Shown here: in pieces, positions 1-64,000 of the stretch
Layout of the letters: every line of letters starts with the position of its first letter
Numbering within the stretch: the first letter of the stretch is position 1
Program-made: the position numbers and the translations under genes
The notes under the pieces: model-generated
The model's database searches: none
Seen by the model: only the letters and a program-made list of their open reading frames with translations
What the model was told of the DNA's origin: nothing
Assembly (NCBI GenBank): GCA_030447685.1
Contig: JAUJOK010000010.1
Coordinates: 9,244-73,243, forward strand
Reading direction: 5' to 3'
DNA: 64,000 bases
Source of the DNA: Armatimonadaceae bacterium
GTDB taxonomy: Bacteria; Armatimonadota; Armatimonadia; Armatimonadales; Armatimonadaceae

Positions 1-627
1 AGCATTCAGGCCTATTATGCCTCCATCACCTTCATGGACGCGCAGGTGGGCCGCCTCTTAAACGCTCTCGACCGTCTGAAGCTGCGCGACAACACCGTTA
101 TCGTCTTCTGGGGCGATCACGGCTACGCGCTGGGCGAGCACGGCGACTGGATGAAGCAGACGCTCTTCGAGCAGTCCGCCCGCGTGCCGCTGCTCGTGTC
201 CGCGCCGGGAAAGCCGGGAAACGGAAAAAACAGCCGCGCCCTGGTCGAGTTCGTGGACATCTATCCGACGCTCGCGCAGCTTGCCGGGCTGACGCCACCC
301 GCCGCGCTGGAAGGTAAAAGCCTCGCTTCTCTTCTGGACAACCCGAACGGCTCCGTCAAGCCAGCCGCCTATACCCAGGTCGAGCGCGGCGGCGGCAGAA
401 GCGGCGCTCCGAAGTTCATGGGCCGAAGCGTCCGCACGGACCGCTGGCGCTACTCGGAATGGGACGGCGGAAAACGTGGCGCGGAACTCTACGACCACCA
501 GACCGACCCGCGCGAGCACAAGAACCTTGCCAACGACCCGAAGTACGCCGCCACCGTCGCCGAGATGAAGGCATTGCTGGCGAAAACGGCGCGCACTGCG
601 CCCGCCGCGACGGAGGCCGTGCCGTGA
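1..627 (+). CDS. Sulfatase, C-terminal part (iduronate-2-sulfatase-like), cut by window edge
   Basis: Reading frame is open from the first base to TGA at 625-627, giving 208 visible residues. The C-terminal half of an alkaline-phosphatase-fold sulfatase (S1 family) is seen: the metal-site region VFWGDHGYALGEHG, the following RVPLLV strand, and the ending ELYDHQTDPREHKNLA usual in iduronate-2-sulfatase and choline-sulfatase relatives. The catalytic Cys motif lies upstream of the window and cannot be checked, nor can a signal peptide. The stop overlaps the GTG of the next sulfatase (GTGA), so the two are translationally coupled. Role inferred: hydrolysis of a sulfate ester on a polysaccharide. 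Family is confident; substrate is not. Confidence 0.9.
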   Translation, partial: SIQAYYASITFMDAQVGRLLNALDRLKLRDNTVIVFWGDHGYALGEHGDWMKQTLFEQSARVPLLVSAPGKPGNGKNSRALVEFVDIYPTLAQLAGLTPPAALEGKSLASLLDNPNGSVKPAAYTQVERGGGRSGAPKFMGRSVRTDRWRYSEWDGGKRGAELYDHQTDPREHKNLANDPKYAATVAEMKALLAKTARTAPAATEAVP

Positions 628-2267
628 AAGTCGTCCTCTTTGTGCTCGCCGTCCTGTCGGCGTTTGCCGCGCCCCTTTGCGCACACGCGCAGGGGGCGGT
701 CCGCCCTAATATCCTGTGGATAAGCGCCGAAGACCTGTCGCCGGATTTGGGCTGCTACGGCGACGTCTACGCGCGCACGCCGCATCTGGATAAACTCGCC
801 CGTGAAGGCGCGCGGTTCACGAACGCCTTTGCCGTCTCGCCGGTTTGCGCGCCGTCGCGCTCATCGATCATTACCGGCATGTATCCAACGAGCATCGGCA
901 CGCACCACATGCGCTCGCAGGGCGTGCCGCCGCCGCAGGTCAAGTGCTTCCCGGAGTACCTGCGCGCGGCGGGCTACTACTGCACAAATAACGCCAAGAC
1001 GGACTACAATTTCCCTGCGCCGGTGACCGCCTGGGACGAGAACAGCGGCAGGGCGCACTGGCGCAATCGGGCCGACAAGTCGCAGCCCTTCTTCGCCGTC
1101 TTCAACCTGATGGTCACGCACGAGTCGCAGATTCGGGCCGACGAGGAGACGTATCAAAAAAATACCGCCGCGCTGACCGACGCCGAGCGTCACGATCCGA
1201 CTAAAGCGACGCTGCCGCCGTACTACCCGGATACGCCGCTTGTCCGCAGGGACTGGGCGCGCTACCACGACAACATCACGGCGATGGACAAACAGGCGGC
1301 GGCGCTTCTCAGGCAGCTTGAAGAAGACGGCCTCGCCGAAAACACCGTCGTTGTCTTCTGGGGCGACCACGGGCGCGGCCTGCCGCGCGCCAAGCGCTGG
1401 GTGTATGACAGCGGTCTGCGCGTCCCTTTGCTCGTGCGCTGGCCGGGCAAAATAAGGCCGGGAACCGTCAGCGAAAACCTCGTCAGCCTGTTTGACCTCG
1501 CGCCGACGGTTCTGTCCGTCGCAGGCGTCAAGCCTCCGGCCTACATGCAGGCGCGGGCGTTCCTCGGCGCGCATGCCGCCACCGCGCCCCGTGACTATGT
1601 CTTCGCGCACCGCGACCGGATGGACGAAACCTACGACCGGATTCGGGCCGTGCGCGACACGCGCTTCAAATACATCAGGAACTTTGAGCCGGGCAAGCCC
1701 TACGCGCAGTTTATCGGCTACGGCGAACTGATGCCGACCCTGAGCGAGATGCGACGGCTGCACAAGGAAGAGGCGGCGCTGATGGGCCAGGGGAAACTGC
1801 CGGACCTCCTGACACCCGCGCAGCGCCTCTTTTTCAAGCCCGAAAAGCCCGCTGAAGAGTTGTATGACACGGTGGCCGACCCCCACGAAATCAACAATCT
1901 GGCGGGCGACCCGAAGCATGCCAGTACCCTGACAAAAATGCGTCACGCGCTTGTCGACTGGCAGAAAGAAACGAACGATTTGGGCGCGGTTCCCGAAGCC
2001 GATCTCATCGCGCGCTGGCGGCCCGGCGGCGTTTGGCCGGTCACGGCGGCCCCGGTCGCCAAACGGGAAAACGGGAAACTCACGCTTTCCTGCCCGACCG
2101 AGGGCGCGTCCCTGGCTTACACCACGGACGCGGGCGACGGCGGCCCCTATCGCTGGCGGTTGTACACCGCGCCGGTCGCCGTTCCGCCCGGCGCGATTGT
2201 CCGCGCCCGCGCCTGCCGCCTCGGCTTCCGGGACAGCGCGGATGTCACTGTGGAGGAGAAGAAATAA
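624..2267 (+). CDS. Secreted S1-family sulfatase with C-terminal CHB_HEX-like domain
   Basis: About 547 residues from a GTG that overlaps the previous stop. The GTG start is preferred because it gives a clean signal peptide (residues 1-23, VLFVLAVLSAFAAP then CAHAQ), so the enzyme is exported. The core begins NILWISAEDL with the metal-binding acidic pair, and the catalytic motif CAPSR (Cys75, Arg79) matches CxPSR, in which Cys becomes formylglycine. VVFWGDHGRG supplies the second metal site. The last ~60 residues (KLTLSCPTEGASLAYTTD onward) resemble the CHB_HEX_C beta domain often appended to sulfatases. Overall it is closest in feel to heparan N-sulfatase-like (S1_8) proteins; the true substrate is unknown. 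No formylglycine-generating enzyme is encoded in the window. Confidence 0.9.
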   Translation: MKVVLFVLAVLSAFAAPLCAHAQGAVRPNILWISAEDLSPDLGCYGDVYARTPHLDKLAREGARFTNAFAVSPVCAPSRSSIITGMYPTSIGTHHMRSQGVPPPQVKCFPEYLRAAGYYCTNNAKTDYNFPAPVTAWDENSGRAHWRNRADKSQPFFAVFNLMVTHESQIRADEETYQKNTAALTDAERHDPTKATLPPYYPDTPLVRRDWARYHDNITAMDKQAAALLRQLEEDGLAENTVVVFWGDHGRGLPRAKRWVYDSGLRVPLLVRWPGKIRPGTVSENLVSLFDLAPTVLSVAGVKPPAYMQARAFLGAHAATAPRDYVFAHRDRMDETYDRIRAVRDTRFKYIRNFEPGKPYAQFIGYGELMPTLSEMRRLHKEEAALMGQGKLPDLLTPAQRLFFKPEKPAEELYDTVADPHEINNLAGDPKHASTLTKMRHALVDWQKETNDLGAVPEADLIARWRPGGVWPVTAAPVAKRENGKLTLSCPTEGASLAYTTDAGDGGPYRWRLYTAPVAVPPGAIVRARACRLGFRDSADVTVEEKK

Positions 2268-2269
2268 CT

Positions 2270-3712
2270 ATGATCCGATGCTGGCTCGCGGCGCTGCTGC
2301 TGCTCTCGGGAACACTGCTGCCGGTCGCCGCCGCCGCGCAGTCGGACACGCGCCCGAACATCCTGTTCTGTATCGCCGACGACGCTTCGTGGGCGCATTT
2401 CGGCGCGAACGGCGAAAAGGCGATTCAAACGCCCACATTCGACCGGGTGGCCCGCGAAGGCGTGCGATTCCCCAATGCGTTCTGCTCGTCGCCGTCCTGC
2501 ACGCCCTCAGGCGCCGCCGTGCTGACGGGGCAGGCATTTTCTCGGCTGGAGGAGGGCGGCAACCTGTGGGGCACGTTCACCGCCCGGTTCGCCGACTACC
2601 CGCACCTGCTGGAAGTCGGCATGACGCGCAAGGGCTGGGGGCCGGGCAGCATCGAAGCGGGCGGACGCACGCGCAACCCCGCCGGACCAACCTTCAAGAA
2701 TTTCGACGCGTTTCTGGCTGATGTCCCCGCGAACAAGCCGTTCTGCTTCTGGTTCGGCAGTCTGGACCCGCACCGGCCCTATGAGGAAAACGCGCGCAGA
2801 CCCGGCGACATCGACCTTGCCAAAATCGTCGTGCCGCCGCACCTGCCCGATACGCCCGAAGTGCGCGCCGACATCGCCGATTATCTGTGGGAAATCCGGC
2901 GCTTCGACCGTGAAGTGGGCGACCTGCTCGCGCTGCTGCAAAAAAACGGCCAGTTGGACAACACGATTGTCGTCATCACCAGCGACAACGGCATGCCGTT
3001 TCCGCGCGCCAAGACGAATCTGTACGACTGGGGCGCGCGTCTGCCGCTCACCGTCCGCTGGCCCGCCAAAATAAAGACGCCGGGCCGCGTCGTCACCGAC
3101 TTTGTCAGCTTCACCGACTTCGCGCCCACGTTTCTGGAAGCCGCCGGGGTGAAGTCGCCGAAGGAGATGACCGGGCGCAGCCTGCTTTCGCTGCTCACGT
3201 CGGAAAAAAGCGGACGCATCGACAAAAGCCGCGACCGTGCCTACACCGGGCGCGAGCGGCACGACAATTTCCGTCGCGAAAACGGGCAGCCCGTCGGCTA
3301 TCCGATGCGCGCCGTTCGCACCGAGCAGTACCTGTACATCCGCAACTTCCGGCCTGAGCGCCTCCCCGCCGGGGACGATCCCGGCCAGAACCAGGACAAC
3401 GACCGGGGGCCGACCAAATCGCTCGTCGTCGGGCTGAAAAACGACGCGACGCGGGGTCGGTTCTACCAGCTTGCCTATGGCCGCCGTCCGAGCGAAGAGC
3501 TGTACGACCTGCGCGCCGACCCCGGCCAGATCGTCAATGTCGCGGACCGGGCCGAGCACGCCGCAGCGAAAAAGCGGCTCGCCGCCGATCTGCACGCCTG
3601 GATGAAACAGATGGGCGACCCGCGCGCGACCGGCAGGGGCGACGTGTTCGACACCTATCCCTATTATGGCGGCCCGAAGAAACCGGCGGCGACACCGGAG
3701 AAGGCGCCATAA
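2270..3712 (+). CDS. Secreted sulfatase-family protein with atypical CTPSG active-site motif
   Basis: 480 residues. ATG follows GGAGGAGAAG by about 8 nt and sits 2 nt after the previous stop. Residues 1-23 are a signal peptide (LAALLLLSGTLLPVAAAAQ). The sulfatase fold is complete: NILFCIADDASW, VVITSDNGMPFPRAKTNLYD and a C-terminal EELYDLRADPGQ. The active-site motif reads Cys77-Thr-Pro-Ser-Gly81 (codons 2498-2512). The Arg of the C-x-P-S-R signature, needed for formylglycine maturation and for holding the modified residue, is Gly. Either the enzyme is impaired or repurposed, or a base is wrong. The stop shares its last base with the ATG of the fucosidase (TAATG). Confidence 0.88.
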   Translation: MIRCWLAALLLLSGTLLPVAAAAQSDTRPNILFCIADDASWAHFGANGEKAIQTPTFDRVAREGVRFPNAFCSSPSCTPSGAAVLTGQAFSRLEEGGNLWGTFTARFADYPHLLEVGMTRKGWGPGSIEAGGRTRNPAGPTFKNFDAFLADVPANKPFCFWFGSLDPHRPYEENARRPGDIDLAKIVVPPHLPDTPEVRADIADYLWEIRRFDREVGDLLALLQKNGQLDNTIVVITSDNGMPFPRAKTNLYDWGARLPLTVRWPAKIKTPGRVVTDFVSFTDFAPTFLEAAGVKSPKEMTGRSLLSLLTSEKSGRIDKSRDRAYTGRERHDNFRRENGQPVGYPMRAVRTEQYLYIRNFRPERLPAGDDPGQNQDNDRGPTKSLVVGLKNDATRGRFYQLAYGRRPSEELYDLRADPGQIVNVADRAEHAAAKKRLAADLHAWMKQMGDPRATGRGDVFDTYPYYGGPKKPAATPEKAP

Positions 3713-4806
3713 TGCCCCGCGCCGTTCCTTCCTACCTTCGCGGATATAGCGACCTGTACGCGCACAACCCACGCGCCGCCGCCCTTCAATGGTTTCGGGA
3801 TGCCCGGCACGGTCTGTTTCTCCATTACGGCCTGTACTCGCTCGAAGGTCGCCATGAGTGGCTCCAGCAGCGCGAGAAGATACCGGTGGCAGACTATGAA
3901 AAACTTGCCGACCGCTTTACCGCCGCTGGCTTCGATGCCGATGCTATCTGTCGCCTCGCGCTCGATGCCGGGATGAGATACGTCAACCTGACCACGCGCC
4001 ACCATGAGTGCTTCTGCCTGTGGGACACCCGGCAGACCTCGTTCAACAGCGTCACCGGTGCGCCCGCTAAACGGGATTTGGTGGCGGAACTGGCGCAGTC
4101 CTGCGAAAAACACGGCCTCGGCCTGTTCCTTTACTATTCGCATGGCCGCGATTGGAAGCACCCACACGCTCCGAACAACGATACCTACGCCGGGGCTGCC
4201 CGCCCGGACTACGATCCGCCGGAGCCATCGTATGCCATCGGCAAAGCACACAACCTGAACCTCTACCTGGACTTTATGAAAGCGCAGATCACGGAACTCT
4301 TAACCAACTACGGCCCCATCGCCGGAATCTGGCTGGACGGAATCGCCGTGCCGCTGAACCACCGGGGGCGCGGGCCGCAGCCGTCGCCGCCGAACAGCCC
4401 GGCCAACGCACCGGAGTTCCGCTGCCAGGAGTTGTACAACCATATCCACGCCCTCCAGCCGCAGACGCTCGTCTCCTACAAGCAGGGACTGCTGGGGACC
4501 GAGGACTTCTTTGCGCCCGAGCACAAGGCGGTCGAGACCGGCGGCAAGCCCGGTGAAATCTGCACGACGATGTGCGACCGGCCCGTTGTCTCGTGGGGCT
4601 ATTTGGAAGCGGGCCGTGGACAGCACAAAACCGAGGCCGAGGTGTGGGCCGTGCTGGAGCGAGCCGCCGGTGCAAACTGCAACCTGCTGTTAAACACCGG
4701 GCCGCTCCCCGACGGCTCGCTGGACGACGAAGACACCGAAGTTCTGCGCCATGTGGGCGAGCGCCTGCGTCGCGACGGCTTTCCCACCCTATCGGAGGAA
4801 CGATGA
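3712..4806 (+). CDS. GH29 alpha-L-fucosidase-like glycoside hydrolase
   Basis: 364 residues. GH29 signatures are clear: HGLFLHYGLYSL near residue 33, YVNLTTRHHECFCLWDT near 90-106 (family norm KHHDGFCLWD), and GIWLDG at 205-210, where Asp209 is the expected nucleophile; the acid/base is not obvious. No signal peptide is visible, so it should act in the cytoplasm. It is shorter than many GH29 enzymes (about 450) and lacks the C-terminal beta-sandwich. It overlaps its neighbours on both sides (TAATG upstream, ATGA downstream) inside the sulfatase operon. This suggests removal of fucose from a desulfated glycan, for example sulfated fucan or mucin-type sugar; substrate is inference. Confidence 0.87.
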   Translation: MPRAVPSYLRGYSDLYAHNPRAAALQWFRDARHGLFLHYGLYSLEGRHEWLQQREKIPVADYEKLADRFTAAGFDADAICRLALDAGMRYVNLTTRHHECFCLWDTRQTSFNSVTGAPAKRDLVAELAQSCEKHGLGLFLYYSHGRDWKHPHAPNNDTYAGAARPDYDPPEPSYAIGKAHNLNLYLDFMKAQITELLTNYGPIAGIWLDGIAVPLNHRGRGPQPSPPNSPANAPEFRCQELYNHIHALQPQTLVSYKQGLLGTEDFFAPEHKAVETGGKPGEICTTMCDRPVVSWGYLEAGRGQHKTEAEVWAVLERAAGANCNLLLNTGPLPDGSLDDEDTEVLRHVGERLRRDGFPTLSEER

Positions 4807-6137
4807 GCACTAATAATCACCCGAACCTCCTGTTTTTGTGCGCGGACGACCACCGGGCGGATGCCGTCGGCGCGCTGGGGCACCCGGTTCTGCGAACGCC
4901 GCACTGGGATCGCCTGACGCACGAAGGGACGACCTTCACGCACATGTTCACCACCGTTCCCATCTGCACGCCCGCCCGCGCGGAACTGCTTACCGGCTGT
5001 AACGCTTTCTCAAACGGCGTCCGCTGGTTCGGCGACACGACCGACCCGGCGCGGACAACGCTGGCGCAGGGGTTCGCGGGTGCGGGCTACCAGACGTTCT
5101 TTACCGGCAAGTGGCACAACGACGGGACGCCGGACACGCGCGGTTATGAAATTACGCGCCGGGTGTTCGTCGGCGGGATGCGCGACCATGTGATGACCTT
5201 CGAGGAGAACGGCCACAGCGTTTCGGGCTTCAGCAGTGAACTCTTCGCCGAGGCCGCGATGCAGTTCATTGGCGGCGAAAACCGCGACACAGGCCGTCCC
5301 TGGCTCGCCCAGGTCGCCTTTACCGCCCCGCACGACCCGCGCACGCCCCCGCCGGGCTGGCGTCCCGACCCGGCCACGCTGCCGCTGCCGCCCAGCTTTT
5401 TGCCGGAGCATGCCTTCGACAACGGCGAGATGACCATTCGCGACGAGCAGTTAGAAAAGTGGCCCCGGACGCCGGATGCTGTCCGCGAGCACCTTGCCGA
5501 CTACTACGGGATGCTCGCCCACCTGGACGCGCAGGTGGGCCGCCTGCTGGACGCCCTGGAGGCGACCGGGCAGGCGCAGAACACGCTTGTCGTCTACACC
5601 GGCGACCACGGCCTCGCCGTCGGCAGTCATGGTTTGATGGGCAAGATGAGCATGTACGACCACAGCGTCCGCGTTCCTCTGCTTCTGCGCGGGCCGGGCG
5701 TTCCTGCGGGTATTCGCTCCGCCGCGCTTTGCCAGTCCTTCGACCTGTTCCCGACGCTGTGCGACCTGGCCGGTGTGCCTATCCCGCCGTCGGTCGCCGA
5801 GGGGCGCAGCCTGCGCCCCGTGCTTTTGGGGGAAGCGTCAGCCCACCGCGACGCCGTTTTCGGGGCCTATCGCGATGTGCAGCGCATGGTTCGCACGGCC
5901 CGCTGGAAGTACATCGAGTATCCGCAGATCAACAAAACGCAGCTTTTCGATCTGGAGAACGACCCGCACGAGCTTTCCGACCTGCTGCCGCCCTGGCGCT
6001 ACCGGAAGACTTCCTGGTACGCGCCGCCGACCGACGGCAGCGAGCTATTCGCCGTCGCGGACGAACTGCGCGCCCGTCTGCGCGACTGGCAGCAGTCGGT
6101 AAACGACCCTCTTTTGAAAACGGGAACAACGGCATGA
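4803..6137 (+). CDS. Sulfatase (CTPAR type), no signal peptide
   Basis: 444 residues, starting with ATG in a 4-nt ATGA overlap with the fucosidase gene. The N-terminus goes straight into the first strand (NLLFLCADDHRADAVG), so the protein appears cytoplasmic. The catalytic motif is Cys55-Thr-Pro-Ala-Arg59, an accepted C-x-P-A-R variant. LVVYTGDHGLAVGSHGLMGK provides the second metal site, and QLFDLENDPHELSDL is the usual C-terminal signature. It belongs to the choline-sulfatase/iduronate-2-sulfatase-like group of S1. As it lacks a leader it probably acts on imported oligosaccharides, unlike the two secreted sulfatases upstream. Exact substrate unknown. Confidence 0.9.
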   Translation: MSTNNHPNLLFLCADDHRADAVGALGHPVLRTPHWDRLTHEGTTFTHMFTTVPICTPARAELLTGCNAFSNGVRWFGDTTDPARTTLAQGFAGAGYQTFFTGKWHNDGTPDTRGYEITRRVFVGGMRDHVMTFEENGHSVSGFSSELFAEAAMQFIGGENRDTGRPWLAQVAFTAPHDPRTPPPGWRPDPATLPLPPSFLPEHAFDNGEMTIRDEQLEKWPRTPDAVREHLADYYGMLAHLDAQVGRLLDALEATGQAQNTLVVYTGDHGLAVGSHGLMGKMSMYDHSVRVPLLLRGPGVPAGIRSAALCQSFDLFPTLCDLAGVPIPPSVAEGRSLRPVLLGEASAHRDAVFGAYRDVQRMVRTARWKYIEYPQINKTQLFDLENDPHELSDLLPPWRYRKTSWYAPPTDGSELFAVADELRARLRDWQQSVNDPLLKTGTTA

Positions 6138-7609
6138 ACTTCATCCTGTTCAACCCCGACGAAATGCGCGCTGAGAGTGTCGGCTGCTATGGCCATCCGC
6201 TCGCGCCGACGCCCAATATCGACCGCCTCGCTGCCGAGGGGACGCGCTTCGACCAGTGCCACGTCCAGCACCCCGTCTGCACCCCGTCCCGCTGCTCGTT
6301 CATGACCGGCTGGTATCCCCATGTGCGCGGCCATCGCACGCTCTGGCACATGCTCCGTCCGGACGAGCCGAACCTGCTCAAGTATCTCCAGCAGGCCGGA
6401 TACGACGTGCTGTGGGGCGGCAAGAACGATCTACTGGCGCCGGAAAGCTTTGCGGGCAGCGTCACCGACTTTCGCCTGGGGCAGCGTTCGACGCGGGCCG
6501 TGCGCGGGCGTCCCGGCGGGCGTAATCCCTTCTCACCCAGCGACCCACGCTATCACAGCTTTCTGTATGAGCCGGTTGCCGAAACGGTCGAGGAGATGGG
6601 CGACTTCGCGAACGTGGACGGGGCCATCGAGTACCTGCGCGGCAGGCCGCAGAACCCGTTTGTTTTATATCTGCCGCTCATTTTCCCGCACTGTCCCTAC
6701 TTCGCGCCGGGCAAATGGCATGACCTCATCGATCCCGACGCCGTGCCGCCGCTGCGTCCCGCTAACCTTGCGAACAAGCCCGATTTCCACCGCCTGATCC
6801 GCCGAACACGCCGACTGGATGAACTGGACGAAAGCGTGCTGCGAAAGATCAATGCGGTCTACCTGGGCATGGTCGGCGTCATCGACTATCTGCTCGGTCT
6901 GCTGCTCCAAGCGCTGGAGGAGACGGGGCACGCCGATGATACCGCCGTTCTTTTCTTTTCCGACCATGGCGATTGGGCAGGGGACTACGGGCTGGTGGAA
7001 AAATGGCCGAGCGCGCTGGACGATACGATAACGCGCGTTCCCTTTATCGCCCGCGTGCCCGGCGGCAAGGCAGGCCATGTTGTTCGGGAGCAGACGGAAC
7101 TTTTCGATCTGATGCCGACCGTGCTGGAACTTGCCGATATTCCGGCTCGCCATACGCACTTCGCCCGAAGCCTGGTGCCCCAGATCGGCGGCGCGGCAAG
7201 CGGCGACCCGGAGCGTGCCGTGTTCGCTGAGGGCGGCTACGCGCTCCATGAGCCGCATTGCTTCGAGGGACAGCCGGATCGTGACACGTTCGCCCGCACG
7301 CCGGAGCATATCTACTACCCGAAGGGCAAGCTCCAGCAGGACGTACCCGAAAGCGTCTGCCGCGCGGCGATGGTGCGGACGGGGGCGCATAAGCTAATTC
7401 ATCGTCCGGCGGGCGTGAGTGAACTGTATGACCTTGGGGCCGACCCCCAGGAACTGCATAACCGGCACGGCGACCCGGCCTATGCCGATGCACGGCGCGA
7501 TCTGGAGCGGCGGCTGCTGGACTGGTACGTGCAGACGGCGGACGTTACCCCGATGAACGAAGACCCGCGTGGCTTCCCGCCCGCCGCCACTGCTCCTGCG
7601 GAAGGATAA
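6134..7609 (+). CDS. Sulfatase (CTPSR type), no signal peptide
   Basis: 491 residues, ATG in an ATGA overlap with the preceding sulfatase. The protein begins MNFILFNPDEMRAES, with no leader; the first metal pair is Asp9-Glu10 rather than the usual Asp-Asp, a variation seen in some S1 sulfatases. The catalytic motif is Cys49-Thr-Pro-Ser-Arg53. VLFFSDHGDWAGDYGL is the second metal site, and SELYDLGADPQELHNR closes the domain. Family assignment is firm; the substrate is unknown. Translational coupling implies stoichiometric expression with its neighbours. Confidence 0.9.
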   Translation: MNFILFNPDEMRAESVGCYGHPLAPTPNIDRLAAEGTRFDQCHVQHPVCTPSRCSFMTGWYPHVRGHRTLWHMLRPDEPNLLKYLQQAGYDVLWGGKNDLLAPESFAGSVTDFRLGQRSTRAVRGRPGGRNPFSPSDPRYHSFLYEPVAETVEEMGDFANVDGAIEYLRGRPQNPFVLYLPLIFPHCPYFAPGKWHDLIDPDAVPPLRPANLANKPDFHRLIRRTRRLDELDESVLRKINAVYLGMVGVIDYLLGLLLQALEETGHADDTAVLFFSDHGDWAGDYGLVEKWPSALDDTITRVPFIARVPGGKAGHVVREQTELFDLMPTVLELADIPARHTHFARSLVPQIGGAASGDPERAVFAEGGYALHEPHCFEGQPDRDTFARTPEHIYYPKGKLQQDVPESVCRAAMVRTGAHKLIHRPAGVSELYDLGADPQELHNRHGDPAYADARRDLERRLLDWYVQTADVTPMNEDPRGFPPAATAPAEG

Positions 7610-7612
7610 ACG

Positions 7613-9118
7613 ATGCGTATTCTGTACATCGACATCGACTCGCTGCGGCCCGACCACCTGGGCTGCTATGGCTATCACCGGAATACCTCCCCGCACATCG
7701 ACCGTATCGCGGCGGAGGGCGTGCGCTTCAATCAGTGCTACACGCCTGACGCTCCCTGCCTGCCCAGCCGCACCGCGTTTTATTCGGGCTGCTTCGGCAT
7801 CCATACCGGTGTCGTCGGTCATGGCGGCACCGCCGCCGAACCGAAAACGCAGGGCAAGTATCGCGGCTTTCGTGACCTGTTCGAGGAGCAGGGACTTGCC
7901 CGCCAATTGCAGAAACTCGGCTTCCATACCGCGATGATCTCGCCCTTCGGCCAGCGGCACGCGGCGCACTGGTTTTACGCGGGCTTTAATGAGATTCATA
8001 ACACCGGCAAGGGGGGCATGGAAAGTGCCGAGGAGGTCTGGCCGGTAATAGACCGCTGGCTCGGCGGCAGCGCCCAAAGTGACAACTGGTACCTGCATAT
8101 CAACTTCTGGGACCCGCACACGCCCTATCGTGTACCGGAGGCGTATGGGGAACCGTTCAAAGACGACCCGCTGCCGCAGTGGCTCGACAAGGACGAGGTA
8201 ATTCAGCGCCATAACCGGAAGACCGGGCCGCACTCCGCGCTCGATATTGCGATGTACGATGATCGCGAAAATCCGCGCTTTCCGCGCCAGCCCGGCAAAG
8301 TCACCGACCGCGTCTCGCTGCGCAGGCACATCGACGGCTATGACACCGGCATCCGTTATGTGGACGATTACGTCGGCAAGATTATCGAGCATTTGAAGCA
8401 GGCGGGTGTCTACGACGAAACGGCGATAATCATCTCCGCCGACCACGGTGAGAACCAGGGTGAGCTGGGTATCTACGCCGAGCACGCTACCGCCGATGCG
8501 GCAACCTGCCGCGTGCCGATGATCGTCCGCTGGCCGAAGGGCGGCAGGCAGGGCGCGGTGGAGGACGGCCTGCACTACAACGTGGATTTCGCCCCGACGC
8601 TCATGGACTTATTGGGCGGCCAGAAGCAGCCGGTCTGGGACGGAACGAGCTATGCCCACGCTATTACGGAGGGGACGGCGGCGGCGGGCGGGCGTGACGA
8701 TCTGGTCATCAGCCAGTGCGCCCATGTCTGCCAGCGCAGTGTCCGCTGGGAAAACTGGCTGTACCTGCGCACCTACCACGACGGTTTCCACCTGTTCCCG
8801 CAGGAGATGCTTTTCGATCTTCAAAGCGATCCGCACGAGCAGGAGAACATTGCGGCGGCGCATCCCGATCTGTGCCGGGAGGGGGCGTGGCGGCTGGCCC
8901 GGTGGCACGATGCCCAGATGCAGAAGATGGCGCAGGCTTCTCATGGCGATGTGACGGACCCGCTGTGGACGGTGATCCGTGAAGGCGGCCCGTTCCACGC
9001 CCTGCACGAGAAGGGGCGCAGCCCGCTGCCCAGGTATCTGGAGCGACTGGAAGCGACGGGCCGCGCGGACGGGGCCGCAGAACTGCGCAAAAAGTATGGG
9101 GAGCGCCGGGAGGGATAG
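7613..9118 (+). CDS. Sulfatase (CLPSR type), last gene of the sulfatase operon
   Basis: 501 residues. ATG lies 3 nt after the previous stop, with GAAGGA (7601-7606) as ribosome site. The first strand RILYIDIDSLRPDHLGCYG is at the extreme N-terminus, so no signal peptide. The catalytic motif is Cys49-Leu-Pro-Ser-Arg53. IIISADHGENQGELG gives the second metal site and MLFDLQSDPHEQENIA the C-terminal signature. The type resembles arylsulfatase/N-sulfoglucosamine sulfohydrolase relatives that keep the long LxxHP-type insert. The operon ends here, as the next gene is on the other strand. No terminator was recognised in the 77-nt gap to 9195. Confidence 0.9.
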   Translation: MRILYIDIDSLRPDHLGCYGYHRNTSPHIDRIAAEGVRFNQCYTPDAPCLPSRTAFYSGCFGIHTGVVGHGGTAAEPKTQGKYRGFRDLFEEQGLARQLQKLGFHTAMISPFGQRHAAHWFYAGFNEIHNTGKGGMESAEEVWPVIDRWLGGSAQSDNWYLHINFWDPHTPYRVPEAYGEPFKDDPLPQWLDKDEVIQRHNRKTGPHSALDIAMYDDRENPRFPRQPGKVTDRVSLRRHIDGYDTGIRYVDDYVGKIIEHLKQAGVYDETAIIISADHGENQGELGIYAEHATADAATCRVPMIVRWPKGGRQGAVEDGLHYNVDFAPTLMDLLGGQKQPVWDGTSYAHAITEGTAAAGGRDDLVISQCAHVCQRSVRWENWLYLRTYHDGFHLFPQEMLFDLQSDPHEQENIAAAHPDLCREGAWRLARWHDAQMQKMAQASHGDVTDPLWTVIREGGPFHALHEKGRSPLPRYLERLEATGRADGAAELRKKYGERREG

Positions 9119-9195
9119 GCGGAAAAGCAGGCCGATGAGCGGTGACGTGCGGGCGGCGGCCATCGCAGCGGATAACCAGCAGGCCGCGAACCGCT

Positions 9196-10329
9196 CTAAT
9201 GTGGACTCCGAGATGCCGCCGATACACTTGGCGGCATCAGCTTCCCCTGTTTGCTGATCCGAACGGAATCCGCTCCGAAGTCTTGCCGGGATAGGCGCTC
9301 GATTACCGGCAGGACGCTGCCTTTGCGGTCCCGGTACGGTCCGCCGGGCTTCACCTGCTTCACCGGGTGGACGCGCCCACCAAGAAACGCGCCGCTGGAA
9401 GGGGAAAGTTCCGCTTCAAGAATCAGCGACAGCCCGGTCGGCCCGGAAAGGCCGAATTTACCGTAGGTGGCAAAATTGCCCAGCGAGTAGGCAATCAGGC
9501 GGCCACGGTACACTTCCATGCCGCGAACCACATGCGGGCCATGTCCCAGAACGAGGTCCGCCCCGGCATCCACCACGGCGTGCGCAAAGCGCCGCAGGTC
9601 ACCCCGGCGCTCACCCAGGTACGTCTCCGGCCCGCGCCCGACGTGCTGATAGCCTGCTCCCTCCCCGCCGCCATGAAAGGACACAATAACGAGGTCGGCG
9701 TTCTGCGTGGCCCTGGCGACGGCGGCACGCGCGCCCGCAACGTCATTCACATTAAGCGAAACCGCGTTCGTGGCAAAAGCGACCACGGCGATTCGGACAC
9801 TGTTTACCTCGCGAATGGCGACATCGTTCCTATCGGCACCGGCATGGGCGATACCCAATTTATCCAGCGTGGCCCGCGTGCTGTTTCGGCCATAGGCACC
9901 GAAATCGTTCGCGTGATTGTTGGCGAGGCTCAGCACGTCGAAGCCCGCCGCTTTAAGGTGACGGCCATAGCGCGTTGGCGTGCGAAAAGCGTAGGAGTGT
10001 TTTCCTTGCTTTGTGGTTCTCCCGCCGTCGGAAAGCGGTCCCTCCAGGTTACCGAAGGCGAGGTCGGCACGGGACAGGAGGGGTGTCACGTCCCGCAGCA
10101 ACCGGCTGCCGTCGTCCGGCGGAAGATCGCGCGCATCCGGCCAGGCCGAACCGAGCATAATGTCCCCGACCGCCGCAATCACGATGGGCTTCGGCTCCGG
10201 TGCGGGCGGCGAGGCGCTGCCCGTCCTTTGCGCTGCTTTTTGCGAAAGCGATTGTCCGCTGACGAGCCACAGCGCCGCCCCTGCCGCCAGCGCCAGCGCC
10301 ACTGCCAGTCTCACCAGCGAATTGGGCAT
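9196..10329 (-). CDS. CapA family protein (PGA_cap metallophosphatase-like)
   Basis: 377 residues. N-terminal hydrophobic segment (residues 5-25, LVRLAVALALAAGAALWLVSG) is a signal anchor. The PGA_cap domain (about 48-330) shows GDIMLG, FGNLEGPL, LSLANNHANDFG, VSFHGG, LVLGHGPHVVRG and AYSLGNF, the metal-binding His/Asp/Asn motifs of the calcineurin-like fold. CapA of Bacillus is needed for poly-gamma-glutamate capsule export, but most homologues outside capsule operons have no proven role. No capB, capC or capE is nearby. It starts 7 nt after the stop of the PIG-L gene, so it is the third gene of an M55 peptidase/PIG-L/CapA operon. Confidence 0.88.
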   Translation of the reverse strand: MPNSLVRLAVALALAAGAALWLVSGQSLSQKAAQRTGSASPPAPEPKPIVIAAVGDIMLGSAWPDARDLPPDDGSRLLRDVTPLLSRADLAFGNLEGPLSDGGRTTKQGKHSYAFRTPTRYGRHLKAAGFDVLSLANNHANDFGAYGRNSTRATLDKLGIAHAGADRNDVAIREVNSVRIAVVAFATNAVSLNVNDVAGARAAVARATQNADLVIVSFHGGGEGAGYQHVGRGPETYLGERRGDLRRFAHAVVDAGADLVLGHGPHVVRGMEVYRGRLIAYSLGNFATYGKFGLSGPTGLSLILEAELSPSSGAFLGGRVHPVKQVKPGGPYRDRKGSVLPVIERLSRQDFGADSVRISKQGKLMPPSVSAASRSPH

Positions 10330-10336
10330 CCTGTCC

Positions 10337-11155
10337 TCATCGTGGAAAATACCGGTCGATCTCGGTCTCAGGCAGGGAACGCCCGTATTCGCTCACCTCA
10401 AACGCCTCCATACACTGAATCGCCTGGCCGCGCTCCTCGCCGTAGCGGGCAGTAAGATGCGGGCGGAATCGCTCGGCCACGGCGCCGTCGCGCCGCAGGT
10501 AGCGCTCGCGCAGCCAGCTTAGCCGCTCCGCGTCGCCTTCCGGCACCTGATCCAGATAGCCGCCATCATAAGGCAGCCACTCGTACATCTGCGATTCGTG
10601 GCAGTGGAGCATACGCGCTTTCGTTTCAACCACGTCGTCGATGGCGACAACAACATCCGGCGAAAACGGCGCGGGCTTCAGGAAGCTATCCTGCATATAC
10701 AGGATAATCGGCGTCTCCGATAGGTGCGGCACAAAGGGGCAGATGTTCGGCACACGAATCAAGTAGGAGGCATCCTGCACCAGAATCCCGGTGCGCCGGT
10801 GGTCCGGGTGATAATCCTTGGTCCGATGCGTGAAGACAAGGTCGGGGCGGAACGCGCGAATCAGGCGGATAAACTGCTCACGGGTCGCCAGGTCCGCCTC
10901 CAGGCGTCCATCGTGATTATCGAGCACCTCGTACTCGATTCCGGCCACTTCCGCCACGCGCTGCGTCTCCTCCCGCCGCCGCTGCGCCAGCGGCCCGCCG
11001 CCCATCAGGTGATGTCCCGCATCGCCATTGGTGGCGCAGACAAATTTGACGGCGTGCCCCTGCGCGACATACTTTGCAGCCAGTCCCCCGGTCTTGATCT
11101 CGCAGTCGTCGGGATGCGCGCCGATCATCAGCGCGCGAAGCTGTTTTTGCTGCAT
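10337..11155 (-). CDS. PIG-L (LmbE) family deacetylase
   Basis: 272 residues. The PIG-L zinc motif AHPDD (His14, Asp16, Asp17) and the second His set DYHPDHRRTG are intact. These enzymes are zinc-dependent N-deacetylases of GlcNAc-containing small molecules, such as mycothiol or bacillithiol precursors, glycolipids or antibiotics. The Rossmann-like fold spans residues 7-220. The ATG is preceded by GGAGGAC on the minus strand. It sits 23 nt downstream of the M55 peptidase gene and 7 nt before CapA, so is surely co-transcribed. Substrate is not predictable; an amino sugar from envelope recycling would fit its neighbours. Confidence 0.9.
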   Translation of the reverse strand: MQQKQLRALMIGAHPDDCEIKTGGLAAKYVAQGHAVKFVCATNGDAGHHLMGGGPLAQRRREETQRVAEVAGIEYEVLDNHDGRLEADLATREQFIRLIRAFRPDLVFTHRTKDYHPDHRRTGILVQDASYLIRVPNICPFVPHLSETPIILYMQDSFLKPAPFSPDVVVAIDDVVETKARMLHCHESQMYEWLPYDGGYLDQVPEGDAERLSWLRERYLRRDGAVAERFRPHLTARYGEERGQAIQCMEAFEVSEYGRSLPETEIDRYFPR

Positions 11156-11178
11156 AATGTCCTCCCTATATTAGAATG

Positions 11179-11961
11179 TTAAAAGCGGTCGGTAATGGAA
11201 TCGAGCTGCCACTGTACGGTATAGGGATCGACGCGTTCACCGGCTCGCATGCCGCGTGAGGCCGCCTCCGCGTGCTCGATCCGCTTGTAGCGAATCTCAT
11301 ACGTCATCGGGGACGGCAGCTGGAAAGGCCGCGACGTTTCCCGGCGAGCCACTGCCCGCTGCACTCCCTTATATATCTCTCGGACGACGCGCCGGGGGTG
11401 CTTGCTGACGGCGGCGTTCCAGCCGAAGCCAGTTTTTGTGGTGACGGTCTCGATACCGGGGAAGAAGTGCGCCGCCTCCTGTACCGCCTTGTCATCACTT
11501 GCGCAGAAGAGGGGGGGAACCCCCAGCAGACCGGCAACGGCGGCGTCGATAGCCATTTCCCCCACCTCCACCCCGTCCACCTTCATCCACTGGTACGCGG
11601 CGGAGCTAAAGGAGTGAGCAATGTTGGCGTCGGCTGTATTGTCCATCGCGTGGTAGCCGACAAAAAGGACCCCGCTGAACGTGGCGTCCAGGCCCGGCCA
11701 GCGGTGGGGAAACCCGACCCCCAGCGCGATGTCGCAGCGCTCGTCCAGCAGGTCATAGTCCAGATTGAGGCTGCCGCCGTGGTTGTCCCAGACGATGACC
11801 TGGGTCGCCCCGGCATCGAAAAGGCCGCGTGCGGCAGCGTCGGCTTCGCGCGTTGCCTGAAGCCGGGCAAAGGCGAAATTACGCGAATCGGTCAAACTGC
11901 CGCCCGGACTGCCCACAACGCAGGCAGGCCCTTCACAGTCCACGGCGACGACGAACTTCAT
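11179..11961 (-). CDS. M55 family D-aminopeptidase (DppA-like)
   Basis: 260 residues. The zinc and catalytic residues of Bacillus DppA are matched: Asp8 and Glu10 (VDCEG), His61 (WDNHGG), His104 (VGYHAMD), His116 (NIAHSFS) and Glu135 (VGEMAID). DppA forms a decameric ring and removes D-amino acids from the N-terminus of D-Ala-containing peptides, so the likely role is recycling or scavenging of peptidoglycan peptides. It is the first gene of the leftward operon and is divergent from the peptidoglycan-binding protein at 12124; the 162-nt space between must hold both promoters. No ABC transporter dpp genes are adjacent. Confidence 0.92.
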   Translation of the reverse strand: MKFVVAVDCEGPACVVGSPGGSLTDSRNFAFARLQATREADAAARGLFDAGATQVIVWDNHGGSLNLDYDLLDERCDIALGVGFPHRWPGLDATFSGVLFVGYHAMDNTADANIAHSFSSAAYQWMKVDGVEVGEMAIDAAVAGLLGVPPLFCASDDKAVQEAAHFFPGIETVTTKTGFGWNAAVSKHPRRVVREIYKGVQRAVARRETSRPFQLPSPMTYEIRYKRIEHAEAASRGMRAGERVDPYTVQWQLDSITDRF

Positions 11962-12123
11962 GAAGCGTATTTTCTGCTCGTGCCCCTGCGGTTCCTGCGG
12001 GAATATCCCTGCCGAACCCCGGTAATTTGTATCGCAGGAAGTTAGCAGCCGTGTTAAGCGGGCCGCTCCGGGGAAAACAAGAAATATAACGCCAATGGCG
12101 GGCAGAGGGAGGGGACGAAAGCT

Positions 12124-13056
12124 ATGGATACGGTGAAGCCAGTGGCGGCAGCGGCGACAGCGGCGACAGCGGCGGCGAATGCCGGTTCTCTAACTGAGGT
12201 GGACCCGGCGCTGTGGATGGAGATGGAGGAGCGGCGCAGCGAACGCGAAGAGCGGGAGCTGCAGCTTAAAGAAAGCCAACTGGCCTTACAGCAGCAGGTT
12301 GGGCGAAAGCTGGTGGGTTTGGCGCTGTTTCTGAGGACTCTTTTAACGATCAGTATCCTGCTGTTTACCGTGGGAGGCGTCGTTGCCTTATTTTTGGCGC
12401 AGTCCTCGCAGGCGCGGGAGCGCTCCCTGACAGAGGCGCGTCAAAAGATAGAAAGACAGCGTTTTGAGTTTGAGGCTCTTTCGGCAGCCCTGTCTGCACC
12501 GGAGCCGCAGCAGCGGGCACGAAACGTCTCCTTCTTAATGAAAGCGGGCTATCTGACAAATCCGACCCTGGTCGCGAGGCTGCGGGCATCGACGCAGGAA
12601 CCTGCCACCCTTCCGTATCTTCCGGCGCTTGCTGCCGCTGCCGCCCCCAGTGCGGCGGTGGTGGAGGTGGTAGAGCGCCCTGTAGTGCCGAAGGCGCGGC
12701 AGCCTGAACCGCCGCCGTCGCCGCGCCCGGCTCCTGAGGCGGCCTCCCCCGTGTCACCGCAAGCTTCGGGGAATAACGCCGGCAGCGCCGCTATGGATAA
12801 CCAACCGGGCGTTTCGGGCGGGCAGGAACCGCGCGGTAATAACAGATACGCCAGGGCGCAGGAGGTGCTGCGCGCACGCGGCTATTATACCGGCCCCGTA
12901 GACGACCGATACGACCCGAACACCCGCGCCGCGGTGGCCCGGTTCCAGCGGGAGCACGGTCTGGACGAGGATGGCATGCTGGGGCCGGAGACGCTGCGGG
13001 CTATTCAGGAGGTGGCTCAGGGACAGCCGCAAGGAAGGCGGAAACCGCCAAGATAA
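12124..13056 (+). CDS. Membrane-anchored protein with coiled coil and PG_binding_1 domain
   Basis: 310 residues, ATG after GGGAGGGGAC (12107-12116). Order of parts: Ala-rich N-terminus (1-25); charged, Glu/Arg-rich coiled coil (about 30-60); one transmembrane helix (about 65-92, LVGLALFLRTLLTISILLF); a second helical stretch (95-150); a Pro/Ala-rich linker (165-225); and a C-terminal peptidoglycan-binding domain (about 238-300, LRARGYYTGPVDDRYDPNT with AAVARFQREHG and GPETLRAI). The topology suggests tethering of membrane to cell wall. No enzymatic domain was found. It stands alone, divergent from the M55 peptidase operon. Confidence 0.8.
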   Translation: MDTVKPVAAAATAATAAANAGSLTEVDPALWMEMEERRSEREERELQLKESQLALQQQVGRKLVGLALFLRTLLTISILLFTVGGVVALFLAQSSQARERSLTEARQKIERQRFEFEALSAALSAPEPQQRARNVSFLMKAGYLTNPTLVARLRASTQEPATLPYLPALAAAAAPSAAVVEVVERPVVPKARQPEPPPSPRPAPEAASPVSPQASGNNAGSAAMDNQPGVSGGQEPRGNNRYARAQEVLRARGYYTGPVDDRYDPNTRAAVARFQREHGLDEDGMLGPETLRAIQEVAQGQPQGRRKPPR

Positions 13057-13124
13057 GAATAACGGGCGATAATATCAAGGTTCTGCGCTCACCATAAACG
13101 CGCCTGTCAGGAGCATATAGTCCT

Positions 13125-15370
13125 ATGCACTTCCATAGCGCCATGATAAACAGCCTGTTGCCGATCCTTGTTGCCGCTGCGCCGTCCTCCGCCGGGCCGC
13201 AGACGCCGTCTGCTGCTGCACCCGCCACGGTCGCCGCCGTCACAGTGCCCAGGGTTCCCGCCGGGCATCCCCGCGTCTACGTTCGCGCGTCCGACCTCCC
13301 GGCGATCAAGGCCAAGCTCAGCCGGGACGAGTTCAAAGCGGCCTGGTCCCAGGTGCAGGCAGCGACCAGCCATCCCGATTACGGCCCCTTCGCCAGCGCC
13401 TTTGTCTACCTCGTCACGGGAGATAAGGCGGCGGGCCGCCGCGCTATCGAGAACGGATTGACGGCTCTGGCGAAGTCCGACGAGGGACGCACCGTCAGTC
13501 AGCCCATGCACTGGGCCGCCTGTGTCTATGATTGGTGCTACGATCTCCTGACCGATACCGAGAAGCAGTCCTTCATCAAGGAGTTCCAGCGCCTGGCCGC
13601 CTCGCACGGGCCTTATTATCCCGCCCGCCTCGACACCCATGCCGTGGTCGGCCATGATACCGAAGGCTGGCTGCTGACGGGGCAGCTTCCGATTGGCGTC
13701 GCCATTTATGACGAATCCCCGGTGATGTACGACGCGGCGGCGCGGCTCTTCGCCCGGAAATTCGTGCCGGTGCGAAACTTCTACTACCCGGCGCACGCCC
13801 ACCACCAGGGCGATTCTTACAGCTCTCGCATGGTCCACGATCTGCTCGCTTCCTGGCTCTTCCGCCGCATGGGGGCGGGCGATGTGCTCAGCCGCGAGCA
13901 GCGGTACGTCCCCTACGAGACCATCTATAACCTGCGCCCCGATGGCCGCCAGTTCCGCCACGGCGACACGTATGACGAGGGAGGCCGCGCCGCCACCCGC
14001 CTTCTGATCCAGATGCTGGCCGCCGCCTACTACGACGACCCCTATATGCTCTGGATGGCCGATTCCGCCGACCTCTTCAATCGACCCACGCCCCTGGAGC
14101 GCATCTTCGAACTGCTGTTCCGCAGGCCCAGCGCTCCCCAGCGGCCCATCGGCGAACTGCCGCTGACGAAGTTCTTCGGGCCGCCCATCGGCACGATGAT
14201 CGCCCGCACCGGCTGGGAGAGGGGGTTAGACTCCCGCGCCGCTGTCGTGCGGATGCATATCGGCGGGAACTTCTTCGGCAACCATCAGCGCAAGGACTGG
14301 GGTAATTTCCAGGTCTACTACCGGGGGCCGCTCGCTATCTCCAGCGGCATCTACGAAGGGGCGCAGAGCGGGTATAACTCCGACCACTGGCGCGACTATT
14401 ACCACCAGACCGTCGCGCACAACAGCCTGCTGATCTTCGACCCGACCGAAAAATGGTCTACCACGGCGAACCCGCCGCGAACGACGGCGGCCAGCGCTGG
14501 CCCGTCGGTGGGGCCGACCATCCCGTCGATCTGGAGACGCTGACAAACGCGGACCACCGCTACGGTAAAGTCACCGCCCACGCCTTCGGCCCCGACGCGG
14601 CGAAGCCCGCCTACAGCTATATCGCCGGGGACATCACCCACGCCTACACCAAGAAGGTCTCGTCGGTGACACGGGCAATGGTAACCTGGAACACGGGCGA
14701 TACGAGGTACCCCGCCGTGCTCGTCGTCTTCGACCGCGTTGTCAGCGCGAATCCTGCCTTTAAGAAGACGTGGCTGCTGCACACCCTTCAGGAACCCCAG
14801 GTGCAGGGCAGGGCGATTACGGCAATGCGCGACACGGACGGCTATGGCGGCAAGCTCGTCGCTACGAGCCTGCTGCCCGAACGAGCGACACTAACGAAGA
14901 TCGGCGGCCCCGGTAAGGACTACTGGGTCGAGAGCGCGCAAAGGAACTATGCGACCACAAAGGCGGGCGCGGAAGGCGGCGCGTGGCGTATCGAGGTCTC
15001 CCCGGCGGCTTCCGCGCGGGAAGATGTTTTTCTCCACACGCTAACCGTCATGGACAGCACGACCACAGAGGCTCCCCCGGTGGGGAAGGTCGAGGGGCAG
15101 GGCATGGTGGGCGCGCGCGTCCTGGATCGGGTGGCGCTCTTCTCGCGCTCCGGCAGCCTGCAAAGCCGTGTCGGCTTCCGCATTGATGGCAGCGGGAAGC
15201 TGCGCTTCCTCGTCTGTGACCTACAGCCCGGTTCGTGGATAGTCACGCGCAATGGCGCGAGGATCGCCGGGGCCTTCACCGCCACTGCCGACGCAAAGTG
15301 CCTCTATTTTGAGGGAGAGGCGGGCGACTATACGCTGGCACGCGCGGGCACTAACACTCGACAAAGATAG
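13125..15370 (+). CDS. Heparinase II/III-like protein, one internal frameshift
   Basis: The N-terminal part reads 13125 to ~14455, the C-terminal part continues in another frame to 15370; together about 748 residues. A signal-like start (INSLLPILVAAAP) precedes an alpha-toroid domain with HPRVYVRASDL, QPMHWAACVYDWCYD and HTEGW-like motifs, then a beta-sheet domain with MHIGGNFFGNHQRKDWG and TVAHNSLLIFDP. The frame breaks at a run of five A (14449-14453); one extra A restores TEKMVYHGEPAANDGGQ. It is homologous along its length to the gene at 44.4-46.4 kb. The fold belongs to polysaccharide lyases of uronic-acid glycans (PL8/12/15/21 style); activity and substrate are not proven. AGGAG lies 11 nt before the ATG. 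Confidence 0.8.
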
Positions 15371-15419
15371 CGCAGAAACTCACTGCCCGCAAAATAAAGG
15401 TTATTAAGGAGGCAGCATC

Positions 15420-16292
15420 ATGGCACGTTACGGTATCGGCGCAAGCCTGGGCGGATGGCGACCCTTTCCTGCCGATAACCCGTGGAACCAGGATATCTCG
15501 GGCCTGCCAGTAGACCCGCGCTCCGATGTTCTGGTTGCGAGTATAGGGCTGGACGGAAGTCTGCATCCGGACTTCGGAACCGTCTGGCAGGGAGTGCCTA
15601 ACGGCATTCCGTATGTGGTTGTTCGAGGGAAGCAGCCACGTGTTCCTGTCCGGTTCGAATACGCGGATGAAAGCGACCCCGGCCCGTACCCCATTCCGCC
15701 CAACGCGCCCATCGAAGGTGGGCCGCAGGGAAAAGGCGACCGGCATATCCTGGCGGTGGACCGAGACGACAAGCGGCTGTATGAACTTTTCTCCGCCTAT
15801 CCCGACGGCAAGGGCTGGCGCGCCGGGTCGGGCGCGATCTTCAACCTTGCGTCCAATCGGCTGCGCCCGGCGGGCTGGACATCGGCGGATGCCGCCGGTC
15901 TGCCGATATTTCCCGGCCTGGTGCGCTACGACGAAGTGATGGAGCAAAAGGCCATCCGGCACGCGCTGCGCTTTACCTGCCGCCGCACGCGCCGCGCCTA
16001 CGTTTCCCCCGCCCGGCACTTCGCCAGCCGCAGCGCAGACCCGAACCTGCCGCCGATGGGAATGCGCGTCCGGCTCCGAAAAGATTTCGACATGCGTCCG
16101 TTTCCGCCTGTTGCGCGGGTGATTCTGACGGCGCTCCAGAAGTACGGTATGCTGCTCGCCGATAACGGCGGCGACTGGTACCTGAGCGGCGCGCCGGATT
16201 CTCGCTGGGATAACGAGGCAATCGCGACGCTCAAACGCGTGAAGGGGCGCGACTTCGAGGTGGTGCGAATGGGCCGACTGGTGACGGGCTGA
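15420..16292 (+). CDS. Unknown protein with FPADNPWNQDI motif
   Basis: 290 residues. The strong ribosome site AAGGAGG (15406-15412) fixes the ATG. No signal peptide or membrane segment. Visible features: FPADNPWNQDISGLPVDPRS near the start, LHPDFGTVW, GIPYVVV, an aromatic RRAYVSPARHFASR stretch, MGMRVRLRKDFDM, and the ending QKYGMLLADNGGDWYLSG. I recall similar NPWN...HPDFG proteins annotated only as hypothetical in soil bacteria, so no function is offered. It follows the heparinase-like gene by 50 nt on the same strand and precedes the DUF4091 gene, which has its own promoter. Confidence 0.75.
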   Translation: MARYGIGASLGGWRPFPADNPWNQDISGLPVDPRSDVLVASIGLDGSLHPDFGTVWQGVPNGIPYVVVRGKQPRVPVRFEYADESDPGPYPIPPNAPIEGGPQGKGDRHILAVDRDDKRLYELFSAYPDGKGWRAGSGAIFNLASNRLRPAGWTSADAAGLPIFPGLVRYDEVMEQKAIRHALRFTCRRTRRAYVSPARHFASRSADPNLPPMGMRVRLRKDFDMRPFPPVARVILTALQKYGMLLADNGGDWYLSGAPDSRWDNEAIATLKRVKGRDFEVVRMGRLVTG

Positions 16293-16331
16293 CCACTGCC
16301 GGATATTCGCCTGCCGACACACAGCGCGCGC

Positions 16332-16360
16332 TTGACAGGGCAGCCGGTTTCGCGTACACT
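16332..16360 (+). promoter_or_regulatory. Sigma-70-type promoter for the DUF4091 gene
   Basis: TTGACA (16332-16337), a 17-nt spacer and TACACT (16355-16360) form a near-consensus promoter about 95 nt upstream of the ATG at 16456. It lies in the only substantial gap (16293-16455) between two same-strand genes. No operator palindrome was recognised in the leader. Confidence 0.7.
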
Positions 16361-16455
16361 GCGCGAAATCAAGTAAGCTGCCGTCCGGCGGAAAGTACCG
16401 CAGCTATTACGGACGCGGTTTGAGATACCATCGAATCTACCGAGGAGGCTGGCTC

Positions 16456-18258
16456 ATGACACCGTATCTGTTCCTGCTTCTTGTCCCGATGGCCGGGGTC
16501 CTGGCCCTGACGATACTGTCCGGGAGCGCTTCGGCCAGCCCCGGCGTGTCGGATGTGTGGGCGGTGAACGACGGGGAAAAGGTGCGGCGCGATGACCTCG
16601 ACAACCCGAACCGGCAGAAGAACTCCGTCTGGGACGGCAAACGCATCTCCCTCTTCGGCGCGCGCAATGAGATCGTCGCCTTTCAAATCATCCTACGCTC
16701 CGGCCCCGGTGGCGCGCACGAGGTGGACGTGGCGCTGGAAGATCTGGTTGACCGCGCCAGCGGCAAACGGCTTGTTGCCGTCCCCGAACGCAGCGGCAGT
16801 GATCCCACCGACACGCGCGGCGGTCAAATAGAGCGCTTTACCCAGCACTATCTGCACATCGAAAAGCCGTCTCCACCGGGCTGGTTCTACCATCCCGAAG
16901 CACGCCCGAAGGAGGTGACGGGATGGGTGCCTGACGCGCTCGTTCCTTTCCGGGCGACAGTTGGTCGGGGGGGCGGTCCGTTCGCCATCGGGCCGAACCG
17001 GAACCAGGGGGTGTGGTTCGACATTTATATCCCCGCTGCCCAGACGCCGCCCGGCACCTACGAAGGCAATGTCCGCATACGTGAAGGGGGAAAGACGGTC
17101 CGGGAGATACCGGTCGCGCTTCGCGTCTTCGACTTCGCCCTGCCGGACGAGAACCACTTCCGCGCCATGATCTTCTTTGACGAAGCGGCGGTGCCCCGGC
17201 GTCACGGCTCCTCGGAGTCGGACCTTGTCGCGCGTTACCACCGCCTCGCCCACCGGCATCGTGTCGAGTTCACCCATGCGTACGGCCCTGATGCGCCCCC
17301 GGCCCACCGCGACCTTCTTTCCGGCAAGGCGTTCACTCCGGCGCGCGGGTATGTCGGGCCGGGCCAGAACATCGGCTACTCCATTGTGCCCGCGAGTTTC
17401 TACGGGATTCGCGAGCCGTGGCAGGGAGATAGGGCCTGGAAGACGGCGGACTCCTTCATGGGCTGGGTGAACAGCGTCAAGCCGGACGCCATCACGTTTC
17501 TATATGTCACGGACGAACCCCCGCCGGATCGCTTCCCATTCATCAAGTCTATCGGCGATCTGCACCACGCTAATCCCGGACCGGGGAAGAAACTCCCGAT
17601 GTTCCTGACGCACGCCCCCGATGCGCGCCTGGGCGAGTCCATCGACATCTGGTGTACCGTGACCAACCAATACGACACGGAAAAAGCGAAGGCGCAGAGA
17701 GCTACGGGACGCCGCTGGTGGGTGTACAACGGCTACCGCCCGGCAGCCGGGACGCAGCTTACCGATGCCCCGGCGGTCGACTGCCGTGTGACGCCGTGGG
17801 CCTGCTGGAAGTACGGCGTCGAGTTGTGGTTCTACTGGTTCGCGAACCAGTGGCGTCATAACAGCCAGGCCCCGCGCGGCGAACAGAACGTGTGGGTCGA
17901 TCCCGTTACCTTCGGCCACGACGGTGAGTATAACGGGGACGGCGTGCTGATCTATCCGGGCCAGGACGCCGTCTTTCCCGATCAGGACCGGGGCGTCGCC
18001 GGCCCTATCGCCTCGATTCGTCTGAAGAACCTGCGCCGGGGCATGCAGGACTACGAATACCTCTGGCTGGCCGAACAGCGGGGACTCGGGAAGGAGGCGC
18101 GCGCAGCCGCCGACGCATGCGTTCCCAGGGCCTTCACGGACGCCAAGGGGGACGTTGCGTGGAGTGTGCGCGGGAGCGACTGGGACGCGCAGCGGCGCAT
18201 CCTGGCGGAGCGCATCGCCCGGAAGCGAACGGCGAAGAAACCGGGCGGCACCCGATGA
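16456..18258 (+). CDS. Secreted DUF4091 protein (GH123-like fold)
   Basis: 600 residues. ATG 16456 is preferred over 16420 because GAGGAGG lies 7 nt upstream and the product then begins with a signal peptide (YLFLLLVPMAGVLALTILSG). A beta domain (30-230) precedes a TIM-barrel-like region, with YVTDEPPPDRFPF offering an acidic pair like the Asp-Glu of GH123. The end carries the DUF4091 signature GPIASIRLKNLRRGMQDYEY. GH123 members cleave beta-N-acetylgalactosaminides; most DUF4091 proteins are uncharacterised. It ends 4 nt before the creatininase fusion, implying one transcript from the promoter at 16332. Confidence 0.85.
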   Translation: MTPYLFLLLVPMAGVLALTILSGSASASPGVSDVWAVNDGEKVRRDDLDNPNRQKNSVWDGKRISLFGARNEIVAFQIILRSGPGGAHEVDVALEDLVDRASGKRLVAVPERSGSDPTDTRGGQIERFTQHYLHIEKPSPPGWFYHPEARPKEVTGWVPDALVPFRATVGRGGGPFAIGPNRNQGVWFDIYIPAAQTPPGTYEGNVRIREGGKTVREIPVALRVFDFALPDENHFRAMIFFDEAAVPRRHGSSESDLVARYHRLAHRHRVEFTHAYGPDAPPAHRDLLSGKAFTPARGYVGPGQNIGYSIVPASFYGIREPWQGDRAWKTADSFMGWVNSVKPDAITFLYVTDEPPPDRFPFIKSIGDLHHANPGPGKKLPMFLTHAPDARLGESIDIWCTVTNQYDTEKAKAQRATGRRWWVYNGYRPAAGTQLTDAPAVDCRVTPWACWKYGVELWFYWFANQWRHNSQAPRGEQNVWVDPVTFGHDGEYNGDGVLIYPGQDAVFPDQDRGVAGPIASIRLKNLRRGMQDYEYLWLAEQRGLGKEARAAADACVPRAFTDAKGDVAWSVRGSDWDAQRRILAERIARKRTAKKPGGTR

Positions 18259-18262
18259 GGAC

Positions 18263-19867
18263 ATGATCGACGGTTATAGCACGACGAACGACTGGCAGCG
18301 CCACACCGGCGGCGTGTGCGTGCTGCCGGTCGGCTCGTTTGAGCAGCACGGCGCGCATCTGCCCCTCGCCACCGACATCCTGTGCGCGGAATTCTTCGCT
18401 GAAATGCTGGCGCAGGAGTTACCCGCTGCCCTGCTCCCGGCGCTGCCCTTCGGGACCTGCATGGAGCACAGCGGCTTTCGCGGGTCCGTTTCCCTGCGGC
18501 CCGAGACCCTGATGCAGATCGTTCGGGATGTCGCGGACGAGATGGAGCGGCAGCAGTTCCGGGCGCTGGTCATCGTCAACGGCCACGGCGGGAACTTCGC
18601 CCTGGGGCCGGTGGTGCGCGACATCAACCGCCGGGACCGGCCCCTCAAACTGCTGCTTGTGGATTGGTGGGAACAGGCGCAGCGGGGCGCCGTCCTGGAG
18701 GGCGGCGACCGGGGACTGGATTTTCACGCCGGGGAGATGGAGACATCGGTTGTCCTGGCGCTGCGCCCCGACCTGGTCCGTCCCGAATCCGCCGACCGGC
18801 AGGAGGTTCCGCCGGAGCCGTTCCCGCTGGTGCAGCGCGACCTGAACAGTTTCGGCATCGGCCATTTCAGCCCCGGCGGCGTGGTCGGCTATCCCTCGTT
18901 GGCTTCGGCGCAAAAGGGGCAGGCAATTATCCGGTCAGTCCGGGAACGGCTGATTCCGTATGTGCAGGACCGTCTTCAGCGCCTGACCGAGCAGCCGCGC
19001 TATGCCGGGCGGGGCGGCATCGCCGTGCGGGCAATGGAGCCGGGAGACATTGCGGACGGGATGCGCTTAAAGACCCTGGCAGGCTGGAATCAGACCGAAG
19101 AGGACTGGCGCTTATTCCTGGAGGGGCCATCGCCCGCCGCCTTCGTGGCGGTGCAGGAGGGCAGCGTCGTCGGCAGCGTGGCCGCCATCCGCTACGGCGA
19201 CGATTTGGCCTGGATCGGTATGATGCTGGTCGACCCGGCCTTCCGCCGCATGGGCATCGGTCGCCTGCTTTTCGAACACGCCGTCGCGAGCGTAACCTCT
19301 AATCATGTCATCAAGCTGGACGCCACCCCCACGGGCAAGGAGCTGTACGATAGAATGGGCTTTGTCGATGAGAGCCGTCTTCAGCGCCTTACCCATGTCT
19401 GCCTGCCTGTATTACCCGAGCCTGCGGGCGACGACGGCCTGCGCGTTGTTACCGAGGAGGTCTGGTCAGGCATCGAGGCGCTGGACCGGGCCGTCTTCGG
19501 CGCTGACCGTAGGCGCGTTCTGCGGGCGCTGGCCGCGCAGGACCCGCCGGGGGCGTTCTGCCTGGTCCGCGCGGAGCGGGTCGAGGGCTTCTGCTTCGGC
19601 AGGCGCGGCACGAACTATCATCAGATCGGCCCGGTCGTCGCCGGTTGCACTGAAGACGCCATCCTCCTGGCGACGGCGGCGATGCGCCGCCTGGGGGGAC
19701 GCCCCGCCGTAATAGACGTGCCGGATGCCCAGCCGGAATTCCTCCGCTGGCTGACCGATCTGGGTTTTGCCCGCCAGCGGCCCTTCATTCGGATGGTGCG
19801 CGCTCCGGCTCCCGCGTCCCCTCCTCAAAATCGTCTCTTCGCGATTTGCGGGCCGGAGTTCGGGTAA
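18263..19867 (+). CDS. Creatininase-like amidohydrolase fused to a two-part GNAT acetyltransferase
   Basis: 534 residues from ATG 18263, 4 nt after the DUF4091 stop. Residues 1-245 are a creatininase/formamide-hydrolase domain with metal motifs PVGSFEQHGAHLPLATD (Glu27, His29, Asp38), VNGHGGN (105-111) and FHAGEMETS (Glu158). Residues 252-385 are a GNAT domain with the acetyl-CoA loop VDPAFRRMGIGRLLFEHA (323-340). Residues 395-515 resemble the degenerate C-terminal GNAT half (Acetyltransf_18 type). Creatininase homologues are usually ~250 residues and stand alone, so the fusion is unusual. The frame is intact through the junction, so it is not an assembly artefact of two genes. Combined function, perhaps amide hydrolysis plus amine acetylation, is speculation. 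Confidence 0.85.
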   Translation: MIDGYSTTNDWQRHTGGVCVLPVGSFEQHGAHLPLATDILCAEFFAEMLAQELPAALLPALPFGTCMEHSGFRGSVSLRPETLMQIVRDVADEMERQQFRALVIVNGHGGNFALGPVVRDINRRDRPLKLLLVDWWEQAQRGAVLEGGDRGLDFHAGEMETSVVLALRPDLVRPESADRQEVPPEPFPLVQRDLNSFGIGHFSPGGVVGYPSLASAQKGQAIIRSVRERLIPYVQDRLQRLTEQPRYAGRGGIAVRAMEPGDIADGMRLKTLAGWNQTEEDWRLFLEGPSPAAFVAVQEGSVVGSVAAIRYGDDLAWIGMMLVDPAFRRMGIGRLLFEHAVASVTSNHVIKLDATPTGKELYDRMGFVDESRLQRLTHVCLPVLPEPAGDDGLRVVTEEVWSGIEALDRAVFGADRRRVLRALAAQDPPGAFCLVRAERVEGFCFGRRGTNYHQIGPVVAGCTEDAILLATAAMRRLGGRPAVIDVPDAQPEFLRWLTDLGFARQRPFIRMVRAPAPASPPQNRLFAICGPEFG

Positions 19868-19918
19868 GGATGCACCAACCGCACAAATCACGCAAAGAAA
19901 AGAGCAGGAGCAAGCAGC

Positions 19919-20926
19919 ATGCAGTCGCGTAATATCGTGTTCGCCGGGGAAAATCAGGTCGAGGTGCGCGAAGAGCCGGTTCGGGAACCGGGGCCGGGTG
20001 AGGCGCTGGTGCAGGCGCACAAGACACTTATCAGCACGGGAACGGAAGGCATCATCCTGAGCCGACTGTACGAGAGCGGTACGCACTGGGACGATTGGGT
20101 GAGGTTCCCCTTCACGCCCGGATACAGCTTCGCAGGCCGGGTGATAGCTGTGGGCAGCGATGTCGGCGAAGTGCGGGTGGGCGACCGGGTGGCGGCGCGG
20201 GTCAATCACCGGGAGTTCGCGGTGGTTAAAACGGCGCAGTTGCACCCTATTCCGGAAAAGGTGAGTGATGAGGAAGCCGCCTGGCTGGGGCTGGCGAGCA
20301 TCGTGCAGAACGGTGTGCGCCGCGCACCGCACGAGATGGGCGATAAAGTCGTCGTTGTCGGGGTGGGATTGCTGGGGCAGCTTGTGGTTCAGTACGTCCG
20401 CCTGATGGGTGCGCGGCAGATTATTGTCATCGATCCGGCGTCAAAGCGCGTGGAGATGGCCTGCGCGCATGGCGCTACCGACGCATTGACCATGCCCGTC
20501 GAGGCCGCGCGCGAGAAGGTGCTGGAGCTAACGGGCGGAGGTGCCGATGTGGTCTACGATGCGACCGGCAACGCCGCCGTGCTGGAGAATGCTCTGCCCC
20601 TGGTCCGGCGGTTGGGCTGCCTGCTTCTGCTCGGGGACACAGGGACGCCCTCGCGGCAGCGGCTGACGCGCGATGTGGTGCCGCGCGGCCTTCGTATCAT
20701 CGGCGCGCACGACAACAATCCGCCCGCCGCCACATCGGAGCACGCGCGATGGAGCCATCGGGAGATGATCCAGCTCTTCTTCACTTATGTGATGCGAGGC
20801 GACATGCGCGTGGCCGACCTGGTGACACACCGGTACGCCCCGAAGGACGCTCCGGAAGCCTATCGTCTGCTCCGCGAGGAGCGGTCGGAGGCGATGGGCG
20901 TTCTCTTCGACTGGCTCCCGGTATAG
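19919..20926 (+). CDS. Zinc-free MDR-family dehydrogenase
   Basis: 335 residues, AGGAG (19906-19910) before the ATG. This is a medium-chain dehydrogenase/reductase: GroES-like N-domain to about residue 135, then Rossmann nucleotide-binding domain with VVVGVGLLGQLVVQ and IDPASKRVEMA. The usual catalytic zinc Cys (CGTD) is replaced by ISTGTEG, and the four structural-zinc cysteines are missing, as in BchC-like and other STGTE-type MDR proteins. Probably an NAD(P)-dependent oxidoreductase of a sugar or polyol. It follows the creatininase fusion by 51 nt on the same strand. Confidence 0.85.
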   Translation: MQSRNIVFAGENQVEVREEPVREPGPGEALVQAHKTLISTGTEGIILSRLYESGTHWDDWVRFPFTPGYSFAGRVIAVGSDVGEVRVGDRVAARVNHREFAVVKTAQLHPIPEKVSDEEAAWLGLASIVQNGVRRAPHEMGDKVVVVGVGLLGQLVVQYVRLMGARQIIVIDPASKRVEMACAHGATDALTMPVEAAREKVLELTGGGADVVYDATGNAAVLENALPLVRRLGCLLLLGDTGTPSRQRLTRDVVPRGLRIIGAHDNNPPAATSEHARWSHREMIQLFFTYVMRGDMRVADLVTHRYAPKDAPEAYRLLREERSEAMGVLFDWLPV

Positions 20927-20940
20927 TGCTTGTTCTTACC

Positions 20941-21090
20941 CCGGAGTGTGGACACTCCGGTCTGTGGGGCAGCTACGCTGCCAACCGTCCTGCGGACGGG
21001 ATACGCGTTCTGTTCTCCCGTCCGCAGGATGGTTGGCCCGCAGGCGATGGTCGCCCGAAGGCCCCATAGCCCGGCCTGTTCATAGGCCGG
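20941..21090 (+). promoter_or_regulatory. Highly structured intergenic region upstream of nagB
   Basis: Five nested or consecutive hairpins fill the gap between the MDR gene and nagB: an 8-bp stem 20941-20960; an outer stem CTGTGGGGC (20962-20970) with GCCCCATAG (21061-21069); inside it a 4-bp stem 20970-20980, a 21-bp stem (20981-21001 with 21016-21036, one G-U, 14-nt loop) and a 5-bp stem 21043-21055; then a 7-bp stem 21071-21090. The nagB ribosome site follows at 21102. It could be a terminator/processing structure, an RNA regulator or a mobile repeat. I do not recognise a known riboswitch. Confidence 0.6.
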
Positions 21091-21112
21091 AAGAACGGAA
21101 TAGGAGGAAACC

Positions 21113-21856
21113 ATGCAGGTAGTGATCAGCGAAACCAAGCGGGAACTGGGGCGGCAAGCGGCGCAGAACGGGGCCGAAAAAATCCGACGGACGCTTGCCG
21201 AGCGCGGGACCGCGAACATCGTGGTGGCGACCGGAGCCTCGCAGTTCGAGATGCTGGACGAATTGGTGGCAACGGAACAGATCGACTGGAGCCGTGTGAC
21301 GGGCTTCCATCTCGACGAGTACGTGGGCCTGCCGATGACGCACCCGGCGTCATTCCGCAAGTACCTGAAGGAGCGGTTTGTCGGCAGGCTGCCACAGCCG
21401 CTCGCCGCCTTTCACTACATAGACGGCGAAGGCGATGTCGCGGCGGAGTGCCACAGGCTCGGCCAGATCATCAGCGCCCATCCCATTGATGTGGCTTTCG
21501 TCGGAATCGGGGAGAACGGACACCTGGCGTTCAACGACCCGCCCGCAGACTTCGAGACGGAGGTTCCCTACCTGGTGGTAAATCTGGACGAAGCCTGCCG
21601 CCGCCAGCAGTTCGGCGAGGGCTGGTTCCCGAGTATGGAAGCCGTCCCCGCTCAGGCGATCTCCATGTCGATCCGCCAGATACTGAAGTCGAAGGCGATT
21701 GTTTGCAGCGTGCCGGACGCCCGTAAGGCCGAGGCCGTTCGGGCGTCGCTGGAGGGTCAGGTAACGCCCGGCGTTCCCGCCTCCATCCTACAGCGGCACG
21801 AGGATACGACGGTCTATCTGGATTCCGCGTCGGCGGCGCTGCTCAGCAGCCGCTGA
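21113..21856 (+). CDS. nagB: Glucosamine-6-phosphate deaminase-like protein
   Basis: 247 residues, AGGAGG (21102-21107) 5 nt before ATG. NagB motifs are clear: [12 protein letters not shown] (phosphate loop), [13 protein letters not shown] containing the catalytic Asp, [18 protein letters not shown], and the C-terminal [11 protein letters not shown]. The enzyme converts glucosamine-6-phosphate to fructose-6-phosphate and ammonia. It faces nagA tail to tail with 1 nt between the stops (21856/21858). It could instead be a 6-phosphogluconolactonase-like relative, but the LDEY and [12 protein letters not shown] motifs favour NagB. Confidence 0.88.
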
Positions 21857-21857
21857 C

Positions 21858-22784
21858 CTATCCGGCGGGTTCGAGCGAGCGGCGCGGGTTCGTTACCGTC
21901 AGGAGCAGGGCGTCCTCGCGGGACAGGCCGACGCGCTCCACCAGATTGGCGACGCTCTGGCGCATGGTCACGACCGCCCCGATAAGATGCGAACCGTCGG
22001 GCGCGCGGGCGACCAGGTCCGGCCCGATCACCAGGTCCCATCGCCCCAGCGTGTACCGCCCCGGCCCCAGGCTGGCCGGTGCTATCGCGTCGGTCACGAC
22101 CACGCAGCGGTCAAGACCCGCCGCCCGCAGGTAGTTTCCCAGAGCAGGGAAGGCGACGTGCGCGCCGTCGGCGATGAAGCAGAGCCACAGCCGGTCGCAG
22201 AGGCTCAGCGCCTTCTGGATGATGTTATCATGGCGGTGCATCTGCATCGGGCAGCCGTTGCCCAGATGGGTGAACATCGTCAGCCCGGCGTCTATAGCCG
22301 CCTCCAGTTCGTCCAGGCTCGGGTTGCAGTGCCCGGCGGAGACGGTGATTCCCCGTTCCGCCACTATCCGCGTCACCTTCAGGCCCGCATCGCGCTCAGG
22401 CGCGAGCGTCACCAGGCGCGCCAGCCCACCGGCGGCGTCTAAGAGGCGCTCCATCGCGTCCGGTTCTGCGGGCCGGATGGCGTCCTCCGGGTGCGCGCCG
22501 CGATAGCCTGCGGTTTCGTTCAGGAACGGCCCCTCGATGTGGATGCCCGTGATAAGCTTTTGCGCTAATGGATCCTGCTCCCGCAGCGCCACCAGGTTCT
22601 TCAGGCGATGGACCATCTTATCGACGTGCTCGGTCACGATGGTAGCCAGGATTCCGGCGACGCCGTCCGCGCTCAGCCGCTCGCAGACGGCGTGCAGATC
22701 GTCCGCCGTCAAAGCGTCCTGGTTGAAATCTATACCGGCGTAGCCATTGACCTGTAAATCGAAAAAGCCGCTCTCGCTGTCCAT
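21858..22784 (-). CDS. nagA: N-acetylglucosamine-6-phosphate deacetylase-like amidohydrolase
   Basis: 308 residues, shorter than classical NagA (about 380) because the N-terminal beta-sandwich strands are nearly absent. Motifs in order: FFDLQVNGYAGIDFN, GIHIEGPFLNETAGYRGAH, VSAGHCNPS, MFTHLGNGCPMQMHRHDN (family norm THLFNAM), FIADGAHV and VVTDAIAP with the catalytic Asp. It deacetylates GlcNAc-6-phosphate to feed NagB. The Gly-Cys-Pro-Met-Gln loop instead of Phe-Asn-Ala-Met suggests a divergent subfamily, so a different acetyl-amino sugar is possible. It starts 12 nt after the stop of the Gfo/Idh gene and is co-transcribed with it. Confidence 0.87.
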   Translation of the reverse strand: MDSESGFFDLQVNGYAGIDFNQDALTADDLHAVCERLSADGVAGILATIVTEHVDKMVHRLKNLVALREQDPLAQKLITGIHIEGPFLNETAGYRGAHPEDAIRPAEPDAMERLLDAAGGLARLVTLAPERDAGLKVTRIVAERGITVSAGHCNPSLDELEAAIDAGLTMFTHLGNGCPMQMHRHDNIIQKALSLCDRLWLCFIADGAHVAFPALGNYLRAAGLDRCVVVTDAIAPASLGPGRYTLGRWDLVIGPDLVARAPDGSHLIGAVVTMRQSVANLVERVGLSREDALLLTVTNPRRSLEPAG

Positions 22785-22796
22785 CGTTCGTCTCCG

Positions 22797-23960
22797 TTAT
22801 CCGTCGAAGCCGTTGAGGGAAACCACTTCGTTATTGTCGCGGCTGCGGATGGCGGCGTGGCAAAGCACGCTGGCGCGTAAGCCGTCTTCCGCTGCGGCGT
22901 TCTCGGGTTTCTCGTTCGTGAGAATACGCTCCGCGAAGTGGTCGAGCGCTGGAAGCCAGCCTTTATTCACCATGTAGTTCCACAGCGGCCCGGTCTGGTT
23001 CAGGTAGCGCCGCATCTCTTGCGCGTCCGGTGCGGGTTCCCCCGATAGCGCGTCCGCCGCCTCCGCTTCGTTTCGCAGCGCCCAGCCCATGCGCCGAAGC
23101 GCAAACAGGGCCGCCGCCCCTTCCGCCTCAAACAGGTACTTGTGCGTGAACTCGCGGTCCGGGTGCGTGTGCCCGGCGAAACGCAGTACCGGCTCCCGGT
23201 GCGCGAAACCGAATGTCCGCAGCTCCACGAAATCCTCGACCGTGACCGCGCCTTTCTCCGTAATCACCTCCAGCCGTTCCTTCGGCAGGTCCATTGTCGC
23301 GTAACCGCTGCTCATGATGGACGCGACGCAGCCGGAACGGAACTTCAGCGTAATGATCTCGTCGTCCGGTCGCGACTCGACACAATAAACGGAGGCTGCC
23401 TCGGAGCCGGTGAGCCACCGCAAAAGGTCGAAGATATGGCAGACCTCATGGATAACACGCACCCTCGGCGGGTAGCTCTTACCCCAGCGCCAGTAGTCGT
23501 CGCTGAGCCGGTAGTGGATGTTCCACGGGCCTCCCTCCGCCGCGACGATCTCCTTCGCCTTGCGATACGCGGGCGCGAAGCGCCGGTTGAAGCCGACCGC
23601 AACGAACCGGCCCGTTTCTTTTTGCGCCGCCACCACGGCAGCACACTCGTCGCTGGTGCTCGCAAGCGGTTTCTCCACATAGACATGCTTTCCCGCCTGA
23701 AGCGCTTCAATGGTCAGAGACGCCTGCATGTCTTCGCGGGTCGCGACGACCACGGCCTGTATCTCCGGGTCGGACAGCAGGCTCCGGTAGTCGGTGGTGG
23801 CGTGGGGGATAGCATACTGCCGCTGCGCCTGCTGGAGCGCATCCGGGCGCACATCGCACACGGACTTCAGCGTTACGTGCGGCGCGCGTGTAAGGTTGGG
23901 CAGGTGCTGCGACTGCGCGATTCCGCCCGCGCCGATCAAGCCGAAAACCACTTGCTGCAT
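22797..23960 (-). CDS. Gfo/Idh/MocA family oxidoreductase
   Basis: 387 residues, AAAGGAA before the ATG. The NAD(P)-binding motif GLIGAGGIAQSQH is at residues 7-19 and the conserved EKPLAST near residue 95, with the C-terminal beta-sheet domain IHEVCHIFDLLRWLTG. The family oxidises or epimerises sugars and polyols, or acts on nucleotide sugars. It is transcribed with nagA, which suggests a role in processing an amino sugar. It diverges from the second Gfo/Idh gene at 24075; the 114-nt gap should contain both promoters. Confidence 0.9.
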   Translation of the reverse strand: MQQVVFGLIGAGGIAQSQHLPNLTRAPHVTLKSVCDVRPDALQQAQRQYAIPHATTDYRSLLSDPEIQAVVVATREDMQASLTIEALQAGKHVYVEKPLASTSDECAAVVAAQKETGRFVAVGFNRRFAPAYRKAKEIVAAEGGPWNIHYRLSDDYWRWGKSYPPRVRVIHEVCHIFDLLRWLTGSEAASVYCVESRPDDEIITLKFRSGCVASIMSSGYATMDLPKERLEVITEKGAVTVEDFVELRTFGFAHREPVLRFAGHTHPDREFTHKYLFEAEGAAALFALRRMGWALRNEAEAADALSGEPAPDAQEMRRYLNQTGPLWNYMVNKGWLPALDHFAERILTNEKPENAAAEDGLRASVLCHAAIRSRDNNEVVSLNGFDG

Positions 23961-24074
23961 GTCAAGTTCCTTTCGGGAAGGCTGTTCGCCGGGAGGAGGT
24001 ATCTATCCTGCGAAAAAGCAAATAAAGCGGTGATATGGCGTGACGAATCCGTGGAGAAAGGAAGAAGCAAAGCG

Positions 24075-25076
24075 ATGGCAGCGCCGCGCGCAGTTCGGAT
24101 CGGTCTTATCGGCACGGGAGGCATCGGGCAGGCGCACATTCGCCGACTGGTGCAGATTCCAGAGGCGCATATCGTCGCTCTGTGCGACATTGTTGAGGAA
24201 AAGGCGCGGACGGTCGCCGCGCCGCTGGACGTGCCGGTTTATACGGACGGCGCGAAGATGATCGCCGAGGCCGCGATGGACGCGCTATATATCTGCGTAC
24301 CACCGGATCAGCACGGCGAGATGGAGATACAGGCCGCGCAAAAAGGTCTGCATCTCTTTGTCGAGAAGCCCGTCAACCTGTACCTGGACCGGGGAATGCG
24401 GGCCTGGCAGGCGATAAAAGCGGCGGGTGTGATGACACAATCCGGCTACAGCTTCCGCTATCTGGCCCCGAGCCTGCAGCTAAAGCAGTTCCTGGAAGAT
24501 AAGCCGGTCGGCACGGCGAGCGCCGTCCGCTGGGGCGGCATTCCCCGCACGCCCTGGTGGCGCAAATACGACGAATCCGGCGGCCAGTTGGTGGAGATGA
24601 CCACCCACCAGGTAGACCTGCTGCGCTGGGTGATGGGCGAAGTGGAAGCGGTATCGGCCAGCTACTCCTTTCACCGCCTTTTCGCGGATCAGCCCGACAT
24701 CACCGTGCCGGATACGCAGGCGGCACTCCTGCACTTCCGGTCCGGCGCGTCCGCCGTCGTCACCACTTCCTGCGCCCTGGGCAGGGGATTCCGCAGCGAA
24801 ATGGAGTTCGTCATCCGGGACGCGCGCGTCGTCTGGAAGGCGGACGGCGTAAAGGTCGAGCCGGACGATGCCTATACGCTTCCACCCCCGACGGACGAAA
24901 CGCCGAGCATTGACGCCGCGTTCGTTCGCGCCGTCGCCAGCCAGAACCCGGTCTTTCTGCGCAGCCCGTATGACGATGCGCTTCGCTCCGCCGCCGTGAC
25001 ACTGGCCGCCAACCTTTCAGCGGAAAACGGGGGGCGTCTGGTGCGGATGGACGAGCTTTTAGGGGGCCTGGCGTAA
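24075..25076 (+). CDS. Gfo/Idh/MocA family oxidoreductase
   Basis: 333 residues. ATG 24075 is chosen because it directly precedes the nucleotide-binding strand VRIGLIGTGGIGQAH and has AAGGAAG upstream; an upstream extension of the same frame is only the shadow of the divergent gene. VEKPVNL holds the conserved Lys. The C-terminal domain shows QLVEMTTHQVDLLRWVMG with the catalytic His candidate. It is followed 24 nt later by a xylose-isomerase-like protein, the frequent pair in inositol and uncommon-sugar pathways. Confidence 0.9.
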   Translation: MAAPRAVRIGLIGTGGIGQAHIRRLVQIPEAHIVALCDIVEEKARTVAAPLDVPVYTDGAKMIAEAAMDALYICVPPDQHGEMEIQAAQKGLHLFVEKPVNLYLDRGMRAWQAIKAAGVMTQSGYSFRYLAPSLQLKQFLEDKPVGTASAVRWGGIPRTPWWRKYDESGGQLVEMTTHQVDLLRWVMGEVEAVSASYSFHRLFADQPDITVPDTQAALLHFRSGASAVVTTSCALGRGFRSEMEFVIRDARVVWKADGVKVEPDDAYTLPPPTDETPSIDAAFVRAVASQNPVFLRSPYDDALRSAAVTLAANLSAENGGRLVRMDELLGGLA

Positions 25077-25100
25077 GAGACCCCGGAAAGGATGACCCGA

Positions 25101-25886
25101 ATGGAAATCGGATCGTGTGCGGCTCAGGTGGTCGGCGCGGATTTGGAAGCGAAGATGGCCGCGCTGAAATCCATAGGCTTCGACTTTATCGAACCGGCGT
25201 GGCGCGAAGACGACAAGCCCTTGCTCGGGGAAGCCCTTGGAAACGAGCTGCGGAAACAGGGCGAGCGGACAGGCTGCCCGGTACGCTCGGCAATATTGAG
25301 TACCTTCACCGGCACCGGGGCGCGCCGCGACGAGGCCGCGCGGGCAGGCGACCTCCATGTGCTCCTGCGCGCCTGCGAAACGCTGGCGGCGGCGGGCGGC
25401 GACGTTCTGCTGCTGCCGAACCGGGCGGCGGCGAACGGGCCGGACTATGACGCGGGGTATACAGCCTTTCTGCGCGAAGCCGGGGACCGCGCCGCGACCT
25501 TTGGGGTAAAACTGGGCATCGAGCATATTCCCGCCAGCAAATACCGCAACTCCGCCGCCGCCGTTTTTGAACTGGCGGAGATGGTGGACCATCCCCATGT
25601 CGGTGTGTATTTCGATATTGCCAACGGTCTATATATTGACGAAGACCCGCTGGAAGCGGCGCGAAAGGTAGCGCCGCGCGTGGTTCAGTACCACGTGAAG
25701 GATTATGCGCGCGGCGGGCGTTCCTTTGAGGCGATGCCTTTGCGTCAGGTCAAAGAGGTAATGGACGCGGCGGGCTTCCGGGGTCGCGTGGCGACGGAGA
25801 TCGGGCCGACGGAAGCATCGCCGGATGCGCAGACGAATGCGCACCTGGAGGCCGCCCTGACGGTGCTGCGGCAGAACGGCTTTTGA
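25101..25886 (+). CDS. Sugar phosphate isomerase/epimerase (xylose-isomerase-like TIM barrel)
   Basis: 261 residues from ATG 25101; the alternative ATG at 25092 overlaps the ribosome site GGAAAGGA, so 25101 is preferred. AP_endonuc_2-type barrel motifs: IGFDFIEPAW, GVKLGIEHI (metal Glu), VGVYFDIANG (metal Asp), VVQYHVKDYA (metal His) and ATEIG (second Glu). It probably interconverts a keto/aldo sugar or acts on the 3-keto product of the Gfo/Idh protein encoded just upstream. Substrate cannot be named. Confidence 0.87.
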   Translation: MEIGSCAAQVVGADLEAKMAALKSIGFDFIEPAWREDDKPLLGEALGNELRKQGERTGCPVRSAILSTFTGTGARRDEAARAGDLHVLLRACETLAAAGGDVLLLPNRAAANGPDYDAGYTAFLREAGDRAATFGVKLGIEHIPASKYRNSAAAVFELAEMVDHPHVGVYFDIANGLYIDEDPLEAARKVAPRVVQYHVKDYARGGRSFEAMPLRQVKEVMDAAGFRGRVATEIGPTEASPDAQTNAHLEAALTVLRQNGF

Positions 25887-25910
25887 TAGGGGAGAAAGTT
25901 TAATTCTCCC

Positions 25911-27044
25911 TCACACCCATTTTTGCAGCCATTCCCAGGCTTCGTCCTGCATCGCGCTGTTGAACTCGTGCGGCGTGTCGTACAGACGCGTGCGCAGCTT
26001 TTCGGGAATCCCGGCCTTATTATAACAGGCGGTAAGTTTGTCGAAGCTCGCGTGCACGCCGTCCAGATCAAACAGCGCGTCCTTGCTGCCGTTAATCACC
26101 AGCAGCGCCGACGGCATGGCCAGCGAGGCCACATCCGGGTAGTCCAGGAATCGGTACAGGCCGGGAACCAGCTTGGTGTGACCGACGGTGTGTTTGACGT
26201 GACGCTTGAGCTGTGCGGGAAAGGAAGCCATCCAGCCGACGACCACCGCTGCCTGGATACGGTCATCGAGGGCCGCCAGGTGGCACGAGCGCAGTCCTCC
26301 CACCGACAGCCCCACGCAGCCGATACGGCTTGGGTCCACCTCCGGGCGTGTCAGCAGGTAATCTACCGTGCGCACGTCGTCCCAGAACACCACGCCCGAC
26401 CAGGTAAAGCCCGCCGAATAGATGGTGCGCCCCACCAACGGCTCGCTCTGCCCGGCGCGCTGATTGTACGCGGCCACACGCTCCGCCGTAATGCTTCGCG
26501 GGCGGTCGCGCCAGTCGGCGGGGTCGTCATCTAAGAGAAGGCGGCGCTCTCCCCAGTAAAACATATCTATTACGATAACGACGTAGCCCCGCCGCGCCAG
26601 CACGGACGCGATACTGTTGCCCCCGTAATACCGCTGCTTGAATTGCTCCATGACCGGGTGCTCGTCCTCGACTTCAATCAGTTTTTCCTTGCCCCAGAAG
26701 TAAAAGCCGCCGTGGTCATGCAGGGCGACTATAGCCGGAGCGGGCAGCGGAACGTTTTTCGGGATAAGCACCTGCGCGGGCACCCGAATGTGGGGCGTGG
26801 TATTGAAGTAGATCTTCTCCTGGAGGTAATCGCCCCGGTCAAGCGTTTCGATAACCTCAGGCCGTGGGTCGCACGGCGGCGGGGCGTAGTGCAGGAGTTC
26901 GAGCAGTTTCCCCCGCGCCGCCTGTTTCCAGGCGGGAATCTGCGAAAACTCCGGACGCAGGAACGACAGGGGGAAATCGGATTGCACTGCCTGGCTCCGA
27001 ATAAAAGGAAACAGCGAGCCGACATCGGAGTCCGTTTCGAGCAT
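25911..27044 (-). CDS. Alpha/beta hydrolase, acetyl-xylan-esterase/dienelactone-hydrolase-like
   Basis: 377 residues from the ATG at 27044, which has GGAAGGAAG 6 nt upstream; a longer frame to 27146 lacks support. The nucleophile elbow is GLSVGGLRS, the acid lies in NGSKDALFD and the His in TPHEF. An oxyanion strand IVALHDHGGFYFWGKEK is also seen. No signal peptide. This type (Abhydrolase_7 / AXE-like) de-esterifies acetylated carbohydrates. It is convergent with the TIM-barrel gene (25 nt apart) and divergent from the isochorismatase-like gene. Confidence 0.85.
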   Translation of the reverse strand: MLETDSDVGSLFPFIRSQAVQSDFPLSFLRPEFSQIPAWKQAARGKLLELLHYAPPPCDPRPEVIETLDRGDYLQEKIYFNTTPHIRVPAQVLIPKNVPLPAPAIVALHDHGGFYFWGKEKLIEVEDEHPVMEQFKQRYYGGNSIASVLARRGYVVIVIDMFYWGERRLLLDDDPADWRDRPRSITAERVAAYNQRAGQSEPLVGRTIYSAGFTWSGVVFWDDVRTVDYLLTRPEVDPSRIGCVGLSVGGLRSCHLAALDDRIQAAVVVGWMASFPAQLKRHVKHTVGHTKLVPGLYRFLDYPDVASLAMPSALLVINGSKDALFDLDGVHASFDKLTACYNKAGIPEKLRTRLYDTPHEFNSAMQDEAWEWLQKWV

Positions 27045-27224
27045 AAGCGCTTCCTTCCGGCGGGACGGTGCCCACACCGCAACCCCCGTCCGTGATGATA
27101 TTGCGGCAGTTAGGCAGTCAGGGCGGCGTTTCCTGCGAACAATCAAAAGACGCGGCGGGGAATATAATGGCGGGAGACGCGGATGTTAAGGAGCCAATAA
27201 CACCGTTTCAAAGGAGGAACTCTC

Positions 27225-28082
27225 ATGACCCTGGCGCTCAATCTGCGCGTGCGGACGGAAACCTACGAAGGCAGCGGGGAATGGCGGGAGCGGACCTGCC
27301 GGAAAGAGATTCGCCCCGCTGAGGCGGCGATTCTTATCTGCGATATGTGGGATCGGCACTGGTGCCGGAGCGCGACGCGGCGCGGCGATGCTCTTGCCCA
27401 TAAAATGGCTTCCGTCATTGATGTCGCCCGTTCCCAGGGGGTTCAGATAATTCATGCTCCCTCGGAGTGCATGAAATTTTATCAGGAGACGCCGCAGCGC
27501 CAGCGGCTTCGAAACCTTCCGCGCGTGGACCCGCCGCCGACCCTCCTTTCTACCGCCGAGCCGCCTTTGCCGATTGATGATTCGGATGGCGGCTGTGACG
27601 ATACGCCGTCCTGCCCGGTCTTCAAAGCCTGGTCGCGGCAGCATCCTGCCATTGGAATCGCCGAACCGGACGCAATATCGGACGACGGTGAGGAGGTATA
27701 CAACCTGCTGCGCGCGCACGGGATCGGGTACCTGCTGATTATGGGGGTGCATACGAACATGTGCGTGCTCAAGCGCTCATTCGCCATCCGCGCGATGACG
27801 CGCCGGGGCATCTCATGCGTGCTTGTTCGCGACCTGACGGACTCACTGTACAACCCGAAGATGCCTCCCTTTGTCGGTCACGACGAAGGAACCGAACTGG
27901 TGGTGCAGCATATCGAGAAATATTGGTGCCCCTCCGTTCTCAGCGAAGACCTCGTACGGAAGCTCCTGGCGAGCCTGCGTGGCATCTTCGGAGCAACAAA
28001 GTCCTTGACAACGAGAAACGGCCCTGTTACTATGTGCGGTAATCCAAGTTGCGAGCAAGCGGTTGCGCAATTAGAAAAGTAG
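27225..28082 (+). CDS. Isochorismatase-like cysteine hydrolase
   Basis: 285 residues, AAGGAGG upstream of ATG. Nucleophile region MGVHTNMCV gives Cys180; Asp40 in ILICDMWDRHWC completes two of the three catalytic residues, with the Lys less clear. The family cleaves amide or ester bonds of small molecules such as nicotinamide, N-carbamoyl compounds or isochorismate. This member is longer than usual (about 200), with an insert at 95-150 rich in Pro/Asp and a C-terminal tail from ~265 that contains two Cys. The lacI gene starts 3 nt after its stop. Confidence 0.85.
   Translation: MTLALNLRVRTETYEGSGEWRERTCRKEIRPAEAAILICDMWDRHWCRSATRRGDALAHKMASVIDVARSQGVQIIHAPSECMKFYQETPQRQRLRNLPRVDPPPTLLSTAEPPLPIDDSDGGCDDTPSCPVFKAWSRQHPAIGIAEPDAISDDGEEVYNLLRAHGIGYLLIMGVHTNMCVLKRSFAIRAMTRRGISCVLVRDLTDSLYNPKMPPFVGHDEGTELVVQHIEKYWCPSVLSEDLVRKLLASLRGIFGATKSLTTRNGPVTMCGNPSCEQAVAQLEK
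28005..28033 (+). promoter_or_regulatory. Promoter for the LacI-family gene, inside the upstream gene
   Basis: TTGACA (28005-28010), 17-nt spacer, TACTAT (28028-28033). It lies in the last 80 nt of the isochorismatase-like coding region, about 52 nt before the lacI ATG, and would let the regulator be expressed apart from its neighbour. Confidence 0.68.
28055..28066 (+). promoter_or_regulatory. LacI-type operator candidate
   Basis: GCAAGCGGTTGC fits the GCAANCGNTTGC half-site layout with central CG typical of LacI-family operators. It sits 21 nt downstream of the -10 box at 28033 and 19 nt before the regulator's ATG, a place for roadblock autorepression. The overlapping TTGCGCAA (28063-28070) is a further short palindrome. 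Confidence 0.55.
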
Positions 28083-28085
28083 CTG

Positions 28086-29120
28086 ATGACCATCAAGGAG
28101 TTTGCTCGCGCCGTTGGCGTTTCGACGACGACTGTATCCCGCACCGTGAGCGGTCAGGGCCGTATCAGTCCGGCTACCCGTGAGATGGTTTTGCGGCGTA
28201 TGGATGAGTTGGGTTACACCCCCAATCTAAACGCCCAGCGTCTGGCCGCAGGCCGCGCATACACGGTGGCCCTGGCTTTCGGCGGAACCCAGGTCTTGTC
28301 AGACATGTTTCTGACGGAGTTGACACAGGGTATACAGAACGCCCTCCACGTACGCGGGTATGGGCTTCTGCTGAATGCGCCCGGAAACACGTTGCAGCGG
28401 TGGGTGAAGTCACAGGCAGTCGACGGCGTGATTGTGGTAGGCTGTGGCCCGCTGGGGATGAACCTGCTGGGCGATGAAGCTCAGGATGAGCGTATTGCGC
28501 GGGAAATAGCGGATATGAAAGCGCCCTGCGTCGTCATAGGACATGATCCGGTCACACGCATTGAGGGCGTCGGCTCGGTGGTAATCGATCTGCGCAGCGG
28601 CGCGCGGCAGGTGGCTCAGATGCTGATGATACAGGGGCATAGCTGCATCGGTTTTATCGGAAGCCATTTGCCCGACAGCGTTCTGTCCGGGTTCTGGGAC
28701 GAACTGACGGTGAACGGAATACGGCTTCGGGAGGAGCAGGTGATAATCGCCGGTCGCACCCCCGACGACGGCGCGCATGCGCTGCGGACGCTGCTGGCTC
28801 AGCCGGAACCGCCGACGGCGATCTTTGCGCGGACGGATGCGCTGGCGGTGGGAGCGCTGCGGGCCGCCCGCAAGCTGAATGTGCGCGTGCCGGAAGATTT
28901 GTCCGTTATCGGTCACGATGACGTTTCTTTTGCGGGCCTGACGGAGCCGCCGCTTACCACGGTGCGGGTAGACTGCGCTCAATTGGGGCGCGCGGCGACG
29001 GAAATGCTGTTCCATCTGCTGGATAAACCGGACGTACCCTTTTCACCGCAGGTAGTGCATACCGAATTGGTGGCGCGCGAAACCGTAGCGCCGATGCGCC
29101 ACAGCAAGTTTCCTGAATAA
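28086..29120 (+). CDS. LacI-family transcriptional regulator
   Basis: 344 residues. N-terminal helix-turn-helix MTIKEFARAVGVSTTTVSRT with hinge GYTPNLNAQRLAAGR (about 38-55), then a periplasmic-binding-protein-like effector domain (VALAFGG, VDGVIVVGCG, IGFIGSHLPDSV, IFARTDALAVGALRAARK, LSVIGHDDVSFAGLTEPPLTTV). Such repressors bind a sugar or sugar acid and control nearby catabolic genes. Targets are probably itself and parts of the 20-29 kb sugar island; the operator candidate at 28055 supports autoregulation. Confidence 0.93.
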   Translation: MTIKEFARAVGVSTTTVSRTVSGQGRISPATREMVLRRMDELGYTPNLNAQRLAAGRAYTVALAFGGTQVLSDMFLTELTQGIQNALHVRGYGLLLNAPGNTLQRWVKSQAVDGVIVVGCGPLGMNLLGDEAQDERIAREIADMKAPCVVIGHDPVTRIEGVGSVVIDLRSGARQVAQMLMIQGHSCIGFIGSHLPDSVLSGFWDELTVNGIRLREEQVIIAGRTPDDGAHALRTLLAQPEPPTAIFARTDALAVGALRAARKLNVRVPEDLSVIGHDDVSFAGLTEPPLTTVRVDCAQLGRAATEMLFHLLDKPDVPFSPQVVHTELVARETVAPMRHSKFPE

Positions 29121-29244
29121 CGAAGCAAGGAGGAATGGTTTCAGCACGTAACTACACGGAGCTTAAAAGTTCCGGCGTCTATATTTCTCAAGGCTTGTCC
29201 ATCTGCGTCAAGCCCCTGGAGACATCTCCGAACGGAGGGAAGTC

Positions 29245-30009
29245 ATGAATCGAACTGTAGTACCGAGCGCGCCTCGCACCCGCCGGGGCTTTACGAATGC
29301 ACGACGTGCATTCACGCTCATTGAGCTTCTCGTCGTCATCGCTATCATAGCGATACTTGCTGCTATCCTTTTCCCAGTCTTCGCCCAGGCCCGCGAAAAA
29401 GCCCGTGCGACCGCCTGCCTCAGCAATACTAAGCAGTTAGGCACGGCAGCCATGATGTATGTCCAGGATTACGACGAGATGTATCCGTGCAACTCCTGGG
29501 ACAACCCCTATACCGGCACGAAAGATAACGACATCGGCCAGGATACGCGTACCAAGGTGCAATGGCCGTGGCGGCTCATGCCGTATGTGAAGAACAAGCA
29601 AGTCTTCGCCTGCCCTTCGGACCCGAATCCCAAAAACTTCATGTCGGGCTACAGCAGAGGCGTAGACGATGAGTGGGGTATTCCCATGCCCATCAGTGTT
29701 GCTCACAACCAGGCCATCTTCGGTTATGGGGGTACGCAAGGCGCCGAAGACTGGGTGAAGCAGAATCCACCGCTGAGTTTGGCGGGTGTTCCTTCACCTG
29801 CCAGCACCTATCTGATCGCCGACTACGGTAGATCGTTCATGGAACCGGTGTGGATCAATAACCTGCGGGCTTCCAACTACACCCGTGTCTACCCCGGCGG
29901 GTCGCAGCAAAGTATCTTAAGATTCGGAGCGAGAGCGGATCGTGATAACGCGACTTGGAGACAGCGGTTTGCCCAAGATGGCGTAAAACGGCACCAGGGC
30001 CCAATATAA
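29245..30009 (+). CDS. Type IV pilin-like / DUF1559-type prepilin protein (frame lost near its end)
   Basis: Opens with a class III leader: [18 protein letters not shown], cleaved before Phe, Glu at +5, then a hydrophobic helix and [19 protein letters not shown], the motif common in Armatimonadota. The C-terminal globular part contains [20 protein letters not shown]. The family norm ends with GGAN...ADGHAK. Here the frame leaves at RHQGPI; adding one G near 30000 and one near 30014 restores GANIIM and ADGHAKQLRSL, with a stop then at 30091. So the product is probably about 280 residues and the printed stop is an artefact. GGAGGG precedes the ATG. Likely cell-surface or pseudopilin function. 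Confidence 0.82.
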
Positions 30010-30129
30010 TCATGCCGACGGGCACGCCAAGCAACTTCGATCACTTCAGGGGTTGACTCTTATGATCTTAAGAAGGCTTCTGAAGGTTTAGTTTACAGGA
30101 ATATTAAAGGCAGCGTCACCGTCGCCATG

Positions 30130-30320
30130 AAGGAGTATCAATCCCAAAGTACTCATTGCGATTGCCGCAGTGACGGTGCTGATCGTCGTGATACTGGTAG
30201 TCCGGTCGATGACCGCGCCGCCGTCGCACCGGCGGCGGCATCCCCGGCGGTCGTGCACTGAATCCCTATGCCGACAGGATGCAGGGCAGCGGCGGCGGCC
30301 ACCTCCCGGTCCCCGATTAA
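30130..30320 (+). pseudogene. Small single-pass membrane protein following the pilin (start and frame uncertain)
   Basis: After AAGGAG (30130-30135) comes a frame reading PKVLIAIAAVTVLIVVILVV, a clear transmembrane helix, then RSMTAPP. The frame breaks once in the GC-rich stretch near 30220-30235, and the other frame continues ALNPYADRMQGSGGGHLPVP to a stop at 30318-30320. No ATG is in frame at the expected place (an ATC stands there), which suggests lost bases. About 60-65 residues in all. Position directly after the pilin suggests a pilin-associated role; I know no function for it. Confidence 0.5.
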
Positions 30321-30337
30321 ACCTCCAATAACGCAGG

Positions 30338-30365
30338 GTTGGGCAGAAGTTACACAGTGCCCAAC
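30338..30365 (+). terminator. Hairpin, possible terminator of the pilin transcript
   Basis: GTTGGGCA (30338-30345) and TGCCCAAC (30358-30365) form an 8-bp stem with a 12-nt loop, 18 nt after the small membrane protein stop. No clear T-run follows, so termination is uncertain. Confidence 0.4.
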
Positions 30366-30379
30366 TCTGCAATGTTGTG

Positions 30380-31620
30380 ATGGTCTTCTTTCTCTCTTTA
30401 TTATCGGCAGTAAGCAATACGCGTCCCGGACAAAACCAGGAAAATCCACCCCCGAGCCGGTACGCGATACCGTGCCTGCTTCCCATCGCTCCCGGCACCG
30501 CCGCCTTTTCCCCTGTTCATCATTGGGCTGGTGGCAAACCGGCGGCTCTGGCGCTGCACGCCAGCCGCTGGCTGCCAACCGGTTCTGCGGAACAAAAGCG
30601 TCGCCGAATTGGAAGCGATGGTCGGAGACTCGGAAGATGCGCTCGCGCGGTACCATCTGGCCAGGGTATTATCTCCAGCATCGCTTTACGGAAGCGGAAA
30701 GCCTATCAAGAAACGGCGCGGCTTGATCCTCGCTCTGCCCGCGTCCGCCTCTGGGTCTCGCGCTTTCCCTGTATGAACAGGGGCGCAAGAGGCGCGGGGA
30801 TGCTTTGCGGACGCTGCAACTGGATAGCCGCTTGGATATGCTGGGCAAGCTGCTGTGGCTGGAAGGAAAGTTGAGGAGGCCGCGCCCCATGTGCGCCGCG
30901 CGAGTGGACCCGCGCAGCTTTACGGTCTGGGTGTTTGCTATACCCATCTGCGTCGCCATAACGAAGCGATTCATGCGCGTCAGGCGGTGGCGCGGCGCAG
31001 CAAAATACCACACCGCGCTGGGCGAACTGCTGGTCTTTCGCGGGCATACGGACGAGGGACGGACGCATTATGAGCGCGCCTCCAGATCAATCCTGATTAC
31101 GGCCCCGCCTGCGCCCTGCTGGGAGTCTGTTCCTTCGCAAGATGTCGGGCATGGATTCGCTGGATCGTGCGGAAGCGCTGCTCACGCGGGCGACCCGGCT
31201 GGAAACGCTGCGGCCCGCCGATGCCTGGTTCGATCTGGGACGCCGAGCAATATTCGAAGGCGGTCAAAGCCCTGCTGGTCTCGATGCGCGCGCGTGATGA
31301 GCCTATTACGCCCTGGCGAATGCCTATCGGCGGATGGGCGATGCCGGAGCGGCGGCGGCGACTTTCCGCCGCTGCACGTTCGGATGCAGGAACTGGAAGC
31401 GCGCGTGTCCTACACCATCCAAATAGCGCCTCGGCGCATCAGGACCTGGCGCGCGTGTACCGTGATCTGGGTCTCCATGCCCAGGCAGCCCAGCACTACA
31501 CCGTCGCTATTCGTCTGGAACCGCCGACATCGCTATTGCGGAGGAAGGCAGACGCTTTCCAGACGCAGGCCGCTGTGCAAGAAGACGATAAAGAACCGGG
31601 AAGTTCTGCCGTCACCACGT
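30380..31620 (+). pseudogene. TPR-repeat protein, broken by many frameshifts
   Basis: No single frame covers it, but TPR-like pieces appear in turn in different frames: KSVAELEAMVGDSEDALARY, YLQHRFTEAESL, TARLDPRSARVRL, LTLQLDSRLDMLGKLLWLEG, LGVCYTHLRRHNEAIHA, GELLVFRGHTDEGRTHYERA, and DLARVYRDLGLHAQAAQHY. Each has the Ala/Gly/Tyr spacing of tetratricopeptide helices. An N-terminal hydrophobic segment (PLFIIGLVANRRLW frame) suggests a membrane anchor. TPR proteins scaffold complexes. Neighbouring CRTAC1/UnbV genes often carry TPR partners. Roughly one indel per 100-200 nt is needed. Confidence 0.6.
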
Positions 31621-31631
31621 TAAAGGGAAAG

Positions 31632-33080
31632 GTGCTTTCTGCCGCGCTGCTCGCTGTTTTCCTCGGTGCGCGCGAACAAACCGTCCGCCCCGTCCACGCC
31701 TTCTCCTTCCCCAGGGCGTGAGCTCAGGAAGCGGGCTGAACTTCCGCTGGGGGCACGGCGGTAAGTCACCGCTCACCCCTGGAAACGCTCGCATGGCTGC
31801 GCTTTTCTGGATTACGATCAGGACGGTCTGCTGGATATCCTTCTGGTGAAACCGCCGCTGCCGCTCTTTTCCGCAACACGGATGAAACGCTTTACCGAGG
31901 TGACCGCGCAGGTGGGACTGACCGGGAAGGCTCGGCGTCGCCGTCGGTGACTACGACAACGACAGCTTTCCTGATGTCTACGTCACCGGCTACGGAAAAT
32001 GCGCTCAATGGCCGTGCTTTACCGATGTTGGGCGCGCTTGGTCCCTATGACGTTGTGACGGCGGCGGCGTTCGCGGACATGGACGAAGACGGGAAGCTTG
32101 ACCTGTTTCGGTCTTCACCCCGAAATCCGTCCAATTTTGTTCTTATCAGGGGATTCGCGGGAACCGAGGGCCCGTCCCCGCGTTTATCGAACGCCTTTAC
32201 CGATGCTACCCGCGCCTGGGGATTCGATACGGCACACGGCAAGTGTTTGGGCGTCGCCGTGCGGGCGGCGGACGCGGGGCGCGGCATTGTCCTGTACGCC
32301 GCTAACGACGAGAGCCCGGCGACCTGTTCGTACGGCAGAACGGGGCACGGGTGCCAAGCGGAGCCTTCAACGGGATGGCAGGGCGGCATGGGCACGGACT
32401 AACGAGCCGCCTGGACCTGATCGTGGCGACATTCCAGACGGAAGCCAAAAGCCTGTACCGCAACGACGGCGCGGGCCTGCGGAGATGAGCGGGCTGATGG
32501 GTATTGCCGCGCCGACCATGCATTGTCCACAGATGGACAACGACGGCTGGCTGGACCTGCTGGTCACGAACGGCCATGTTCAGGACAACGTCCGGTTCAG
32601 CCGGCGCGCGCGCAGCTCTTTCACAACGAGCAGGGCGTCTTTTCGTGAAGGGCGAGGGCGGCGCGGCGTTCACCCGCTCGATTGTCGGGCGCGGCGCGGC
32701 GTTCGGTGGATGATGGGCGTGTCGATGTGGTGTCGCGCCTCTTCTTCTTCACAACGCGGCTCATCACTGGCTGGGTATCCGTCTGGTGGGCGTGCAAAGT
32801 AACCGGGACAGATGGGGGCGCGGGTGCAGTGACGGTGGGCGGAAAAGCGCGGACGCGGGATCGGCAGCTTGCCGGCGGCTATATGTCAGCGCATGATCCC
32901 CGCTTACATTTCGGGCTGGGCGAAGCCGCTGTTCGAGCTGGTTCGCTGGCCGAATGGCCGAACCGACAAAGGACGTTCCGGCGGATCGCTTTTCGCAGGG
33001 CAAGGGACTGACACAGCCTCCCCGGCTCAGCGGGAGGAGAACGCCACACCCCCGGCGGAGGCGCAGGCTGAGAAGACGCC
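31632..33080 (+). pseudogene. CRTAC1 / ASPIC-UnbV family protein with FG-GAP repeats, frameshifted
   Basis: A GTG at 31632 after AAAGGGAAAG starts LSAALLAVFLGA, a probable signal peptide. Pieces in alternating frames then give SGLNFRWGHGG, CAFLDYDQDGLLDILLV, VAVGDYDNDSFPDVYVTGYG, AAAFADMDEDGKLDLF, LDLIVATFQTEAKSLYRNDG and MDNDGWLDLLVTNGHVQDN: calcium-binding FG-GAP/VCBS beta-propeller repeats. The C-terminus shows HHWLGIRLVG, SAHDPRLHFGLGEA and VRWPNGRTD, the ASPIC/UnbV domain. Such secreted propellers are abundant in Planctomycetes and Armatimonadota; their role is little known, with glycan or protein binding suspected. The end point is approximate. Confidence 0.68.
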
Positions 33081-33095
33081 GCATGAATATCGAGC

Positions 33096-35059
33096 ATGCG
33101 CGACCCCTCGACACCGGTGCGCGCTTCCGCATTGTCCACAGATCGGGCAGTCAGGGTGCGTTCGGATGCGCGCGCGCGCAGCTCGTCGCGCTGTTGATCG
33201 GCATCGCTTTTCTCTCGGTTTTCGCGGATATGGTAAAGACGGTGCAGTTCGGCGTGCTCCAGCTTGCCCCACCGGCGGTCGTGGCGCTGTTCGCGCTGGT
33301 TCCTACGGGGACTGCGGCGTGAGCTTCTGGCCGCCTGGACATCCTGCTCAACGATGCTGCTGGTGGGCGTGACCAACGCGCGGCATTGTCGAAAGATAAT
33401 CCCCGCCGCTGGCCTACCTACTACGCCAACGACACCAACAATCTGAATGTTCATATCACGCGGCATCTGCCGTCCATGCCCTTCAGACCCACCGGCGCGA
33501 TGCCGTTTCCGGACACGATCAAGCGTTATCATGAGGGGCTAAGGCCCGGCGAGACGATTCCCTGGACGGTCTGGGTGGGGGCCGCTGCTGTGGTGGTTCG
33601 CGCTGATCGGCTGCGTTATCGTCGTGTTCGCATCGCTGGCTACCCTGCTGCGCCGCCGCTGGATGGACGAGGAGCGGCTGACCTTTCCCCTGACGCGCCT
33701 TCCGCTCGCGATCATCGGCGATGAGGTGGAACAGCAGCCGTTTCTGCGCAATAAGATGATGTGGCTCCGGTTTCGCCGCTGCCGTCGTGGTGTTCGGGGT
33801 GAATGGGCTGAATGGGAATTTCCCAACTTCCCCCGGTTCGTCCTCGATTTCGATGTCAGTCCGCTGCTCACCCAGCGCCCCTGGAGCGAGATCGACGGTG
33901 TCCGCCTGTGGCTGTCCCTGGCCGTGGTGGGGTTCGCCTATTTCCTGCCCACCGACCTGCTTTTTCGCTGTGGTTCTTTTTCTTCTGACACGCGCCCAGG
34001 ACCTGGTGGCGGTCGTGTTAGGCGGGCAGCCGGAGTCTATCGGGACGCACGATGCCCGCATCTGGACCGGCTATCAGGGCGCTGGGCGCGTATATCGTGC
34101 TCATTGCGGCGCAGCTTAAGATCGGCTGGCCGTACTACCGTCAGGTATGGCAGACCGCCTGGGGGCGGGCAAGCCGCTGCTGGATGACAGCCGCGAGTTG
34201 ATGAGCTACCGGGCCGCCTTTATCGGCCTGTTCTGCGGCTTCACCGGCATTGTGCTCTGGCTGAGCGTGGCGGGAATGAACCCCTATCTGGCGGCGGTTC
34301 AGATGGGTATCTACCTGTTCATCGTCGCCGTCATTATGACGCGGGCGGTGTCGGAAGCCGGGCTTTTAATGACGGAAACAAGCTTTCTTCCCAGCCACCT
34401 GATCCGGCTGGTAATGCCGCTGCCCTCGCTCGGAGCCGCCAATCTGTCCCTGATCGGAATGACCGATATCGTCTTTACCCGTGATCTGCGCGGCGTGTCC
34501 TGCTGTCCCCGCTGATGGACAGCCAGAAGATGGCCGGCGAGAGCGGCCTTCCCCCGCGCTCCCTGCTTGTGCCGCTGGGACTTGCGGTGGTCATTGCCTT
34601 CGGCGCTGCCAGCTTCTTTTTCCTGCGCTTCCACTACACGCTGGGCGGTGTCAATCTGTACACCTACCCGAACAACAATGCCGGAAACATGTTTGGTGTG
34701 GCGCGCTCCTTTATCACCGGCAACGCACGCCCGCCGGACGCTACCGCCTACGGCGGCCTCGCGACGGGGCTGGGGTGACAGGTCTGCTCGTCTGGACGCG
34801 CGGTGTTTTTCCGTGGTTTCCGCTGAACCCGCTCGCCTACGCTATCGCCCCGACCTGGTCTATGTATGTGTTCTGGTTCCCGGTCTTTATCGCCTGGATC
34901 ATCAAGAGCATTATCGCGCGTCTGGGCAGCATCCAGACGTTCCGAAAAGGCGCGCCGTTCATGCTGGGCATGATTCTGGGCGAATTCACCATGGCCGTCT
35001 TCTGGGCGGTCATGAGCATGCCATGGGGATGGAACGCACCGGGCTTTCCGTGGCCCTGA
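33096..35059 (+). pseudogene. DUF6785/DUF6784-type polytopic membrane protein, copy 1, frameshifted
   Basis: Assembled over frames it gives ~640 residues with many transmembrane helices: LVALLIGIAFLSVFADMVKT, RWMDEERLTFPLTRLPLAI (a hallmark cytosolic loop), VRLWLSLAVVGFAYFLPTDL, FIGLFCGFTGIVLWLSVAG, MGIYLFIVAVIMTRAVSEAG, and the end WSMYVFWFPVFIAWIIKSII, GAPFMLGMILGEF and WNAPGFPWP. This matches the DUF6785/DUF6784 family, suspected transporters with OPT-like helix organisation; no substrate is known. At least ten single-base corrections are needed. Homologous to copy 2 at 39249. The start codon is approximate (ATG 33083 or 33096). Confidence 0.68.
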
Positions 35060-35089
35060 GCCTCAAAGATACAAACTACAAGGAAGACT

Positions 35090-36062
35090 ATGCAAAGAAT
35101 AGACGCTCACTATCCATTTCCGGGGCGACCACCCGGACGCCGTCGCACTTCTGACGGAACTTGACCTGAAAATGCTCAACATCTGTGTCGCCGGGGACAA
35201 TGCCACCTGGCGCGCCCGGCAGGCCGAGCCGTACCGGCGTATGGCGCAGGAGAATCCGGAGCGGTTCGCCTGGTGCACCCTTCGATCTGCCCGAAGGTGA
35301 CACCTCGGATTATGCCGAGCGGGTGATCGCGGGGCTGGAGCAGGATTTTGCGGCGGGCGCTATTGCCTGCAAGGTGTGGAAGAACATCGGCATGGAGGTT
35401 CGCAGCGGACGGCGGCTTCCTGATGGTGGACGACCCGCTGTTCACGCCGATCTTCGAGTATCTGGCGCGGGTGGAAAAGCCGCTGCTGATGCATATCGGC
35501 GAGCCGCTGCCTGCTGGCAGCCGCTCGCGCCGGGCAAGCCCATTACGGTTACTACAGCAAAAAACCCGCAGTGGCACATGTGCGGGCGTACGGACGTGCC
35601 GGGGCACGCCGATCAGGTGGCCGCGCGGGACCGGGTGGTGGAAAAGCATCCCTCGCCTGCGGGTGATCGGCGCGCACCTGGGCAGTCTGAATACGGTGTG
35701 GCCGAAGTCGCCCGGCGTCTCGACCGCTACCCGGAACTTCGTCGTGGACACCTCCGCCCGCCTCGCCGATCTCGCCTTTCAGGACTCGCCCACCGTGCGC
35801 CAATTTATTCTCGACTATCCGGAGCGTATCCTGTTCGGCACCGATCTGGTCATCACTGCGTCGCAGGCCGCTATGACCGGTGCGGAGCGGGGAAAACGTG
35901 TACGAGCGGGTGCGCCGGGAGATGAACACGCATATCCGCTACTTCGAAAGCGGTGACATGGTTTCTGTCGGGGGCGGGGAGGTGGAAGGGCTGAACCTGC
36001 CCGCGCCGGTTCTGGAAAAGCTGTATGTCAGCAATGCCCGCGCCTGGTACCCCGGACTTTGA
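35090..36062 (+). pseudogene. Amidohydrolase 2-type TIM-barrel hydrolase, frameshifted
   Basis: ATG 35090 with AAGGAAG just upstream, 30 nt after the membrane protein stop. Pieces over several frames: QRIDAHYP (metal HxH-type start), ICVAGDNATWRARQAEPYRR, FAAGAIACKVWKNIGMEVRS, EYLARVEKPLLMHIGEPL, HADQVAARDRVVEKHPSLRV, IGAHLGSL, NFVVDTSARLADLA and YPERILFGTDLV, the closing Asp motif. This is amidohydrolase family PF04909 (decarboxylases, lactonases and hydrolases). The C-terminal piece LEKLYVSNARAWYPGL ends at TGA 36060-36062. About six indels are needed. Likely a hydrolase or decarboxylase of a small ring compound; substrate unknown. Confidence 0.7.
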
Positions 36063-36072
36063 CGCTGCTGCC

Positions 36073-38020
36073 ATGAACAACATCCGCGACTATCTTTGTT
36101 CCGAGGCCCGGCGCATTACGGACGAAGCCGCTGGCAGATTACACCGACCGGACTGCCTGGGAGCGGCTTCTGCCGCAGCGTCGGGAACAGTATCGGGAGA
36201 TGATGGGACTGACCATCGGAGCAGCTTTCGGCAGTCCGGTGCCGTTTACCGTCACCGGAGTCGTGGAGCGACCGCAATACCGCATCGAGAAGCTTTATTA
36301 CCAGAGCCTGCCCCATCTCTATGTGACGGCTAACCTGTATGTTCCGAATGATCCTGACGGCCCCCGCGCCGGGCGTGCTTTACCTGTGCGGCCGCGCGCA
36401 GCGGCAAAAAGTCCATTACCAGGCCCATCCGCGCCGCTTTGCCGAACTGGGCTTCGTCTGCCTTCTCATCGAAACGGTGCAGCTTGGCGAGGCGGCGGGC
36501 TATCATCATGGCTGCTACCGGGAGGGGTGGTTCCACTGGTACAGCCGGGGCTACAGCCCGGCGGGCGTGGAACTGCTGAACGGGATGCGCGCTCTTGACC
36601 TGCTTTCGCAGCGCCCGGAGGTGGACGCCGCGCGGCTCGGTGTCACCGGAATCTCCGGGGGTGGAACCGGAAGCTGGTGGGTCGCCGCCGCCGACGAGCG
36701 GGTTCGTGTCGCCGCGCCGGTGTGCGGAACCGCCTCGCTGGCGTCGCAGATACGCGACCGCACGATTGACGGCCATTGCGACTGCATGTGGTGGAACAAC
36801 ATCTACCGCTGGGACATGGCCGACATCGGCGCGCTCATCGCCCCGCGCCCTTTGATGATCGCCTCCGCCGACCGCGACGCCATCAACACCATCGCCGCGA
36901 TCCGTGAAGTCCACCAGCAGCTTGAGCGCCTGTACGGGACGCTGGGCGTCCCCGAAAACCTGCGCCTCGTCGAAAACGCCCGGCCCGCACTCGTATCACG
37001 AACGTTCCCGCACGGCGATATTTTCCTACTTCCTCCAGCATCTGGCGGGCAAAGACATCGCCCCCGAGCAGGTGGGCGATATTGACGACTTTCGCCGCAG
37101 CGTCAGGAGTCCGAGGAGACGCTGCGTGTATTCGCGGGCGGCTCTCCCCAAGAAAACCGCACGCCCGTTATCCACGATCAATTCATCTCGCTGCCGGACC
37201 CGCCCCGCATCACGGACAGAGAAACCCTCGAAAAAGACGCGGCAGGAGGTCGTCACGGCGCTGCGCGAGAAGACTTTCGGGGCGTTTCCGACGGACCCGC
37301 CGCCGCTGGACGTTCAGGTGGAGTCCGAGTTCGCGCATCGGGGCGGGGCGACCGGCGCGCATTTCGCCTTCAACCCGGAAGTTGGCTGGCGGCTGCGCGG
37401 GCGGCTCATCCTGCCGCGTGATGCCCCGCGTCCCGCCCTGTCGTGGCGGGGCGCGCCGGACGAGAAGCGCGAGGCCACGGACGATTTCATCGGCAATATG
37501 AACGTGCCGTGGGCGCGGGTGGTGGTCGAGCCGCGCGGGACCGGCGAGACAGCCTGGGGCGCGGAACTGCAATGGCATGTACGGCGTGCGAGCGCCTGGA
37601 CGGGACGAACCGTCGCCGGTATGCGTGTCTGGGACACGCTGCGCGCCCTGGAGGCGGTGCGGGCGCTGCCTCAGGTGGACGGGGGACAGGTGGCGCTGGC
37701 GGCGCAGGGGGAGATGGCGGCGGTCGCTCTGTATGCCGCGCTGCTGGACGGGCGTGTCTCCAGACGCTTTTGGAATCTCCTCCCGCGACGCAAAACGCCC
37801 CCGGTTCACCGGACGGTCGCGGCCCGGCGATAGAGATGTTGAACTGCCTGAGAATCACCGATCTGCCGCAGGTGGCGGGTCTGTTATGGCCGACGGAACT
37901 GGTGGTAATCGGCGAGTGCCTGCCGGACTATGCCTGGGGAACAGGAGCTTTATGCGGCGCTGGGAGCGCCGGGGCGCGTTCCGGCAAATTCCAACTATCG
38001 GCGAATGGCAAGCTGGTTAA
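36073..38020 (+). pseudogene. Two-domain alpha/beta hydrolase (acetyl-xylan-esterase-like), frameshifted
   Basis: Starts MNNIRDYLCSEARRITDEA at 36073. Domain 1 (to about 37,050) is intact over a long stretch: PAPGVLYLCGRAQ, ARLGVTGISGGGTGSWWVAA with Ser nucleophile, APRPLMIASADRDAIN for the acid and RPHSYHE for His. Domain 2 (about 37,130-38,020) repeats a hydrolase-like fold: WRLRGRLILPRDAPRP, NMNVPWARVVVEPRGTGETA, GMRVWDTLRALEAVRALPQV, VALAAQGEMAAVALYAALLD. There the elbow reads AQGEM instead of GxSxG, so domain 2 may be inactive. Two-domain esterases of this kind occur with plant polysaccharide degradation. Frameshifts at both ends and the middle. Confidence 0.68.
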
Positions 38021-38033
38021 TAAGGCGTACCAT

Positions 38034-38078
38034 CGAATGAATTCGAGGCTTGGTCCGCCTGCGCGGACTGCTGAGCCT
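38034..38078 (+). repeat. Structured repeat element, copy A
   Basis: Contains TCGAATGAATTCGAGGCT and then GTCCGCCTGCGCGGACT, a 6-7 bp hairpin with CTGC loop, enclosed by AGGCT/AGCCT. Both blocks recur with little change at 43,347-43,393. It lies between the hydrolase and the GNAT gene. Confidence 0.6.
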
Positions 38079-38139
38079 TGTTCATCCTGCGAATCGCACC
38101 CTGGAATTCAACGACGGTGTCCTGAAGGAGGTTTGCTAT

Positions 38140-39256
38140 ATGGAAGGTCCGCGCGCTCTGCGCTCCGATGAGTTCGAGGCGCTGCGACGACTGACGGATG
38201 TGGTCTTCCGGCCCCCACATGCCGGAGCAGTACCCGCATCTCTTTAACGAGGACAACCGCGAAAACCTGCGCGTGTGCATGGACGGCGGTAAGTGTGTCA
38301 GCCATGTCGGCATGACGGTGCGGGACGCCTCGCTGTTTGGATGCCGGATCAAGGTCTGCTGCATCGGCGCGGTTTCCACGGACCCGGAGTACTGCGGGCA
38401 GGGGCTGGCTTCGGCCTGCTTCGATGATGCGCGCGCAAAGCGCACGAAGAGGGCGTGGACGTGATGCTTGTTTCCGGTGACCGCTCTTTGTACGGCGGCG
38501 CGGCTGCATGACCGTTGGAAGGGACGCCGTCTTCGCGCTTTCGGAAGCGGCGCTGCCGTCGGGCAACGGTCTGCCGTCGGTAACGGTAGCGCGGATGACC
38601 GAGGAGGAACTGCCCCTGGTAAGGGAATGCTACCGCCGCGAACCCGTGCGCTTCCTGCGGCCCCGCGACGACTACCGCTGCGCGCTCGAAAGCGGCTATG
38701 TGATGAATCGTCCTTCCGACTTTCTGGTGGTGCGCGAGCGGGCGAATTCCGGGGCTATGTTATCGTGCAGCGCCCTCGCGACGATAGGCGGGCGCGAATC
38801 GCCGAGTTCGCGGGCGAGCGGCGCGCCCTGCTTGCCGCGATGCCGGACGTTTTCCGTCACTATGACGCCGTCCACCTGCACTGGCAGGTACAGGGCCATG
38901 ACAGTCTGTTTCGCTCGCTGTGTGAAGGCGCGGGACTGCCGGGAACCGTGTTCCCCAGCGCGGGCACCGTCAAGCTGATTAACTTCCCGCAGCTAATGGA
39001 GCGGATGCGTCCGCGGTGGGAGGAGCTTCTGGGACGGCGGGATGCCGCGCGGCTTTCTTTCCGGCAAAGCGGCGACGAGTACGGCTTCCGCTTCGGCGAT
39101 GCGGAGCTTGTCACTGACCGCGATACCGCGACGCGCCTTTTTCGGTACGGTGGAAGGCACGGAGACGCAGGCAGTGGAGGGCGCGGCGCGCTCACCGACG
39201 CGCTGAAAACGCTCCTGCCGCTGCCGTGTCTCTGGTATGGACTCAACTATGTCTGA
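38140..39256 (+). pseudogene. GNAT family N-acetyltransferase (Eis-like layout), frameshifted
   Basis: ATG 38140 follows AAGGAGG (38125-38131). Pieces over frames: ALRSDEFEALRRLTDVVFR, GGKCVSHVGMTVRDASLFGC, IGAVSTDPEYCGQGLASACF (the acetyl-CoA loop, tail GQGLA), VARMTEEELPLVRECYRREP, SGYVMNRPSDFLVVRE, YVIVQRP, and a C-terminal module FPSAGTVKLINFPQLMERM through LPLPCLWYGLNYV that resembles the SCP2-like tail of Eis-type acetyltransferases. About 370 residues after correction, with 5-6 indels. The stop (39254-39256) overlaps the next ATG by 8 nt. Acceptor unknown. Confidence 0.68.
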
Positions 39257-41214
39257 GATGCTGTCCTGCCCGGAACCGGATGCGCCCGCGCGCGGCGTGC
39301 GTCTGCGCGGCGTGTTTATCGGCGTGCTGATGAGCGTGCTCACGGTCGCGATGACGCAGACGCTTTCCGTCCGGCAAAATGCCGCCGACGTGGGGGGCAA
39401 TGGCGCCGCCCGCGCCGACCTATCTGCTGTTCGGGTACGTTCTGCTTGCCGGGCCGCTCCTGAACCGAGTAGCCAGCCGCTTTGCGCTGACCCGTGGAGA
39501 AACTGCTGCTTATCTACATGATGATGCTGGTGGCTGGCCCGATCCCGAACCGTATCGGCGTACCGTTCCTGCTTCCGCACACCGTTTCCCCCGCCTATTA
39601 CAGCGCGCAGCAGCCGGGCTGGCAGGCGTTTCTGCCCGTGCTGCCTTCCTGGCTGACCCTGAGCGACCCGGCGGCCACGCTGGGGTTTTTCCGGGGGACG
39701 GACGGCGTCGTACCGTGGCAGGCGTGGACGGGGCCGCTGCTGGCCTGGACCTCGCTCCTGCTGGCGTTTTTCTTTGTGATGCTCTGCCTGAACGTGCTGA
39801 TGCGCAGGCAGTACATCGACCATGAACGTCTTTCCTTCCCGCTGACGGCGATTCCTCTTGCGCTGACCGAAGAGCGCGCTCCCGTTCTCCGCCAGCCGCT
39901 TTTCTGGGTGGGACTGGCGCTGCCGCTGCTGGTCCAGGCCCTGATTGTACTGGGCAGTGGATATCCTCGCCGCCGTGCCCTCGGTGCCGCTGCGGGAGGT
40001 TCTGGTGCTGGACGCCCCCTGACGCTGTCACCGCCGTGGAACGGCCTGGGGCAGGTCTATTTCTCGTTTATCTTCTGGCTTATCGGCATTGTTTATCTGA
40101 TTCCGAAAGAGATTGCGTTCAGCGCCTGGTTCTTCTACTTTCTTGCCGTGATGCAGAACGTGTCGGCGGTCGCCTTCGGTATCAACGGCGAAGCGCCCAG
40201 TGTCTACAGCAACGACTACCCGGCGCTGTATGCGCAAGGGGCGGGGGCGGCGCTGGCGCTCACCGGTATCACGCTTTACGCCGCGCGCCGCCATCTGCGA
40301 GCGGCGTGGCGCAAAGCCTTCGAGGCGAGCCTGACCTTGATGATCGCGGCGAATTCCTTTCTTATCGCACGGCGGTATGGGGGACGCTGCTGGGAGTCGC
40401 GTTCATTCTGCTGTGGCTGTGGGTAGCGGGGATGCGCCTGTGGGTCGGCGTTCTGCTGGTCGGGCTGATCCTCTGCTACTTTTTCATCTTCACCCGTATC
40501 CGCGCCGAAACGGCCTGGGTATGGGGGTCATCCTCTGGCCCAAGATGATCGACGAAATGATGCTGACCCTCGTCGGGGCGCGGTATCTTTCGCTGTCCGA
40601 CCCGACGATTCTCTACTCGCTGCGCTGGCTGTACTTCACCCCGGCTTTCGGCTCGGTAATGGCCGCCCAGATGGAGGGATTCAAGCTGGGCGATAGCGGG
40701 GGCTGCGTGGGCGCGGTGTTGGCATGGCGCTGCTGCTGGCAGCGGGCGTCACCCTGCTGCTGGCGTTTGCCTGGACATTGATAACCTATTACAGCCACGG
40801 CTTCGAGCTGTTATCCATCGGGCAGCGCGGCACCAGCATGGTAGCCAGCCAGAGCTACTTTTCCTTTGCCAACCTGATGGCCGCGCATCAAGCGCCCAAG
40901 GGGCCGGAATGGGGCGGCATCTTCGCCATGGGTGTCGGCGCGGCGGTGACGATGGCGCTGAGTTATCTGCGGGTGCAGTTCCTGGGGTTTCCGCTGCACC
41001 CGGTCGGGTATCTTGCCGCCAACTCCTGGGGCATGCACCTGCAATGGGCCAGCTTTCTCATTGCCTGGCTGATCAAAACGCTGGTGACGCGCTACGGGGA
41101 CTGCCGTTGTACCGCCGCCTGGTGCCCCTGTTTCTGGGGATGATTGTCGGCGATATGGTGCATCAGGGCGTCTGGGGCCTGGTAGCCTGGGCGACCGGAG
41201 GAACCGGTGCCTAA
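39249..41214 (+). pseudogene. DUF6785/DUF6784-type polytopic membrane protein, copy 2, frameshifted
   Basis: Starts MSEMLSCPEPDAPARGVRLR at 39249. Pieces: GVFIGVLMSVLTVAMTQ, LLLIYMMMLVAGPIPNRIGV, YIDHERLSFPLTAIPLALTE (parallel to the loop of copy 1), FSFIFWLIGIVYLIPKEIAF, FFYFLAVMQNVSAVAFGING, VAGMRLWVGVLLVGLILCYF, GVGAAVTMALSYLRVQFLGF, HPVGYLAANSWGMHLQWASF and the end VAWATGGTGA. About 640 residues. One long stretch (39494 to about 40,370) is in a single frame. It is convergent with the Gfo/Idh gene, their stops overlapping at 41211-41214. Probable small-molecule transporter; nothing proven. Confidence 0.7.
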
Positions 41215-42301
41215 AAAGAAGAACTGCGCGCTTTTTCCAGTATCGCAATACGGTGGCGTATGGTTTCGGGCGTAATGGCGAGCGGCTTCCCTGTCGCAGC
41301 GCGGCGAACAGTTCCGCATAGAACCGGTCGGGGCCGCTCGTGAAGGCGTCCTCTATATCCAGAGCCTCTTCCTGCCAGGTCAGCGTTTCGCGGTTGTAGG
41401 AGCGGTCCGGTGTCGATTTCTCGTCCGCCGGGCGCGGCGGCATCGTGGACCAGTCCACCCACTTCCATTGAAGCTGCTTGCCGCCCCGCGCAGGCCGCCC
41501 GCCGTTCCCATCACCAGCCATTGGTCCTGCGGATAGGCGCAGGCTGCCGTGAACTCGATGTCGATAGTCGGCGCATCGGGATGGCGCGGCGCGCGCAGGG
41601 TCAAACGCACATGATCTTCCGCGTCGCCGCTGCTCAGGGCGTTGCGCAGATCGGCGAATACGTCGATATCCTCGGCGGAGGTAACACCGGAATCCGCGAA
41701 GAACTCCAGCGCCTGGTCGACGGCGTGCGGGCAGTTGTTGTTGAGCTGTCCCCCGCCGAAGCGGCGCAGCGTCTGCCAGTCCCACCGACGCCCGAAGCTG
41801 TGGTAGGCCATGCGAATATGGACGATGCGCCCCAGCTTCCCGGAGCGCAGCACTTCCCGCACCTTTTCAAAACTCTGCTCAAAGCGCCGGTTCTGAAAGG
41901 GGGCCAGAAAGACGGGGCGGCCTGGCGCGTGACGCCGCAGCATCACGCGCGGCGATCATAGCGTCTACGTCGGCGACGCTCAGGCCGAAGGGCTTTTCGC
42001 AGACGACGTGCCTGCCTGCATTCAGCGCGGCGATAACGTGCGGCGCATGATGCACGTTGGGGGAGGCGACCACGACCATCTCGACGTTCGGGTCTGTCAG
42101 AAGCGCCTCAATAGTGGGGTACGCGGCGCAGCCGGACGCAGCGGCGGCGGCGGCGGTTTCGGCGGCGCGAGCGGTGTCCGGGTCGGCCACGGCAACGACC
42201 CGGTAGCTGTCCGGGTTTCGCTCGAAGGCGTTCCGATGGATTCCCCACCCGCTGCGCCCCAGCCCGACAATGCCGACACGAACCGGTTCCAGTTCGTTCA
42301 T
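41211..42301 (-). pseudogene. Gfo/Idh/MocA family oxidoreductase, frameshifted
   Basis: The start is clean: VRVGIVGLGRSGWGIHR binds NAD(P), then VVCEKPFGLSVADVDAMIAA with the conserved Lys. The middle continues in another frame (FEQSFEKVREVLRSGKLGR, IRMAYHSFGRRWDWQTLRR, FGGGQLNNNCPHAVDQALEF) and the C-terminus in a third and fourth (KSTPDRSYNRETLTWQEEAL, then KPLAITPETIRHRIAILEKA). Corrected length about 360 residues with three or four indels, near 41,935, 41,500 and 41,300. Its ATG is 8 nt from the stop of the Gfo/Idh gene at 42310, so both form one operon. Confidence 0.75.
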
Positions 42302-42309
42302 CCTGTTTG

Positions 42310-43224
42310 TTATCCCTGTCCCGCCGATAACCCGGCGACCGCGACCGCCTGACCTTGTTTCGACACCGAGGTGGCCGCAGCCTCCATAAAGGCAACGATT
42401 TCACGCGTTTCCGCAAGTGGGATCGGCTCTTCGCCGGTGGCAAACATGCCGACAATGGCCTTCAGCATTTCGGTATAAAATGCCGCGCCTTCGATAACCG
42501 CCATGTGATGGCCTTTTTCATAGTGCGCCGTGAAGCCGAAACCGCCCTGCCCGGCGCGCAGGCCGCGCACGACACCCAGACGCCCCTCCGGCCACAGCCC
42601 GGTCACAATGTCCGCGCCGGGTGTGGAGACTTGGCGTACTTCGATACAGCCCGCCCCCATCAGCGTATACAGCACCTCCACGCCGTGAATGCCGTAATGG
42701 AGCAGGCCGGGATTCCCTTCGTGCAGCGCGGCGCTGGTCCAGACATCGGCGGATAGGAGAGGGCCGAGTTTGTCGCGGAGCCGCAGCGCCTCCGTGACTT
42801 CCGGGTCATAACGCAGCGCGGAGCAGGACATCAGGGGCGCACGGTGTCGGCGGGCAAGCGCGATGATCGCGTCCGCGTCTTCGGCGTTCGCGGCAAACGG
42901 CTTGTCGATGAAAGTCGGCAGGCCCGCTTCCAGAAAAGGACGCGCGCGCTCCTGGTGCCGCGCGCCCTGCTGCGATTCGATCATCACGGCGTCGATGCGT
43001 CCCAGTAACTCCTCCGGCTCCGGCACCAGTTCGATGCCGTAGCCGCGAAGCTGCTCCGCGTACCCGGGAATTCGCTCCGGCATGATGGCTGAATCGCCGG
43101 GCCAGCCCGCCACCACCCGCGCGCCCTCCACGAAGTTCTCCGGCGCAGTGTCGACGTGGTTCAGCCGCTGCGTGAAGGCCGCGACGTGCGATGTGTCAAA
43201 GTCAATCAGTCCAATGCGTATCAT
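42310..43224 (-). CDS. Gfo/Idh/MocA family oxidoreductase
   Basis: 304 residues from ATG 43224; a TTG further upstream (43248) would add 8 residues with no better ribosome site. The first strand MIRIGLIDFDTSHVAAF lacks the usual GxGxxG: the glycines are replaced by Asp-Phe-Asp-Thr-Ser, as in a known divergent Gfo/Idh subgroup. FIDKPFAANAEDADAI gives the conserved Lys as DKP. The C-terminal part includes GIHGVEVLYTLMGAGC. Frame is intact, in contrast to its downstream partner. Function: sugar oxidoreductase-like; cofactor binding may differ. Confidence 0.85.
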   Translation of the reverse strand: MIRIGLIDFDTSHVAAFTQRLNHVDTAPENFVEGARVVAGWPGDSAIMPERIPGYAEQLRGYGIELVPEPEELLGRIDAVMIESQQGARHQERARPFLEAGLPTFIDKPFAANAEDADAIIALARRHRAPLMSCSALRYDPEVTEALRLRDKLGPLLSADVWTSAALHEGNPGLLHYGIHGVEVLYTLMGAGCIEVRQVSTPGADIVTGLWPEGRLGVVRGLRAGQGGFGFTAHYEKGHHMAVIEGAAFYTEMLKAIVGMFATGEEPIPLAETREIVAFMEAAATSVSKQGQAVAVAGLSAGQG

Positions 43225-43346
43225 TTTGTTAGCTTTGATTTCCGGCAAAGTTCGGCTTGCCGCGTTTCCTTCTATTCGTTGGATTCCTTTCGCGGAGAAT
43301 CCTTTCCCGTCTCAGGGTCATTCTGTTGTTCGTTTTTGTGCCCGTC

Positions 43347-43424
43347 GAATGAATTCGCGGCTATTGAAGGCACAAAGTCCGCCTGCGCGGACTGATTCTT
43401 TAGCCTGCGAAGGCAGGCTTTGTA
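43347..43424 (+). repeat. Structured repeat element, copy B
   Basis: The 297-nt gap between the Gfo/Idh gene and the acetyltransferase holds TCGAATGAATTCGCGGCT (from 43345), then ACAAAG (43372-43377), a 7-bp hairpin AGTCCGC/GCGGACT (43376-43393), a second 7-bp hairpin AGCCTGC/GCAGGCT (43402-43419), and CTTTGT (43418-43423) closing an outer stem with ACAAAG. The same plan is seen at 46,470 and part of the same sequence at 38,034. The rest of the gap shows no gene. Confidence 0.65.
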
Positions 43425-43521
43425 CCTTTACAGCCTCGGATTTATCCGACGGTGCTAAAAACGGAATGACCCTTCTTTCTGCCCGCAACCGGGAGGTTAG
43501 AGGTCAGCGAATGACGAATGT

Positions 43522-44319
43522 TTGCCCGTGAAGAAGCCGTTCGACCCGACCGGTAAAAAGCGCGTTACGCGGGCCGAGCTTGTCGCCGGTCTGCGCGGCC
43601 TCGGTATTGAAGCGGGTGCAATGGTTCAGGTGCATAGCTCGCTCCGGCAGTTAGGCTATGTCGAAGGCGGGGCCGATACGGTTGTGGACGCTCTGCTGGA
43701 GGCTGTCGGGCCGGAGGGCAATATGATGGTGCCGACGTTCAACCACGGCGGCGCCGACATCTATGATCCACGCACGACGCCTTCGGTGAACGGCGCGGTC
43801 ACGGAAGCCCTGCGCCGCCGCCCCGAGGCCCGACGCAGCGTTCACCCCACGCATCCGTACGCCGCGATAGGCAGAGACGCTGAGGAGCTTGTTGCCGGAC
43901 ACCTGGAAGTCGATACCTTCAGCCGACGCTCGCCGCTGGGAAAGCTGGCGGATCGTGGCGGCTATGTGCTGCTGCTGGGCGTGGGTATGCGGGCCAACAC
44001 CGCCGCTCATATCGGTGAGACGATGGCTCATGTCCACTGCCTTGGCTCTAATCAGTTCCCGCGACGTGTGCGACTGGACGATGACCGGGTCATCCCCGCC
44101 TGGAGCGTCGTCTGGCGTGATGGGCCGTGCCTGATCGAATGGGACCCGCTGGAGGAGCGCATGCGCAGCCGCGGCTTGATTCGTAGTGGCCCTATTGGAG
44201 AGGGCGAGGCACACCTGATGAAAGCGCTCGACGTAATCGAGGTGACATTCGAGATGACGCAGGAACTCTTGCCCCCGGTGTCCCACTTGCCCGCATGGCA
44301 CCGGCACCCGGCAGTCTGA
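43522..44319 (+). CDS. AAC(3)-family N-acetyltransferase
   Basis: About 265 residues. Motifs of the aminoglycoside 3-N-acetyltransferase (Antibiotic_NAT) family: MVQVHSSLRQLGYVEGGADT, LLEAVGPEGNMMVPTFNHGG, RSVHPTHPYAAIG with the catalytic His, SPLGKLADRGGYVLLLGVG. The start is uncertain: only TTG 43522 and GTG 43528 are in frame, and ATG 43511 and 43518 are out of frame, so a lost base is possible. Environmental members often acetylate substrates other than antibiotics; the name should not be read as proven resistance. It is convergent with the heparinase-like gene. Confidence 0.85.
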   Translation: MPVKKPFDPTGKKRVTRAELVAGLRGLGIEAGAMVQVHSSLRQLGYVEGGADTVVDALLEAVGPEGNMMVPTFNHGGADIYDPRTTPSVNGAVTEALRRRPEARRSVHPTHPYAAIGRDAEELVAGHLEVDTFSRRSPLGKLADRGGYVLLLGVGMRANTAAHIGETMAHVHCLGSNQFPRRVRLDDDRVIPAWSVVWRDGPCLIEWDPLEERMRSRGLIRSGPIGEGEAHLMKALDVIEVTFEMTQELLPPVSHLPAWHRHPAV

Positions 44320-44362
44320 CCTATGCGGCCCGTTTGGCACAAAGGCCGTTCGGCAAGGGCGT

Positions 44363-46360
44363 CTATGGGCTTTTCTTTACTCCGCGTGCCAGCGGAAAGA
44401 CACGCTGTCCCATAGTAAGCGTCCCGCCTGCCTTGCCGTCGAAAAGCACCGTTGCGTTTCCGACACGCACACCGACTTTTCCTTTCTCGCGCACCAAGTG
44501 AGCGTCTTTTGCCCCGTCCGTGGATAGGACGTGCAGGAAAAAGTCCTCCTTCGCCGGGGCGGAAGGCTGTACTTCGATACGCCACTTGCGGCTGCCGCCG
44601 ACTGAGACGATGGCTGCGGGGCGAACGTCTGCCCCCGGTACGTGTAGCCCGACACCGACTTTAGCGCCGCTTTCTCGGGAAGCAGCGTCTTGCCGTCCAG
44701 ACGGCCCCCGCCGTCCCGCACGACAAAGCGGCTTCCCTCGATTTCCGGGGCATTCCGGCAGTGCAGAAGCCAGGTCTTCTCGTATTCGGGCCGCGTACTC
44801 ACCACCCGGTCGAAGACGATGATCGTGCCGGGGCGCAGGAAGACGATCTGCCGGACATAGGAGGACAGCTTTGTGGCGGCATAGGCTTTGGTGCAGTCAC
44901 CGGCGACAAACAGGTACTCCGGTCGGTTTTCATAGGCGATGATGTCGCCCCGCTCGAACGTTTCGCGCTTCTGTTCCCACTCCGCCAGCGTCGCCACCGG
45001 CCATTCCCACTTGTGCGCCTGTCCGCCGTCGTTGGCGTACGTGTTCCTGCCGCCGTCCCCGCATGCGCGGCCACGTTTCGCCCGGCTGATAGATAAGGAG
45101 GCTGTTATGGGCGATGGTGCGTGTCAGCCAGTTGGCCGACTGGGCGTCCGTAAAATCCTCGTCCTCGCCGCTTTCGGTCGCCAGCGGCGCGTAGCGAAAT
45201 AGCTCGAAGTTGCCCACCTCGAAATGCTGGTGGAGATTCCAGAAGTCCCCGCATTCGAAGCGCAGCCAGGTCGCGTCATCCGTCCAGTCACTCCGGGCAT
45301 AGACCTTCCCGATGCCCTTCGCCAGATGCGCCAGCGGGAAGCCGGAAAGCGGGAGAGGCGTTTCCGGCTCCTCCTCCAGCAGGAAGTCCTGAAGCCGCGC
45401 CTCGGAGTTGGACGCCTTGCGCCGTTGGTTCATGACGGCGCGGGCGAGCGGAGAACCCCGGAAATACTGCGCCAGTAGGGTGCGCAGGTGGCGCGGGTAT
45501 TCCGTATGTCCGCCGTAGACGAGCGAGCCATCACCCTCAACCGCGAACCTCTCCGTCCCATACTCCCAGCGCCCCGGATAGGGCTGGAACATCTCGTAGG
45601 CCAGGCGGTGATAAAAGAAGCGCGGCGCTTTCTGGAAACCGTCGTAGCCTTCGATACGGCGCGCAAGCTCCAGGGCCTGCGCCAGGTGCCACAGCGAGCC
45701 TCGCGCGTACCAGCCCGCCTCCGTCCAGCCGCCGCCTTCACCGAAAGCGGCCAGCGTCGGCGCGACCCGCCCTTCGTAAAGCCGCTTCAGCGCGTAGTCA
45801 CGGAACTCCGGCGCTCGGGGGTTCTCACCCCAGGTCGCATAGGCGATGCGCAGGTAGCAGAGTATCTTGGAAACGGTGGAGTTGTGAAATGCCCCCTCGT
45901 CGGTCTTGTACTTCTCCAGATGTCCGTTCATCCAGGCTATCATGGCCGAGCGGTCCGCGGGGGAAAGGGCATCATAGAAGAGGTCAAAGGTCAGGGCGAC
46001 CTCGGTCAGCCAGATCCAGGTATCCTGGTGGATGTCCGTGACACCCCGCGCGACGTTTTTCTTCGCCGCCTCGATAAAGGAAGCAGCCTGTTCCGCAGGG
46101 ACTCCCTCAACGGCGTGGGCGACGCCGACAGCAAGTAAAGACTTATTGGCCTTGATCTCGCTGTAGATATCCGGCTTGGCCGCCGCAAGCGCCCGCAGAT
46201 GGCTGCGGGGGCCGAGCAGGCGGGGATGTTCGTTCAGCACGGAACGCCACGCCCCGGCGGCGATGCGCGGCGCAGGCCGGGGCGGCTCCTGCCCCCAGGC
46301 CGCGGCGCTGCGTAACAGCAGGATAAGGCCGGTGACGAGGATAACGGAGCGTATTTGCAT
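44363..46360 (-). CDS. Heparinase II/III-like protein, second copy, two frameshifts
   Basis: Starts at ATG 46360 (AAGGAG upstream) with signal peptide MQIRSVILVTGLILLLRSAA. The alpha-toroid part contains HPRLLGPRSHLRALAAAKPD, DIHQDTWIWLTEVALTFDLF, GEGGGWTEAGWYARGSLWH; the beta part has FECGDFWNLHQHFEVGNFEL and TIAHNSLLIYQPGE. The frame slips at a run of four C (+ strand 45057-45060): adding a base yields DGGRNTYANDGGQAHKWEWP. It slips again near 44600, after which KWRIEVQPSAPAKEDFFLHV runs to a stop at 44363. About 665 residues. Homologous to 13125-15370. Likely a polysaccharide lyase or relative; catalytic residues not assigned. Confidence 0.8.
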
Positions 46361-46469
46361 GGCGATACTCCTTCGTACGGTTTTAACATTCGCCTCCGTA
46401 AGAAGGTACACCTGCCCCGGCGGCACCGACCGAGGGGCATAGCGTATTTTGGCACCGTCGAGGCGCGGA

Positions 46470-46523
46470 TACAAAGCCTGCCGCCGCAGGTTTAGCCAGA
46501 GGACTTCCCTCTGGCTTTTGTAA
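46470..46523 (+). repeat. Structured repeat element, copy C
   Basis: TACAAAG, hairpin CCTGC/GCAGG (46478-46491), TTT, a 9-bp hairpin AGCCAGAGG/CCTCTGGCT (46494-46516) and TTTTGTA. The two-hairpin, ACAAA/TTTGT-closed design equals that at 43,372-43,423. It directly follows the SelO stop, so it may also act as terminator. Confidence 0.55.
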
Positions 46524-48131
46524 TCAGGAACTACAGGACAGTGTTGCACATCCAGGCTTATCGCGCGCCCAGTCGGGGCGCTTGCCGGCGAACTCCTCCT
46601 GTTCCGGTTGTTCGGCGTAGGGTGTCTTGAGCACCTTCATCAGTGTTTGCAGATAAGAAAGGTCGCCTGAATCTGCCGCCTCAATCGCTCGCTGAGCGAG
46701 GTAATTCCGAAGCACATACTTCGGATTCACGCTCAGCATTCCTTCTCGTATCGATTCGATGCCGACAGACTCCTTCCGCAGCCTTTGCGCATACCGGGGA
46801 AGCCATTGCAGAAGACTGTCATGACGGTCCATTTTCGAAACCGAATACGATGCCGCTTCGATCAGCCCTCGAATCAATAGCTCCTCGTTTTCCGAATTCG
46901 CCGCAAGGGCCGGTGCCGCATGGGACAGGTGCCGGAAGAAGAGGGTCATATCCATCTCGGAATCGGCCAGGCTCCGGTGAAGGTCTTCGATGAGGGCGCT
47001 GTCCTCCTCCCCGGCGAGCGCTGTGAGGCCCAATTTCCTCAGCATCCTCTCGTGGAAAGTGTTCGAAAGCGTCGAGCGATACACTTCAAGCCCTTTACGG
47101 AGTTCTTCTTCTGCGTCCGACACGAGGGCAGAAAGCGCCCCGGCCAGCATCGCCAGGTTCCACAGCGCGATCTGCGGCTGCTGCCCAAAGGCATATCTTC
47201 GGTAGCCGAAGTCCGTTGTGTTCGGTGTCCAGTTCGGGTCGTACGGCTCCAGCCAGCCGTAGGGGCCGTAGTCGATGGTAAGGCCGAGAATCGACATGTT
47301 GTCGGTATTCATCACGCCGTGGACGAACCCGACGGTCATCCAGTGCGCGATCATTACCGCCGTACGCCGACAGACCTCGTTAAACCATTGGACGTAGACC
47401 TCGTTGGACGGTTCTCCCAGTTCCGGGTAGTGGTGCCGTATCGTGTAATCGGCCAGGGCGCGTAAATTGTCTATCTCTGCGCTGGCCGCCATGATCTCAA
47501 AATTTCCAAAACGTATAAACGTGGGAGCGACGCGCGCGACGACAGCGCCTTTCTCCTGCTGATAGTTGCCATCATAAAACATGTCACGGATGACGGTGTC
47601 GCCGGTGCCGACAAGGCTTAAAGCGCGTGTTGTGGGCACGCCGAGGTAGTGCATGGCTTCGCTGCAAAGGAACTCCCGCAGCGAGGAACGCAGCACGGCG
47701 CGGCCATCGGCGCGGCGCGAGTAGGGAGTACGGCCTGCTCCCTTTAGCTGAATCTCCCAGGAGGAGCCGTCAACAGCCGCTATCTCGCCCAGGGAGATGG
47801 CGCGGCCATCGCCGAGCTGACCGGCCCAGCTTCCGAACTGATGCCCGCCATAACGAGCCGCGAACGGTTTCATGCTGTCAGTCACCAGATTTCCGGCCAG
47901 AACATCGACCGCCGGACCGCGCTCCGATGGTTTGGCTAAGCCCAGAAACGCCGCAAGCTCCTCCGACCAGGCGAGCAGATGCGGGTCCCGAACCGGAGTG
48001 GGGGCGACCTGTGAATAGCAGCAGCCGGGCACCTGACGCGGGCGGTTGTCAGCGGCGATCTCTCCTCGAAGCTCCTCAACGAACGAGTTGGTAAAAACGG
48101 CCTGGTCAATCTGCCGGGTATCTGTGGACAT
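46524..48131 (-). CDS. selO: SelO (YdiU/UPF0061) pseudokinase-fold AMPylase
   Basis: 535 residues from ATG 48131; earlier in-frame starts add a poor leader. Family motifs: RYGGHQFGSWAGQLGDGRA, GSSWEIQLKGAGRTPYSRRA, GRAVLRSSLREFLCSEAMHY, GVPTTRALSLVGTG, RTAVMIAHWMTVGFVHGVMN and DYGPYGWLEPYDPNWTPN with metal-binding residues. SelO transfers AMP to Ser/Thr/Tyr of target proteins, with roles in redox stress. The C-terminus CATLSCSS carries Cys where eukaryotic SelO has selenocysteine. Length is normal for the ~480-550 family. It is a single gene; the 12-bp inverted repeat at 48215 lies about 85 nt upstream of its start. Confidence 0.93.
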   Translation of the reverse strand: MSTDTRQIDQAVFTNSFVEELRGEIAADNRPRQVPGCCYSQVAPTPVRDPHLLAWSEELAAFLGLAKPSERGPAVDVLAGNLVTDSMKPFAARYGGHQFGSWAGQLGDGRAISLGEIAAVDGSSWEIQLKGAGRTPYSRRADGRAVLRSSLREFLCSEAMHYLGVPTTRALSLVGTGDTVIRDMFYDGNYQQEKGAVVARVAPTFIRFGNFEIMAASAEIDNLRALADYTIRHHYPELGEPSNEVYVQWFNEVCRRTAVMIAHWMTVGFVHGVMNTDNMSILGLTIDYGPYGWLEPYDPNWTPNTTDFGYRRYAFGQQPQIALWNLAMLAGALSALVSDAEEELRKGLEVYRSTLSNTFHERMLRKLGLTALAGEEDSALIEDLHRSLADSEMDMTLFFRHLSHAAPALAANSENEELLIRGLIEAASYSVSKMDRHDSLLQWLPRYAQRLRKESVGIESIREGMLSVNPKYVLRNYLAQRAIEAADSGDLSYLQTLMKVLKTPYAEQPEQEEFAGKRPDWARDKPGCATLSCSS

Positions 48132-48214
48132 CGTTATACACCTTACATGACGAACGGGAATCGGGGGTGAGGCCGCCAACGGCAGCGGCATAAAAGCAGT
48201 TAACAAAGCGCAAA

Positions 48215-48245
48215 GGGTTCGGGAACAGTCATGGTTCCCGAACCC
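48215..48245 (+). repeat. Perfect 12-bp inverted repeat upstream of selO
   Basis: GGGTTCGGGAAC (48215-48226) and GTTCCCGAACCC (48234-48245) with a 7-nt loop. It lies in the 324-nt stretch 48132-48455 that holds no convincing gene. No T-run follows, so it is a better candidate for an operator or RNA hairpin than a terminator. Confidence 0.5.
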
Positions 48246-48455
48246 CTCGCTTCACTCATTGACACGCTTGAAGGTTGGCCTTGGCAAATCGCCGCGTCCG
48301 GTGTCTGTCAGGTCAGCCCCTGTTTCAAGCAAGCATGCCGCTCACTGATTCATCGGCTGGTTTACTCAACCACCTTTCCTCAAGGTTTTCTGTGTCACCA
48401 TATATGTAACCCCGGCGATACGAGATTAAACCTGAATTTTTTCAAAATTCCCTCC

Positions 48456-48774
48456 CTAATTCTGGGGTGAGGAGTCACCGCTTTGAGGGGCGGGTCTGGG
48501 CCAGCCTTCTCTGTCCCAGACCAGGGGGCGCACCTGGAGCGTGGGCACGCCGTTCGCGGCGCGGTCATAGAAGTGGTAGACAAGAAAATCGCGCTTGCGC
48601 TCCTGAAGGACGGCGCAATGGCCCGGCCCGATGATGCGCTCCTCCGTTGCCAGCACAAGCGTCCCGCCCCCTTCCAGCAGCGACTTCCCCTCGCGTCACG
48701 TACCGCAGAAACTCTCCGGCGCGGTCCTGAAAAGCCGCGTGCGCTGCCGGTTCAGGGCTTCTTAAGGGTTCCAT
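48456..48774 (-). pseudogene. C-terminal remnant of a GH43 arabinanase-like enzyme
   Basis: Only about 105 residues remain, in two frames. The last part, KSLLEGGGTLVLATEERI, IIGPGHCAVLQERKRDFLVY, HFYDRAANGVPTLQVRPLVW and DREGWPRP, is the classical end of GH43 endo-arabinanases (norm GPGHNSV...YHYYD...LQIRPLTW). The frame slips near 48690. The catalytic propeller blades upstream, about 200 residues, are missing, because the GH10 gene ends at 48779. It looks like a deletion scar joined to the xylanase gene. Not functional as printed. Confidence 0.7.
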
Positions 48775-48778
48775 CACC

Positions 48779-49954
48779 TCACCGGTTGTCTCGGGCCGCT
48801 TTCAGAGCGGCAAAATATGCGGGCTTGGGCTGACCCTGCCGGTCGAACAGCAGGGGATAGTCGGTGCGCCCCCGCACCGGGAAGTTGTTCAGCCAGGAAC
48901 CGCCGTCATGCACGCCCCAGAAGGTGACGCGCCCGATATGCTGCCGATGGCGCAGAAATATCTCAAAGACCTCGCGGTAACGCTCGGCGTGCTGCCGCGC
49001 GACCGCCTCCGGCAGCCCGGCAGTGTAGGGATTTATCTCCGGCGTCAATGCTTCGCGGGCGGAGATGTCGGCCCCCTGGTACCGCGTCGGCAGCACCCCG
49101 ATGTCCAGTTCGGTGATCATGACCTTGAGGCCCAGCGCGGCGAACTGCCGGATCGAGTCCTCCAGTTCGGCAGGATTCAGACCGTCCAGACGCCAATGCC
49201 CCTGAATGCCCACCGCATGAATCGGCACTTTCTGCGCCAGCAGCGACTTCAGCAGGCGCAGCGTCTTGGGGCGTTTGTAGGCGCGCTCGATATTGTAGTC
49301 GTTATAGATGAGGATCGCGCCGGGGTCGGCTTTATGCGCCGCGCGGAAAGCCTCGGCGATATACTCCTCCCCAATCGCTTTGAGCCACGGGGTTTGCCGC
49401 AGGTACTGGCCCTGCTCGTCGGCAATGGCTTCGTTGACGACATCCCACTGCTTGACGCGCCCCCGATAATGCCCGACCACGGTAGAGATGTGCTTACGCA
49501 GGCGCGCCAGAGCCAGTTCGCGGCTGACCGGCTGACCATTCGGCCCCTGGAAGAACCAGTCCGGCGTCTGCTGGTGCCAGACCAGCGTGTGGCCGACCAC
49601 CACAGCGCCGCTTTGCTGGGCCATCCGGACAAGACGGTCTCCCTCGTCAAAGGTAAACCGGCCTTCGCTGGGCTGCACGTTCGACGGCTTCATGCTGTTT
49701 TCGGCGGTAAAAGTGTTGAAGTGCGTCCTCACCATCGCTTCACTGGCCTGGTCTTCTCCCCGAAGTATACGACGGCTCACCGCCGCGCCGATCAGGAACT
49801 TTCCCGTGAAAGCGGTTTTAAGCGGCGGGATCCTCCTTTGCGCTTTGGCGGACGCAGACGGTTGGATAAAGGAGATTGCGACAGCGCCTCCCAGCAGCGC
49901 CGCACCCAGCCCGGCGGCGCGGTATTTTGCGCTGCTTTCTGTTTTCTCTTTCAT
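48779..49954 (-). CDS. GH10 endo-1,4-beta-xylanase
   Basis: 391 residues with an N-terminal signal or twin-hydrophobic leader (AAGLGAALLGGAVAISFIQP, 13-32). GH10 barrel: HFNTFTAENSMKP, GHTLVWHQQTPDWFFQG, QWDVVNEAIAD with acid/base Glu175, YNDYNIE, GIQGHWRL and VMITELDIGV with nucleophile Glu282; WGVHDGGSWLNNFP closes the cleft. All expected residues are present and length is normal, so it should be an active, exported xylanase. It starts 4 nt after the stop of the PhyH-like gene. The GH43 remnant follows directly. Confidence 0.95.
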   Translation of the reverse strand: MKEKTESSAKYRAAGLGAALLGGAVAISFIQPSASAKAQRRIPPLKTAFTGKFLIGAAVSRRILRGEDQASEAMVRTHFNTFTAENSMKPSNVQPSEGRFTFDEGDRLVRMAQQSGAVVVGHTLVWHQQTPDWFFQGPNGQPVSRELALARLRKHISTVVGHYRGRVKQWDVVNEAIADEQGQYLRQTPWLKAIGEEYIAEAFRAAHKADPGAILIYNDYNIERAYKRPKTLRLLKSLLAQKVPIHAVGIQGHWRLDGLNPAELEDSIRQFAALGLKVMITELDIGVLPTRYQGADISAREALTPEINPYTAGLPEAVARQHAERYREVFEIFLRHRQHIGRVTFWGVHDGGSWLNNFPVRGRTDYPLLFDRQGQPKPAYFAALKAARDNR

Positions 49955-49958
49955 ACAG

Positions 49959-50873
49959 CTACCCCGGAACTCCGGCGGCGGCAGCGAGACGGGCCTTCTC
50001 TTCCTCCAGCATCTTCTGCTTGCGCTTCATTCCCTCCGATACCAGGCGCTCTCGCGGCGCAGTCGGCGCAAAATCCAGTCGCTCGACGCCCAGGCCGCGC
50101 AGAATGGCGCGCTCGACCGGTGAAAAGTCCGCCGGGTTCTCCCGATTGAACTGCATCGGTTCCTTGAGCGAGATCGGCGGGTTGGTGATGAAGCGCGCCT
50201 TGCCGGAGTGGTTCTGACTGGAGGCGTGCAGCACGAAAGGATGGATCAGGACAACGTCCCCGATCCTGCCCGTCAGTTCGACAAACTCGCGGCAGTGGTG
50301 TATCTGCGAACTGAACGAGGCTTCGGGCGGGCCGCCGGGGGGGACGCCTTCCGGGTGCGCGGCCAGCACGCGCGCGACCGGGGCGACCGAGTCTCCGGCA
50401 GCGAACGTGCCGCCGCCCCGCGGCTCAATGTCCGACCAGATCACGATGGTCAGCAGCCCCTGCTCCGGGCTGTCCAGGAAGTGGCGGAAAAAGTCGCCGT
50501 CCTTGTGCCAGCCGCTCACCTGGGGCGACGGTGGCTGCCAGGGCATATCGGCACCCTTGTGGAAGTTGACGATCATGCCGTCGCCCCAGGTGCAGGGCGC
50601 GACACGCTCCGCGCCGCCCAGCAGTTCGCACGCGGCCTGCCAGGCTTTGGGCGCGATCTCCTCCATCGGCACGCGCTGCGCGGCAGGCATGTGCACGATC
50701 TCTTTCTCCCAGGTGGAAGGATCGTTCGCGTCATAGCCCAGACGCCTAAAAGCGTTCGCGGTCCACGCTTCGGCGAAGTCGCGGGCAAAGCAGTTGTGGA
50801 TGACCACATGGCCGTGCTCAAGGAAGTGCTCGATCTGCTCCTCCGACAGCGCAGGGAAACTATTCTGACTCAT
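49959..50873 (-). CDS. Phytanoyl-CoA dioxygenase (PhyH) family protein
   Basis: 304 residues. Fe(II)/2-oxoglutarate dioxygenase facial triad: His123 and Asp125 in SGWHKDGDFF, distal His in IHPFVLHASSQN, with RFITNPP offering the 2-oxoglutarate Arg. The double-stranded beta-helix spans ~95-235. The C-terminus is a charged helix (MKRKQKMLEEEKARLAAAAG). PhyH-type proteins hydroxylate varied small molecules; the family is enriched in sugar-degrading planctomycete-like bacteria without a clear role. It is between a Gfo/Idh gene (46-nt gap) and GH10 (4-nt gap). Confidence 0.88.
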   Translation of the reverse strand: MSQNSFPALSEEQIEHFLEHGHVVIHNCFARDFAEAWTANAFRRLGYDANDPSTWEKEIVHMPAAQRVPMEEIAPKAWQAACELLGGAERVAPCTWGDGMIVNFHKGADMPWQPPSPQVSGWHKDGDFFRHFLDSPEQGLLTIVIWSDIEPRGGGTFAAGDSVAPVARVLAAHPEGVPPGGPPEASFSSQIHHCREFVELTGRIGDVVLIHPFVLHASSQNHSGKARFITNPPISLKEPMQFNRENPADFSPVERAILRGLGVERLDFAPTAPRERLVSEGMKRKQKMLEEEKARLAAAAGVPG

Positions 50874-50919
50874 TGACTTGCTCCTTATGACGGTAAGAAT
50901 ACGTCTTTGTTTTGTTCTA

Positions 50920-51942
50920 TCATGACGGCGCGGCGGCCCCTTCCTCCAGACGCACCGCCTGCCCTCGCCGCGCCGATTCGTAGGCGGCCAGAACTACCTG
51001 AAGGTTCTCGCGGCCCACCGCGCCGGGCGACGGGTTGGCCGCGCCCGAAACGGTGTCCAGATAACGACCGATCATCACCGCGAACGGGTCCTGGTTGCGT
51101 TCTAACAGCACCTCACGCCGGTTCGGCAGGTCGGGCCGGTGGAGGGCGAGCGCGCCGTGCGGCCCTCCCAGCGTCAGCACGCCCTCGGTTCCGAACGCAG
51201 CGAAACCGGCTTGCGGAAACCCGATGCCTGCTGCCTGCGACGAGAACAGCGTCCCCAGATGCCCCGCTTCAAACTGGACATTGACGACGGCGGTATCCTC
51301 GCCGCCGAGTTCCGGTCGGAAGCGGGTGGCAAAACCGGTGACGGAGCGGATCGGGCCGCCGATATGGAGCATCAAATCTACCGCATGGATGCCGCCGTCC
51401 AGCAACTGCCCCCCGCCGGAGATTTGGGGATCGTACCGCCACGCGGTCGAAAGGTACCTGCCCCCCTGCCAGTGCGCGGCGGTCGCCTGGACACCGATTA
51501 GCTGCCCGATGCGCCCCTCTTCCACCGCTTGCCGCGCCAATACGGCGGCAGGCAGCGTCCGGTTCATCTCCCCGTAGAACAGCGTGACGCCCGCCTCCTG
51601 CGCCGCCGCAATCATGGCATCGCATTCGTCAAGCGTCTTGGCCAGGGGTTTTTGACACAGAATGTGCTTACCCGCCCGCGCCGCCGCAATCACCGCCTCG
51701 GAGTGAAGGTGATGCGGCGTGCAGATTTCGACGGCGTCCACGCCGGGGTCGGAGAGAGCCTCCTCGAAACGGGTGACGGCGCGGGTATCTTCACCCACGA
51801 GAGCGGCGCGCTGCGTGGCCTTCTCCCGGTCTATGTCGCAGCAGACGACGATCCGCGCCCGCTCCGCATGGCGCGCGTAGGCGCGGATGTGCTCTTCGCT
51901 GATAATGCCGCAGCCGACCAGAGCGACGCGCAATAGACTCAT
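50920..51942 (-). CDS. Gfo/Idh/MocA family oxidoreductase
   Basis: 340 residues, start MSLLRVALVGCGIISEEHIR with the nucleotide-binding GCGxxS loop, ICTPHHLHSEAVIAAARAGK and LCQKPLAKTLDECDAMI with the conserved Lys in QKP rather than EKP. GGGQLLDGGIHAVDLMLHIG supplies the His/Asp active-site helix. It heads the leftward operon that continues to PhyH, GH10 and the GH43 remnant. It is the fifth Gfo/Idh protein of the window. Confidence 0.9.
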   Translation of the reverse strand: MSLLRVALVGCGIISEEHIRAYARHAERARIVVCCDIDREKATQRAALVGEDTRAVTRFEEALSDPGVDAVEICTPHHLHSEAVIAAARAGKHILCQKPLAKTLDECDAMIAAAQEAGVTLFYGEMNRTLPAAVLARQAVEEGRIGQLIGVQATAAHWQGGRYLSTAWRYDPQISGGGQLLDGGIHAVDLMLHIGGPIRSVTGFATRFRPELGGEDTAVVNVQFEAGHLGTLFSSQAAGIGFPQAGFAAFGTEGVLTLGGPHGALALHRPDLPNRREVLLERNQDPFAVMIGRYLDTVSGAANPSPGAVGRENLQVVLAAYESARRGQAVRLEEGAAAPS

Positions 51943-52293
51943 CTTTCAAAAACCTCCGCACGGCGGCGGCCACGGGGACGTTCGGACAATGACCGGCATC
52001 TCCTGAACGGCTCCTGCGGTTCTTCCCTAATGCATGGTTCGATAACTGCACCGGCTTTTCCTGTACTCTTTGCAGCCGGTCAGGGCTATTCAGTTCTCCT
52101 TTGGCAGTCCCCAACCCGCCATCGTGATCACAGTACAAAGGCGGCAAAAATCCTGCGATAAAATCTTCAAAAAAGGTTGTCAGGGGGAATATTCGCAAAA
52201 CGGGCGTGGCGGGGAAGGGCGGCGTCTGGTTTTGCGTGCCGGAACTGCGGGTAAACGAGTGATATACCAAGCAATATCGGAGGGAAAGATATT
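51943..52293. other. Intergenic region between divergent genes, nothing recognised
   Basis: 351 nt between the Gfo/Idh gene (minus) and a small membrane protein (plus). It should contain promoters for both. GGAGGGA near 52279 is the ribosome site of the downstream gene. No further ORF, repeat or hairpin could be supported. Confidence 0.5.
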
Positions 52294-52518
52294 ATGCGAC
52301 CATTATTCTGGGGGGCGGCTATCGCCGGTGGCTTATACTGGGCGTCAAAGCAGCCGGGAGGCATATCCGGCGTCGTGGATCGGTTTCAGGGGAAGCTGAA
52401 AGAGGTGCAGAACTCGCCGGACCCGATGGGGACGCTGAAGCAGTCTCTTTCCGGCAGCAGCCAGATCGAAACGGCGTCGCCGTACACGCCCCTTCCCGAT
52501 CACCCGCCCGCCGGTTAA
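52294..52518 (+). CDS. Small single-pass membrane protein, unknown function
   Basis: 74 residues with a strong GGAGGGA about 9 nt before ATG. One hydrophobic stretch (LFWGAAIAGGLYWASKQ, 4-20) then an amphipathic helix (SGVVDRFQGKLKEVQ) and a Ser/Pro-rich tail ending DHPPAG. The design resembles small envelope or CsbD/YtxH-like stress proteins, but similarity is not specific. It is followed at once by a strong terminator, so it is a separate transcription unit. Confidence 0.7.
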   Translation: MRPLFWGAAIAGGLYWASKQPGGISGVVDRFQGKLKEVQNSPDPMGTLKQSLSGSSQIETASPYTPLPDHPPAG

Positions 52519-52537
52519 CTCCGGCGGCGAGCGAGCG

Positions 52538-52574
52538 CGCAAAAGGCCCGTAGATTCGTCTGCGGGCCTTTTGC
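52538..52574 (+). terminator. Rho-independent terminator
   Basis: GCAAAAGGCCCG pairs with CGGGCCTTTTGC around the 12-nt loop TAGATTCGTCTG, and the TTTT is part of the stem end. It closes the small gene at 52294. Confidence 0.75.
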
Positions 52575-52623
52575 TGTCTATCACCCGCAGGAGAAAGCGC
52601 CTCCACTACGGAAATAGGCCGCC

Positions 52624-53625
52624 ATGCGAGTCTTAATTATCGGTGGCACCGGCTTCCTTTCCTCGGCCCTGGTGGCGCAAAGCGTCGCGGAAGGGCATCA
52701 GGTGACGGTGCTTACCCGCGGACGGTCGGCGCGCCCGGTGCCGGAGGGTATCGAAGCGCTTACCGCCAACCGTTCCGAGCCAGGGTTGCTGCGGGAAGCT
52801 CTTCAGGAACGCTCGTTCGACCTTGTCCTCGACGCCATCCTGTACCGTCCCGACGATGCGCGCGCCGCGGTTGAAATCTTTCGTGGACGCGTGGCGCGGT
52901 ATGTGTTCATCTCCACCGACTTCGTGTATGGCGGCGAGCCGCGTATTTTCCCCTTATCCGAAGATGCGCCGCGCCGGGCGCTGAGTCGGTACGGGCGGGA
53001 TAAAGCCGCCTGCGAAGATATATTTTTCGACGCCTGGGAGCGGGAACGATTTCCGGTTACCATTCTGCGTCCGCCGCATATTCTGGGGGCAGGCGGCCAT
53101 CTGGGAACCGGCAGCCGGGAAGGGCGCGATCCCTGGCTTCTGTGGCGGCTTCGCGGCGCCCATGCCGTCTGCCTGCTGGAGGGAGGCGCGCTTCTCATTC
53201 CGCCCGTCCATCGGGATGATATAGCCCGCGCCTGCTTTGCCGTGGCGCAATCGGAGAAGGCATTGGGTCGCGCGTATAATATCGCCGGGCCGGATTGTGT
53301 CACGACGAAGCGTTATTATGAACTCGTCGCCGAGATAGCGGGCGCGCCGCCGCCCACCATGCTGTCCCTGCCCGCCGCCGCATTCGTCGCCGCCTTTCCC
53401 GATCAGGCTCCGTTCACGCAGAACCGCGCCTATGCGCTGGACCGGCTCCAGGCAGATACGGGCTTTGCGCCCACGGTTCGCCTGCCTGATGCGCTCGCCG
53501 AGATGGTTGCCGATCTGGATGCGCGGGGACTGCCGCAGGGGCCGCCGCCGGAAACGGAAACACCGCTGGTGACGCTGCTGCGCGCCCAGGCGGAAGCCGT
53601 GACGGAGGCGCTGCGTGGGGCATAG
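52624..53625 (+). CDS. NAD-dependent epimerase/dehydratase (extended SDR)
   Basis: 333 residues. N-terminal MRVLIIGGTGFLSSALV is the GGxGFxG nucleotide-binding motif. The active-site region is YVFISTDFVYGG and SRYGRDKAACED, Tyr and Lys in YxxxK. PVTILRPPHILG and PVHRDDIARACFAVAQ are typical of UDP-sugar epimerase-like SDR proteins. Probably acts on a nucleotide sugar or similar. Overlaps the next gene by 11 nt. Confidence 0.88.
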   Translation: MRVLIIGGTGFLSSALVAQSVAEGHQVTVLTRGRSARPVPEGIEALTANRSEPGLLREALQERSFDLVLDAILYRPDDARAAVEIFRGRVARYVFISTDFVYGGEPRIFPLSEDAPRRALSRYGRDKAACEDIFFDAWERERFPVTILRPPHILGAGGHLGTGSREGRDPWLLWRLRGAHAVCLLEGGALLIPPVHRDDIARACFAVAQSEKALGRAYNIAGPDCVTTKRYYELVAEIAGAPPPTMLSLPAAAFVAAFPDQAPFTQNRAYALDRLQADTGFAPTVRLPDALAEMVADLDARGLPQGPPPETETPLVTLLRAQAEAVTEALRGA

Positions 53626-54604
53626 TCGTGTCGCCCCGCGCTGGCCGCGCCCGCTGCCGCCCGGCGGAACTGTCGGTATCTGCTCGCCCGCCGGCCCTCC
53701 CGATACCGCGCGCCTGGATGTCGCGGTCAGGGCGGTGGAGCGGAGCGGCTATCGGGTCGTGGTCGCTCCCCAGGCGCGACACCGGAACGACACCTTTCCC
53801 TACCTGGCGGGTACGGACGAGGCGCGTCTATCCGACCTGAACCAACTGCTTGCCGATCCCGGCGTGGACATGATTTTATGCGCCCGTGGCGGCTACGGAA
53901 GCATGCGCCTGCTGGATAAAATCGATTATGAAGCGGCGCGCGCCGACCCAAAACCTGTCGTCGGCTATTCGGACATCACCGCGCTCAGCCTCGCGCTGGC
54001 GGCACGCGCCGGAGTCATCTCTTTTTCCGGCATTATGGCGACGGCAGGACATGGTCTGGGCGAAGACAGCCTTGATTCTTTCAGTGAAGCAAGTTTGTGG
54101 GCGGCTGTCGGACAGCAGCGGCGCGACGGTCAAACCGGGCTGTGCCTGCTTCAAAGCCCGCCCGATGCCGCGCCGTGGAATATACTTCGTCCACCACCGG
54201 CGGACAATACTTCTGTCGTATCAGGCCCGGTCTTCCCGGTCTGTTTGTCACTGCTGACGGCACTGCTCGGCACTCCGTATCTGCCCGACCTGCGCGGCGC
54301 GATATTAGTCATTGAGGATGTTCATGAAGAGTTGTACGCCGTGGATCGCTGCCTCACCCAGCTTCGGCTGGCAGGTCTGCTGGACAGCCTCGCCGCTCTG
54401 CTGGTCGGCTCGTTCAACGGCACGGACGACGAGCAATCTCTGCGGACGGGTGTCCCGCTTCTCGCCCGCGACCTGACGCCGCCATCCGTTCCCGTCGCCT
54501 CCGGCGTCGCCTACGGCCATATACCGCGCCGCCTTACTCTGCCCGTCGGCGCATGGGCGGACGTGAATTTTGCCGCCGGAACCTTCGTCTTTCGCCCCGT
54601 TTGA
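53615..54604 (+). CDS. ldcA: LD-carboxypeptidase (peptidase family S66)
   Basis: 329 residues. GTG 53615 is the likely start, with GGAGG (53604-53608) 6 nt upstream and inside the SDR gene. Motifs: GTVGICSPAGPPDTARLD, LCARGGYGSMRLLDKIDYEA (Ser nucleophile near GYGS), VVGYSDITALSLALAAR, VIEDVHEELYAVDRCLTQL (Glu) and SGVAYGHIPRRLTLPVG (His). The enzyme cleaves L-Lys/DAP-D-Ala from muropeptides in the cytoplasm, part of peptidoglycan recycling. Its end overlaps the tRNA promoter. Confidence 0.92.
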   Translation: MGHSRVAPRWPRPLPPGGTVGICSPAGPPDTARLDVAVRAVERSGYRVVVAPQARHRNDTFPYLAGTDEARLSDLNQLLADPGVDMILCARGGYGSMRLLDKIDYEAARADPKPVVGYSDITALSLALAARAGVISFSGIMATAGHGLGEDSLDSFSEASLWAAVGQQRRDGQTGLCLLQSPPDAAPWNILRPPPADNTSVVSGPVFPVCLSLLTALLGTPYLPDLRGAILVIEDVHEELYAVDRCLTQLRLAGLLDSLAALLVGSFNGTDDEQSLRTGVPLLARDLTPPSVPVASGVAYGHIPRRLTLPVGAWADVNFAAGTFVFRPV

Positions 54605-54629
54605 CAAACGCCCCGCCCTCTGGTAAATT
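54601..54629 (+). promoter_or_regulatory. tRNA-Pro promoter
   Basis: TTGACA (54601-54606), 17-nt spacer, TAAATT (54624-54629), 15 nt before the mature tRNA 5' end. The -35 box overlaps the stop codon of ldcA. A near-consensus housekeeping promoter. Confidence 0.8.
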
Positions 54630-54644
54630 GAATACGCGAAGCAT

Positions 54645-54721
54645 CGGGGCGTGGCGCAGCTTGGTAGCGCGCTTCAATGGGGTTGAAGAGGTCGCACGTT
54701 CGAATCGTGTCGCCCCGACCA
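54645..54721 (+). tRNA. tRNA-Pro, anticodon GGG
   Basis: 77 nt including an encoded CCA. Acceptor CGGGGCG pairs with CGCCCCG; D-arm GCGCAGCTTGGTAGCGC; anticodon stem CTTCA/TGAAG with loop ATGGGGT, hence anticodon GGG at 34-36; T-arm GCACGTTCGAATCGTGT. All four arms fold. Reads CCC and CCU. Confidence 0.96.
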
Positions 54722-54733
54722 TTGCTTGATATA

Positions 54734-54770
54734 CAGAGGCTTGCCGCAGTTGCGGCAAGCCTCTGTTTGT
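54734..54770 (+). terminator. Rho-independent terminator of tRNA-Pro
   Basis: CAGAGGCTTGCCGC pairs with GCGGCAAGCCTCTG (14 bp, loop AGTT) followed by TTTGTT. It starts 12 nt after the tRNA. Confidence 0.88.
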
Positions 54771-54798
54771 TCCGGGTATAAAAGAGCGAGCCGTCACC

Positions 54799-55323
54799 CG
54801 CTTAGGAGCGTAGGACGCAGTTCTTCCAGATGATCCTGCAAATAGCGCAGCAGGAGCCGCCGCTTTTCCGCGCCGCGCACCCGATATAATGCGCGCGCTG
54901 CTATCTGATACTTACTTCGAGGACGACCCATTGGCGGCACTTGAGGCGGCGGTTAAAGACCCGGCGACCCGCGATTGACGGAAGATGCGCGGCGTCGAGG
55001 CCTTTGCCTCCGCGCCTTCCCTTCCGCCCTAGAAGATGTGTAGCCTCATCCGAGTGCCGCAGCGGTTCCGGTCCGTATAGATGCAGCTTCCGCAGCCAGC
55101 CCGCGCGCCGCTTAAGCCGCTGAGCACCGGCGAAATGCCGAACGCTGCCCAACCCCCAGCGTTGTATGGCGTGGATCTCGTCGTAGGCAGTGCGGCGCGC
55201 CGCCCAGTAATGCGCCGCCGCAGTCGCCCCGCTCGGCATCTCGCGTGCTGGAGTTTCTGGGTGGCGTACGAACAGCACCTGCAAGCGGAGCGCGATTACC
55301 CCGATTCCGGCGTCGTTTACCAT
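54799..55323 (-). pseudogene. Decayed partial copy of the neighbouring HTH regulator
   Basis: The minus strand aligns by eye with the C-terminal half of the gene at 55441-56422: TACGCCACCC, GGCGGCGCGCCG, GACGAGATC and GCTGGGGGTTGGGCAG blocks recur in the same order, then frames are lost. The final 74 bp (54805-54878) matches 55485-55558 with a single mismatch and encodes EKRRLLLRYLQDHLEELRPT before a stop at 54799. Strong divergence in the middle and near-identity at the end suggest duplication, decay and possibly conversion. Confidence 0.6.
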
Positions 55324-55440
55324 GCTATCTAACTGAAAACCATCCCTCTCGCTGATCTGCCCCTCTCAGCGGCGGGTCACCAATGACAGAAGGCTTTCGC
55401 CACATTCCCGGTCTGCCCCTCGTCCTCCTTGACGATGTGC

Positions 55441-56422
55441 TCACCAGTCTTGCCCTTGCGGTCTTCGCGGGTAATAGCCGCTTTGGAGCGTAGGGCGCAG
55501 TTCTTCCAGATGATCCTGCAAATAGCGCAGCAGGAGCCGCCGCTTTTCCGCGCCGCGCTTTCCCCTTCATTGGCGGGCAGCAGGGTAGGAAGCGCGTGGG
55601 AGACCCGGTCGTATATCCGCAGCCACCGCTTAAAGACAGCCGACTGCCCAACCCCCAGCGTGTTGGCGATCTCGTCGTCCGGCGCGCCGCCCAGCGCCAG
55701 CCGCAGCACCTCCTGCTCGCGCCGGTCGAAAAAGATGCGGGGTGGCGTATACACGAAACTGCGGCTCATCTGGCTCCCTTCGCTCACCAGGGCGTCTTCG
55801 CGGGTAATCGACATCAGATACGGACGCAGGTGAGGCGGGAGGGCCTGCCTGATAGTGATCGGCATAATCCCGACGCAGCCGCAAGCCCATCTGCTGCGTC
55901 ATCTCAAGATAGTGCTCGCCGGATACCTCCACCAGTATTTCCTTGTATTTGTAGCCTCGCCAGTAGAATTGAAACTTTTCCCGGATATAATCGCGGGCGG
56001 TAGGGGCTTCCTCGGCGGTAAGCGGCGGCTGCGCCCATCCCCAATGCGTTATTAGCGCGTTCAAGCCGCTGCCCGAGTTCGCCGCCCGTATCTCCGCAAG
56101 GCTCAGCAGGGGCCAGGAGCCGTCGGGTAAGTTGCTGGTGGCGTGGGTATTGACATACGGCGGCATGGTTGACTTCGCCCACTTCACGTAGGCATCTGAA
56201 ACGAAAGCTGCCTGGGCATAGCCGACCAGCCGCGCGCCCTGGGGCCGCTCTTCATCTTCCACCACCATCGAGAGCGTCGAGGGGTTCGTCAGCAGGATGC
56301 GCCACTCACGGTAAGCGCTTCCACAGATCGCGGGGAACGTCCCCATAACCGAACGTATAATAACAGGCATGGTAGCAGCCGTCGAAGTCACCGAGGGTGG
56401 CTGGCCGGTGGGTGAGGTGCAT
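55441..56422 (-). pseudogene. HTH (LuxR-like) regulator with N-terminal sensor-like domain, three frameshifts
   Basis: CGGAGGAGAT precedes ATG 56422, which begins MHLTHRPATLGDFDGCYHAC. Frames then change near 56317 (SAYREWRILLTNPSTLSMVV), 55845 (ALPPHLRPYLMSITREDALV) and 55563 (EKRRLLLRYLQDHLEELRPT), ending at TGA 55441. The N-terminal strand pattern VVEDEERPQGARLVGYAQAA recalls a GNAT-like fold, unproven. The C-terminal helix-turn-helix is FDRREQEVLRLALGGAPDDE with IANTLGVGQSAVFKRW, as in LuxR/sigma-4-like domains. About 325 residues when corrected. A family of such proteins in Armatimonadota is my recollection, not checked. Target genes unknown. Confidence 0.65.
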
Positions 56423-56482
56423 GTGTGTAATCTCCTCCGGTAGAATCTGAAAATTTCGCTAAATTTTCACATTTTATGTCCT

Positions 56483-56511
56483 TGACTTCCGCTGCCTAAA
56501 CCTATACAGTT
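56483..56511 (+). promoter_or_regulatory. Possible promoter upstream of the glucoamylase gene
   Basis: TTGACT (56483-56488) with TACAGT at 17 nt (56506-56511), or TATACA at 15 nt. It lies in the 344-nt gap 56423-56766 between the HTH gene and the GH15 gene, about 255 nt before the GH15 ATG. The rest of the gap shows no gene. Confidence 0.4.
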
Positions 56512-56766
56512 AAGACAGTTTTATCGTTCACCTTGAAATATCCTCCTGCAACCTCTGGAGACTTCCCTGAGCGCAACACTCGGCACGAAAGCCGGGGCTG
56601 ACGTAAGCTTCCTTAAACTATTTGATGGGAGAGGAGGGGATCACACACCTCCTTCGTTTCCTTCACGCTTGGCGCGCCGCTTGACCTGCCGCCGCTCTTT
56701 CCGCTACAATGCCGCTGTTCCCGCTCAACGGCAGCGGTGCCGCCGCCAGCCCGGAAAGGAAAGCGC

Positions 56767-58786
56767 ATGCCCCGCGACCTCGTGCTCGGCAACGGCTCGC
56801 TGCTGGTTTGTTTGGACCGCAATCTCTTCGTCCGCGACCTTTACTGGCCCTATGTCGGCCTGTATAACCACCTGTCCGGCAACGCCATCCGCTTCGGCGT
56901 CTGGGTAGATGGCCGCTTTTCGTGGATTGATGACCACTGGGATCGCTCGCTCGGTTATCGGCCCTACTCGCTCGTTACCGACTGCCACCTTTCCTCGCTG
57001 AACTCGAACTCTCGCTGTCCGTGCAGGATGCCGTCGATTATCGCGCCGACCTGTTCGTGCGCCGTGTCACCGCGCGTAATTTGACCGACCGGCCCCGCGA
57101 CGTGCGCCTGTACCTGGCCGCCGACCTGCATATCTGCGAAACCGATATCGGCGATACCTGCTACTACGACCCCTACGCCGAGGCCGTCATTCACTACAAG
57201 CGCAGCAGCTACTTCCTGCTCGGCGGGGACGGCGGCAGCGGCGGCCATTGCGGTTTGAGCGGCTACGCCTGCGGCATGAAGGGCCTGAAAAGCCTGGGCA
57301 TGGACGGCACCTGGCACGACTGCAGCGAAGACGGTAATCTGTCCGGCAACCCTATCGCACAGGGATCGGTAGACTCGGCTATCGAGGTGCGAATGACTGT
57401 GCCGCCGCGCGATATGACCGAGGCAGACTTCTGGATTGCGGTCGGCCCCACGCGCGAAGCGGTCTGCGCGATTCAGGAGAGTGTGAAGCGGGATACGCCC
57501 GCAGCCGTGTTCGATGTGGCGGAAAAATACTGGCGCGCCTGGACGCAGCGCGGGCTGGCCCCGAATATCGCCCATCCGGAAGGGGGCTGGAGCGTGACCT
57601 GGCCGCGCTGCCGCCCCGTGTCGCCGCGCTGTTTCGTCGCTCGCTGCTGGTCATTCGCACGCAGATCGACAATAACGGCGCGATCCTTGCCGCCAACGAC
57701 ACCGACATCATGCAGACCAACCGCGCCCACTACTCCTATATGTGGCCGCGCGACGGCGCGCTGGTGGCCCACGCTCTCGACCGCGCCGACTACGGCGATA
57801 TCACGCGCCGCTTTTTCGAGTTCTGCCGCCGCGCGCTCCCCGCCGACCGCGCCGCGCTGATGCACAAGTACGGCCCGGACGGCTCCGTCGGCTCGTCCTG
57901 GCACGCCTGGACAGGGCCGGACGGAACGCCCGAAGTGCCCTTGCAGGAGGACGAAACCGCGCTGACGATCTGGGCGCTGTGGCACCACTACGCCCGCTAT
58001 CGCAACTTCGAGTTTGTCGAGGAGATGTACCGCACGTTCACGCGCCCCTGCGCCGACTTCCTGCTTTCCTTCCGCAATGAAGAGACCGGGCTGCCTAAAC
58101 CGTCCTGGGATCTGTGGGAAGAGCGGCGCGGCGTCCATACGTACACCGTCTGCACGGTCATCGCTGCACTGGAGGCCGCCGCCCGTTTCGCGCACCTTTT
58201 CGGCGACACCGAGCGCGCCCAGGGCTACACCGACGGCGCGCGCCGCATGCGCGACGGCCTTGTCACCCATCTGTGGGCACCCGACCACAACCGCTTCGCC
58301 CGCCGCCTCGAATGCCACGCCGACGGCGCGCAGGCCCGCGACATGACCCAGGACGCCGCGCTGCACGCGCTGCATCTGTTCGACGTGCTGCCCATCGACG
58401 ACCCGAAGGTACAGGAGACGATGCGTCAGGTGAACGAGCGGCTGTGGGTGCAGGTGGGTATCGGCGGCATGGCCCGCTACGAAGGCGACTACTATGCCCG
58501 CATCGCCGACGACATTCTGCGCGTCCCCGGCAACCCCTGGATCATCTGCACGCTCTGGAAAGCCCAGTGGCTTATCAAGAATGCGAAAAGCCGCGACGAT
58601 TTGACGGAGCCGTGTAATCTGCTGGAATGGGCGAACCTCTGTGCTCTCCCCTCCGGCGTGCTGCCGGAGCAGATTCACCCCTACAACTTCACCCCAATGA
58701 CCGTCGCCCCCCTCACCTGGAGCCACTCCGAAGTGATCGAAACCGTCTATCTCTGGCTCGCCAAACACGCGGAATTGGGGCGTTGA
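56767..58786 (+). CDS. GH15 glucoamylase/glucodextranase-like, two frameshifts
   Basis: GGAAAGGAA precedes ATG 56767. N-terminal super-sandwich domain: LVLGNGSLLVCLDRNLFVRD, then from 57,010 ELELSVQDAVDYRADLFVRR. The (alpha/alpha)6 barrel begins near 57,620: HYSYMWPRDGALVAHALD, QEDETALTIWALWHHY, PSWDLWEERRGVHTYTVCT with the general acid Glu, and ALPSGVLPEQIHP with the general base Glu; LTWSHSEVIETVYLW ends it. Frames slip near 57,000 and at a run of five G near 57,584. About 673 residues. It has no signal peptide, so it would release glucose from intracellular maltodextrin or glycogen-like chains. Confidence 0.85.
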
Positions 58787-58790
58787 AATT

Positions 58791-58936
58791 GCCGAGGGAC
58801 AGAACGTCCCTCGCTCAGCGGCCGTTTCATTTTGCGGCGCTGCCGCGCCGGTCGTCCTTGACGAAAAAGAAAGGTGCCCCGTCCGGCAGGACGGTCAGCC
58901 GCAGGCTCACGAGCGAGGGACGTTCTGTCCCTCGGC
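58791..58936. repeat. Inverted-repeat element with perfect 26-bp arms
   Basis: Arms 58791-58816 and 58911-58936 are exact reverse complements, 94 nt apart; each arm also folds alone (GAGGGAC / GTCCCTC, 5-nt loop). The interior holds a 6-bp hairpin CCGTCC/GGACGG (58880-58895) and no ORF. It fills the GH15-ThuA gap. A MITE-like remnant or a large terminator/cruciform are the choices; no target-site duplication was found by eye. Confidence 0.65.
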
Positions 58937-59027
58937 CTCTACGCCGCTGATGTTTTCGGCGGACTGCGCTATGCAGGAGAACGCCGACGCGCCGCCGAAT
59001 GGCCTCCCATGAGTGAGGAAAGAAGCC

Positions 59028-59708
59028 ATGCGGCCTGAGCAATTGATTCGCGTGCTGGTCTGGTCGGAGGGGTCGGAGCCGCGCGATGTGTACGGGGACG
59101 GTATCCGCGACGCCATCGCCGACTATCTGCGGACGCTGCCCGATATGGTGGTGCGGACGGAAAGTGCGAACCATCCCGGCCAGGGGGTTAGCCGCAATGA
59201 CCTCGACAACACGGACGTGCTTATCTGGTGGGCGCACGTCTGCCATGACGATATTACGGACGAAGAAGCCCAGCAGATCGCCGCGCGCGTGACCGAGGAT
59301 GGCATGGGCTTTATTGCGCTGCACTCGTCGCATACCAGCAAGCCGCTGCGCGCACTGCTCGGCGCAAGCGGCACCATCGCGGGCACGGAGGTCAGCGGTG
59401 GGCCGGAACAGATACGGGTTCTGCTGCCGGAGCATCCCATCGCGCAGGGCATTACCGACTTCACCCTCCCGCGCGAAGAACTGTGGCGCGAGCCGTTCGA
59501 CGTGCCGGAGCCGGACGAGCGGGTCTTCGAGTCGTTCTTTCCCCGGCACGACGCCGTTTTCCACATCGGCGGCGGGTGCTGGACGCGCGGTGCAGGCCGT
59601 GTCTTTTACTTTCGGCCCGGCCACGAGACCTACCCCACCTATTTCGACACAAACGTCCTGCGCGTTATCACGAACGCGGTGCGCTGGGCAGTGAAAAACC
59701 CGGCATGA
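59028..59708 (+). CDS. ThuA-like trehalose-utilisation family protein
   Basis: 226 residues from ATG 59028, with GAGGAAAG upstream; a GTG at 59013 is less likely. ThuA has a class I glutamine-amidotransferase-like fold: IRVLVWSEGSEPRDVYGDGI, NTDVLIWWAHVCHDDITDE, GFIALHSSHTSKPLRALLG (a His replaces the catalytic Cys), HPIAQGITDF and YFRPGHETYPTYFD. In rhizobia ThuA/ThuB help oxidise trehalose and sucrose to 3-keto sugars; the fold is conserved, the reaction less so. Stop overlaps the deoB ATG (ATGA). Confidence 0.87.
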   Translation: MRPEQLIRVLVWSEGSEPRDVYGDGIRDAIADYLRTLPDMVVRTESANHPGQGVSRNDLDNTDVLIWWAHVCHDDITDEEAQQIAARVTEDGMGFIALHSSHTSKPLRALLGASGTIAGTEVSGGPEQIRVLLPEHPIAQGITDFTLPREELWREPFDVPEPDERVFESFFPRHDAVFHIGGGCWTRGAGRVFYFRPGHETYPTYFDTNVLRVITNAVRWAVKNPA

Positions 59709-60945
59709 GCAGCAGCCGACGCCGCTTCTTTTTAATCGTCCTCGACGGCTGCGGAGCAGGCGAGCTTCCCGACGCTATGGAGTACGGCGCGGGCGATTTA
59801 GGCTCCAACACGCTCGGTAATACGGCCCGCGCGGTCGGCGGGCTGCGGATACCGAACCTGGCGGCGCTGGGGTGGGGGAACATCGTCCCGATGGAGGGGT
59901 TGCCCCCAATCCCGACGCGCCCGCCGTTTGGGGCCGCCTGACCGAGATCAGCCGGGGCAAGGACACCGTGACCGGCCACTGGGAGATGATGGGAGTTTAT
60001 ACGGAGATTCCCTTCCCCACCTACCCGCGCGGCTTTCCCACCGATATCATGCACCCCTGGGAGGAGCGTATCGGGGTCCGGACACTGGGGAACTATCCGG
60101 CGTCGGGAACTCAGATCATCCAGCAGTTGGGCGAGATACATCTGGAAACCGGCTGCCCGATAGTGTATACCAGCGCCGACTCGGTCTTCCAGGTAGCCGC
60201 GCATGAGGATCCGTGTATTTTCGGGCTGGAGCGGCTCTACGAAATCTGCGAGGCGGCGCGGGAGATGCTCGTTCCCCCGCACCATGTCGGGCGGGTTATC
60301 GCCCGGCCCTTTATCGGCACCGGCCCCGAAAACTTCCAGCGCACGGAAAACCGGCGCGATGACCCGCTGCTTCCGCCCCCAGACACGGTACTCGACATCC
60401 TGACCGGGCAGGGCAAAAAGGTCCATGCCATCGGCAAGATCAGCGAGATATTCTCCGGGCGCGGTGTCACCACATCGGAGCCGACCACCAATAACCCGGA
60501 TCATATCGCCGCGCTGCGCCGCGCCCTGCGGGGCGATGGGCCGGGCAGCGACGCCGACTTTGTTTTCGCTAACCTGGAAGACTTCGACATGCTCTACGGG
60601 CACCGCAACGATTCCGCAGGCTTCGCCCGTCTTCTTTCCGAGTTCGATACCTTTGTCGGAGAGATGCTGCCGATGCTCGGTCCCGGCGATCTGGTAGGTA
60701 TTACCGCCGATCACGGCAACGACCCGACCACACCGTCCACCGACCATTCGCGCGAATACGCCCCCCTGCTGCTGTTCGGCCCGCCGATTAGCCAGCCGCG
60801 CCGCCTGGGTCTGCGCGCCACCTTCGCCGACTGGGGCGCGTCCGTGTGCGCCTGGCTGGGCGTGCCGGGCCTGACCCTTGGGGAGCCGTTTGTTTCCTCT
60901 TCCTCCTCTCCCGCAGGCGACGCTCGCCCCGCAGGTGAAGGCTAA
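59705..60945 (+). CDS. deoB: Phosphopentomutase, one frameshift
   Basis: ATG in a 4-nt overlap with ThuA. RFFLIVLDGCGAGELPDA is the metal-site start of DeoB; the frame then leaves at a C5 run near 59905-59909 and resumes NPDAPAVWGRLTEISRGKDT, VTGHWEMMG, GNYPASGTQIIQQLG, IVYTSADSVFQVAAHED, GVTTSEPTTNNPDH and ITADHGNDPTTPSTDHSREY with the metal-binding Asp/His. About 413 residues, normal for DeoB (~400). It converts (deoxy)ribose-1-phosphate to the 5-phosphate in nucleoside salvage. Confidence 0.9.
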
Positions 60946-61078
60946 AAAGTCTCTCACCGTAACCTCGGCGGCGTCAGCGCGTTTATTATCTGACGGGACG
61001 TAATCTCGTCATCTTTTACCGGTGCGCGTGAAGCTGCGCGTCTCCGGTCGCCTCTTATTATTACGGGAGATTGCCTGC

Positions 61079-63952
61079 ATGAACACTCTTTCTCGCGCCT
61101 CTGTCGCCATTATGATGGGCGTCGTCACGGCGCTTGCGTCCGTGGCCCAGGAAGCGCCGGTTCCCGTACCGGCCAAACCCGTGCCCGCACCTGCCGCCCC
61201 TGCGCCGCCACTACCGCGCATAGACACACTGGCCGCCGCGCTGGAGCATGTGCCCTGGGACCCAGAACCGCGCGGCCCGCTGCTGGTCGTGGACCCAAAA
61301 AATACGCGGAAGTGGATGCCCCGTCCCGCGCCCGGCATGCCCCCGGAGGTCCGCTATCAGGCGACCGTGCTTGCGCCGCCTCCGCCCGGCGGCTACCGGC
61401 TCGCCGTCGTGGCCCCCTACTTCGGGCGCAAGATCGTCCGCCTCGATACGCTGAGCGTGCTCGCCCCAACGCAGATGACCGTCCTGAACACCCGGCCTGG
61501 CAAGGGCGATCCGCTGGCGAGCATGCGCCGCGACGAAAAGGTGCGCCTTTTCGCCGGATCGCTGAACGTGGCGCAGTGGAAGCAGCTTGCCGGGCCGCAG
61601 GGATTGGGGGCGGGTGATCTCGCGCCGGAACAGCGTGCCTTCTTTCTCTCGCTTCTGCCTGAGCCGTTCCGCGTGCACAAGATGACTGTAGCTTCCAATG
61701 CCGGTGGAAGCTACGGTGCGGGCAGCCCCATTACCCTTTCCAGCAGCCAGAAGGCGCAGGTGCGCCTGCGCATCAATCGCTCCGTTGAAATCATGTTTCC
61801 CGCAGCCAATGGGCAGCGTATGTACTACGGCATTGGCCGCCCGGCCCGCAGGCCTGTCGGGGAAGAACACTACACGTTGTCGTATTCTGGGGAAGCGCAG
61901 CGCAGTGATGCCTACGGAGTGACCCTGCGCGCCGACATACCCAATCGTCTGAAGCCCGGTCATCTGACCTTCGATGCGCCCACGCTGCAAGCCGCCGTGT
62001 CGCTGGAAGGCGGGGATATGCCCTCCACGGCTCCTGCCCCGCCGCCGCCGCCCACGCTGACGGTGAAGGAACTGCTCAAGCGCGTGGAAAAAGCGACACG
62101 GGTGGAACTGTACGCCGATCCGCGCGTGGCGAACCTGCCGGTATGGACGGCGGGGAAATCCGCCCGCGCCGGGGACATCCTCAAGGCGTTGTGCTACGCC
62201 GTCACGGGAACGTTCCGCAAAGTCGGGCCGGTGTTTGTTCTTACGGACGATGTGATGGGCATCGGCACACGGCGCGCGCTGCTTTCCGACTGGGGGCAGG
62301 ATGTGGGCGCTCAGGGGCAGAAGCTGCGGGCAGACCTGGACAAGCGTATTCAGGAAATCCAGCCGGGGCAGTTCATGGACTTCGCACCCGACGACCCGCT
62401 GGCCGTGGATGCGGCAACGCTGAAAAAGATGGACGAGCGGCGCAGGGCGATGCGCCAGCAATATACCCCGGATGCCGACAGTATACCGGTAGCCGACCTG
62501 CCGCCCGCCTTTCAGCAGCAATTGACCGCGTTTCTGGCGGAGCGGCAGGGTGACCACATGAAAAATGCCCGCACCGACCGGGTGCGGCTCGACGTGCAGG
62601 CGCGTATGTCTTACCTGGTGCCGGAGATCGGCGATATTGAAGACGCAAACCTGCACCTGTACAATATCCCGGCGCTTCCCATGCCGCCGCCGCAGACGCC
62701 GCCCCCCGCTCCACCCGTGGTGATACCGCCAACGATGGCGGCCCGCGCCCTGTATATCGCTCCCGCAAGCGCCGAAGAGGCGGAGCGTGCCGCCGGGGAA
62801 GCGCGCCGCCTGGGCATAACGCATTTGTGGGTGGAGACACCGGAAGGGGGAAAAGGCAAGGGCCTGCTTGCATCGGCGGTGAAAGCGGGCAAGGCGCACA
62901 AGCTGTTCGTGTTCGGCGTGGTGCGCCTGCTGCATCGCCGCCCCGCGCCGACGGAAGACAAAAGCGAGACGCTTCCCGCTGAAAGCCGCGACATCAACAT
63001 CCTGGGTCTAAGCGGGTTTGCCTATGCCCGGCAGCGCCTCCACTCCACTGCCGGACAGGCGTCCCCCTGGACAAGGGATACCTTGATTCGCTCCGGCGAC
63101 TGGCTGCGCCCGGATGCCCCCTCCACGGCGGCACTGCTGAAAAAACAACTGCTGGATCTGGCGGCGACACCGGGGCTGACCGGCCTGGTGCTGCGCGATA
63201 CCGCCGCGCCCGGCTATGCCGATCCCGGCGTAAGTAACCAAAACTACTCGTTTGGTGACAGCAAAGACTTCGGCTATTCACTCGAAGCGCGGCTCCAATT
63301 TCTGCGTCAGGAAAGCATGGACCCGGTAGACCTTATCAGCGCGAACAGCTATGTCGGCGGCGCGGACCTGAACCTGCCGTTCTTTTCCGATCATGCGCTT
63401 CAACCCCGCATGATCCAGGTCGAAAACCGGTGGACGCAGGACCCGGCGTTCAAATCTCCCGTGCAGCAGTGGAAGGCGTTTCGCCATAAGCAGAATGCGC
63501 GCCTGCTGGCAGAACTGCACGCGGCGGTGAAAACGGCGCATCCGAACCTGGCTCTGGTAATCGGCAGCCGCGCCGACGACCGATTCGGTGAACCCTGGTA
63601 CGGAACCTGGGACAAGCCGGACGCGCTGCCGTTTCGCTCGCCGTATGTCAATGAAGGAAATCCCCCGACGCTGGCTCAGACAGCCCGCTCTTTTTCCAGG
63701 CGTATCCTGATCAGCATTCCCTACCGCACTCCGTCAGTTCCCGACCCGAAGTACAGCCCGCGCGAGGCGTTCACCCGAACGCTCGGCTATTCCCTGGAGC
63801 GCAACAAGACCGGCTGGGACGGCATCGTGTTCGACCTGAGCGACGTGCCCGTGGAGAGGGCGCTGCCCTTGCTGGAAGCTCTCAATCCGCCCGCACCGAA
63901 TGTCGCGGCGACACGAAAGGAGGAACCCGCGCCGCCGACTCTGCTGCGTTGA
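61079..63952 (+). CDS. Large secreted protein with secretin-STN-like and barrel-like regions, unknown function
   Basis: 957 residues from ATG 61079, chosen for GGGAGA upstream and a signal peptide (SRASVAIMMGVVTALASVAQ). A Pro/Ala-rich stretch (25-50) follows. Region ~90-330 is beta-rich. About 335-420 (LTVKELLKRVEKATRVELYA with GDILKALCYAVTGTFRKVGP and VFVLTDD) resembles a short STN/secretin N-domain. A Pro-rich linker near 560 leads to ~570-940, with VLRDTAAPGYADPGVSNQN, FGYSLEARLQFLRQESMDPV, GWDGIVFDLSDVPVERAL, suggestive of a TIM barrel of glycoside-hydrolase-like type. I cannot name its family. No C-terminal anchor. Confidence 0.75.
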   Translation: MNTLSRASVAIMMGVVTALASVAQEAPVPVPAKPVPAPAAPAPPLPRIDTLAAALEHVPWDPEPRGPLLVVDPKNTRKWMPRPAPGMPPEVRYQATVLAPPPPGGYRLAVVAPYFGRKIVRLDTLSVLAPTQMTVLNTRPGKGDPLASMRRDEKVRLFAGSLNVAQWKQLAGPQGLGAGDLAPEQRAFFLSLLPEPFRVHKMTVASNAGGSYGAGSPITLSSSQKAQVRLRINRSVEIMFPAANGQRMYYGIGRPARRPVGEEHYTLSYSGEAQRSDAYGVTLRADIPNRLKPGHLTFDAPTLQAAVSLEGGDMPSTAPAPPPPPTLTVKELLKRVEKATRVELYADPRVANLPVWTAGKSARAGDILKALCYAVTGTFRKVGPVFVLTDDVMGIGTRRALLSDWGQDVGAQGQKLRADLDKRIQEIQPGQFMDFAPDDPLAVDAATLKKMDERRRAMRQQYTPDADSIPVADLPPAFQQQLTAFLAERQGDHMKNARTDRVRLDVQARMSYLVPEIGDIEDANLHLYNIPALPMPPPQTPPPAPPVVIPPTMAARALYIAPASAEEAERAAGEARRLGITHLWVETPEGGKGKGLLASAVKAGKAHKLFVFGVVRLLHRRPAPTEDKSETLPAESRDINILGLSGFAYARQRLHSTAGQASPWTRDTLIRSGDWLRPDAPSTAALLKKQLLDLAATPGLTGLVLRDTAAPGYADPGVSNQNYSFGDSKDFGYSLEARLQFLRQESMDPVDLISANSYVGGADLNLPFFSDHALQPRMIQVENRWTQDPAFKSPVQQWKAFRHKQNARLLAELHAAVKTAHPNLALVIGSRADDRFGEPWYGTWDKPDALPFRSPYVNEGNPPTLAQTARSFSRRILISIPYRTPSVPDPKYSPREAFTRTLGYSLERNKTGWDGIVFDLSDVPVERALPLLEALNPPAPNVAATRKEEPAPPTLLR

Positions 63953-64000
63953 CAGCAGTGCGCGCCGCGTGGTACACTCGCACACCCTTGGGCACGTTCA

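Follow-up and report, generated by a model that had tools for sequence, protein, structure and literature searches.

The window, as we call the whole 64,000-nucleotide stretch of Armatimonadaceae DNA analysed here, carries a gene (18263..19867, + strand) whose 534-residue product joins a creatininase-family hydrolase to a tandem GNAT acetyltransferase. The assignment is based on the open frame, Pfam matches and homologous fusions. In total the joint protein was found in 16 genomes of three phyla, with the other 15 sharing 33-79% identity with the window protein; it is not a one-off. Both parts belong to known families. As far as tested, what is undescribed is that they are joined, that the fusion extends over three phyla, that a conserved linker connects them, and that the Cohnella group probably paired the two families independently. 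The original prediction, which knew of no protein of this make-up, agrees with our search of the open-licence PubMed Central literature, where no description of a creatininase-family protein with a tandem GNAT was found in titles and the beginnings of abstracts. That three phyla have retained a joint protein strongly suggests action of the two families on one metabolite or in one pathway, a suggestion reinforced by what is probably an independent pairing in the Cohnella group. The fusion offers a direct way to seek the substrates of creatininase-like hydrolases and of tandem GNATs with Acetyltransf_18, large families with few characterised members.

Domain make-up and predicted fold

The frame at 18263-19867 (+ strand) comprises 534 open codons and a single, terminal stop. 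The draft genome from which the window comes has 116 contigs; the fusion is present in one copy, and creatininase-like matches lie on two other contigs. The start codon has weak support from the other fusions: in all 14 that are uncut at this end, a start codon, chosen by script as the nearest one, lies no more than 5 residues from the position of the window's ATG. A signal-like N-terminus was not seen by eye, and the protein is probably cytosolic.

The N-terminal metallohydrolase domain (residues 15-231; 18305..18955, + strand) matches the Pfam family Creatininase (PF02633) with an E-value of 2.6e-62 and 210.8 bits against a cut-off of 31.3, which places it in the superfamily. All of its metal-site residues, E27, H29, D38, H108, H155 and E160, whose roles are presumed, are there. 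A conserved linker (residues 237-256; 18971..19030, + strand) with the motif R-[LIF]-x(2,3)-[LI]-x(3,5)-Y-x-G-x-G leads to the first, putatively catalytic GNAT half (residues 255-385; 19025..19417, + strand), assigned by Pfam (PF00583/PF13508) and alignment. PF00583 matches residues 279-367 (E 1e-11, 45.5 bits, cut-off 20.7), and all matches to Acetyltransf_1, 7 and 10 lie within residues 279-374 and above the curated cut-offs. The sequence R328-R-M-G-I-G333 fits the pattern R/Q-x-x-G-x-G/A, which we take to be the consensus of the acetyl-CoA loop. The second GNAT half (residues 404-525; 19472..19837, + strand) corresponds to Acetyltransf_18 (PF18014; E 8e-20, 71.2 bits, cut-off 22.7).

Both GNAT profiles thus occur in order and each above its cut-off, as in tandem GNATs with Acetyltransf_18. 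By eye, the second half has no acetyl-CoA loop; in alignments of the stand-alone proteins it likewise appears, by eye, to have none. The earlier reading of tandem GNAT halves was right about the two GNAT parts, but these form one pre-existing module of Acetyltransf_1 and Acetyltransf_18 that is found on its own in many bacteria. Each part has plausible catalytic residues, and the suggestion that both may be active stands as a prediction from sequence.

The AlphaFold2 model of the window protein has a mean pLDDT of 86.6. Model residues 1-243 superimpose on creatininase 1q3k_A with a VIA-align Z of 25.3 (rmsd 2.6 Å, 233 residues aligned). The two creatininase crystal structures 1q3k and 1j2t (Z 25.0-25.3 against the hydrolase part) have the same fold over the whole hydrolase domain, to which the fusion adds its GNAT extension. 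Model residues 252-533 resemble the tandem GNAT 3ddd (Z 29.3, rmsd 2.2 Å, 263 aligned). The orientation of the domains was left unfixed by two AlphaFold2 models, with pTM values of 0.60 (32 rows) and 0.58 (18 rows). The predicted intact joint polypeptide is borne out by the frame, the Pfam and fold matches and the 15 other genomes, in which recurrence of the joint frame excludes chance.

Distribution, origin and conservation

In whole-protein searches the fusion was found in at least 4 of 291 Armatimonadota genomes (G000, G003, G081 and, truncated where its contig stops, G232), at least 4 of 284 Planctomycetota genomes and at least 8 of 278 Verrucomicrobiota genomes (one cut by a contig start). 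These counts are lower bounds, because scoring was limited to a few top candidates in each genome, at strict E-values. Under the same limits, no fusion was detected in 347 Acidobacteriota, 394 Cohnella-family and 267 Bacteroidota genomes. When the 16 fusions were scanned with Pfam together with two stand-alone hydrolases nested among them, 18 proteins matched Creatininase, 16 Acetyltransf_1 and 15 Acetyltransf_18; the 16 positive for Acetyltransf_1 are taken as the fusions, and the one lacking Acetyltransf_18 is taken as G232, which is cut before this domain. A longer fusion with a 594-residue frame in G272 was discarded, its upstream part looking spurious by eye. One genome, G1052, holds an intact fusion alongside a truncated copy devoid of the GNAT part.

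Trees were calculated from two sets of rows. The first omitted the duplicates L084, L085 and L005 and, for the GNAT tree, 38 of the 45 loci L037-L081. The second omitted the duplicates L083, L084, L085 and L005, the broken gene L104, the long-branched hydrolases L002, L017, L086, L088 and L096 and, for the GNAT tree, 41 of the 45 loci L037-L081, and it kept L001, L019, L006 and L089 as fusion rows. A branch of the hydrolase tree with a support of 99/98 has on one side all 16 fusions together with the two stand-alone hydrolases (L175:6065-6817 and L176:6117-6851). The two stand-alone proteins fall inside the fusion clade, and a clade of fusions only is rejected (p-AU 3e-90). As both are nested in this clade and terminate in remnants of the linker, they have lost their GNAT part. 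A single origin of the fusions is compatible with the GNAT tree (p-AU 0.33).

Adjacent hydrolase and GNAT genes were found in four genomes of the Cohnella family; in G101, G318 and G323 they overlap by 4 nt, and in G301 frame shifts disrupt the hydrolase gene as well as the GNAT gene. The GNAT tree sets these pairs apart from the fusions, rejecting one clade of both with a p-AU of 0.0118 (0.0014 with the first, smaller set), and the pairing therefore probably arose separately, the Cohnella-type pair having taken up its GNAT on its own. The hydrolase tree is undecided on this point, a joint clade with the Cohnella pairs, nested stand-alone hydrolases included, being unrejected (p-AU 0.33), and other rows could change the picture. 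Two further loci have a creatininase-like and a stand-alone GNAT gene arranged tail to tail, directly in G265 (L096:632-2379) and with one gene in between in L046:7956-10536.

Residues of the metal site and of the acetyl-CoA loop are retained in most of the 16 fusions. Among the fusions that have a residue at the respective place, E27 and H29 are each present in 15 of 15, D38 and H108 each in 14 of 15; H155 occurs in 16 and E160 in 15 of the 16 fusions. In the acetyl-CoA loop, R328 is kept in 15/16 and G331 in 13/16. There are exceptions: G1494 carries D38V and H108D and has also lost the loop, while in G1559 and G1337 an arginine replaces G331. Compared with its near relative G081, G232 (L089:1498-2559) has a 42-nt in-frame gap that removes the metal-binding motif around H108; this gap may be real or a fault of the assembly.

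The linker is the most conserved part of the protein. Its motif is found in 16/16 fusions, compared with 0/34 rows of unfused creatininases and 0/83 rows of unfused GNATs; these rows include repeated copies of the Cohnella pairs, and L175 and L176 were left out. Mean identity among the fusions is 57% in the linker versus 45%, 41% and 35% in the three domains. Between the window protein and its 79% identical relative in G003, dN/dS is 0.17 for the hydrolase, 0.11 for the linker, 0.17 for the first and 0.29 for the second GNAT half; for G081 versus G232 the values are 0.20 for the hydrolase, 0.06 for the linker and 0.11 for the first GNAT half. Judged from these two pairs, and for the second GNAT half from one of them, all parts of the fusion are under purifying selection.

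Known relatives and a two-step proposal

The hydrolase part scores below the cut-offs of all four creatininase-type NCBIfam families. Its best curated match by score, MftE (TIGR03964; residues 18-236), reaches 126.6 bits against a cut-off of 172; MftE is not known to be fused to a GNAT. Creatininase proper (TIGR04448) gives 107.3 bits against 235, the 3-dehydro-scyllo-inosose hydrolase IolN (NF041098; residues 18-236 aligned) 66.3 against 245 and ArfB 34.3 against 180. IolN is of the same superfamily as the fusion hydrolase and reportedly works together with IolM, an alcohol dehydrogenase. A gene of this kind lies next to the fusion in the window; its product scores 76.5 with a cut-off of 450 for IolM. 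MftE, the mycofactocin peptidase, is homologous to creatininase but acts on a peptide, which it cleaves (PMC10885120).

In the alignment, the window hydrolase has counterparts of four creatininase residues. In creatininase numbering, these are E34, H36, D45 and H120. Creatininase E122, presumably a ligand of the second metal, aligns with G110 of the window protein; a glycine is found in 14 of the 15 fusions with a residue at this place and an asparagine in G1494. Creatininase mutants with E122Q occur among PDB titles. Since it scores below the creatininase-type cut-offs and E122 is missing, the domain is classed at superfamily level only: on its sequence it is a member of the creatininase superfamily and of none of the curated subfamilies tested. 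The earlier label creatininase-type accordingly holds for the superfamily but not for creatininase proper, for which the replacement of E122 by G110 and the TIGR04448 score speak against membership.

For the GNAT part, the best match by far is 3ddd, a tandem GNAT from Pyrococcus horikoshii (E 1.3e-33 over profile positions 36-284 of 286, among the best 60 of 153 matches); it is a chain of 288 residues without a hydrolase domain, and its PDB title states no function. The next match spanning most of the GNAT part is 4my0 from Kribbella (E 2e-5, among the same best 60 of 153). The glucosamine N-acetyltransferase GlmA (PDB 5kf1) has a tandem GNAT fold like that of the fusion (Foldseek E 8.7e-12), but its sequence matches are local only (E 7.8e-7, among the best 60 of 153) and its 328-residue chain has no hydrolase domain.

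By analogy, the best precedent for the two-step logic of the fusion is RmNag, a fungal GH3 beta-N-acetylglucosaminidase (PDB 4zm6). Its fused tandem GNAT acetylates glucosamine units, the hydrolase then cuts the product, and consecutive reactions on a single substrate were demonstrated (PMC4680927). In both proteins an N-terminal hydrolase is followed by a C-terminal tandem GNAT, of which one half works in RmNag (PMC4680927) and is predicted to do so in the fusion. RmNag differs from the fusion in its unrelated hydrolase and in a local, weak GNAT match (E 9.3e-5 over 56 profile positions, among the best 60 of 153).

With evenly balanced confidence, we propose that the fusion carries out two consecutive steps, hydrolysis and acetylation, on one amine or amide metabolite. 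As we infer the two activities, the creatininase-superfamily metal hydrolase would act on a small metabolite by breaking an amide or a related C-N bond, and the first GNAT half would bind acetyl-CoA and acetylate a primary amine at an acceptor site shaped by the second half. For the order of steps on a shared substrate, either the hydrolase would release an amine for capping by the GNAT, or an acyl-amine made by the GNAT would be accepted by the hydrolase. In a bolder version, which we regard as improbable, the protein would represent a new class of acyl-exchange enzymes: the hydrolase would remove an acyl group or open a cyclic amide and the GNAT would put an acetyl group in its place, with the linker guiding the free amine between the sites. 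Unusual N-acylated or cyclic amines derived from glycans or the cell wall would thereby enter the ordinary N-acetyl pathway.

A less probable but serious alternative to consecutive steps is that two enzymes of one pathway were joined for joint expression or dosage only, acting on different intermediates and passing on no product. The unfixed domain orientation in the models and the abundance of lone tandem GNATs are in line with it, as are the fissions of L175 and L176 within the fusion clade, which show that a hydrolase can persist after losing its GNAT. Mere co-expression does not, however, explain a linker that is more conserved than the domains, and by the GNAT tree the pairing of hydrolase and GNAT arose twice.

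It is unlikely that one part serves as a scaffold or switch, the GNAT as a sensor of acetyl-CoA that controls the hydrolase or the creatininase part merely as a means to cluster GNAT units. Creatininase relatives form hexamers, and the decayed hydrolase residues in G1494 and G232 and loops in G1494, G1559 and G1337 would fit this explanation, but most of the 16 fusions retain both sets of residues, and in the pairs compared purifying selection acts on either part. An artefact of assembly or gene calling that fused two neighbouring genes, for which the draft state of the window genome and the separate adjacent genes in the Cohnella family could be cited, is extremely improbable, as the joint frame recurs without an internal stop in 15 further genomes (two cut at a contig edge) and the fusions have a linker motif of their own.

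Gene neighbourhood and candidate substrates

For the proposed consecutive steps, the substrate would most likely arise from the breakdown of glycans or the cell wall; candidates are an amino sugar, a small peptide and an amino-acid amide. Directly upstream of the fusion lies a gene for a GH123-like protein (16456..18258, + strand; GH123_cat E 1.9e-11, start codon picked by eye), the stop of which is 4 nt before the ATG of the fusion; by eye, a close relative of this gene is also upstream of the fusion in L019. Downstream follow a zinc-type alcohol dehydrogenase family protein (19919..20926, + strand; Pfam) and, by profile matches, a NagB-like protein of the glucosamine-6-phosphate deaminase family (21113..21856, + strand), which scores under the NagB cut-offs, and a NagA-like deacetylase (21858..22784, - strand). 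The latter, also under its cut-off, has 308 residues and matches from profile position 56, suggesting that the deacetylase is shortened or that its reading frame starts further upstream. A scan of 14500-24200 for promoters and terminators gave no more hits than shuffled sequences.

Neighbours were scanned with Pfam for a chosen part, namely 8 genes in the window including the fusion, 20 at the other fusions and 1 of 10 in a further set. Across the fusion loci they include GH123-like, NagB-like and NagA-like proteins, GH38, mannose-6-phosphate isomerase, a ROK kinase, class II aldolase, DUF4962/heparinase-like proteins and BNR. A carbohydrate-type gene is present within ~4 kb at 8/16 loci, or 10/16 if Gfo/Idh/MocA is counted, among chosen neighbours only, without a control and in phyla that may be rich in such genes; the count takes in the GH123-like relative in L019 that was identified by eye. 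No neighbour common to all 16 fusions was seen. A narrower assignment of the substrate to the amino sugars is a more tentative guess.

Other loci suggest amino acids or cell-wall peptides. In G1114 (L165:4321-8876) the fusion is beside DUF1611, a VanX-type dipeptidase and a gene with a beta-lactamase fold, which hints at the metabolism of D-amino acids or cell-wall peptides, and in G1314 an aminotransferase is a neighbour. In G081 (L124:9583-10425) and G232 (L141:5162-5965) the fusion is preceded by a gene that appears by eye to be cysteine-hydrolase-like; the L124 copy had no Pfam match at E 0.01.

A link of the fusion to a DHDPS-like gene was considered but not borne out, with such a gene in 8 of 16 fusion genomes versus 4 of 13 picked genomes without the fusion (Fisher p 0.45). 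In Bacteroidota, Pseudomonadota and Acidobacteriota, a DHDPS-like gene adjoins or is close to the stand-alone tandem GNAT in L023:5774-8843, L024:4234-8843, L031:6888-11543, L037:6848-9839, L033, L035 and L077, and in L023, L024, L031 and L037 there is also an NAD-epimerase-like gene. These genes were assigned by Pfam in L023 (PF00701, E 4e-8; PF01370, E 8e-5) and by eye in the other loci; four members of stand-alone GNAT loci that were scanned received no NCBIfam name above cut-off. The Acidobacteriota locus L025 has a row of four genes that echoes the window, encoding a stand-alone GNAT, a NagB-like protein, a sodium symporter and a GH123-like protein. In three genomes of one Armatimonadota family (L127:5188-7564, L128 and L129), the stand-alone GNAT adjoins members of a single gene family, identified by Pfam in L127 as an MTTB-type methyltransferase.
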